A DNA stretch of 32,429 bases, from IMG/VR virus record IMGVR_UViG_3300040801_002166, positions 1 through 32,429 of that record; one strand, 5' to 3'. The position numbers and the translations under genes are program-made. Below the pieces are notes generated by a model, which saw only the letters and a program-made list of their open reading frames with translations, was not told where the DNA came from and ran no database searches. Positions within the stretch are counted from its first letter, which is position 1. Every line of letters starts with the position of its first letter. Source of the DNA: a virus. Below, piece after piece: positions 1 through 32,429 of this stretch.

Positions 1-117
1 AGAATAGTACAGATCTGTACCGGGAGGTGGGCGATATGTTTCATTGTGTTGCATTATGTTGCAACATTGTTTCATAATGGATCAATGTGGGGTATTTTCG
101 TGCAGGTGTCGGGAGCA
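1..117. repeat. Terminal direct repeat, left copy
   Basis: These 117 bases recur without a mismatch at the right end of the window (32313-32429). An exact end-to-end repeat of odd, k-mer-like length is what an assembler leaves when a circular or circularly permuted genome is closed, so the unique genome is 32,312 bp. It could instead be a true short terminal repeat of the packaged DNA; sequence alone does not decide. Confidence 0.95.
7..20. promoter_or_regulatory. 14-bp perfect palindrome GTACAGATCTGTAC
   Basis: The 14 bases read identically on both strands. The half-site carries the heptamer AGTACAG, which also opens each of the three iterons at 157-216, so the palindrome and the iterons may bind the same protein. 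It lies in the largest gene-poor region. Whether it is an operator, an origin site or a packaging site is inference. Confidence 0.5.
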
Positions 118-156
118 TAACAACCAGATACCACCATTATGCCTGAGTGATGCACC

Positions 157-216
157 AGTACAGGCCAGTGTGTATGAGTACAGACCAGTGTGTATGAGTA
201 CAGACCATGATGCATG
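157..216. repeat. Three tandem 20-bp iterons
   Basis: Units at 157-176, 177-196 and 197-216 follow each other without spacing. Each begins AGTACAG. Units 1 and 2 differ at one base, and unit 3 diverges in its second half (CATGATGCATG instead of CAGTGTGTATG). The same AGTACAG heptamer occurs at 6-12 inside the palindrome. Directly spaced repeats of two helical turns are typical of initiator or small-terminase binding sites; which of these applies is inference. Confidence 0.7.
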
Positions 217-478
217 AGTGTTGTCCCAGTTGTGCAACAGGCTTAATACAGACAACCATGAAATAGATTATTTAAACTCTATTGTATACTGGAACAGGTA
301 TGACTGATTGTTGATTGATTGTTGATTGATACATGGCTGATTATCTACTAGAGCTATACACACCATATGCACCATTCTCTTATTACTTTTATTTTTTGTT
401 GTTGTTCGGGTGAGAATCGTGGCGGTGGGCCATCATGCAACAGGCTCGTGAGTTCTATTCTAAGCTTGATACAGGAAA

Positions 479-503
479 GCCCCGGTCATTCTGTGACCGA
501 GGC
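479..503 (-). terminator. Possible terminator hairpin after the leftmost operon
   Basis: On the minus strand, ten bases pair with ten (one G-U pair) around a five-base loop (489-493), followed by only three T residues. It lies about 170 bp past the stop of the last minus-strand gene. The short T run makes it a weak intrinsic terminator or simply a stable RNA end. Confidence 0.4.
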
Positions 504-642
504 ATCCATGAGGAACCACCACTTCCTCCATCTGGCTTAAACTCCCATGCATCCATTCTGTGGATTGTTACATGCCAGCCCATTCTATCTTTGTGCTCTA
601 TATATTAGTCAAGTCTGCAAAAGGAAATTATTGTTGATCGCA

Positions 643-669
643 CCCCCCAAGAAACCCCCCAAGAAACCC
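643..669. repeat. Tandem C6/G6 tract repeat
   Basis: Two tandem 12-base units of CCCCCC plus AAGAAA are followed by CCC. On the transcribed minus strand this gives three G-runs (3, 6 and 6) separated by TTTCTT, six bases past the stop codon of the membrane protein gene at 675-1061. A G-rich RNA end could form a partial quadruplex, or it may be a replication-slippage repeat. Confidence 0.5.
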
Positions 670-674
670 TCAGT

Positions 675-1061
675 TCAATCTTCATTGTATAGTTTCCACC
701 CATATTTATTCGCCATTCTCTGTACAACAATCTCAGGCGATGATTCATATTCTAAGATAAACTGTGCGATATCTCTCTTTTGCTTGAGTTCGAGTTCATC
801 TCTGCGTTTATTATAGTCCTTGTGTATGTGCTCTATTGTCTCAGCATACTTCTCGACTATCTCTTTATCTTTTTTTACTTTTAGTTCGGACAAGTCTTCG
901 ATGGCATCGATATTCTTCTCTTTCTTCCTGATGTAATCTCTGAGTCTGTTGACCCATTTATGGTCGACCTTTTTGGTCGCCATTAAGACCAGTGCTGCCA
1001 GAAGAACGCCCAGAATCACCCAAGCACCATATTTCTTGATTTTCTCGATGATTTTTGTCAT
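675..1061 (-). CDS. Small membrane-anchored coiled-coil protein (possible inner-membrane spanin)
   Basis: This 128-residue protein has a basic N-terminus, one hydrophobic segment at about residues 12-29 (YGAWVILGVLLAALVLMA), then a long charged helical region (about 45-105) rich in K, E, R and D. One N-terminal membrane anchor with a coiled-coil tail is the layout of i-spanins (Rz type), but I see no embedded outer-membrane partner (Rz1), and many unrelated phage membrane proteins look alike. It overlaps the preceding gene by four bases (ATGA) and is the last gene of the minus-strand operon starting near 4782. Function is unproven. Confidence 0.7.
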   Translation of the reverse strand: MTKIIEKIKKYGAWVILGVLLAALVLMATKKVDHKWVNRLRDYIRKKEKNIDAIEDLSELKVKKDKEIVEKYAETIEHIHKDYNKRRDELELKQKRDIAQFILEYESSPEIVVQRMANKYGWKLYNED

Positions 1062-1483
1062 AGTGCGACCTCTTTTCTTCCCTGAGCCCAGAATTCGCTC
1101 ATATCATCACAGTTCTCAAGCAGGCCATGGTAAAAAACCTCTTCTTTTGTTCTGCTCTGTCCTTTGAGTGCATATGCGACCTTTCCATCACATCTGATGA
1201 TTGCCGGACCATTTGTTCGATGATAGATCCATTTCTTATCTTCAAAGTAGGCCCAGACAAGCTGATCCATATCTTGACGCCATCGATGAGGCAGAAGAGC
1301 ACCATTCAATTTAGATATCTTTGGTGAATCATGTTTTAAGGGAGATGCCCAGATGAATTTATCTTTATTCTGTTCTGTCCATGGAATGCTCATGAAATGG
1401 TTCTCCATTTTAGCGTGAGAGATATGTTTTGCTGTTCTAAGCTTATCGTCGATGTATCCTATCCAGTATTCTTTAGTCTCCAT
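1058..1483 (-). CDS. Hypothetical protein with an HRTNGPA motif
   Basis: The likely start is the ATG at 1483, where a GAGGA ribosome site lies eight bases upstream and the gene overlaps the end of the HAD gene by 11 bases. A longer frame opens at 1546 but lacks this signal. The 141-residue product is aromatic-rich and soluble. Around residues 88-108 it has HRTNGPAIIRCDGKVAYALKG, which resembles the 'H-R-x-x-G-P-A ... dG ... Y ... G' unit found in many phage proteins of unknown function. No catalytic motif is visible. Its place at the end of the sugar cassette may be incidental. Confidence 0.7.
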   Translation of the reverse strand: METKEYWIGYIDDKLRTAKHISHAKMENHFMSIPWTEQNKDKFIWASPLKHDSPKISKLNGALLPHRWRQDMDQLVWAYFEDKKWIYHRTNGPAIIRCDGKVAYALKGQSRTKEEVFYHGLLENCDDMSEFWAQGRKEVAL

Positions 1484-1772
1484 AAAAGAAATCCTCACTG
1501 TTGATGTTCTTATCGTCGATGAAGTAGTCATATGCTGGCTTACCAAACCGAAGCTCGTGATATTTCACTTCCCACTCTCTGAATTGTCTCTCTGTCACCT
1601 CTCTCCAATCTTTTCCTGTTACAGTCCCTCTTGCAGTCCAATACACAATCTCATGACCTTGATCATACAGTTTGTTGACTGTTTTGATTCGTTCTGGGAT
1701 GGGTATGGCTTTGGAATAGTCCATTCCATGTGTGTAACAGATTGTATCGTCTATATCTATGAAATATCTCAT
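1473..1772 (-). CDS. Small HAD-type phosphatase
   Basis: The 99-residue protein is a compact haloacid dehalogenase fold without a cap domain. Motif I is DIDDT (residues 6-10, nucleophile D6 and acid D8), motif II is the T of TARG (46-49), motif III is K78 in FGKPAYDYF, and motif IV is IDDK (85-88). Such mini-HADs occur in capsule, LPS and sugar-nucleotide clusters and in polynucleotide kinase-like proteins. It overlaps neuB by four bases (ATGA), so the two are translated together. A role in removing phosphate from a 9-phosphorylated nonulosonic acid is plausible by context; nucleotide or DNA-end phosphatase activity is the alternative. Confidence 0.85.
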   Translation of the reverse strand: MRYFIDIDDTICYTHGMDYSKAIPIPERIKTVNKLYDQGHEIVYWTARGTVTGKDWREVTERQFREWEVKYHELRFGKPAYDYFIDDKNINSEDFFYGD

Positions 1773-2611
1773 TGTTCTCTCCTCAGTTTTGCTTTCATTT
1801 TTTCTTCTGTTTGGGTCACTCTTCCAAGTCCCAGATCTTGCATGGCATTCTCGATAATGCGGATATCTCGCACAAGCTGCTTCAGACCCTTCGGCTCTAG
1901 CGATGCTGCCTGATCAGTCCCCCACATCGTCCGGTCAAGCGTGAAATGTCTCTCAATCACTGTCGCTCCCATGGCCACAGCGGCAAGACTGACCTGTAGA
2001 CCGGGGGCGTGGTCAGACCAGCCCACAGGTCGATTGTATTCCTCTCTAAGAGCCTTCATCGTTCCAAGCGAGGCTTCGTTAGGGTCAAGAGGATAACTTG
2101 AGACGCAGTGGAGCAGAGTGAAATCTTTATACCCGTAAAATTCCTTCACGGCCGCCGAGATCTCGTCTTTCGTCGACATTCCTGTTGACATGATGATTTT
2201 CTTGCCTGTTTTTCTTATTTGCTTCAATAATTCAAGGTCTGTGATGCTCGCTGATGCAATCTTGTGGAATGCAACATCATATTTCTCGATAAACTCCAGA
2301 GAATCCAGATCCCAGCACGATGCAGACCAGTCAATACCCAGATTTTTGCAGTGCTCGTCGATTGCATCATACTCTCTCTTTCCAAACTCGATTTTGTGTT
2401 TGTATTCAATGTATGTCATCCTGCCCCATGGTGTGTCGCGCATATCTCCCTTCTTATGCTCGGGAACACACACCTCAGGATTCCTCTTCTGGAATTTGAC
2501 CGCATCAGCTCCAGCTAAGTGAGCCTCGGTGATCATCTCCAGTGCTGTTGCAAGTGAACCATTTGCATTTATTCCAATTTCGGCGATGATATATGTTTTA
2601 TTGTTTTTCAT
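1769..2611 (-). CDS. neuB: NeuB-type nonulosonic acid synthase lacking the SAF domain
   Basis: This 280-residue protein is a NeuB-family TIM barrel, the class that condenses phosphoenolpyruvate with a hexosamine-derived aldose to make sialic, legionaminic or pseudaminic acid. Visible family motifs are AEIGINANGS (10-19), DAVKFQKRN (36-44), the metal-binding GWSDH (197-201), GATVIERHFTLDR (215-227) and GTDQAASLEP (231-240). Cellular enzymes are about 340-350 residues and carry a C-terminal antifreeze-like SAF domain that covers the active site of the dimer partner; this one stops about 40 residues after SLEP, so that domain is absent. The next genes in both directions overlap by four bases, a tightly coupled operon. 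The exact substrate cannot be read from the sequence. Confidence 0.93.
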   Translation of the reverse strand: MKNNKTYIIAEIGINANGSLATALEMITEAHLAGADAVKFQKRNPEVCVPEHKKGDMRDTPWGRMTYIEYKHKIEFGKREYDAIDEHCKNLGIDWSASCWDLDSLEFIEKYDVAFHKIASASITDLELLKQIRKTGKKIIMSTGMSTKDEISAAVKEFYGYKDFTLLHCVSSYPLDPNEASLGTMKALREEYNRPVGWSDHAPGLQVSLAAVAMGATVIERHFTLDRTMWGTDQAASLEPKGLKQLVRDIRIIENAMQDLGLGRVTQTEEKMKAKLRREQ

Positions 2612-3261
2612 TGTCCTTCTCCTGTTGTTTTTGCGATGTCTTTTGCTTTGTTAAGGTCATCAATGCTATCAATCTCCAGACTTCTTCGCTCAGACATTAC
2701 AACAAATGCTGTGTTTCCCTCAACAAATCGACTTCCTTTATATTTTTCTCTTTTGAAAACATAGAATCCTCCATTCTCGATGAATATTCCATGCTCTTGT
2801 GTTCTTTTTCTTTCTTGTTTGTCGAAGAATGCCTCTCCATCCCTGTTCCAGACAAAGTAAGGCTTCTCGAACACACTGATGATGTTGTCATATCCCATAC
2901 TCATCAATTTGTTAGCTTTCTCGACCTCTTCTTTTGCAATAAACGGAGTTGTACACTGAGCAAGGCCGACATACTCTGTCTGAATGTTAGAAAGCTTTAG
3001 AACTTCATCAATTACACTCTCAGAGGATGCAATATCTGTGCTAGTCTCCAAAGAGCGCATAATGACATGAACATTTTTGATATTGCTCACTGCATGGGCA
3101 ATCTCGTGACTGTCTGTTGCAACTATGACCTTGTCTCCAGTACAGCTGAAGGTTTGTGCCGCTCTTGTGATTAAAGTTTGGTTGCCGAGAAGCTGGAGGT
3201 TCTTGAATGGTACTCTCTTCGATCCTTTTCGGGCAGGGATTATCCAACATACATTAGACAT
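2608..3261 (-). CDS. neuA: CMP-nonulosonate (acylneuraminate) cytidylyltransferase
   Basis: The 217-residue protein starts with the NeuA nucleotide-binding signature IPARKGSKRVPFKN (8-21), a glycine-, lysine- and arginine-rich loop that holds CTP. Its length fits the single-domain bacterial enzymes. These activate sialic-type acids as CMP-sugars for transfer. It overlaps neuB by four bases and the upstream glycosyltransferase-like gene by 22 bases, so synthesis, activation and possible transfer are encoded contiguously. A KdsB-like CMP-Kdo synthetase would be the main alternative, but the NeuB neighbour argues for a nonulosonic acid. Confidence 0.93.
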   Translation of the reverse strand: MSNVCWIIPARKGSKRVPFKNLQLLGNQTLITRAAQTFSCTGDKVIVATDSHEIAHAVSNIKNVHVIMRSLETSTDIASSESVIDEVLKLSNIQTEYVGLAQCTTPFIAKEEVEKANKLMSMGYDNIISVFEKPYFVWNRDGEAFFDKQERKRTQEHGIFIENGGFYVFKREKYKGSRFVEGNTAFVVMSERRSLEIDSIDDLNKAKDIAKTTGEGQ

Positions 3262-3881
3262 TGAAATATCTCCTTGAACACGGGGTTCTCTCCATAGTAG
3301 TTTATTCTTTTTTCTTTTTGTTTGGCATATTCTGCCAGATGTTCCATATCGGCCACCATTTTGTTCCAGTATTTTCCGAAAACATTGGCAACATAGGCCG
3401 TTCCGCCTTTATCAAAGCCAAAATGACTTGATTGAGTCGGCGTCATGTCGATTCCAAAAACATCAATCTCGTCGAATCCCATCATCAGGCCAAGAGCAAT
3501 CATATGAATGCCAACAGAGGCTCCCTCACTGTATGTCTTTTCGTCAACAATCAGGTATTGTTGAAGTTCTCTGTCTCTCCATGCCCAACAATACTTATCC
3601 TCTCCAAGTTTTTGTTCGAGCATGGCCGCGGTCTGTGTTGGCGCTGCAAAAATGCCGATATCATAATCATTCTTTTTTTCAATTGAAACAATGTTATCTA
3701 CCAGATTTACCATAGCAAAAATATCGAGATCAATCTTGACGCCTGTACGATAGAACTCATTACAGCCCATAATTGTTGCATCATGATACAGATCGGGGTT
3801 AAAATTACCCAATGATGGCCCAAGTGCAAGGATAGCGAGCTTGTCTCCATCGAATCTATTTTTTAAATTTGAAATATTCAT
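3240..3881 (-). CDS. GT42 sialyltransferase / DUF115-like protein
   Basis: The 213-residue protein has the landmarks shared by the Campylobacter Cst-II sialyltransferases (GT42) and the DUF115 flagellin-glycosylation proteins: a Rossmann-type start LAILALGPSLG (15-25), CNEFY (40-44; compare CNQFY in Cst-II, whose Asn binds CMP-sugar), and SEGASVGIHMIALGL followed by GFDEIDVFGIDM (135-146; compare TSGVYMCAVAIALGY...GID). I do not see a clear match for the GT42 catalytic His and Tyr pair, so enzymatic activity is uncertain. Placed directly before neuA and neuB, it would be the natural transferase for the CMP-sugar. Confidence is high for the fold group and moderate for the function. Confidence 0.7.
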   Translation of the reverse strand: MNISNLKNRFDGDKLAILALGPSLGNFNPDLYHDATIMGCNEFYRTGVKIDLDIFAMVNLVDNIVSIEKKNDYDIGIFAAPTQTAAMLEQKLGEDKYCWAWRDRELQQYLIVDEKTYSEGASVGIHMIALGLMMGFDEIDVFGIDMTPTQSSHFGFDKGGTAYVANVFGKYWNKMVADMEHLAEYAKQKEKRINYYGENPVFKEIFQCLMYVG

Positions 3882-4138
3882 TGGATAAAAAATTTCTCCT
3901 TCCCAGAGCTGATGATAATTTTTGATTCATCGCTCAATTGAATATCAACATATCGATCAAATAGTAGGCCAAAGGTCTCTTTTGTTGGTGGCGCACTATA
4001 AAACCAATCATCCTTCACGAGCCTCGCGAACTGTGTTCGACCAATGATCAATTTGTCAGCTCGTTTATCAATAATAGCCTCGTTAATCTGTTTATATGAT
4101 TTACTGTGAATACCAAACAATCTTCTGAACCATTTCAT
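3878..4138 (-). CDS. Hypothetical protein, 86 aa
   Basis: This small protein has a basic N-terminus (MKWFRRLFGIHSKSYK) and a C-terminal half likely rich in beta strands (LLFDRYVDIQLSDESKIIISSG). I do not recognise the family. It overlaps the genes on both sides at stop/start junctions (ATGA with the glycosyltransferase-like gene, one base with the gene upstream), so it belongs to the same transcript and is translationally coupled. No cysteine ligands, signal peptide or membrane segment is visible. Confidence 0.65.
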   Translation of the reverse strand: MKWFRRLFGIHSKSYKQINEAIIDKRADKLIIGRTQFARLVKDDWFYSAPPTKETFGLLFDRYVDIQLSDESKIIISSGKEKFFIQ

Positions 4139-4782
4139 TATTCTGTTTCCTTTTCAATGTTGAATTTCTCACGAAGCATATCAATTGTTTCCGAATCCTC
4201 TTGAACAACGGTCGAAGTCTCAAGTCCCGGAATCTCCAATCTAATGACTGTGCCAATATTATTGGCCGCATCTTGTTTTTCGGGCATCACTCTGTCCAGA
4301 AGGTACTGGAGGATTCTAGAGTCACCATCGAGACCTTTCGAAATTGCTGTCTTGAGCAGCGCATCAGAATATTGCAGAAGCGTTTCACTTGTATGAGCGC
4401 GCACCAACTGTTCGTATTTCCGCCGCTTCTCATCAATTAATTCATTGTAGGCAGCTCGCCGAGCATCCCAGAAGAGTCTTTCCTTTGTTTCCTGCACGAC
4501 ATTCATGTCAACAGGATCATAGTCGTGAGCCTCCAACTCATCGTTGATGATATCAAGCATATTTCGTGATTCAGTGGGAGCCTTTGGCTTGAGAAACGCT
4601 CGAAACATCTCATACTCTTTGAATGTCTCGTCATTTCGCTTGTGCCATTTCTCAATCTCGCCGGAATGCAACTCTTTAAGGTCTCGCAAAGATTTTTTCT
4701 GAATCTCTAATTTCTCCTCTTCGCTCAATTCTCCCTCAAGATCTTCCAACTTGTCCAAAATGTCTTCTTTTTTATTACTCAT
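4138..4782 (-). CDS. terS: Putative terminase small subunit
   Basis: The 214-residue protein is highly charged, with a long N-terminal helical region (about 1-75) and a C-terminal stretch ISKGLDGDSRILQYLLDRVM followed by PEKQ. That 'GD-x-x-ILQ-(L)LDR-(V/L)-(L/M)P' block is common near the end of small terminase and related packaging proteins, which recognise pac or cos DNA and load it on the motor. No other small-terminase candidate is present. Unusually, it is separated from the large subunit by the sugar cassette and the circle junction. A role as a regulator or scaffold cannot be excluded. Confidence 0.5.
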   Translation of the reverse strand: MSNKKEDILDKLEDLEGELSEEEKLEIQKKSLRDLKELHSGEIEKWHKRNDETFKEYEMFRAFLKPKAPTESRNMLDIINDELEAHDYDPVDMNVVQETKERLFWDARRAAYNELIDEKRRKYEQLVRAHTSETLLQYSDALLKTAISKGLDGDSRILQYLLDRVMPEKQDAANNIGTVIRLEIPGLETSTVVQEDSETIDMLREKFNIEKETE

Positions 4783-5158
4783 CGTTTTTATTCTCCATTT
4801 CTTCCAATTCTTTTAGATACTCAGGCGATTTGATGATGCCCAATGGATCACCACCAGCCTTTACTGTTTTAGCAACCGAGTCTCCAATAGATTCCTTTAG
4901 TCTTTTCTTTTCTTCAATGACCTTTTTGAGATCTGTACGATGACCGGCCTTTTTTGCCTCTTTATATGCTCGGTTATACACAACATGCTCGCCTTTGTTT
5001 CGAGCGATTTGTTTTTTTCTGTTAAGCTTGGAACATTCCTTACAAACTGTCTGTCGACCATCGTATCCTCTGTTCCATTTGTAGAACTCTTCACGCATTT
5101 TCACTGTGCCACACTGTGAGCAATTTTTCTTTGTCTTTGGTCCGAATTCATTTTCCAT
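4775..5158 (-). CDS. Zinc-ribbon protein, 127 aa
   Basis: The start is set at the ATG at 5158, which has a strong AGGAG site seven bases upstream; an in-frame upstream ATG at 5281 lacks one. Residues 13-42 hold CSQCG...CKEC, a treble-clef pair like those in small HNH-related or GcrA-like phage zinc proteins, with the usual FYKWNRGYDGRQ between the pairs. No catalytic HNH residues follow; the rest is basic and helical with an acidic tail. DNA or RNA binding is likely, nuclease activity unlikely. It overlaps the putative terS by eight bases and the small zinc protein upstream by 11 bases. Confidence 0.75.
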   Translation of the reverse strand: MENEFGPKTKKNCSQCGTVKMREEFYKWNRGYDGRQTVCKECSKLNRKKQIARNKGEHVVYNRAYKEAKKAGHRTDLKKVIEEKKRLKESIGDSVAKTVKAGGDPLGIIKSPEYLKELEEMENKNDE

Positions 5159-5315
5159 TTTTAATCTCCTTGTCGCATTCAATACAATAAGAGCTTCGCT
5201 TATTTGATCGAGCCCTGTTGTATCTGAAACACGAGTGATGTAGTGTTCGTTTGCATCTGGGACATTTCCTCTCCCAGTCAAGTATCTTTCTTATTTCTTC
5301 TTCAATGTTGATCAT
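5148..5315 (-). CDS. Very small zinc-ribbon protein, 55 aa
   Basis: This short frame lies between the HNH gene and the 127-residue zinc protein. It encodes an N-terminal helix (MINIEEEIRKILDWER), then CPRC (18-21), basic residues, and CIEC (44-47): two CxxC pairs about 22 residues apart, enough for one zinc site. It starts eight bases after the HNH stop with a weak ribosome site, suggesting translational reinitiation, and ends 11 bases into the next gene. The spacing of cysteines resembles its downstream neighbour, so the pair may be a diverged duplication or may act together on nucleic acid. Confidence 0.7.
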   Translation of the reverse strand: MINIEEEIRKILDWERKCPRCKRTLHHSCFRYNRARSNKRSSYCIECDKEIKNGK

Positions 5316-5323
5316 TATCAAAT

Positions 5324-5947
5324 TTAGCTGGCGAGGGCTTGGTAATCATCGCCGAATAAATCCCATGCCTCGTCCTCGGTGTAGACTGAGTATTCCTTGT
5401 CAATGATTTCCTGAGCGGACATACCATTATCAAGATCCTCGTCGATTTGATCGGTCAACCATACCCAGTTTCTCTTTGTTTTAATCAATGAGATTGATTG
5501 GTGACACACACCGAAGATTTCAGCGAGCGTGAGCTGTTTTGTTTTGTTATCAAGATAAATTCTTTTAACATCAGATGCTTTGAGCTTTGATCGCCCATGA
5601 GACTCACCCCGATTTGATGTTCCATGGACAATTCGGTGCATTTGATTGTCGGAGTGTGATGCCCACATCAGGTTCTCGACCGAGTTGTCGTTCAAATCTC
5701 CATTTTTATGAGCGACAATCGGGAGGTTATCGGGATTTGGTAGGTATGCCTCGGCCACCAATCTAGAAATATAAAAACCGCTCGACTTCCCATTTTTGGA
5801 AAGCTGAACGGTATGTCGACCATCGTGTCTGATAGCGGTTTTTAATTTGATTGGCTTGTTTCTTTTTGTACTGTAGACATTTCCTTTGATGTCGATGAAA
5901 TAGTGATTGTAACCTTTAATCTTGGTAATTGCTTCAATGTTGTTCAT
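5324..5947 (-). CDS. NUMOD4/HNH homing endonuclease with C-terminal extension
   Basis: The preferred start is the ATG at 5947 behind GAGGA; an ATG 15 bases upstream overlaps that site. The 207-residue protein has an N-terminal NUMOD4-like beta module (YFIDIKGNVYST), an HNH_3 nuclease core (AHKNGDLNDNSVENLMWAS; metal-binding His and Asn ligands), and a helix-turn-helix (KASDVKRIYL...LAEIFGVCHQSISLI) that should bind the target. A tail of about 45 acidic residues (DEDLDNGMSAQEIID...) goes beyond the usual family end. It is free-standing, not inside a visible intron. Such genes move by cutting uninserted alleles. Confidence 0.92.
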   Translation of the reverse strand: MNNIEAITKIKGYNHYFIDIKGNVYSTKRNKPIKLKTAIRHDGRHTVQLSKNGKSSGFYISRLVAEAYLPNPDNLPIVAHKNGDLNDNSVENLMWASHSDNQMHRIVHGTSNRGESHGRSKLKASDVKRIYLDNKTKQLTLAEIFGVCHQSISLIKTKRNWVWLTDQIDEDLDNGMSAQEIIDKEYSVYTEDEAWDLFGDDYQALAS

Positions 5948-6038
5948 TTTTTTAATCCTCATAGTTTTGTTATTTTCGAAGGCTCTCCTGTGGCCTACAA
6001 TATAACTATTAACCAGAGAATTAAAAAGGACATTAATC

Positions 6039-6338
6039 TTACATATTTTTTTTCACTTTTAGTATCAATTCGAACATCATGCCGGAGCGAGACATATAAC
6101 AGGCCTGTAATTTGTCATCGAGTGTGGCAAGTTTCGAGCTGAGTTGGTTGATTTCATCGATTGAAGATTCGTCTAGCTGGTCGGGGAACTCTTCATAGTA
6201 TTTGATCAGTTCGACAGCCTCTTCTTTTGCATATAAAAAATCGACCTCCAACTCCTCGATATAATCTTGGAGGGGGTCGTATTTGCTGATAAACTCTTTT
6301 TTTATTTCTTTTGTTGGTACTTTGATTCCGATTGCCAT
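6039..6338 (-). CDS. Hypothetical helical protein, 99 aa
   Basis: The gene has an excellent ribosome site (GAGGAG about seven bases before ATG). The product is acidic and predicted almost wholly helical, with heptad-like spacing in DYIEELEVDFLYAKEEAVEL and NQLSSKLATLDDKLQA, then a basic end. No known domain or metal site is visible. It lies between HNH genes in a region of small, probably early, genes. Function unknown. Confidence 0.75.
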   Translation of the reverse strand: MAIGIKVPTKEIKKEFISKYDPLQDYIEELEVDFLYAKEEAVELIKYYEEFPDQLDESSIDEINQLSSKLATLDDKLQACYMSRSGMMFELILKVKKNM

Positions 6339-6509
6339 CTCTAATCTCCTCTGAGGGATACTGGTTGATTTGTAATGTAATTAGATACCAGCACTAGCCT
6401 AGAGAGATTAAATGGCTTAGATTGGATTAGAGTGTTGATTTGGTTCGCCGCTCATCGACATATTCGACAGCACAGAACAAAGTGAAGGGCGCATCATTTG
6501 CTCGGCCAG

Positions 6510-6665
6510 TCAGGAATGGTCGACCTGATTTAAAGGAATTGGAGGAATAACATCAATTGTCGATGCTGCGTATGATTCTTCCCGAGTTGCGTTCGATGGG
6601 ATCATGATTAGTCCTAGTCGAGATTCGAACCAGACTGTTCCGTCCTGCTTGAAATAATGTTTCAT
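6510..6665 (-). CDS. Small protein with possible -1 frameshift extension
   Basis: A strong AGGAG site sits seven bases before the ATG at 6665. Frame 0 gives 51 residues (MKHYFKQDGTVWFESRLGL... ending NQVDHS). Codons CCT TTA AAT in its end form the canonical slippery heptamer T TTA AAT (6528-6534, minus strand). A slip of -1 there opens a protein-like frame (GRPFLTGRANDAPFTLFCAV...) that ends at 6427, giving about 79 residues. A short TCAGG/CCTGA hairpin follows immediately. This could be programmed frameshifting, or a real or sequencing indel that split one 79-residue gene. Family not recognised. Confidence 0.65.
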   Translation of the reverse strand: MKHYFKQDGTVWFESRLGLIMIPSNATREESYAASTIDVIPPIPLNQVDHS

Positions 6666-6765
6666 TGTTATTCTCCTGTGCTTTGTTTGTTATCTTTTTT
6701 AAGCTATTTTGTGTTCGAGTATGGGCGAAGGTTGGTGTTTCTCTCAGGAATCCCCTGAGCATGTA

Positions 6766-7281
6766 TTAGATTTTGATGTGAGACCAAGTATAACCTGTGT
6801 TGATGCATGTGATAGTCTCTCGCGATACGCCGAACTTTTCGGCGATTTTTCGCTGAGTTTGGCCGGAATCTCTTAACAGAAGTTTTATTTCTCGGACCTG
6901 ATTCGCGGTCAGTTTTGAACTGGGATGCTTCTCGCCGGGACCCAGTGTTCCATGCTTCACTGCATCAGCATAATTCATTTTTCTCGTTCCGTAGCGAAGA
7001 TTTTCGACATGATTATTAGCAGGATCGCCATCTCCATGGAGCACACAGCGATAACCATTTGGGTTTTCGAGAAATGCCTCGGCGACAAGTCGATGAATTC
7101 GAAATGTTTTATGTTTTCCATTTTTCCATAGATCAGCGAGCTGGTAACCTTCTTTTTGAGTTGTGGGTTTGAGCCATCTTCCTGATCCCTTCGTAGACCA
7201 GACTCGGCCATGGCTCGTGATCCAATAGTCCGGGTAATCTGCGATTTGTGTTGCCTGTTCGTATTTCTTTAGATTTTTCAT
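6766..7281 (-). CDS. NUMOD4/HNH homing endonuclease
   Basis: The start is the ATG at 7281 with AAGGA seven bases upstream; its first residues MKNLKKYE match the start of the plus-strand relative at 23025. The 171-residue protein has a NUMOD4 region (DYPDYWITSHGRVWS), the HNH_3 core (CVLHGDGDPANNHVENLRYG) and a C-terminal helix-turn-helix (TQRKIAEKFGVSRETITCI). It is closely related over its full length to the enzyme encoded at 23025-23546. It begins 25 bases after the first HTH gene of the RNA module, so it may be transcribed from the RNA-1 promoter. Confidence 0.93.
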   Translation of the reverse strand: MKNLKKYEQATQIADYPDYWITSHGRVWSTKGSGRWLKPTTQKEGYQLADLWKNGKHKTFRIHRLVAEAFLENPNGYRCVLHGDGDPANNHVENLRYGTRKMNYADAVKHGTLGPGEKHPSSKLTANQVREIKLLLRDSGQTQRKIAEKFGVSRETITCINTGYTWSHIKI

Positions 7282-7306
7282 TGTTATTCCTTTTGTATTT
7301 TGTTTT

Positions 7307-7894
7307 TCAGATATCGAGAGTGTATCCGACTTTTCGATATGCTTTTTGAATAGCAGATTTTTTTCTGTAAAATGAATCTTTCGAAATTCCAACTTCATAA
7401 CAGGCATCCAAAACATTCACTCCACTGAATATCAACATTGAAACTTGAAAGAATTCAGGATGTATTCTCTTGATTTCTCCTAAAATAGTTTTCGCGAGAT
7501 CTCTTTCGATGATGCTTTGTTCAACATTCTTCTTGTCCATGATTGTTTTCTCCTCAAATTTGATATGTCTAAATTTTCTCTGTTTTGAATCTAAATAATT
7601 CAGTAAGTCACATCGTACAATTCTCCATATTTTTTTGACTGAAATGTATTTCTCATTTTTCAAATTATCTACCAAACTCATGTACGAGATTGTACCAATT
7701 TTCTCTTTTTCCCAATCAGATAAAAGACCAAGAGAAAAATTTATTCTGGGGAATTGGGTTTGGTTAAAGATTATTTCTATGGCGAGATCTAGATCATATA
7801 AAGAGATCCATGTATTATCTGAATATAATTTTTCTTTAACGCGCTCAATCTTCTCCAGTTTTTTTCTTTCAATTTCTTCTGTTATGTATTTCAT
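7307..7894 (-). CDS. RNA-module HTH protein 1
   Basis: The 195-residue product is set from the ATG at 7894, 25 bases past the 3' hairpin of RNA-1. The N-terminal two thirds is helical and of unknown family. The last 45 residues hold a helix-turn-helix (VLDACYEVGISKDSFYRKK), like the DNA-recognition ends of sigma-like or resolvase-like regulators. It is a paralogue of the protein at 8740-9252: compare IWRIVRCDLLNYLDSKQ with VWREVHCDFQNYLNKKE, RHIKFEE with HHIQFEE, and FYRKK in both. The gene is strikingly A+T-rich compared with the structural genes. Likely a DNA- or RNA-binding regulator tied to the RNA upstream; the actual role is unknown. Confidence 0.8.
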   Translation of the reverse strand: MKYITEEIERKKLEKIERVKEKLYSDNTWISLYDLDLAIEIIFNQTQFPRINFSLGLLSDWEKEKIGTISYMSLVDNLKNEKYISVKKIWRIVRCDLLNYLDSKQRKFRHIKFEEKTIMDKKNVEQSIIERDLAKTILGEIKRIHPEFFQVSMLIFSGVNVLDACYEVGISKDSFYRKKSAIQKAYRKVGYTLDI

Positions 7895-7918
7895 TTTCTC
7901 TGTTCCAGAAAGCAATAA

Positions 7919-7959
7919 ACCCTAGATGATCAGTGGGAACAGCACCGACCAAATAGGGT
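7919..7959 (-). terminator. 3' two-tier hairpin of RNA-1
   Basis: An outer ACCCTA/TAGGGT helix encloses an inner GGTC/GATC helix (one G-U pair on the transcript) and a 15-base loop (7932-7946). The downstream stretch is only modestly T-rich (TTTATTGC), so termination would be leaky, letting transcription reach the HTH gene 25 bases on. The same architecture with different bases occurs at 9272-9322. Confidence 0.6.
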
Positions 7960-8410
7960 CATTGAACTTTATAAATTTTTTCTTCAGACGAGGCCCTGTT
8001 CCGACTTCATCTATTTTATATAGGTTGTGGTATTAACCAAAAGAACATTTATCTTGAGAATAACTTGAAAAAAGAGAAGCAGAGTGGAACACTTGATTTA
8101 TCAAAGAATCATTTTGGGTCATCGTGTACCAGCCAGCTCGTGTTTTTCTCTGTATCGCTCTTGGCCTCTTGTTGGGCCATCATGTATCGATCTCTCTCTT
8201 TTCTTCTCTTGTTCCCTCTCGACTGTCTTCTCGTCCATCATCTGGATCAGCCTCTGTTTGATATCTCGACCATGTCTCGTCTATGTCTCGTCTATACCTT
8301 CCGAAAACTTCGTGATTTTTCGCAAAAAACTTTATTTTTTTTTCAGGATCTCGAGATTCCGTAACAAACTCAATGACTTACAGACCAAGAAAAATTGTAT
8401 TCTTTGCGAT

Positions 8411-8521
8411 TTTCTGTTCGACCCTCTAGCCGAGATCTCGAAATATTAATAAAATGGGAAGACAAGACATATGGAACTTCATTGGTTTCGTCGAGATCTC
8501 GGCTAGAGGGTCGAACAGAAA
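8411..8521 (-). repeat. 31-bp perfect inverted repeat, 49-base loop (RNA-1)
   Basis: Positions 8411-8441 and 8491-8521 are perfect reverse complements, 31 bp, separated by exactly 49 bases. The end of the arm next to the loop is TCGAGATCTC, where RNA-2 has TCGAGACCTC with the matching change on the other strand. The rest of the arm has no likeness to RNA-2. As RNA it forms a very stable rod; as DNA it could extrude as a cruciform. Confidence 0.9.
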
Positions 8522-8576
8522 TCACACAGGAGGAACCAACAAAACGAGGTAATAGATCCCTGCTCGACCCAAGAAC

Positions 8577-8605
8577 ATTATAGCATTAACCGTTCAAAAT
8601 GTCAA
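8577..8605 (-). promoter_or_regulatory. Perfect consensus sigma70 promoter for RNA-1
   Basis: The minus strand reads TTGACA (8605-8600), a 17-base spacer, then TATAAT (8582-8577): both hexamers and the spacing are exactly consensus. Transcription would start near 8570. It lies just past the stop of the protease C-terminal scrap (8611) and points into RNA-1, HTH-1 and the HNH gene. I saw no other exact consensus promoter in the window. Confidence 0.88.
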
Positions 8606-8610
8606 GCATT

Positions 8611-8727
8611 CTACTTCAATTGACGATAGCTTTTTGTGATTTCTTTGATGTCATCGAGCTGTGCTCCATAGGCGATGAATGGTACCTGAGTGCTCATCGA
8701 GTGAATGACCCCGACAACTTCATTATT
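8611..8727 (-). pseudogene. C-terminal fragment of a trypsin-like protease
   Basis: After two stop codons that end HTH-2, an in-frame stretch of 38 codons reads NNEVVGVIHSMSTQVPFIAY then GAQLDDIKEI..., ending in TAG at 8611. This matches the last beta strands and final helix of trypsin-like serine proteases, where '(N/G)-x-EVVGV-x-H-S...GFA...D-D-I-K' follows the GxSGG active-site loop. The serine loop itself and the catalytic Asp are not found. There is no start codon before the frame. It is best explained as the 3' end of the gene whose 5' end is at 9835-10152. Confidence 0.65.
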
Positions 8728-8739
8728 TTAGATTCTTCA

Positions 8740-9252
8740 TCATTCTACCTCCATCTCATTCTTTTTTCTGTAAAAAGTTCTGGGGGATATGTTGTTCTTT
8801 TTGCATGCCTCATCAATCGTGATATCTTCATTATAAACTGAAAGCAATACTTTAAAAACAACAGGATTTAATCTCTCACAATGTTTGAAAGCAGATTTGA
8901 TTATTTGAATATCTTCTTGATTCTTTTGTAGGCTCGGCATTCTGTTCTCCTCGAATTGAATGTGGTGATATTTATTTTCTTTTTTGTTTAGATAATTCTG
9001 GAAATCGCAATGAACTTCTCTCCAGACAAAAGAGATAGGAATCAAAGGATAATCTTCCAGTAAATTCAAAAGAGAAAAATACGACTTTGTTTCAATTTCT
9101 TCCATTGCTCTATCAGATAATCTCTCATTGCAAAAAACAAGATTGTTTCTCTTAACTAAATAAGAAATAACAATATCCAGATTTCTAATATTCACATGAG
9201 ATTTTTTACCATAAACTATTTTTTTAATTTCTGTTTGAGTTAAATTAAACAC
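8740..9252 (-). CDS. RNA-module HTH protein 2
   Basis: The preferred start is the GTG at 9252, with GAGGA eight bases upstream and 20 bases past the 3' hairpin of RNA-2; a longer frame from a TTG at 9327 would run through that hairpin. The product is about 170 residues, a paralogue of HTH protein 1, with the shared WRxVxCDxxNYL and HIxFEE blocks and a C-terminal helix-turn-helix (ITIDEACKKNNISPRTFYRK). It is A+T-rich like its relative. It ends directly before the protease scrap, which marks the likely edge of the inserted module. Its partner RNA, DNA site and function are unknown. Confidence 0.78.
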   Translation of the reverse strand: MFNLTQTEIKKIVYGKKSHVNIRNLDIVISYLVKRNNLVFCNERLSDRAMEEIETKSYFSLLNLLEDYPLIPISFVWREVHCDFQNYLNKKENKYHHIQFEENRMPSLQKNQEDIQIIKSAFKHCERLNPVVFKVLLSVYNEDITIDEACKKNNISPRTFYRKKNEMEVE

Positions 9253-9271
9253 TTGCTTGTCCTCAAATGAA

Positions 9272-9322
9272 AAACCCTTCGAATATAGCTTAGTGGACAA
9301 GACGGCTACACCCGAAGGGTTT
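9272..9322 (-). terminator. 3' two-tier terminator-like hairpin of RNA-2
   Basis: An outer 10-bp helix (AAACCCTTCG/CGAAGGGTTT) encloses TAGC/GCTA and a 15-base loop (9290-9304). On the minus strand the helix runs into a T5 tract, a good intrinsic terminator. Both helices are replaced by different pairs in RNA-1 while the loop keeps the same length. On the plus strand the loop region resembles a tRNA D-arm (TAGCTTAGTGGACAAG), but no other tRNA part is present. Confidence 0.65.
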
Positions 9323-9761
9323 AACAAATTTTAAAATTCTTTAGATCGAAGCCTTGTCCTGCTCGCTCTAGTATAGATAGTCTGTGGTATTAACCAAAAG
9401 AACATTTATCTTGAGAAAAACTTGAAAAAAGAGAATAGAGTTGGAACATTTGATTTATCAAAGAATCATTTCGGACCATTTATGTATCAGCCTTTCATGT
9501 TTTTCTCTTGTACCGCTCTGGCCTCTTGTCGGGCCATGATGTATCAATCTCTCTTTTTCTTCTCTTGTTCTTTCTCGACTGTTGTTTTGCTCCAACCTCT
9601 CATCCAACCCTCAACCAGTATCCTCTATACTTTACCTCCGAAAACTCAGCACTTTCTGCCAAAAAACTTTATTTTTTTTTCAGGAACTCGAGATTCCGTA
9701 ACAAACTCAATGACTTACAGACCAAGAAAAATTGTATACTCTGCGAGACTCTACTCTGTGA

Positions 9762-9842
9762 TTGACTGAGGTCTCGAAAGTTAGTAAAAAGTGTTTTGTG
9801 TATATTGCAATAGAACTTTAAATTAGTCGAGACCTCAGTCAA
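9762..9842 (-). repeat. 16-bp inverted repeat, 49-base loop (RNA-2)
   Basis: Positions 9762-9777 and 9827-9842 are perfect reverse complements separated by 49 bases, the same loop length as in RNA-1. The arm overlaps the last codons and TGA stop of the protease 5' part (9835), so the module boundary and the truncation coincide. Confidence 0.88.
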
Positions 9843-10152
9843 AGGCTGAAGAACTCCCAGCAAGATCCAATATTCTTTGGTTGGCTCGCTCACCATGTTT
9901 GTTATAGCAAACATGATAATTTGTGAGAATATAATTGTTTTTGAATTGATCTCGATGAAAAACAAAACCCGAGCCAGAGCCGATTACTCGACCGCTCGGG
10001 AGATATTTCTGGAATTCAACATAGGATTGAATCGGATATTTGTAATTATAGACTTGACCGACATCCTCCATTTTAATCTTTGTGGGCGAGCTTGAATGTC
10101 TCACGCTGATCAGTATAAAGAAAACAAGGAGAATGGTCGTCATATGCTTCAT
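9835..10152 (-). pseudogene. Truncated trypsin-like serine protease, N-terminal part
   Basis: The frame codes 105 residues: a signal peptide or membrane anchor (MKHMTTILLVFFILISV), a linker, then GSGSGFVFHRD and YILTNYHVC, the oxyanion-side strand and catalytic-His motif of trypsin/HtrA-like proteases. It stops about 25 residues after the His, inside the 5' helix of RNA-2. A whole domain needs about 100 more residues with Asp and GxSGG. A matching C-terminal piece lies 1.1 kb on (8611-8727) but the middle is missing, so active protease is not expected unless the short product has another role. An exported protease in a fibre/lysis neighbourhood may once have acted in host-envelope processing. 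Confidence 0.72.
9901..9929 (-). promoter_or_regulatory. Weak candidate promoter upstream of RNA-2
   Basis: The minus strand has TTCTCA (9929-9924), 17 bases, then TATAAC (9906-9901): four and five matches of six to consensus. The -10 element is the loop of a perfect CATGTTTG/CAAACATG hairpin (9894-9915). Correct position for RNA-2, but weak evidence. Confidence 0.25.
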
Positions 10153-10171
10153 TTTTGATTAGATCTCAAAT

Positions 10172-10954
10172 TTATTCACTGCTTGATATCAATAAAATCT
10201 CGAAGGTGACCTGAACTGTGGATGTGCCCGAGGATGTTTTGGCCTGATACCAGATATCGGTTTTTTCCGGAAAAGAGACTGGAATGTCATAGCGAACAGT
10301 TTGAGCGCCCTCTAGCACATCCTGATAAAATATTCTTTTTGCTGTTGCATTACCATTGATCTTATCTGCATTCTGTCTTTGAAAACCTTGAACACTGATC
10401 GGCTTTCCTGCTTCAGATGAAATAGTGAAATCCACAATATAACCAGTCATTCCAGCGGGAACTGTATACAGGCCCATTTGAGTCTGGCCCAATCCTGCCC
10501 CAATATCGGCCAGTATATTGCCTCCATTGTCTTCAATTTGAATATCACCAGTGTTTGCACCAGTGTATGTTCCAACCTCCTCGACAAATGCTCGATGAAC
10601 TCTCTGAAAAGATCCTGTCGTAAAAGACGAGGCGCTGGAGCCTGATAATACCATAGTCTCTGATATAATATCAAAATTAGAGTCTAGACCGAATACCTTA
10701 ACTCTTTGAGCGCCCGAGCCTGTTACATTATCGTTGATATTCCCGCCCGATTGAACGCGCAGCGGACTGGAGCCTGTTGGCCATGGGTATGCTCCGCCCT
10801 GAAATGTAATATATTCATAAACGGTCGACACTTCAGGATTGAACCCGAATTTATGTACGGCCATTCGCGTGTTTGCAAATGGGCCATCGATAAATCCTGC
10901 CTCTTTAATAGAGTCATAGGTTAAAACTTTTGCTGAATATTTTGTGCTGCCCAT
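10172..10954 (-). CDS. Virion-associated beta-rich protein (fibre or decoration)
   Basis: This 260-residue protein is Gly-, Ser-, Thr- and Asn-rich and likely all-beta. Segments such as LRVQSGGNINDNVTGSGAQR and VKVFGLDSNFDIISETMVLSG resemble a structural protein often seen in uncultured environmental phage genomes, in which an early '...G..NDN...GTGA..V.v.GLD...' block precedes beta repeats. No transmembrane segment or catalytic motif is visible. It follows the holin-like genes and precedes the protease remnant. Likely a fibre, tail-tip or capsid-decoration component; a receptor-binding role is inference. Confidence 0.72.
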   Translation of the reverse strand: MGSTKYSAKVLTYDSIKEAGFIDGPFANTRMAVHKFGFNPEVSTVYEYITFQGGAYPWPTGSSPLRVQSGGNINDNVTGSGAQRVKVFGLDSNFDIISETMVLSGSSASSFTTGSFQRVHRAFVEEVGTYTGANTGDIQIEDNGGNILADIGAGLGQTQMGLYTVPAGMTGYIVDFTISSEAGKPISVQGFQRQNADKINGNATAKRIFYQDVLEGAQTVRYDIPVSFPEKTDIWYQAKTSSGTSTVQVTFEILLISSSE

Positions 10955-10957
10955 TTT

Positions 10958-11251
10958 TTATCCTGTCACAAATGGTTCGAGCAAGGATGCCATGAAACCA
11001 ATCAGGGCGGCTGCACCGAGCATCATCCACTTCCAGCGCTCTAGAGCACCCGTGGTCGCCTCTAGTTTGACCAAACGCTCTTCGACTGGTTCACGTCTGA
11101 TGGATTCCTCTGTGAGCCTCTCCAGCTTGTTCGCATTCTGATTCACTTTCTCTAGATAAACTTCCATTTTATCAGTGACTCGAATCAAACCATGAATCGA
11201 TTCAGCGTTTTTTCGGACTAGCTCTTGCAAATCGTTGAGTTTTTCATCCAT
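10958..11251 (-). CDS. Coiled-coil protein with C-terminal membrane segment (holin-associated)
   Basis: From the ATG at 11251 the product has about 97 residues (an upstream ATG at 11296 overlaps the previous gene and is the alternative start). Residues 1-70 are a coiled coil (MDEKLNDLQELVRKNAESIH...), then comes a single hydrophobic helix (WKWMMLGAAALIGFMASLL) and a short tail. This is the layout of XhlA/hemolysin-type phage lysis accessory proteins. It directly follows a two-helix holin-like gene, supporting a lysis cassette, although no endolysin is recognised nearby. Confidence 0.72.
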   Translation of the reverse strand: MDEKLNDLQELVRKNAESIHGLIRVTDKMEVYLEKVNQNANKLERLTEESIRREPVEERLVKLEATTGALERWKWMMLGAAALIGFMASLLEPFVTG

Positions 11252-11264
11252 AATTTCTATTTTC

Positions 11265-11486
11265 TCAGTCGGTGCCACCGGTTTTCCCTCCATCAATCAG
11301 TTTTTGTCCATAGGCATTAGCGCCCAACAGAATTCCGAAATTCACCGAGAGTGCTGTAATAAACTCAGTGCCTGACAGAAAGCCTGTGAACAGAGCGGTT
11401 GTGCAAATGGCGAGAATCAGGAAAAAGATAACCTCTTTCCTCTCATCAAATAAAGACCATATACTTTCTAATTTTTCAGTCATCAT
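11265..11486 (-). CDS. Holin-like membrane protein, 73 aa
   Basis: A charged N-terminus is followed by two hydrophobic stretches (VIFFLILAICTTALFTGF and FITALSVNFGILLGANAYG) and a short Gly/Lys tail. This is a class II holin topology. It overlaps the upstream LamG gene by 11 bases and is followed by the coiled-coil membrane protein. Holins make the inner-membrane lesion that starts lysis; here the assignment rests on topology, size and neighbourhood only. Confidence 0.68.
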   Translation of the reverse strand: MMTEKLESIWSLFDERKEVIFFLILAICTTALFTGFLSGTEFITALSVNFGILLGANAYGQKLIDGGKTGGTD

Positions 11487-12696
11487 AAATCCTCACGAAA
11501 TCTGTGTGAATTGCTTGCATCTGTGCTGCCGTCAAGTCTGTGTCGAATAATCTTACTTCGCACAAACTTAAATTTGAAAAGTTTGATGGAGTTGGACCTG
11601 CATCATACTCTGTCGCAATCGCCCACAAATCGGTTGAAACAAAATCAGATGCGGCAGCAGTTGTTGTGTCATTGAACAGAATATTTCCATCATGCATGAC
11701 AATCAGTTGATTTGTTGTGGCATTGATTGAGACCACCACTGTATTAAGAGCAGGGTCTTCCAAATTACTTATCTGGCCATTGTTTATCACAAACCTATCA
11801 TTGACCACCTGATAGATATGCCTGTTTCCACCGGTAAAACTATTGCAACAGAAGAGCGCATCAACAACACTTCCGGGATTGTAGGCTAGCGCAATCGTGA
11901 TTGTGTTCGATGCATCAGCCAGTGGCGCAAACACTGAGCCAAACTCCATGTACTGGTCGTTATCTCGGTCAAAAACAATTTTACCGCCCGATAGTGTTGG
12001 AGAGTTAAACAGGGTGGCTGCACCATATCCATTGCCACTGGAGTCGGTAACAGTCGATCCCGACGCATCAGAGCCTTTGTAAATGATGGTCGCCTCGGGA
12101 ACCGCAACAGTGGTCTCGGTGGTCGGAAATGGAATCTTGACCTGTTGGAAACATCGAACCTTGACTCGGGCATATCCAATTTCTAAAGCATCGACCACAT
12201 CGATTCTGTTCGAGGATTGGATGATGTCGATATGATGGATTTTTGATGTGGCGCATCCATGCCGATAAATGCATTTCCTGAGCGATTCCATGTATCGTTT
12301 TGCTCTCAAGCGAGCAATTTCCCGAGGGTCAAGCGTTTTTCCGTTTTTTATTATTGCCTCATTTGGGTCTGGAATAAACGCCAATGAAACCTCAATGTCG
12401 ATGTAGGAATCGGCCACATAGAACAAAGGCCCACCGGTTCGCTTGTTCTGAATCACTCGATCATCTGTATCGGATATAAAGCATGTCACGCCATGGTTTG
12501 GCCGATTGGTGGTGTCTCGCCCAAACAACTCCAACGGATTGATCAGATAAGCATAGAATGAATCAGAGGAGGGAGCTGGGAGAGATAGGTTGGGGTCTCG
12601 AACATTTGACAGGAATGATGCATAGTTGTCCTGCAATGCTGAAATGAGATGGTCGACCGCTATTTGGTCCGCTTCATTGATATCAATTTTAGCCAT
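11476..12696 (-). CDS. Tail protein with C-terminal LamG/concanavalin-like domain
   Basis: This 406-residue protein has two parts. Residues 1-200 form an alpha/beta domain (ADQIAVDHLISALQDNYASF ... IEVSLAFIPDPNEA ... VKVRCFQQVKIPF) of unidentified family, somewhat like tail-completion or baseplate-assembly proteins. Residues about 205-400 are a LamG/concanavalin-like sandwich (DSSGNGYGAATLFNSPTL, FDRDNDQYMEFG, NQLIVMHDGNILFND, EVRLFDTDLTAAQ). LamG domains on phage tails bind glycans, so this is a receptor-binding candidate. It overlaps both neighbours (8 and 11 bases). Confidence 0.75.
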   Translation of the reverse strand: MAKIDINEADQIAVDHLISALQDNYASFLSNVRDPNLSLPAPSSDSFYAYLINPLELFGRDTTNRPNHGVTCFISDTDDRVIQNKRTGGPLFYVADSYIDIEVSLAFIPDPNEAIIKNGKTLDPREIARLRAKRYMESLRKCIYRHGCATSKIHHIDIIQSSNRIDVVDALEIGYARVKVRCFQQVKIPFPTTETTVAVPEATIIYKGSDASGSTVTDSSGNGYGAATLFNSPTLSGGKIVFDRDNDQYMEFGSVFAPLADASNTITIALAYNPGSVVDALFCCNSFTGGNRHIYQVVNDRFVINNGQISNLEDPALNTVVVSINATTNQLIVMHDGNILFNDTTTAAASDFVSTDLWAIATEYDAGPTPSNFSNLSLCEVRLFDTDLTAAQMQAIHTDFVRIYDD

Positions 12697-13084
12697 TTTC
12701 TATCTCCCATTTTGCGTTCCATCCTTCATCGAGTTCCGTTCCAAGCTCTTGGTCGATAAGTGTTGGATTTATTTTGTTTTCTTCTTGGCCAATCCATGGA
12801 CGATTCTTCAACCATTCCTCATCCACTCTCTCGAAATGGTTTCTGAGTCTCTGTAGAACATTTCTGGGAGCCTTCTCCAAAACTTTTGATAACGGAATCA
12901 GGATTGCAAATTCGGTATCGAGTCCCGAGCCATTGATATAGGGAGGGATAAACGTTCTTAGAAATCGTCTATGCCTGATGCTCAGTGGTCCACCACTCTC
13001 AGAATAAGCATTCCTGAGCTGTCTGATGGTGAAGGTAGCTCCGACCAATACATCATTCTTCGGTGTTGAGTATTTGTTTCTCAT
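12689..13084 (-). CDS. Hypothetical tail-region protein, 131 aa
   Basis: A basic N-terminal half (IRHRRFLRTFIPPYINGSG) leads into a helical, charged C-terminal half (NVLQRLRNHFERVDEEWLKN, then an acidic end). No recognised domain, signal or membrane segment. It sits between two LamG-bearing genes with four- and eight-base overlaps, so it is probably a connector or assembly partner of the fibre proteins. That role is inferred from position only. Confidence 0.65.
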   Translation of the reverse strand: MRNKYSTPKNDVLVGATFTIRQLRNAYSESGGPLSIRHRRFLRTFIPPYINGSGLDTEFAILIPLSKVLEKAPRNVLQRLRNHFERVDEEWLKNRPWIGQEENKINPTLIDQELGTELDEGWNAKWEIENG

Positions 13085-13689
13085 AGTCTCGCAACCTCAG
13101 CATCTGTTAGAACCCTGTTCCACTTGTAAAATCCCTGAAATAACCCATCGCTTGAGCCACCGGTCAGGTTACTGTTCATCCTCTCTGTAAGTCCGGCAGT
13201 AGTGGGAATCGATGCAGCATCGAGAACATCATTCACATCGAGAACTCCATTGACATAAACCTTGACACGTCTTGCGGTGGCATCCCATGAAAGTGTCACT
13301 CGGAAATCGTCGTTTGTGTTGAAAGCATCAGCGACCGTGCCAACTGTTGCATTATCCGTGTCTGCTCCATTTTTGGTCAAAACTCTTGCGCGGTCGCTGA
13401 TGATTTGAAGCCTGAAATACTCATTTGAATCATCGGCAATTGCCCAAATGACTCGGGACACATAGTTGTTCCAATTTGCAGCAAACGAAACGGTAAAATC
13501 ATCGGTACTGGGATTGACTCCTGTTGAAACATCCATCATACCTGTTGCTGGAAAACGAGCCGATGAGAGCCAAAGGTCAGAATCCTCAAGAGCGTCTTGG
13601 CCCAATGTTGGACCGCCAATGTATGACCCGTGGCGAAAGCGCACCAGTTCCCGGCGATCCCTCGTACAGAAAATTGTTGTGAGCGCCAA
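13081..13689 (-). CDS. LamG-domain fibre protein, start uncertain
   Basis: Residues about 60-200 of this frame make a LamG/concanavalin-like fold (DDFTVSFAANWNN, FRLQIISDRARVLTKNG, DATARRVKVYVNGVLDVNDV, GFYKWNRVLTDAEVARL). The frame as drawn opens only with a TTG at 13689. A much better start, ATG at 13717 behind AGAGGA, opens a different frame (MSNRSGERVLGAHNNFLYEG...) that stops after 43 codons. Either the true start is a poor one, or a +1 shift or sequencing indel joins the two frames. Likely a receptor- or glycan-binding tail component. Confidence 0.72.
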   Translation of the reverse strand: MALTTIFCTRDRRELVRFRHGSYIGGPTLGQDALEDSDLWLSSARFPATGMMDVSTGVNPSTDDFTVSFAANWNNYVSRVIWAIADDSNEYFRLQIISDRARVLTKNGADTDNATVGTVADAFNTNDDFRVTLSWDATARRVKVYVNGVLDVNDVLDAASIPTTAGLTERMNSNLTGGSSDGLFQGFYKWNRVLTDAEVARL

Positions 13690-13792
13690 GAACGCGCTCG
13701 CCTGATCTATTGCTCATTTTATTTTCCTCTCATCTAAATGCCTTTCGGCTAAATCATCTTAAATAGTGTAATTGTGTTATATATCGTTTATT

Positions 13793-14398
13793 TTATGTCG
13801 GTGATGCTGCGGGAAGTTCTCCGGCGACCAATATTTTTTCATAAACAGCGATTTGCGCCATCTCGCCCAATCCTGCTCCCTCTGCTGCATTCACTCTTGC
13901 CGAGAAAGAAACCGCGTGTTGCCGTCGGTCATTGCTCGTACTGGAGCCGATGAAGGCTTGAGCTTCAGTGAACTCGATGGTTGTTGAGACCCACTGATAC
14001 GATGAGCCAACAGCAGACATGCCAGCGGTCAGATTCACAGTTTCGGAATCAAGGTCTAGAGTCTCAATTCTAAGGTCGAGATTTTTCATATAGGCCATGA
14101 TGGTGATGGTATAGACCAGATTCCCCGAACCATCGTCCATGTATCGAAGAAGCCTCAGACCGGGAAGGAAATTATAGAGGTTCAATCCATCAGTTGTCCG
14201 AGTGGCATAGGTGTAGGAGGTCTGGTCCGTTGTGTAAAAAGGGTCAAATATGATTTCGGCGGTCTTGTGACCTCTTGTCGCATATTGGCCATGCTGGAAC
14301 TTATGCAGGTCTGCATTCTTTACAGAATTGATGAACTGACCGGTTGAGAAATCGCCAATCTCTTGAGCTTCAAATGTTTTTTCGAGTTGAACCGCCAT
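13793..14398 (-). CDS. Beta-rich virion protein, 201 aa
   Basis: The protein has likely all-beta composition with many Thr, Ser, Asn and Tyr residues (TDQTSYTYATRTTDGLNLYN, LDLRIETLDLDSETVNLTAG) and no transmembrane segment. It begins one base before the end of the 540-residue gene upstream. I do not recognise the family. By position between the tail-hub genes and the LamG genes it should be a distal tail or fibre-base component. Confidence 0.68.
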   Translation of the reverse strand: MAVQLEKTFEAQEIGDFSTGQFINSVKNADLHKFQHGQYATRGHKTAEIIFDPFYTTDQTSYTYATRTTDGLNLYNFLPGLRLLRYMDDGSGNLVYTITIMAYMKNLDLRIETLDLDSETVNLTAGMSAVGSSYQWVSTTIEFTEAQAFIGSSTSNDRRQHAVSFSARVNAAEGAGLGEMAQIAVYEKILVAGELPAASPT

Positions 14399-16021
14399 TT
14401 ATATTCTTCCTCCTTCCCAAATTGAATAACCAACGCAAGTCAAATTGATACTATTACCCGTGTTTCTCTCGACAGGTTCGATTGCAGAGAAACTCGCTCT
14501 GACTTGCGCTCTCATAGGACTCTCAAAACTAGCAACGGTGGTTCCCGTCGGAATTTTGACCACAACCAGCGTCAAGCGGTCTTGGTCTCGGTCATAAATG
14601 AGACCATCCTTGAATGAGGGAGCACCATTCTCATCGGAGAACATGAGTGTTCTGAGCATCGGTGAATTTGCCGCAAACTGTTCTGAGCGTGCTGGATATA
14701 CAATCTGGGGAATTGTCGTGGTTGCCGTGTTGATTGATGTGGCATTGGTCCAATTGGCATCACCATTCTCCAATTGTAAAAGCTCCCCTGTATACTCGAC
14801 TTCATAATTTCCGACCTTGTCGTAGGTGGAATCAATCCATGCAATCACATAGAACGCAATGTAGACATCAGAAGAGGTTTGTTTATCAACGGTAATCCCT
14901 TGGTCGATAAACGGGTCGGTATTTCCAACACCGACAATCACATTATTCCAGTATCGACGGAATCCGTTTGACCATTGCTCATCTTGGTTGACTTGGTTTC
15001 CTGATGGTCCGAGTCCAATCAGCCTCAAGCGTTTATGCATTCTGCTCAATGAGGCTGGAAGAGCTGTTGTAGTCCGTCCTAATATTGGCTGTTGAGCCTT
15101 CAGCTCTTCTTTCTCGGGTGTGAACAGTGAACTTTTGCTGTATTTTGGCTCGAACTGGATGTACCGAGGATGGAACATGGACATATCTCGAACCACCATC
15201 GAGATGTTCACATCTCTATCCAAGGTGATTGGCTCGGGCCAAATGACATCATTACCACTTGAGAAATCACCGCCTAGAAAGTCATAGGCTTGACCATTGT
15301 AAGTCCCGAATTTGTTCACCCAGCTTCCCGAGGTTGGACCATTCGAGGGAAACGACCATGAGACTCCTGAAAGTGTTGATGAATTTGTCAGGGTGAATCT
15401 GTCTGAATCAACCGTGATGAAAACACCGCTGCTGATTTCGACTCGCTCAGCATTGAGATTGTCATAGGTATTCCAAATCTCCCCTTCATTGGATTCAATG
15501 AAGAATCGGAGTTCTCCCCACTGTGCACTGTCTTGATAATCATCATCAAGACTCAATGTGAATTGGAAATCGTTGATGTCGCATGGCTTGCCTGAACCAC
15601 CATTATAAGTGTTCGAGAATGTCACATCCTGAGAGGCAATGACTTCGTTCTTTTGAAGCAATTCTATACTTCCTAAGACATTCTCTTGGCTGCTTGGGCC
15701 ACCAATAGCGTTCCGGACTGAATAGCCACCACCAACGTTGATTTGGCTTAGACCAGTTTGTAGATACCACGGAATCTTAATGAATGATGCTCGTTGATAT
15801 GTGGCAAATGGTCGATACTGGTCGGAGTCTCGGTCAAAAGAATTTCCAAGGTCGATTTCATAGGTCAGACAGGCACCATCGAGACCCTGAGCCATATATT
15901 GTTGATTACTGACAAATCGTTGTTGAGTAAAAACGTCGACATTATACGTGTCGCCCGAGGTTCCATCGCCCAATGCATCATTGTCTAATTTTATAAAGTC
16001 TTCACCATCAAATGTACTCAT
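14399..16021 (-). CDS. Tail-tip/fibre structural protein, 540 aa
   Basis: A large, acidic, beta-rich protein without membrane segments. Aromatic and Asn/Ser/Thr-rich strands alternate throughout, with LDNDALGDGTSGDTYNVDVF near the start and DGLIYDRDQDRLTLVVVK near residue 470. No enzymatic signature (lysozyme, depolymerase or peptidase) is visible. It lies directly downstream of the 777-residue hub-like protein, so a baseplate, adaptor or fibre role is inferred from order. Confidence 0.7.
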   Translation of the reverse strand: MSTFDGEDFIKLDNDALGDGTSGDTYNVDVFTQQRFVSNQQYMAQGLDGACLTYEIDLGNSFDRDSDQYRPFATYQRASFIKIPWYLQTGLSQINVGGGYSVRNAIGGPSSQENVLGSIELLQKNEVIASQDVTFSNTYNGGSGKPCDINDFQFTLSLDDDYQDSAQWGELRFFIESNEGEIWNTYDNLNAERVEISSGVFITVDSDRFTLTNSSTLSGVSWSFPSNGPTSGSWVNKFGTYNGQAYDFLGGDFSSGNDVIWPEPITLDRDVNISMVVRDMSMFHPRYIQFEPKYSKSSLFTPEKEELKAQQPILGRTTTALPASLSRMHKRLRLIGLGPSGNQVNQDEQWSNGFRRYWNNVIVGVGNTDPFIDQGITVDKQTSSDVYIAFYVIAWIDSTYDKVGNYEVEYTGELLQLENGDANWTNATSINTATTTIPQIVYPARSEQFAANSPMLRTLMFSDENGAPSFKDGLIYDRDQDRLTLVVVKIPTGTTVASFESPMRAQVRASFSAIEPVERNTGNSINLTCVGYSIWEGGRI

Positions 16022-16037
16022 TTTTTATTCTCCTGTT

Positions 16038-18371
16038 TTATCCATAAATATCAGCAAGGTCAGTTGATGCCCCAATTGTATTGGCATTGTCCCCATAATA
16101 GGCATAGGGTCGGGCAAATCCGGTCACATCTGGAACAGTTGTGTTGGAGTAGCTACCGCGCTCAGCCAATCGGACAATCTGTCCCGCTGTTGGCGAGGAT
16201 GTGAAAGCTGATGCGAGCGTCAGTACATTACCCGAGATCCCTGTAATCTCTCGAACCTCGCTCGATACAATTGTTCCAATGGTGTTCCATATCTGAACCT
16301 CATCGCCGGTTGTGAAATAGGAGGCATCCACAGAGCCATCATGGAAAGCATTCTGTTCGATGGTGATGGTGTTCGTTGATACAGAGGCGACAACACCAGC
16401 GGGCGCCCGCCATTTAGCGATTTGGCCGTATCTGTAGTTCGTCAACAGTACGGTAATCTCATAGGTTCGAGTTTCGATGTTGAATTTTCGACCGATAATC
16501 AGTCCCGAGAATCGAATATTTGGCGTTCCGGCCAGAGAAACTCTTTGACCATCGGGACCGGGAATCCATGCACTCTGAACATCGAGCGAAGAAATCGAGA
16601 CATGCGCGCCAATATCGAGGTTTGTCCCTGTCACTTCGGAGTCTTTGACCAAAAATGTGAACCTCGGGATAGGCAGGGCACCAAGAGTGACTTTCTCTAA
16701 AGCTCTCCCGATGACCTTGGAGTTTACCCCGAGAGGGTCATTACTTTTTGGCTGAGTCGAATAGTCGATCGAATAAGACCGAGTCTCTCCGAAGATTCCG
16801 GATTTGGTATTCTCTCTCGAATTGCCTGAGCGAATATCTAAAAAGACTTCTTGAGGTTCATTCCATGGAAAGCCACCAATTGAGAGTTGGATTGCATTGG
16901 TTGTATCCTCTCGTGCGGTCTCGAATCGGAGCAGGTCAGGCAGAACACTAACAGCATTGTTGGTTGCTGATGCATAATCCTTGATGTTCATGATGCCGAG
17001 TCGACCAAACGTCAATTTCCCGTCGGTCGTTGTTCCGAAAAAGAAATTGTAAGGTTTTAAGAGCTTTTCGGTGATGAGGTTCCATGCATTGACAGGCTTT
17101 CCATCAAATCCGAATAATAGTCTTTCGATTTTTACATCTGAAGTGTCTTCAATCAGATTGTCGATTGCTGTTTTGTCGAAGAGTGAAATCGGTAATCCCA
17201 ATCCCAAATCGCCATTCAAAACATCGTATTCTGATGCAGCAACACCAGCATCATCGGCATAGGTACTGGTCAGAATGGCCATAGCAATGGCCAGTGGATG
17301 GAATGGATAGGTCAAACCCTCAGTAATCGACCTGTCCAGATTGGAGGGTGTCGTTGATTCGGGGATGTTCCGAATCACAAAACACTCATACACTCCACCC
17401 TCTATTGGCGTTTCACCGGGTTCATCCTCGGGTTCGAGAACAGAGTTCCAGTATTTGGCCAATCCCTTCGTACCGAATCCGTTTGTAGAATCATACTGCC
17501 ACTCCACCAGCTGACCATCGACCGAAAAGAAAGCAAAATTTCCCGTACTAATCTCGTTTAGTTTCCGGAACTTTGGCACATATTCAGTGGTCGTTGATTG
17601 CGACCATCGAACATTGGATTTGTTGTTGGAAAAAGTGACCTTTGACCAGTCATTCTGAGAATTGAGATTGATTGGTGACCGATTGATTTTGGCTTTCCGG
17701 ATTATCGAGAACAGTTCTTTGGTCGATATCTGGAGCTTTGTTCCGTCATTCGATGAGCGAACCTCATCAACCAAGCCTCTCCAATAGGTCTGGTCTCCAT
17801 CTCCATCATTGAGAACTAATTCGGCGGTATCGAATCTCTTCAGACCCTTTGTGGTCCGAACAACACTCTTGGGATGTCGGGTGGCTGTTGTGTTCAGAGC
17901 ACCCCGAGTCACTGTGTAAGTATCACCAGAGCGCGATTGAACCTGCATCGCTTCATCTCCGATATAGATGAATGCTCCATTAGAAATGAATGGCGACACT
18001 CCCGTTGTACGGTCGATGTCAAATGTGGTTTCGGTAGCGTTGATGTCGGCTGTCAGGGAGTACAGGTTCTGTTGGTACACCCTGTTCAAACTGTCTGGAG
18101 CTGTTTCATTGAGGAACTCGGAGCAGACCTCATCATCAAAGACCAATTCGAAATTCAATGCCGAGTTTCGAATATCACCTTCAAATGGAGATGCCGTTGT
18201 ATCAATCGAGCCACCGGGAATCCGAGAAAGTTTTTTCGAATAGGCAAAGGTTTTTGTGCTCGGTTCGATGCCATAATAATAGCAAGTGCCATTGTTATTG
18301 GTTCCTGATTTAGAACCAGAAAGACCAGAAAATACAACTCCTGCACTCTGATTGAAATTTTCATTTGCCAT
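16038..18371 (-). CDS. Large tail-hub-like protein, 777 aa
   Basis: This is the largest gene after the tape measure and the second downstream of it, the usual place of the tail hub (gp27/Dit-Tal-type) protein. The middle contains LKRFDTAELVLNDGDGDQTY and WRGLVDEVRSSNDGTKLQIS, like the OB/Ig-like strands of hub proteins, plus a block (KVIGRALEKVTLGALPIPRF, LDIGAHVSIS) seen in baseplate central proteins that ends in beta strands of an EVRE-ITGISG type. No lysozyme domain. Homology was not tested; the role is inferred from size, order and strand content. Confidence 0.68.
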   Translation of the reverse strand: MANENFNQSAGVVFSGLSGSKSGTNNNGTCYYYGIEPSTKTFAYSKKLSRIPGGSIDTTASPFEGDIRNSALNFELVFDDEVCSEFLNETAPDSLNRVYQQNLYSLTADINATETTFDIDRTTGVSPFISNGAFIYIGDEAMQVQSRSGDTYTVTRGALNTTATRHPKSVVRTTKGLKRFDTAELVLNDGDGDQTYWRGLVDEVRSSNDGTKLQISTKELFSIIRKAKINRSPINLNSQNDWSKVTFSNNKSNVRWSQSTTTEYVPKFRKLNEISTGNFAFFSVDGQLVEWQYDSTNGFGTKGLAKYWNSVLEPEDEPGETPIEGGVYECFVIRNIPESTTPSNLDRSITEGLTYPFHPLAIAMAILTSTYADDAGVAASEYDVLNGDLGLGLPISLFDKTAIDNLIEDTSDVKIERLLFGFDGKPVNAWNLITEKLLKPYNFFFGTTTDGKLTFGRLGIMNIKDYASATNNAVSVLPDLLRFETAREDTTNAIQLSIGGFPWNEPQEVFLDIRSGNSRENTKSGIFGETRSYSIDYSTQPKSNDPLGVNSKVIGRALEKVTLGALPIPRFTFLVKDSEVTGTNLDIGAHVSISSLDVQSAWIPGPDGQRVSLAGTPNIRFSGLIIGRKFNIETRTYEITVLLTNYRYGQIAKWRAPAGVVASVSTNTITIEQNAFHDGSVDASYFTTGDEVQIWNTIGTIVSSEVREITGISGNVLTLASAFTSSPTAGQIVRLAERGSYSNTTVPDVTGFARPYAYYGDNANTIGASTDLADIYG

Positions 18372-18390
18372 TAGTGATTATTTCCTTAAT

Positions 18391-19281
18391 TCAGTGTCCG
18401 TATGTGCCCGCCACAACATAAAGTTCAAGGTCAAGATCGTAAAGCTCTCCACCGGGATTGTTCAGGCTCGCAACATTAAAGAAATCTTCCGATGCATCAT
18501 CATTCCAAAATTGCACCACTTCATAATTACCTGAATCCACATCAGCCAGACCAGAGACATCATCATACTGGATGATAAGTTTCTTGTTTAAAGATCCCGA
18601 GTTCCAAACATCATAAAATTGATTGTATACATCGCCCGTTCCAAGCTTTGCTGTGTCTGCATATCCTGCATCCAATGCTCGATCAGGAAATACATGAGCC
18701 GCTGGGACCCATTGGTATTGCATTCGCCGAATCTTATCCACATTCCACGTCACTTGATACAAGTCTGATGGTCTACTATGTGATTTTTTTATTTCTTTTA
18801 TTGTTCTTGATCGCCTGTCTGTCGCAGCATTGTCGATAATGTTGGCAGAGCACCAATCGCCATATCTGGTCCATGGTGAGAAGAGTTCATCGCGCGCACC
18901 TGATTCAGAGTTATCACTTGTTCTGTCAAATCCGAGCCAATTGGGGTTGATGGTGAAGTCTGTTGTATCATCCCAATTGATACCCCAAGCAGTAGCGCCC
19001 GAGTCGCGCACAATTGCCAGACCACAACCAGCTTGTTGGCTTGATGATAATGGTAGTGATGATGTGAGCGAATATGTATTTGCTCCGGCCGTGTTCATCC
19101 CCTGCTCGATGGCTCTATACAGTCCCGGATATGTTGAATTTAGCGATGTATCATTATGAAGATAATATTCCCCCGCAGGGATAGTAAACGTCAATTCACT
19201 TCCTGCTTCATTGAAAGAAAATCTATTGTTTGATGAACCAACCGTAATCGGCCATAGCCATCTGCTTCTTCGATAACTCAT
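18391..19281 (-). CDS. Distal-tail candidate, 296 aa
   Basis: The first gene after the tape measure, in the position usually held by the distal tail protein. The product begins MSYRRSRWLWPITVGSSNNR and continues with beta-rich, aromatic, Asp/Asn-rich sequence (GEYYLHNDTSLNSTYPGLYR; WGINWDDTTDFTINPNWLGF), with no membrane segment. The stop is 19 bases before the hub gene. The family is not recognised, so the Dit assignment is positional. Confidence 0.65.
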   Translation of the reverse strand: MSYRRSRWLWPITVGSSNNRFSFNEAGSELTFTIPAGEYYLHNDTSLNSTYPGLYRAIEQGMNTAGANTYSLTSSLPLSSSQQAGCGLAIVRDSGATAWGINWDDTTDFTINPNWLGFDRTSDNSESGARDELFSPWTRYGDWCSANIIDNAATDRRSRTIKEIKKSHSRPSDLYQVTWNVDKIRRMQYQWVPAAHVFPDRALDAGYADTAKLGTGDVYNQFYDVWNSGSLNKKLIIQYDDVSGLADVDSGNYEVVQFWNDDASEDFFNVASLNNPGGELYDLDLELYVVAGTYGH

Positions 19282-21687
19282 TTAATTATTTCCCAAGATA
19301 ACACCACGGTTTCGAGCCTCTGACTCAATTCCGTCGAATAATGTTCTGTATGTTTGCGGATCATCACTGAAGACATTTGCTCCGCCAAGGTTGATCACAA
19401 TCTGTGAAGTGCCTCCACCCTCTGCACCCATTGCTTCAGCAATTTTCTGGGCTTGGAGATCTGCGATATCTTCGAAGTTCGGCGATTCACCTCCGGCAGA
19501 TCTTCCCGCAGATCCCCCGGCAGCCGACTGGTTGACAGATTTCTTTTGGACATTTCCGCCGCCGGCGCTTGTTGCAGCCACGCCAGCATAGATGCCAGCA
19601 GAGATGAAGTGGTTTGCTGCACCAAAATAATCGAAGATCGCAAGAGATGCAAAGCCAGCAGCTGTCTCGAATGCCGACAAGATTCCTGCTTGAAGTGCAG
19701 CGGATGCTCCCATAGACTCGGCGAAACCAGCAGCGGCCTGACCAGTTGCCGACAGACCACCAGCAATAGCGGCTGCACCATTTTTACCAGCAGCCTCTAA
19801 CTCTTTGAATTTACCAACAGTCTGATTGATTGATGAGAGAATTCCTCCAAAATTACTTCCTACATCACCAAAAGCACTCAGAGCACCAATTGTCCCATTG
19901 ATTGCCGCGGTCTGCTGTTGAATAAGTTCAATTCTTTCTCGAAGTATTTCATTCTCATTTACAGGATCTGGCGTTATCTCATTTCTCTCAGCAAGAATCT
20001 CATTCAGAGCGTTCTCTGTTTCCGATTCCAAGATTTTTAAACGAAGAGCTTCCTCTTGAGGGTTAAGATTTGAGGTCAAGATATCAAATTTGTCTTTCTC
20101 AAACGAAAGTAACAGTTTATCAATTTCAGATTTCGCTTGAGAAATTTCTAATTCATACTCAAGAAGAGTGTTTCGGCGAGCCTGAATCTGTGCTTTTTCT
20201 AATAGAGCACCGATATCTTCACCATCCTCGTCATCTTCTGGAGTTGTTGGGGTATCATTGGTGCCCCCTCCTCCACCTCCGCCGCCGCTTCCTCCACCAT
20301 CGTCGTCGTTACCTGATAAATCTGTAGTTAGAAGATCTCTTTTTAATTCTTTTGCACCCTCGCGAAGATCGGCGATCATCGCCTTTATTCGCTCAGTCGT
20401 CCCTGATTGAAGAAGCCCTGATTCAAGAGCTAATCTCATTGATTCCGCACTCGCCTCGGCTGACTTTACAAGATCCTCTTGAAGCTCTTTATTTTGCTTC
20501 TTCGCGAATGCTAATCCTTTACCAGCTGTCTCATCGATACTTGATACAATCTTTTTGAGTGTTGGGCTAAATTCTGCCAAAGGCTTCAAGAAACCAACAA
20601 AGATTTTGATCTTCTCGATAGCACCTTGAATCCCCGCCCCAAATGCGAGTGTGATAGCATCATAGATAAAGTCCATAGCATGACCGAGACTCATGAGGCC
20701 ATGGTATGTTGAAGCAACAACTGGAGCGAAAATATCAAGGACTTCAATGGCGTTTATGAAAACATCAACAGCCTCGATCATGGCCACTATCAAAAAGAGT
20801 TGAATTGTTCTACTGTTCTTCTCCAAGATTTCTTGTAGGCCAACAAAAGAATCGGCGGTAGCGCCGATAATTGGGTCAAGCGCCTTGGATTCAACAATCA
20901 CCTCACCGATTTTTTGTCTGGTGTCGTCAAGAGCATCCTGAAGATTCTTTAATTCTCCAAAAAATCCCTTATTCAGATCTACAGCGGCCTCTCCATATGT
21001 ATCAGAGAGCATCTCTAAAGCCCGACGGGCGCGATCTTTGGCTGATTTTATTTGGTTGAGTTCATCTTTTTGTTCTTTTGTGAGTTTGACATATTTTTCG
21101 ATGGCCGAGATTTCACCTTTTTGAGCTTTGGCGATATCCTCCGTGACACCCTTAAGATCTTCTCCTGAGCCTGCGGCAACATCGAGTGCAAGAGAGAGCG
21201 CTCGTGTACCCTCGGCCGAACTCAATGAAATCCCTGTCATGTTTTGGAGTGATGATCCCGCTCGCGAGATTTCTTCGTCGGCAAATCGGGTTTTTTGTGC
21301 TAGGTCGCTGATTATGTCTTGTTGTTTATTAAATACTTTATTGAATTCTATGGCTGATAAATTTGTGCCATCAATTGATCTTTTCAACAGTCGATTGACA
21401 TCGGACTGCTCTTCATAGAGCATGATCGAGTCGGCAAGAAACTCGCTGATGTTCGAAATTGCCCTTGCAGTAAGATCTGCTGCCATGGTCAGTGCGCCCA
21501 TCGCGCCAGCGCCCGCAATAAGAGCAGGATTCAATTTACCGGCAATAGATCCGCCAGAATTAGACGAGGCATTGCCAAGTTCGTTGGTTTTATCAATTGT
21601 CCTGTTGAGTTTCCTATTGACTTGGTCGAGTTCATTGGCTATATCGCCACCTAACTCAAAATCAATTGTTACTTTTTCACTGGCCAT
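19282..21687 (-). CDS. Tail tape measure protein
   Basis: At 801 residues this is the longest gene. It has an N-terminal charged helix, a hydrophobic Ala/Gly stretch (ALIAGAGAMGALTMAADLTA, about 55-75), long helical regions, further hydrophobic segments (about 300-370 and 650-720, rich in Ala and Gly), an acidic/Gly-rich linker (GNDDDGGGSGGGGGGGGTND) and a coiled coil. This pattern and its place after the chaperone pair identify the tape measure. By the usual rule of about 0.15 nm per residue the tail would be near 120 nm, a siphophage length. Confidence 0.9.
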   Translation of the reverse strand: MASEKVTIDFELGGDIANELDQVNRKLNRTIDKTNELGNASSNSGGSIAGKLNPALIAGAGAMGALTMAADLTARAISNISEFLADSIMLYEEQSDVNRLLKRSIDGTNLSAIEFNKVFNKQQDIISDLAQKTRFADEEISRAGSSLQNMTGISLSSAEGTRALSLALDVAAGSGEDLKGVTEDIAKAQKGEISAIEKYVKLTKEQKDELNQIKSAKDRARRALEMLSDTYGEAAVDLNKGFFGELKNLQDALDDTRQKIGEVIVESKALDPIIGATADSFVGLQEILEKNSRTIQLFLIVAMIEAVDVFINAIEVLDIFAPVVASTYHGLMSLGHAMDFIYDAITLAFGAGIQGAIEKIKIFVGFLKPLAEFSPTLKKIVSSIDETAGKGLAFAKKQNKELQEDLVKSAEASAESMRLALESGLLQSGTTERIKAMIADLREGAKELKRDLLTTDLSGNDDDGGGSGGGGGGGGTNDTPTTPEDDEDGEDIGALLEKAQIQARRNTLLEYELEISQAKSEIDKLLLSFEKDKFDILTSNLNPQEEALRLKILESETENALNEILAERNEITPDPVNENEILRERIELIQQQTAAINGTIGALSAFGDVGSNFGGILSSINQTVGKFKELEAAGKNGAAAIAGGLSATGQAAAGFAESMGASAALQAGILSAFETAAGFASLAIFDYFGAANHFISAGIYAGVAATSAGGGNVQKKSVNQSAAGGSAGRSAGGESPNFEDIADLQAQKIAEAMGAEGGGTSQIVINLGGANVFSDDPQTYRTLFDGIESEARNRGVILGNN

Positions 21688-21691
21688 TCAT

Positions 21692-22231
21692 TTATTCCTC
21701 GGATTTTTCTCCATCCGTTTTATTTTCTTCTTCTTTTTTATCTTCTACATTTTTTTCGGTGATGTTATTCTCGACCATGATTGTTTTGATCATAATTCTC
21801 AAGATGTACTCATAAAGGTTTTTGTCGCCCATTTGATTGAGCAACTCTTCTTTTTCTTCTTGTTCTAAATCAGCCCAATGAACTTCAGTGCCATTTTCAT
21901 CTACGAGATTATCGACCGAATCTGTTAGCATCACGAGATATCGAATAAATTCTTCGTAATCTTTGACTGGGATATCTGCTTTGATATTTTGGTTGGATGG
22001 ATCATATTCTCCGATCTTCTCGCCTTTATAATCAAGGATATCTGATTTCTCTTGCTTAATTGCCGATGATAGAAGTGTCATGATTACTCCAGAAAGGACT
22101 GGCGCACTTCTTGCGAATGCAGCTTTCTCAGTTGTAGTCGATTTTCTGAACTTGAATACAAGACCATTGGTCTCATGCTCGCCAATTACCTTGTTCTTCC
22201 TTCTAAATACAAATGTTTTCTCATTACTCAT
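21692..22231 (-). CDS. Tail assembly chaperone candidate, 179 aa
   Basis: The gene lies immediately upstream of the tape measure (four bases). It encodes an N-terminal beta region (KTFVFRRKNKVIGEHETNGL), a helical middle (DYEEFIRYLVMLTDSVDNLV) and a disordered Lys/Glu tail (KNVEDKKEEENKTDGEKSEE). This matches the layout of gpG/gpGT-like chaperones that coat the tape measure during tail assembly. It has its own good ribosome site (GGAG). I see no slippery heptamer at the junction with the gene before it, so the classic frameshift fusion is not evident. Confidence 0.68.
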   Translation of the reverse strand: MSNEKTFVFRRKNKVIGEHETNGLVFKFRKSTTTEKAAFARSAPVLSGVIMTLLSSAIKQEKSDILDYKGEKIGEYDPSNQNIKADIPVKDYEEFIRYLVMLTDSVDNLVDENGTEVHWADLEQEEKEELLNQMGDKNLYEYILRIMIKTIMVENNITEKNVEDKKEEENKTDGEKSEE

Positions 22232-22243
22232 AATGTTTTCTCC

Positions 22244-22861
22244 TTATTTTTTAAGATTTAATTTCTGTCTTAATTGTTCTTCTTTCTGTTTGAGTTCTTG
22301 TTTGCGCTTGTTGAATTTCCTCTCTGCATTCTTGGCCTCACTCTTCAACTGAAAAACCCAATATGGAACAGAATCGGTTATAGGATCATCTTTAAGTATG
22401 AGATAAGAGGTTAAAAGGTTTAATTCAATCTGCTCGACATCTTTTAGAGCACAATTAGCTTTTCTTGTCTTGGTTTTCCCTTTACAAAATCCACATGGGC
22501 AGGGCTCAGCAAGATAAAGTTGTTGATATGCATTGTTGAACCTCTCAAGAACAGCCGGTTCGTATCCAACATGACTCAAAAGTTTATTACAAAGCCCGAT
22601 AATTGCATCATTGGGCAACATATCGAGGAATTCAACTGTTTCTATATCTTTTTTTGTTATTTTTTCGCCATCGTCGTCTAGAGCGGTGAACTCTAAGATA
22701 TATTCGGCAAGATAATAGTGAATTGCTCGAAGGTTGTCCGGTGATGGCTCTAGCTCATGGTTTGGAAGAAGTCTCTGAACCAATTCCAAAACATCGTATG
22801 CCCGGCGAGGAATCTTTAAGTCGAACTCGACACCATTCCAGTTATATTTTACGATCATCAT
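22244..22861 (-). CDS. Tail assembly chaperone-region protein with CxCxxC motif
   Basis: This 205-residue protein sits between the tail tube and the second chaperone candidate. The N-terminus is mixed alpha/beta (VKYNWNGVEFDLKIPRRAYD), then helices, a CPCGFCKGK motif near residue 118 and a final Lys/Glu/Gln coiled coil (NKRKQELKQKEEQLRQKLN). The closely spaced cysteines may bind a metal. The place supports a chaperone role, but the cysteine motif is unusual for one. The ribosome site AGGAG lies ten bases before the first of two ATGs. Confidence 0.62.
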   Translation of the reverse strand: MMIVKYNWNGVEFDLKIPRRAYDVLELVQRLLPNHELEPSPDNLRAIHYYLAEYILEFTALDDDGEKITKKDIETVEFLDMLPNDAIIGLCNKLLSHVGYEPAVLERFNNAYQQLYLAEPCPCGFCKGKTKTRKANCALKDVEQIELNLLTSYLILKDDPITDSVPYWVFQLKSEAKNAERKFNKRKQELKQKEEQLRQKLNLKK

Positions 22862-22884
22862 GGTGGGGGATCTCCTATTTTTTC

Positions 22885-22914
22885 TTGACCTTGGTGGCCT
22901 CTCCGTGATATATA
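22885..22914 (+). promoter_or_regulatory. Candidate promoter of the plus-strand HNH gene
   Basis: TTGACC (22885-22890), an 18-base spacer, then TATATA (22909-22914) on the plus strand. Five and four matches to consensus. It points to the only plus-strand gene and lies just beyond the start of the minus-strand gene it diverges from, so the inserted HNH gene seems to bring its own promoter. Confidence 0.5.
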
Positions 22915-22921
22915 TAGTACA

Positions 22922-23021
22922 AAGGATCGAAGACCTTACAAAATTTGTTAGTTAACCTCCCCGGTGATTTGCTTTCTTCGATCCTTAGCATTTTATCGGG
23001 GAGTTTTTTTATAGGATCGAA
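22922..23021 (+). promoter_or_regulatory. Putative attenuator/RNA switch in the HNH leader
   Basis: Four elements can pair in competing ways. A (22922-22933) and B (22975-22986) pair perfectly over 12 bp. T1 (22957-22963, CTCCCCG) and T2 (22997-23003, CGGGGAG) pair over 7 bp and run into seven T residues (23004-23010), a terminator. A-B and T1-T2 cross, so they exclude each other unless they form a pseudoknot. A third element C (AGGATCGAA, 23013-23021), which contains the ribosome site, is a copy of A and can pair with B. Formation of A-B would thus prevent termination and free the ribosome site. No ligand-binding core is recognised. Confidence 0.55.
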
Positions 23022-23024
23022 ATT

Positions 23025-23546
23025 ATGAAAAATTTAAAAGATGGCGAAGAACTGAAGCGGATTGATGGATACCCAGATTATTATATCTCGAATTATGGAC
23101 GAGTTTGGAGTGATAAATCTTGTCGAGGAACTAAAGGACGTTGGTTGAAGGCTCGAACAAACCGAGGTGGCTATTATCAAATAAACTTGTTAAAAAACGG
23201 CAAAAGAAAAACTGAAAGAATTCATAAACTTGTTGCTCAACATTTTCTCAAAAACCCGAATGGCTATCCTTGTGTTTTACACAATGACGGCGATCCTTAT
23301 AACAATCATGTCGAGAATCTTCGATTTGGGTCGGCCAAAATGAATCACGATGATGCCGTTCGTCATGGAACAAGGGGTTTCGGAGAAAAATCACCCAATC
23401 CCAAACTCACCGCCGATGCTGTTCGAGAGATCAAAATCCTATTGTGCGACTCTGATTTAACTCAGCGAGAGATCGGCGAGAAGTTCGGTGTATCGAAAGG
23501 TACAATCTCTAAAATCAAAAATAGAAAATTATGGAAGCATATCTAA
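23025..23546 (+). CDS. NUMOD4/HNH homing endonuclease, opposite strand
   Basis: The only clear plus-strand gene. The 173-residue enzyme has a NUMOD4 module (DYYISNYGRVWSDK), the HNH_3 core (CVLHNDGDPYNNHVENLRFG) and a C-terminal helix-turn-helix (TQREIGEKFGVSKGTISKIK). It is closely related to the minus-strand enzyme at 6766-7281, including the start MKNLK. It carries its own promoter-like sequence, a structured leader and a terminator at 23573-23607, so it is a self-contained insertion between tail tube and chaperone genes. Confidence 0.94.
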   Translation: MKNLKDGEELKRIDGYPDYYISNYGRVWSDKSCRGTKGRWLKARTNRGGYYQINLLKNGKRKTERIHKLVAQHFLKNPNGYPCVLHNDGDPYNNHVENLRFGSAKMNHDDAVRHGTRGFGEKSPNPKLTADAVREIKILLCDSDLTQREIGEKFGVSKGTISKIKNRKLWKHI

Positions 23547-23572
23547 TCTATTCTAAAAGATTCTAACAGAAA

Positions 23573-23607
23573 ACCCCTGCCACCATTCGGACAGGGGTCT
23601 TTTTTTA
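23573..23607 (+). terminator. Strong intrinsic terminator after the plus-strand HNH gene
   Basis: ACCCCTG/CAGGGGT (7 bp) with a 12-base loop is followed by CT7. It ends transcription of the HNH gene. Read from the minus strand the same hairpin is followed by a short T run (TTTTC), so it may also weaken transcription leaving the tail-tube gene. Confidence 0.85.
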
Positions 23608-23629
23608 TCTAATTTAATCTTAGATTTGA

Positions 23630-24712
23630 TTAGACCGAACTCGTGAACGTCATCTGCCACGAATCGCGATCAGTCATTTCACTCCACGATTTGTTGAAGG
23701 CGATTTGAATATCAAGACTTATCAAATTCCCAATTTGCGAGAAACTAGGAGTTCCGAGGATCTGTCCACCAGAGCCAGAGATTTCAATTCGATCATTTTC
23801 ATTCTGAGCAGCACAGAACACGCCAATCTCCGAGCCTGTTACATAATTGCTCATGATATTGTCGAATGCTGCATCACCATCGATGATTGTTGCATTGGCC
23901 ATAACACGAGCACCAGTCGCGGGCTTGGTTGCGATAACTTTATCAAGCGAAGACGCACCACCATTCACTGTTCTCTTTTCGTCAAGAGTATAATTCAGTG
24001 CGAATGTAATGTTCGAGCAGGGATACGTGACATCGTCGACAGTGATAGTAGCGTTATTGCACATGATAGGCTCTTTATCTGCATATTTTTCTTCACCCGT
24101 TGAGCGAGGAGTTGCGGGGGAGCCATCTTTTCGTAGAGCAACTTGGCCGTTTGATGCACTGTGAAATGCAAGGTCATCAGTAACCTCATAAAATTGACCA
24201 ACCAACTCAGCGGAGAGATACGGCTCAGAATCTAATTCAAATGTAATCTCTGAGGCTGCTCGAACTCCGGTCATGTATGTCAAGCGCTCATTGTTATTTT
24301 CGAGATTCTGCATGTAATAATACAGAGTCATCGCATCCTGCTGTTGCGTTGCCGGAGTATATGTTGACTTATCCCCTGATGTGGTCGTCTCGGCAAGCTG
24401 AGATGCTTTCAAGAGCGCGGAGTAATATGGGACCTCGTTGCCGGCGGATGCTGCAATAAAACCAGTCAGACCAATCTCAATCGATGCCGCTCCTTTATTC
24501 GGGATTTTACCCGATTTTACTCCACCATTTGTGTGCCGGACTCGTGGAATCTCGACATCGACAACCTCGGGAGGGTTGAATGTGATTGAGCGAACATCTT
24601 GATAGATAATATCTGATGTCGCTGTGGTATATGCTGTGTCTACAGCATCTGTGCCATAGCTGGCTTCCGAAATGAAAACCACTCGACCTCTATTTGAACT
24701 CAATTCTGACAT
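23630..24712 (-). CDS. Major tail (tube) protein
   Basis: The 360-residue protein is beta-rich, Ser/Thr-rich and lacks membrane or enzymatic motifs. It begins MSELSSNRGRVVFISEASYG, a typical tube-protein opening (a 'G-x-x-x-x-(E/K)-E-x-x-(Y/W)-G' strand), and has an internal TYMTGVRAASEITFELDSEP block like the tail-tube beta barrel. Its place between the tail-completion protein and the chaperone/tape-measure block, with no sheath gene, points to a siphophage tube. It has a good ribosome site (AGAGGA). Confidence 0.82.
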   Translation of the reverse strand: MSELSSNRGRVVFISEASYGTDAVDTAYTTATSDIIYQDVRSITFNPPEVVDVEIPRVRHTNGGVKSGKIPNKGAASIEIGLTGFIAASAGNEVPYYSALLKASQLAETTTSGDKSTYTPATQQQDAMTLYYYMQNLENNNERLTYMTGVRAASEITFELDSEPYLSAELVGQFYEVTDDLAFHSASNGQVALRKDGSPATPRSTGEEKYADKEPIMCNNATITVDDVTYPCSNITFALNYTLDEKRTVNGGASSLDKVIATKPATGARVMANATIIDGDAAFDNIMSNYVTGSEIGVFCAAQNENDRIEISGSGGQILGTPSFSQIGNLISLDIQIAFNKSWSEMTDRDSWQMTFTSSV

Positions 24713-24738
24713 AATATATATTCCTCTAATCTAATTGT

Positions 24739-24767
24739 CGAAAAACTACCATAAATAGTGTTTTTCG
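24739..24767 (-). promoter_or_regulatory. Hairpin in the leader of the tail-tube gene
   Basis: CGAAAAAC and GTTTTTCG (8 bp) flank a 13-base loop, 27 bases upstream of the tail-tube start. There is no T run after it. It may mark an RNA-processing or attenuation site between the connector and tube genes. Confidence 0.45.
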
Positions 24768-24788
24768 TTGATATTGATAATTTCTTTC

Positions 24789-25199
24789 TTATTCTTTTCC
24801 GTTAGCGATAAACTTTGCGAGTTTACCGGCCAATTCTTTTTGTGATTGTGACGAAAGATAGACCACCTTTCGAGCAGGCATCCATTTTGTACCAAGATGC
24901 TGATACACAGCATATGGCGTTGATGTTCCAACCTGAATTACTCTGCCATTTACTCGATAGACATGCTCCGAATTTGATGGATTGCTGACAGAATCTTTCA
25001 AGCGACCATCGGACTCGTCAGGCTCTTTCGTTGGTTTCCATGCAACGCCCTCTGAACTGCCCTCTGTATCGTGCAAGGATTCTAGCTTAGGATTTGTAAA
25101 CTTGTGGATTTCCTCGCCTAATTTTTCGGGTGATGCTCTCTCTTGCAAGTCCTCAATAAGCTTTTTTACTTTGTTTAGGCCGGTAACTTTAAAATTCAA
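24789..25199 (-). CDS. Tail-completion protein (Mu gpG/HK97 gp10-like)
   Basis: The 136-residue protein has the family layout: an N-terminal helix (KVKKLIEDLQERASPEKLGE), a middle with GVAWKP and RLKDSV, and the end block VIQVGTSTPYAVYQHLGTKW followed by MPARKVVYLS, matching the 'G-x-x-x-PYA-x-x-H-x-G-T ... M-PAR-(P/K)-F-L' signature of phage virion-morphogenesis proteins. It forms the neck at the head-tail join. It overlaps the upstream connector gene by 11 bases. Confidence 0.85.
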   Translation of the reverse strand: MNFKVTGLNKVKKLIEDLQERASPEKLGEEIHKFTNPKLESLHDTEGSSEGVAWKPTKEPDESDGRLKDSVSNPSNSEHVYRVNGRVIQVGTSTPYAVYQHLGTKWMPARKVVYLSSQSQKELAGKLAKFIANGKE

Positions 25200-25611
25200 A
25201 AGAAGTTCCTCTAAATTTCATTGAAGGTTTTGTTGAACTCTGTTCAATATTGGACCGGACTCGTGTGGGTGATTCATCAATGCTGGAGGGGTTCTTCATA
25301 TAAAGTTGTTCCAGCTTCTCCAGTTCATCACTGATTCTTTGATAATCTTGACCAGAATTTCCCATAACTCTAAGAGCTTGTTTGGCCGCATACAACTTTA
25401 CACCCTTGGCCATCTGTTCTTGAGCCACACCAGAGGTCGCAGAGATATTAGATCGCCTGACAAGACCGGCAAAATAAGCGCCACCATCATAGATAAACTC
25501 GGCGATATCATCATTGTCCAAAGGCTCACTTGTATACGTGATGCTTCCCGAACTGTATGGAAGATATTCCTTTACTTCATCTATTGTAACGCCAAAATCT
25601 ACTGCCGACAT
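25189..25611 (-). CDS. Head-tail connector protein (Mu gp36/DUF1320-like)
   Basis: This 140-residue, mostly helical protein begins with a strand/helix (VDFGVTIDEVKEYLPYSSGS) and two helices rich in Ala (DIAEFIYDGGAYFAGLVRRS, KGVKLYAAKQALRVMG), ending in a disordered Ser/Thr tail. Size, helix content and place between capsid and tail-completion genes fit the connector that docks on the portal. The family is inferred; HK97 gp6-type adaptors are the other possibility. Confidence 0.65.
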   Translation of the reverse strand: MSAVDFGVTIDEVKEYLPYSSGSITYTSEPLDNDDIAEFIYDGGAYFAGLVRRSNISATSGVAQEQMAKGVKLYAAKQALRVMGNSGQDYQRISDELEKLEQLYMKNPSSIDESPTRVRSNIEQSSTKPSMKFRGTSFEF

Positions 25612-25829
25612 TATTCATCACCCCCTTTATCTTCTTTTTTTTCATTTGTTTTAGTAACTTTCTTGGGTCTTTCAGGCTCCCGAGCTTCTTGAATCTCGCC
25701 CATACCCTTTGCCACATATTTCAGGGCGACATCTTCAGGGATTCCCTCGATAACCTTGCCCTTATTGTGCGGTTTACCCTTCCAGATAATCATTGTTTCT
25801 TTTATGATTTTCATATCAACTAGTTTCAT
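25611..25829 (-). CDS. Hypothetical 72-aa protein
   Basis: A small Lys-rich protein (MKLVDMKIIKETMIIWKGK..., then EPERPKKVTKTNEKKEDKGG at the end). A short beta-rich first part is followed by a flexible basic/acidic tail. Good ribosome site (AGAGGA). It shares a base with the stop of the following gene. The family is not recognised; proteins of this size and place sometimes cap or decorate the capsid. Confidence 0.65.
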   Translation of the reverse strand: MKLVDMKIIKETMIIWKGKPHNKGKVIEGIPEDVALKYVAKGMGEIQEAREPERPKKVTKTNEKKEDKGGDE

Positions 25830-25832
25830 GTT

Positions 25833-26363
25833 TTATTCCTCTTCTTTCTTCGTTGAAAATTTCGGATGATCAATTCCAAAGATATATTTCAAGTGAACAA
25901 TGAGATCTCCGCGAGGAAGTTCTTCACGGGCATAATCAAATCCGACGTGTTCACACAACTTAATTAGTTTATCCTTGGTACATGTTGGGCCTTCATTTAT
26001 ATAATCTAGCCCGACTGCGTCACATGCTTCAGATAAAAGATCTTTTTCTTTATCGATCTTCGTGAAATATTTCAACAATTCTAATTTGCAATTGTCTGTC
26101 ACAACACCATATGGGCTAACTGCTAGACTATATTGTCTCTCCCATCTTCCGATTAACCATGCCTCAAGATCTTTTCGATGCCTTACTTTATCAACATGAG
26201 CATCAAATTCTTCGACTGTAATGAACAACTTTCTGGCTTCTTTGTACCTAAACCATTCTTGATCGGACATTTCGACGACCTGCATTCGCTTTATAGGGCT
26301 TTTGGTCATATAATTAACATTGTCATATCGTCCAATGTAAACCCTTCTTGTTTTCTCGCTCAT
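25833..26363 (-). CDS. Hypothetical protein of the head region, 176 aa
   Basis: The protein is mixed alpha/beta and charged, with the repeat-like pairs DKEKDLLSEACDAVGLDYIN and CTKDKLIKLCEHVGFDYARE, two copies of a helix ending GLDY/GFDY and spaced about 35 residues. These may be a duplicated small helical domain, like SAP or HeH folds (which often end capsid-associated proteins and bind nucleic acid). No further homology is recognised. It is the first gene after the strong capsid terminator. Confidence 0.65.
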   Translation of the reverse strand: MSEKTRRVYIGRYDNVNYMTKSPIKRMQVVEMSDQEWFRYKEARKLFITVEEFDAHVDKVRHRKDLEAWLIGRWERQYSLAVSPYGVVTDNCKLELLKYFTKIDKEKDLLSEACDAVGLDYINEGPTCTKDKLIKLCEHVGFDYAREELPRGDLIVHLKYIFGIDHPKFSTKKEEE

Positions 26364-26423
26364 TTTATTCTCCTCTTATTAGGTTAAAATCAGAATAATT
26401 AGGAAATTTGTTGAGCTAAATAC

Positions 26424-26489
26424 AAAAAAAGCCCACAGATCCGGGAAAACTATAGGAGAATTTAGGAGAAAAACCCGGATCTGTGAGCT
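26424..26489 (-). terminator. Strong terminator hairpin after the capsid gene
   Basis: On the minus strand AGCTCACAGATCCGGG pairs with CCCGGATCTGTGGGCT over 16 bp (one G-U) around a 28-base loop, followed by seven T residues (26430-26424). A second hairpin, GGCGTTT/AAACGCC with a five-base loop, overlaps the capsid stop codon. Together they should reduce read-through so that capsid mRNA exceeds connector mRNA, and they protect the 3' end. Confidence 0.88.
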
Positions 26490-26508
26490 AATTGTTAAGG
26501 CGTTTGGA

Positions 26509-27390
26509 TTAAACGCCAGTCAAAGTACAACCCATTTCTTTGTGAGGTCGAATCACCTGAGCGCGTCGAGTATATCTCACGATATCCTTTTCAGCGAAGA
26601 TGTTTCGAGCCATCTCACTCTCGAATCCCGGAAGCTCAAGCAACACGAGATCTTCAGAGTGACCAACCCAAGCAGTACCATCAAAGGTGTATGCAAGAGA
26701 GACAGTGTCAGCTTCATTGGCCGAATTGTAAACGGTGTCACCGAGAACAATTGTTCGGACCGAAGGGAACAGCGAGCGAAGAACGCCCTGAAGTTCACCC
26801 GGAGCGATTGCTCCACCTGCGAAGCCGAGGAACTTACCAGTAAAGTCTGGGTGTTCCATAAGCTCTTCCATCTGCTCTCGACCGAGGACCATAAGGTCTC
26901 CATATCCGCACTTCTTAAGAGCTGCGGTGATGTCGGCATAAGGAGTAGACGAAGAACTCGACCATGCTCCGTTACCAACAGCCTGAGTCAAGTTCAGGTC
27001 AGTGTCTGTAAGGACGGTGTTAAGTTGACTATCGAGCTTTGCGCCCGCCTCTCTTCGGCAAGACTCGGCCATTCGTGTGAGCGGCGAGAAATTACCTTTT
27101 TGAAGCGAGAGTTTATCGCCATCGTGAATCGAACCAATTCCGACAAATCGCTTGAGCGAGAAGTCCGTGTTTGTCACATTGTGAACCTTTTCACGAGCTT
27201 CGACGCCCTCTGCAAGACCGTCGTCGGACAGTTGAGAGAGATTACCGTATGAAGCATGAGCAGCATACGAGCCAACTCGACTGTCGACCGTTACTCTTTT
27301 ACAAGCACGATCAGCGACAGCGGATGGAGTTCCCTGCAACCCTTCAAAAATCTCGTCAACCGTAGTTTTTGCTACTGTATCATAAGCCAT
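26509..27390 (-). CDS. Major capsid protein (HK97-fold candidate)
   Basis: This 293-residue protein is in the canonical place after the decoration gene, with a strong ribosome site (AGAGGA) and its own terminator. The sequence mixes an N-terminal helix (VAKTTVDEIFEGLQGTPSAV), an E-loop-like segment (VGSYAAHASYGNLSQL, DKLSLQKGNFSPLTRMAESC) and the P-domain-like helix (REQMEELMEHPDFTGKFLGF), ending in beta strands. No homology test was possible; identity rests on order, length and expression signals. Confidence 0.85.
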   Translation of the reverse strand: MAYDTVAKTTVDEIFEGLQGTPSAVADRACKRVTVDSRVGSYAAHASYGNLSQLSDDGLAEGVEAREKVHNVTNTDFSLKRFVGIGSIHDGDKLSLQKGNFSPLTRMAESCRREAGAKLDSQLNTVLTDTDLNLTQAVGNGAWSSSSSTPYADITAALKKCGYGDLMVLGREQMEELMEHPDFTGKFLGFAGGAIAPGELQGVLRSLFPSVRTIVLGDTVYNSANEADTVSLAYTFDGTAWVGHSEDLVLLELPGFESEMARNIFAEKDIVRYTRRAQVIRPHKEMGCTLTGV

Positions 27391-27425
27391 TATTATATTT
27401 CCTCTTTCTTAAATTAAACTAAAAA

Positions 27426-27797
27426 TTAAACCGAACCACTGAATGCAGGGAAGATTTGAACTTCAATCAAATCAGCAGCCCCTTCAGCTTTGTCTTCCAA
27501 GCAGCGTGCGAACACGTACTTACGAGCATTGCCAGCTGCAACAGCATGACCATTGTCCGCCGGAACGAGATATTCACCATTCGAGACAGCGCCAGACACG
27601 AGACATTTCCCGATGCCTTCAATTGCAGCGCCACCCTTCGAACCCGAAGCAATCGTGCGCTGTGCCACACCATATGGCAGATTTGTAGTAGCATCGTTTG
27701 TGCTGTTCAATTCACCGTTCGAATCGATATAAACAACCTGTCCGCGCGAGATCGCTTCAGCAGCTGGGATGTTTCCTTTTTCTTTCATTTCACTCAT
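27426..27797 (-). CDS. Capsid decoration protein (DUF2190-like)
   Basis: The 123-residue protein is Gly/Ala-rich and beta, with 'AEAISRGQVVYIDSNGELN', 'PYGVAQRTIASGSKGGAAIE' and 'GKCLVSGAVSNGEYLVPADN', the order seen in DUF2190 capsid cement proteins: retained N-terminal 'G-x-x-V', central 'G-V-A' and a final beta barrel. These trimers sit on the capsid surface. It is placed between the protease/scaffold and the major capsid gene, with a good ribosome site (AGAGGA). Confidence 0.82.
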   Translation of the reverse strand: MSEMKEKGNIPAAEAISRGQVVYIDSNGELNSTNDATTNLPYGVAQRTIASGSKGGAAIEGIGKCLVSGAVSNGEYLVPADNGHAVAAGNARKYVFARCLEDKAEGAADLIEVQIFPAFSGSV

Positions 27798-27831
27798 TGA
27801 AAATTTCCTCTTCTTAAATTAAATTCCTAGA

Positions 27832-28869
27832 TTAAACAAATTGCGGATAGTGTTTACTGATCCACTCAAGCGTTTCCTCGCCAGCTTTGCAACCAGCTTT
27901 TCTTGCAGCCTTCTTAGCTTCCGAGAAGTTCATAATAACCTGCGACGGAGTACCAACTTCGCCAACTTCACCAAGAGTGATGTTATTCTTTTTCATCTGC
28001 GATGCCAGACGCTCATAGAAGTCTTTGTTTGCAATTTTCAAAGCTGCCATATCTTTCTTGGTCTGCTCATCGAGACCCGAAAGCTCTTTTTCGACTTCGC
28101 CGAGAACTCTTTGAGCCTTAAGCTCATATTCTAGAGAAGCAATTTTCTCTTTGAGGCTCTCTTGTTCGTTGAGTTCGACAGTTTCAGAGTTGTCCGACAT
28201 TTCTTTGTCTTTGCCCTCTTCCATATCTTTATCTTCCATATCTTGCTCATCTTTATCCTCGGCCGGCTCCTCTTCTTCATCCGGCTTGAGCATATCTTTA
28301 ATCTCAGCAAGCATGGCCATCATTTCTTTCATAAGTTCTTCCATGTCTACACTTTCCTCTTCATATGAATGTTCAGTAAATTTATATTCAACAATAGTCT
28401 CCCCAGTTTCTTCATCGCTCATGGAATAGTGAAACTTTGGAGCTTCTAAGTTTTTGAGGTGAGGGACCGATACAAGCGACACCTCACGCAGCAAATTCTT
28501 TAATTTCTTTCCTGTGTTCTCGTGAACTTTCTCTGGAATGAAACTTGGGCTGATGTTTCGATAAATACCCGCTTTGAATTTATCAACGACCCCTTTGGCC
28601 ATCTCACAAACAGCCCAAAGTCCCTTACTATCAGTCTTTAAATCGATGATGATTCCCTGAATCTCACCATTTGATTTATGCTCAACGAGAATTGGTGGAT
28701 AATATCCTTCTTTAGTTGTTTCCCTAAAAGATTGAATCATTTTATCGACGAAATCTTTATCAACAACAAAGTCACCCAGTGGGTGTTTTACTTCACCATA
28801 TTTAAAAATATTGAGCTTAATCCGGTCTCTTTCGCCCAGCGCTCGCTCAATTTGGTTTTTTAAATCCAT
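27832..28869 (-). CDS. Prohead protease-scaffold fusion (Mu I-like)
   Basis: The 345-residue protein has two parts. Residues 1-150 look like the Mu gpI protease: FVVDKDFVDKMIQSFRETTK, PPILVEHKSNGEIQGIIIDL (with the conserved His), GLWAVCEMAKGVVDKFKAGI, and YRNISPSF (likely serine region), ending NLEAP. Residues 170-345 are an acidic, Met/Glu/Asp-rich coiled coil typical of internal scaffolds, then a Lys-rich C-terminus. It would cleave the scaffold and perhaps itself during head maturation. The ribosome site is GAGGA. Confidence 0.82.
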   Translation of the reverse strand: MDLKNQIERALGERDRIKLNIFKYGEVKHPLGDFVVDKDFVDKMIQSFRETTKEGYYPPILVEHKSNGEIQGIIIDLKTDSKGLWAVCEMAKGVVDKFKAGIYRNISPSFIPEKVHENTGKKLKNLLREVSLVSVPHLKNLEAPKFHYSMSDEETGETIVEYKFTEHSYEEESVDMEELMKEMMAMLAEIKDMLKPDEEEEPAEDKDEQDMEDKDMEEGKDKEMSDNSETVELNEQESLKEKIASLEYELKAQRVLGEVEKELSGLDEQTKKDMAALKIANKDFYERLASQMKKNNITLGEVGEVGTPSQVIMNFSEAKKAARKAGCKAGEETLEWISKHYPQFV

Positions 28870-28973
28870 TCATCAATCCTCGGTTCGTGTTTAAATAGAC
28901 TATATTTTTAATCCACTAATTTTTTTTTATCTTTCTTGTAATTTTATTTCTTGTATTTGTCTTTTAAGCCAAT

Positions 28974-30443
28974 CTAAGGCACTTCAACTGTCGAGCTAGG
29001 TGCTCCATCATAGCCCTGCTCTAAAACATCCTCATCAACTTTAGATTCTTCCTCAGGAGTGTTCGCTCCATCCTGCTCGGCCTCTTCCATTTCCATTTCA
29101 AGCTCAAGCACTTTATAAACAGCCTGTCGAACTTTCTTTGGCATTTGGTCCAATGGTACATCGAACATATCTTTTACAGAGTCGAGCCATGCCGAGCCCT
29201 TGTGAGATCCTTCGAACCTCATGAAGAATTCAGGATAGTCTTCGAGTTCTTCTCCAAACCAATCTTGAGCAAGAAATTTTAAAAGTTCGTTGAGAGGATC
29301 GATGATTTGTTCAGCCAGATAGGGCACCGCTCTCATCGCCCGGTCCTCAGAGACCTCGGCCAGAGCAAACGATCCAACATAGCTGGAGAGACCAAGGACA
29401 GAGCCTTCATGGGCAAAAGCCTCAAGGATTTGTCGTTGACACAGTTCAATCATCGATTCAAAATCAGGAACTTGGCCCGTTGGATACATGGTCTCAATGT
29501 CCACGCCATCAGGAAGCTGAATAACGCCGGCCTCGACAGCTTGCAGGACGCTCATGATGTTGTACACCTCCTCGACCTCGCCATCTTTGGCAGGGTTTGG
29601 CAGGTTTGTTCCTTGCTCTCTTTTCACCTTTGTGAGGGGCACACCATACTTTTCGAGAGAAACAGCCGACAATTGGATCAAAAGCCGCTCAAATTCAATC
29701 CATGACAGGACAGATCTGAGCGGAGCAACACCCTCATAGTTGTTTCCTTTACGATTAAAGGTGCATAAAAGGATTTTATTGCTTGGCAGAACATACTGTC
29801 GCGAGAAATCGCCGCCCGTTTGGAACTGAATACCGAGCAAATCATTGCCGCGCTCATCCAAAATCCATTTGTCAACACTCGATTGTTCTCGATATCCAAA
29901 CTTATCAACAAAAAGTTTGCCATCATCTGTACGATCGAAGACAATTTCGAAGACAGAAAAGCCAAAAAGAATCATCCATGAGGCATCCTCGACAAAGTTC
30001 TTGAGGCCTCCGGTCAAATTCTTAAATTTCTTTCGGTGAAAATCGACGAACTCTTTCATTTGCTCGTCTGCTTTGTCGGGCATTTTAATGTCTAGCCTCG
30101 CCGACGAGATAATTTGGCGAAAGTTGTTGATGGTTTTCTGGACGTGGTTATTCTGTGTGTAGTATCGCCAATACAGTCCGGGATTGCTGTTCGAGCCTCG
30201 CACTTGAACCGGAGCATACTTCCCGGTAATCTCATCACGGATTTTACCTCCAGAATATCGTGTACCAACAATACCAATCTCTTCATTGGCCAGAGGATCA
30301 ATATCCTCCAGAGCCTGTTCGTTATTCTTGATCACAGCATCCGGAACCCATTCTTTGAGTTCCAGTTCCCGTGGTTCTTCAGGAGTCGGCACAGCAATAT
30401 CATACTGCTTCATTATTGTTTTTAGATTCTTTTTCATTTTCAT
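28974..30443 (-). CDS. Portal protein (Mu gp29/DUF935-like)
   Basis: The 489-residue protein has the DUF935 layout: early GLYWRYYTQNNHVQKTINNF, a central region with FGFSVFEIVFDRTDDGKLFV, then NYEGVAPLRSVLSWIEFERL and VSLEKYGVPLTKVKREQGTN, a long helical stem, and a low-complexity acidic end. Portal dodecamers are the entry for DNA and the dock of the connector. It begins six bases after the large terminase, the usual order. Confidence 0.85.
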   Translation of the reverse strand: MKMKKNLKTIMKQYDIAVPTPEEPRELELKEWVPDAVIKNNEQALEDIDPLANEEIGIVGTRYSGGKIRDEITGKYAPVQVRGSNSNPGLYWRYYTQNNHVQKTINNFRQIISSARLDIKMPDKADEQMKEFVDFHRKKFKNLTGGLKNFVEDASWMILFGFSVFEIVFDRTDDGKLFVDKFGYREQSSVDKWILDERGNDLLGIQFQTGGDFSRQYVLPSNKILLCTFNRKGNNYEGVAPLRSVLSWIEFERLLIQLSAVSLEKYGVPLTKVKREQGTNLPNPAKDGEVEEVYNIMSVLQAVEAGVIQLPDGVDIETMYPTGQVPDFESMIELCQRQILEAFAHEGSVLGLSSYVGSFALAEVSEDRAMRAVPYLAEQIIDPLNELLKFLAQDWFGEELEDYPEFFMRFEGSHKGSAWLDSVKDMFDVPLDQMPKKVRQAVYKVLELEMEMEEAEQDGANTPEEESKVDEDVLEQGYDGAPSSTVEVP

Positions 30444-30449
30444 AGTATA

Positions 30450-31733
30450 TTACCAGCTAAATTTTGGAACTCGGGTCGGAACTCGGTGGTTCTTTGCTTT
30501 CTTAAATAATTTTCTTCCTTGTTGAAGCTCTAATTTCATTTGCCAGCACATTGCAAGAGCCATCACACAGTCATCATGCGCGCCAGCTGGTGCACCATAT
30601 GCAATATAGTCCGTCCTCTTCGATTCTTTTTTCTCGAATAGATCGAGTTCTTCTCTAAGAATAGAATTTCTGGGAATGGATATCTCTCCCTTGGCAAATG
30701 GCATGGACAATTCTTGGATCATGGCCGGTTTTGTTTTGGAATTTGTCTGAATACCATAAAACAAGAATGGCTGAGCATCCTTGAGATGATCGTAAACGGC
30801 CATGCCCACTCCAGTCTTCTCGACCATGCATGGAGCGTCGACAATAGATAGTATTTTTTTCTCTTGTTGAACATAAGAATCTTTGAATCTTTCAATCAAA
30901 CAGACTCTATTGAAAGCATCCATCCCAATCAAAACGGTGTAATCGTCTTTTGAGCCAAGATCCAGTCCATAGCAAACAGCAGGATCGGGCGACAGACCAT
31001 CAACCAGACACTTTCTAATGTTCTCATGGCCAAATGGATTGGCATCGCCGGTAATCTTCGTATCGCACAGATACAAGAGCCTGAACTGTTTTGGATTGTT
31101 TTTGTATCTGCGCTTTGCATCCATCAGAATCTCTGAATCGATGACCCCGCCCTCCATCGCATCAAAGCAATCTAATTTTATCGCAAGATATTTTCTGGAG
31201 GGCCAGAAATCAGGGTTTGATCGAATCTCATTGAATCTGTCTTGGAACCAGTTCTTTCTCGCGAGAGCGTTACCGACCATCACGAGCTTTCCCTTCGTCT
31301 GGGACAGTGTGGAGGTAATAGCAATGTAAGATTCCTCGGCCACTCGCGATGCTTCATCGAGAAGAACAGCATGGAATTCCTTTCCCATGATGGTGTCATC
31401 ATTGTCTGTCGAGCCAAACACGATGGTTCCTGCACCCGCAAAGGATATCGTCTGATACACTTTGTTAGCTGTATACAGGCTTTCATCCCATCCCTTGAGC
31501 ATGTTGGTCAGTCTATCGAAGAAATCCTTAGCATTTGGCTTAGTAAGCGAGAACCATGCGACATTCTGGCCGGGTTCACAGTTGATCGCCTCCGATATAA
31601 GCCAGACCAATCCACCAAGAGACTTTCCAGACTTGGTGGCACCGATACAGTAGACTTCTTTCTCGGGACCAAAGAACACCCTCTTCTGTTTCTTGTACAG
31701 TTCTGGGAGCTTTAGTTTGATTTCACCAGACAT
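30450..31733 (-). CDS. terL: Terminase large subunit
   Basis: The 427-residue packaging motor has an ATPase domain with Walker A GATKSGKS (31-38) and Walker B VLLDEAS (123-129), plus a C-terminal RNase H-like nuclease with GLDLGSKDDYT (256-266; metal-binding D258) and the late acidic pair HDD (386-388). Length and motif order fit the classical terminase large subunit. It overlaps the bS21-like gene by 11 bases and is followed by the portal. Terminase type (cos or pac) cannot be told from these motifs alone. Confidence 0.95.
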   Translation of the reverse strand: MSGEIKLKLPELYKKQKRVFFGPEKEVYCIGATKSGKSLGGLVWLISEAINCEPGQNVAWFSLTKPNAKDFFDRLTNMLKGWDESLYTANKVYQTISFAGAGTIVFGSTDNDDTIMGKEFHAVLLDEASRVAEESYIAITSTLSQTKGKLVMVGNALARKNWFQDRFNEIRSNPDFWPSRKYLAIKLDCFDAMEGGVIDSEILMDAKRRYKNNPKQFRLLYLCDTKITGDANPFGHENIRKCLVDGLSPDPAVCYGLDLGSKDDYTVLIGMDAFNRVCLIERFKDSYVQQEKKILSIVDAPCMVEKTGVGMAVYDHLKDAQPFLFYGIQTNSKTKPAMIQELSMPFAKGEISIPRNSILREELDLFEKKESKRTDYIAYGAPAGAHDDCVMALAMCWQMKLELQQGRKLFKKAKNHRVPTRVPKFSW

Positions 31734-31920
31734 TATTGTCCCTCAGATACTGATTCTCTTTTCTTTTTCTTCTTTTTCTCTGTGATTTGGTCTCATGAAA
31801 GTCTTTTCTTTCAAACTTTTCATTCTCGACCATACTGTTTAGTTTTTTTATTGCTTTTTCTAGCTCTTTTGGGGATAATCCGTCATTCAGGACCACCTCT
31901 AGACCATCTTCGTTAATCAT
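31723..31920 (-). CDS. rpsU: Phage-encoded ribosomal protein bS21 homologue
   Basis: The 65-residue basic protein follows the bS21 plan: a short N-terminal strand (MINEDGLEVVLNDG), a helix (SPKELEKAIKKLNSMVENEK), then FERKDFHETKSQRKRRKRKE, matching the 'RRREFYEKPS-x-KRKRK' core of bacterial S21. bS21 sits on the 30S platform near the anti-Shine-Dalgarno, where it helps initiation. Phage versions are known from environmental phages and can replace the host copy. It overlaps the large terminase by 11 bases. The ribosome site is AAAGGAG. A different short basic protein is possible but less likely. Confidence 0.75.
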   Translation of the reverse strand: MINEDGLEVVLNDGLSPKELEKAIKKLNSMVENEKFERKDFHETKSQRKRRKRKENQYLRDNNVW

Positions 31921-32312
31921 GGTATAACTCCTTTAAAATTTTTTTGTGTATCTTAATTAGAGAGTGTCATCGAAAACTGATGTTAATTTCGTGTATAGCT
32001 GTTGTATTTCTCTGAACCAGCCATCGACCACCATCCCCCAAATCTAATAATATCTCGCATTCGCTCGCTATATTCTCACAATATTTACGAATTATCTTGC
32101 ATAATGCCTGAGAATAGACGAGGCATGAGCGATGATTGGATGATTGTTTTTTTATTATGTTTGATTATCCTTTCTCATATAGGAGAGTTGCACCATAATC
32201 GCCCATAGGATGCTCAGATCGTCGATGCTCCCCATAAGGGTACTCGGGATAATCGACCATATCAGCAGGTATCTGGCAGTTCTCTGGACGCATTTATCTT
32301 CTATTGTGGATG
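31921..32312. other. Gene-poor region left of the circle junction
   Basis: No convincing gene. It forms one gene-poor region with 1-674 in the circle. It holds a hairpin ATGCCT/AGGCAT (near 32105-32127), the word ATGCCTGAG also found near 139, and A+T-rich tracts likely to carry the late promoter, although no good -35/-10 pair is seen. A 25-codon minus-strand frame (31957-32034) and a 34-codon plus-strand hydrophobic frame (near 32104-32208) lack ribosome sites. Confidence 0.5.
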
Positions 32313-32429
32313 AGAATAGTACAGATCTGTACCGGGAGGTGGGCGATATGTTTCATTGTGTTGCATTATGTTGCAACATTGTTTCATAATGGATCAATGT
32401 GGGGTATTTTCGTGCAGGTGTCGGGAGCA
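32313..32429. repeat. Terminal direct repeat, right copy
   Basis: Exact copy of 1-117. See the left copy for interpretation; the two should be counted once in the circular genome. Confidence 0.95.

Follow-up and report, generated by a model that had tools for sequence, protein, structure and literature searches.

A duplicated long RNA that may act as a switchable leader of two putative sigma factors in a tailed phage

The window analysed here, a 32,429-base virus record taken at its full length, carries on its minus strand a duplicated RNA-protein module that is real and unusual. Our main reading, to which we give a probability of about one half, is that a long structured leader RNA, of an apparently new family, has been duplicated and gates two phage sigma factors. 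Each RNA, about 600 nt long, would end in a paired switch able to turn the sigma-like gene behind it on or off.

Results

Two tandem units and their common RNA

As drawn in this analysis, unit 1 occupies about 7307-8605 and unit 2 about 8740-9842, and both show the same sequence elements in the same order: 5' helix, conserved core, 3' hairpins and a protein gene. This arrangement had been noticed in the preliminary description, and it is seen on the minus strand, which alike holds the promoter, the U tract, the ribosome site and the gene. The two core blocks are identical at 52/53 positions (8026-8078 vs 9383-9435) and 76/77 positions (8324-8400 vs 9661-9737), exactly the values given before, and the repeat families D1 (143 nt, 79%) and D2 (110 nt, 90%) confirm a duplication. 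Over the whole RNA 69% of the aligned bases are identical; the two protein genes reach 51%, their third codon positions are saturated (42% identical) and their products are only 29% identical, so that the far higher conservation of the RNA blocks claimed earlier stands. Diverged stretches are interspersed with the identical blocks throughout the RNA alignment. Folding the two aligned copies to a consensus gives z -5.4 on the minus and -5.2 on the plus strand relative to column-permuted controls, values that are dominated by the 5' helix. Judged from the sequence, selection on the RNA explains its conservation better than recent copying does; parts of the core may nevertheless have been converted between the units, with n=2 copies in one genome. 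The covariation discussed below rests on these two copies, because no homologue of the RNA or the protein was found.

Unit 1 is preceded by a promoter (8577..8605, minus strand) with TTGACA, a 17-bp spacer and TATAAT, the second hexamer being preceded by TG. It matches the sigma-70 consensus at 12/12 positions and is the sole such site in the genome, where about 0.03 would be expected by chance; transcription is expected to start near 8570. No clear promoter was found for unit 2. The 5' helix P1 of unit 1 (8411..8521, minus strand) consists of 31 perfect pairs between 8491-8521 and 8411-8441 around a 49-nt loop, and its counterpart in unit 2 (9760..9842, minus strand) has about 16 pairs, near 9842-9827/9777-9762, in agreement with the long 5' helix reported before. 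P1 covaries between the units: 4/15 aligned pairs are altered on both sides, and all still pair. The conserved core follows at 8026..8410 in unit 1 and 9383..9750 in unit 2 (both minus strand). Taken alone (roughly 370 nt), it is no stabler than shuffled sequences (z +1.2 and +1.3), and with no unusual folding energy it may therefore serve as a protein-binding site, rely on pseudoknots or function as DNA. Each RNA contains two copies of the motif GRUACAYNAUGRYCC with a spacing of about 57 nt, at 8205-8110 and 9560-9475 (repeat D7 in unit 2). Two plus-strand ORFs cross the RNAs (8065-8364 and 9422-9769); coding was ruled out for them because they start alike and the frame is then lost between the units.

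The 3' domain

The 3' end of each RNA holds two hairpins, here called X and T, and three short segments, A, B and C. In unit 1, hairpin X (7985..8013) exposes segment A, GGAACAG (8002-7996), in its loop; the terminator-like hairpin T (7918..7960) exposes segment B, CUGUUCC (7942-7936), and is followed by UUUAUUGCUUU, a weak U tract; and segment C, again GGAACAG (7900..7906), overlaps the presumed ribosome-binding site of sigma-like gene 1. In unit 2, hairpin X (9342..9370) carries segment A, GGACAAG (9359-9353), hairpin T (9273..9321) has up to 18 pairs with segment B, CUUGUCC (9301-9295), in its loop and UUUUUC behind it, and segment C, GGACAAG (9256..9262), lies inside GAGGACAAGCAAGTG and overlaps the ribosome-binding site of sigma-like gene 2. 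All these elements are on the minus strand. Segments A and C are thus the identical 7-mer within each unit and B is complementary to both; between the units the 7-mer differs at two positions, and A, B and C all follow the change.

A triple of this kind beside the start codon arises in 18/5000 and 26/5000 shuffles (0.4-0.5%, each unit taken alone), and since it is rare in shuffles and present in both units in the same loops, chance is unlikely. The 3' hairpins, which the preliminary description had also noted, are present in both units and stabler than dinucleotide shuffles (z -3.3 and -2.8). Between the units, both partners differ in 6/9 pairs of the inner stem of T, in two pairs of X and in two of A-B. 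The mutually exclusive pairings (A-B, B-C and T) are kept in both units, whereas their energies are balanced in unit 1 only, where two nested folds lie near equal energy (-37.9 vs -37.0). In unit 2 the A-B fold (-30.1) is 7.7 kcal/mol worse than X+T (-37.8), and the switch there is therefore unbalanced by energy alone. Pairing of B with C while T stays intact is a pseudoknot, which is beyond the scoring of the folding program.

The sigma-like proteins

The genes behind the RNAs encode sigma-like protein 1 (7307..7894, minus strand; 195 aa from ATG 7894) and sigma-like protein 2 (8740..9252, minus strand; 170 aa from GTG 9252), these likely starts replacing the TTG of the mechanical ORFs. Sequence libraries returned weak helix-turn-helix and sigma matches, including a weak PHROG sigma match. 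The predicted structures have pLDDT 67 and 68 for proteins 1 and 2, and their top Foldseek matches in the PDB and among viral structures are mostly sigma factors, the PDB matches including gp79-type, ECF and gp55 sigmas. In the VIA comparison most rows for model 1 are sigma factors, with sigma2 over residues about 37-120 and sigma4 over 139-198; for model 2 the sigma rows are fewer, with non-sigma helical folds among them and a non-sigma fold as the top row. All VIA sigma rows have Z below 8, and the sigma2 alignments, at Z 5-7, come from models of moderate confidence. Using hhalign against a reference profile of E. coli RpoE and six phage sigma-like proteins (4/6 annotated as sigma factors), the region 4 helix-turn-helix matched at E 5.8e-4, compared with 0.14-0.82 in nine column-shuffled or reversed controls, at a probability of 29%. 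By eye, YRIAVNTAKNYLVAQGRR of RpoE (region 2.3-2.4) resembles WRIVRCDLLNYLDSKQRK. The fold matches to sigma2 and sigma4 and the region-4 profile match make it quite probable that the two proteins are divergent ECF-like sigma factors. The helix-turn-helix proteins of the preliminary description are accordingly probably sigma factors and not generic helix-turn-helix partners.

Genome and gene context

An exact direct repeat of 117 bp is found at both ends of the record (1-117 and 32313-32429), and we therefore regard it as probably the complete genome of a tailed phage, about 32.3 kb long. Nearly all genes are encoded on the minus strand. Genes for packaging, head and tail and a spanin-like gene were recognised; no replication gene appeared among the PHROGs matches, many proteins being without any match, and no regulator gene besides the two units was recognised in the apparently complete record, as the preliminary description had also found. 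The genome has no tRNA genes. A gene-poor stretch of about 900 bp surrounds both record ends. By reading, positions 1473-3881 hold a block of sugar-related genes, with sialic acid synthase-like and CMP-sugar synthetase-like members and a phosphoheptose-isomerase-like PHROG (1473-1772), in what is a small phage.

Three NUMOD4/HNH endonuclease genes were assigned by family match: one at 5324-5962, a homing-type one directly after unit 1 (6766-7281, minus strand), and one at 23025-23546, the sole clear plus-strand gene of the genome. The latter two both begin with MKNLK, and sigma-like gene 2 is followed by ATGATGAAGAATCTAAAATAA (8722..8742, minus strand), which reads MMKNLK* and is possibly the remnant of an HNH gene start. 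Unit 2 is flanked by pieces of a trypsin-like protease gene: the N-terminal piece (9835..10152, minus strand), assigned from a weak Trypsin_2 match and the reading frame, breaks off at unit 2, and the presumed C-terminal piece (8611..8719, minus strand) comes after the unit. The latter was assigned by reading the sequence and is presumptive, because the fragment alone has no family match; the middle of the protease (about 70 aa) is absent between the two. The simplest story would be that an RNA-sigma-HNH module entered the protease gene, with a later loss of both its HNH gene and a portion of the protease.

Searches for relatives

Rfam gave no match to either RNA even at a permissive threshold of up to E 5, including the group I and group II introns, the other known ribozymes and the ROOL and GOLLD covariance models; low-scoring microRNA rows reflected the long hairpin only and were discarded. 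The suggestion of no known RNA family is thereby upheld, and membership of ROOL or GOLLD, with which the RNAs had been compared, is not. Excision of the RNAs as introns would restore no reading frame, as the protease pieces lack their middle and unit 1 interrupts no recognised gene. No homologue was found of sigma-like protein 1, nor by using an alignment of both proteins, and blastn of the RNA in phages and plasmids gave nothing convincing. Exact core patterns had only short matches in viral and genome collections; by nhmmer and by reading these are chance, the best (L052) lying inside a coding gene. Among 28 loci at about 31% found through the terminase, none carries the RNA or the protein, and a search by neighbour gene found no relatives either. 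Thermus and Meiothermus phages with distant terminases possess primase and helicase genes and were set aside as not close relatives. Altogether, no relative of the RNA or the protein was found in the viral, genome, phage and plasmid collections searched, and no matching system came up in the literature on HNH/RNA modules or on sigma factors linked to structured RNA.

Discussion

Proposed mechanism

We propose that in the OFF state hairpins X and T form, T halting part of the transcription while its loop, B, pairs with C and blocks the ribosome. In the ON state, A and the 5' arm of X would form one long helix with B and the 3' arm of T; alternatively, A would kiss B in a loop-loop contact. Either way T, the B-C block or both would be lost and the sigma gene would be read. 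The core would sense a common signal or bind a common partner, because near-identical cores serve two quite different proteins. Host polymerase would read unit 1 on entry from its consensus promoter, after which phage transcription would come under the sigma factors; the module may owe its spread to the HNH gene that adjoins unit 1. The preliminary description had offered a control element of the phage, which is plausible given the sole 12/12 promoter before unit 1 and the lack of another recognised regulator; its 3' part looks like a regulatory switch on the protein gene. Another suggestion of that description, a defence or counter-defence RNA, finds no supporting evidence, no defence families having been found in the genome.

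Several known systems share part of this layout. Riboswitches and attenuator leaders, usually 100-250 nt long, use anti-terminator and anti-Shine-Dalgarno elements. As in these, three segments pair alternatively, of which one sits in a terminator-like hairpin and another covers the ribosome site, and the upstream part is conserved while the switch part varies; unlike them, the RNAs here are about 600 nt long and without an Rfam match, segments A and B form hairpin loops, and the gene controlled would be a phage sigma-like gene. The leader RNAs of rpoH and rpoS place the ribosome site of a sigma gene within RNA structure, as here, but the present units are much longer, duplicated and phage-borne, with one core for two different sigma genes. 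ROOL and GOLLD RNAs are often found near tRNA genes and form homo-oligomeric RNA cages. They resemble our RNAs in being phage-borne, near 600 nt, capable of kissing loops (a possibility here) and without an assigned function; our RNAs differ in being joined to a sigma-like gene, with no Rfam match, no tRNA nearby and a core that is not unusually stable. The proteins share their predicted sigma2 and sigma4 layout, and the region-4 profile match, with ECF sigmas such as E. coli RpoE and with gp55- and gp79-type phage sigmas, and depart from known sigmas in falling below the Pfam cut-offs, in having no close relative found and in occurring as two 29%-identical copies in one phage. In the RNA-guided transcription complex of PDB 9n9q a sigma factor likewise adjoins a long RNA, although no guide-effector gene is recognised here and 9n9q is a weak fold match of the sigma-like chain.

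Alternative explanations

The RNA of about 600 nt might instead act alone, in trans or as a scaffold, with T as its end and the sigma gene as a read-through passenger or partner. The A-B contact would then be an intermolecular kissing loop through which each RNA assembles with its own kind only, as suggested by 7-nt loops that are exactly complementary and differ between the two RNAs; kissing loops mediate ROOL and GOLLD assembly (PMC12286853). We consider this unlikely. Its size, phage setting, consensus promoter and terminator-like 3' end would suit such an RNA, but the reading does not explain why both units have segment C over the ribosome site, a sigma gene is tightly joined to each RNA, and the ordinary stability of the core, the empty Rfam search and the lack of nearby tRNA genes tell against it.

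Somewhat more doubtful is a homing or selfish module in which RNA, sigma and HNH genes move together, unit 2 having entered the protease and later lost its HNH gene. The HNH gene immediately after unit 1, the MMKNLK* remnant behind sigma-like gene 2, which matches HNH gene starts, and the protease pieces flanking unit 2 all speak for such movement. Yet the remnant spans only about 15 bases, the HNH genes at 5324-5962 and 23025-23546 sit without the RNA, and neither introns of group I or II nor any other known ribozyme gave a match; nor would splicing restore the protease, because its middle is missing.

It is improbable, in our view, that the core acts as DNA, whether as a binding or packaging site or as a replication origin primed by the consensus-promoter RNA in the manner of ColE1, where an RNA primes the replication origin. 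No replication gene was recognised, a strong promoter lies upstream, and the core is conserved in sequence without unusual folding energy and has an A-tract in one block; the covarying helices around it point to RNA, however, a spacing of 1.3 kb between two origins would be strange, and the record ends offer a separate gene-poor stretch (roughly 900 bp). There is a similarly slim chance that the core RNA acts in phage transcription by binding RNA polymerase, or else the sigma holoenzyme, and steers promoter choice together with either of the interchangeable sigma factors encoded on the same transcript; if true, such an RNA-sigma module would differ from both 6S RNA and the CRISPR-derived systems. 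That the cores are alike merely as a functionless by-product of recent duplication or gene conversion is very improbable, for although direct repeats 1.34-1.36 kb apart are able to convert each other, the identical blocks alternate with diverged stretches that still pair, and saturation has been reached in the adjoining genes (42% identity at third positions).

Implications

If the leader-RNA reading is right, this phage carries very long leader RNAs of a family not described before, which control phage sigma factors. Its two copies in one genome would constitute a natural test, with the same core, a different output gene and a re-paired switch. The reading would also give direct, testable predictions of how host transcription is seized by a small phage in which neither replication nor repressor genes were recognised.
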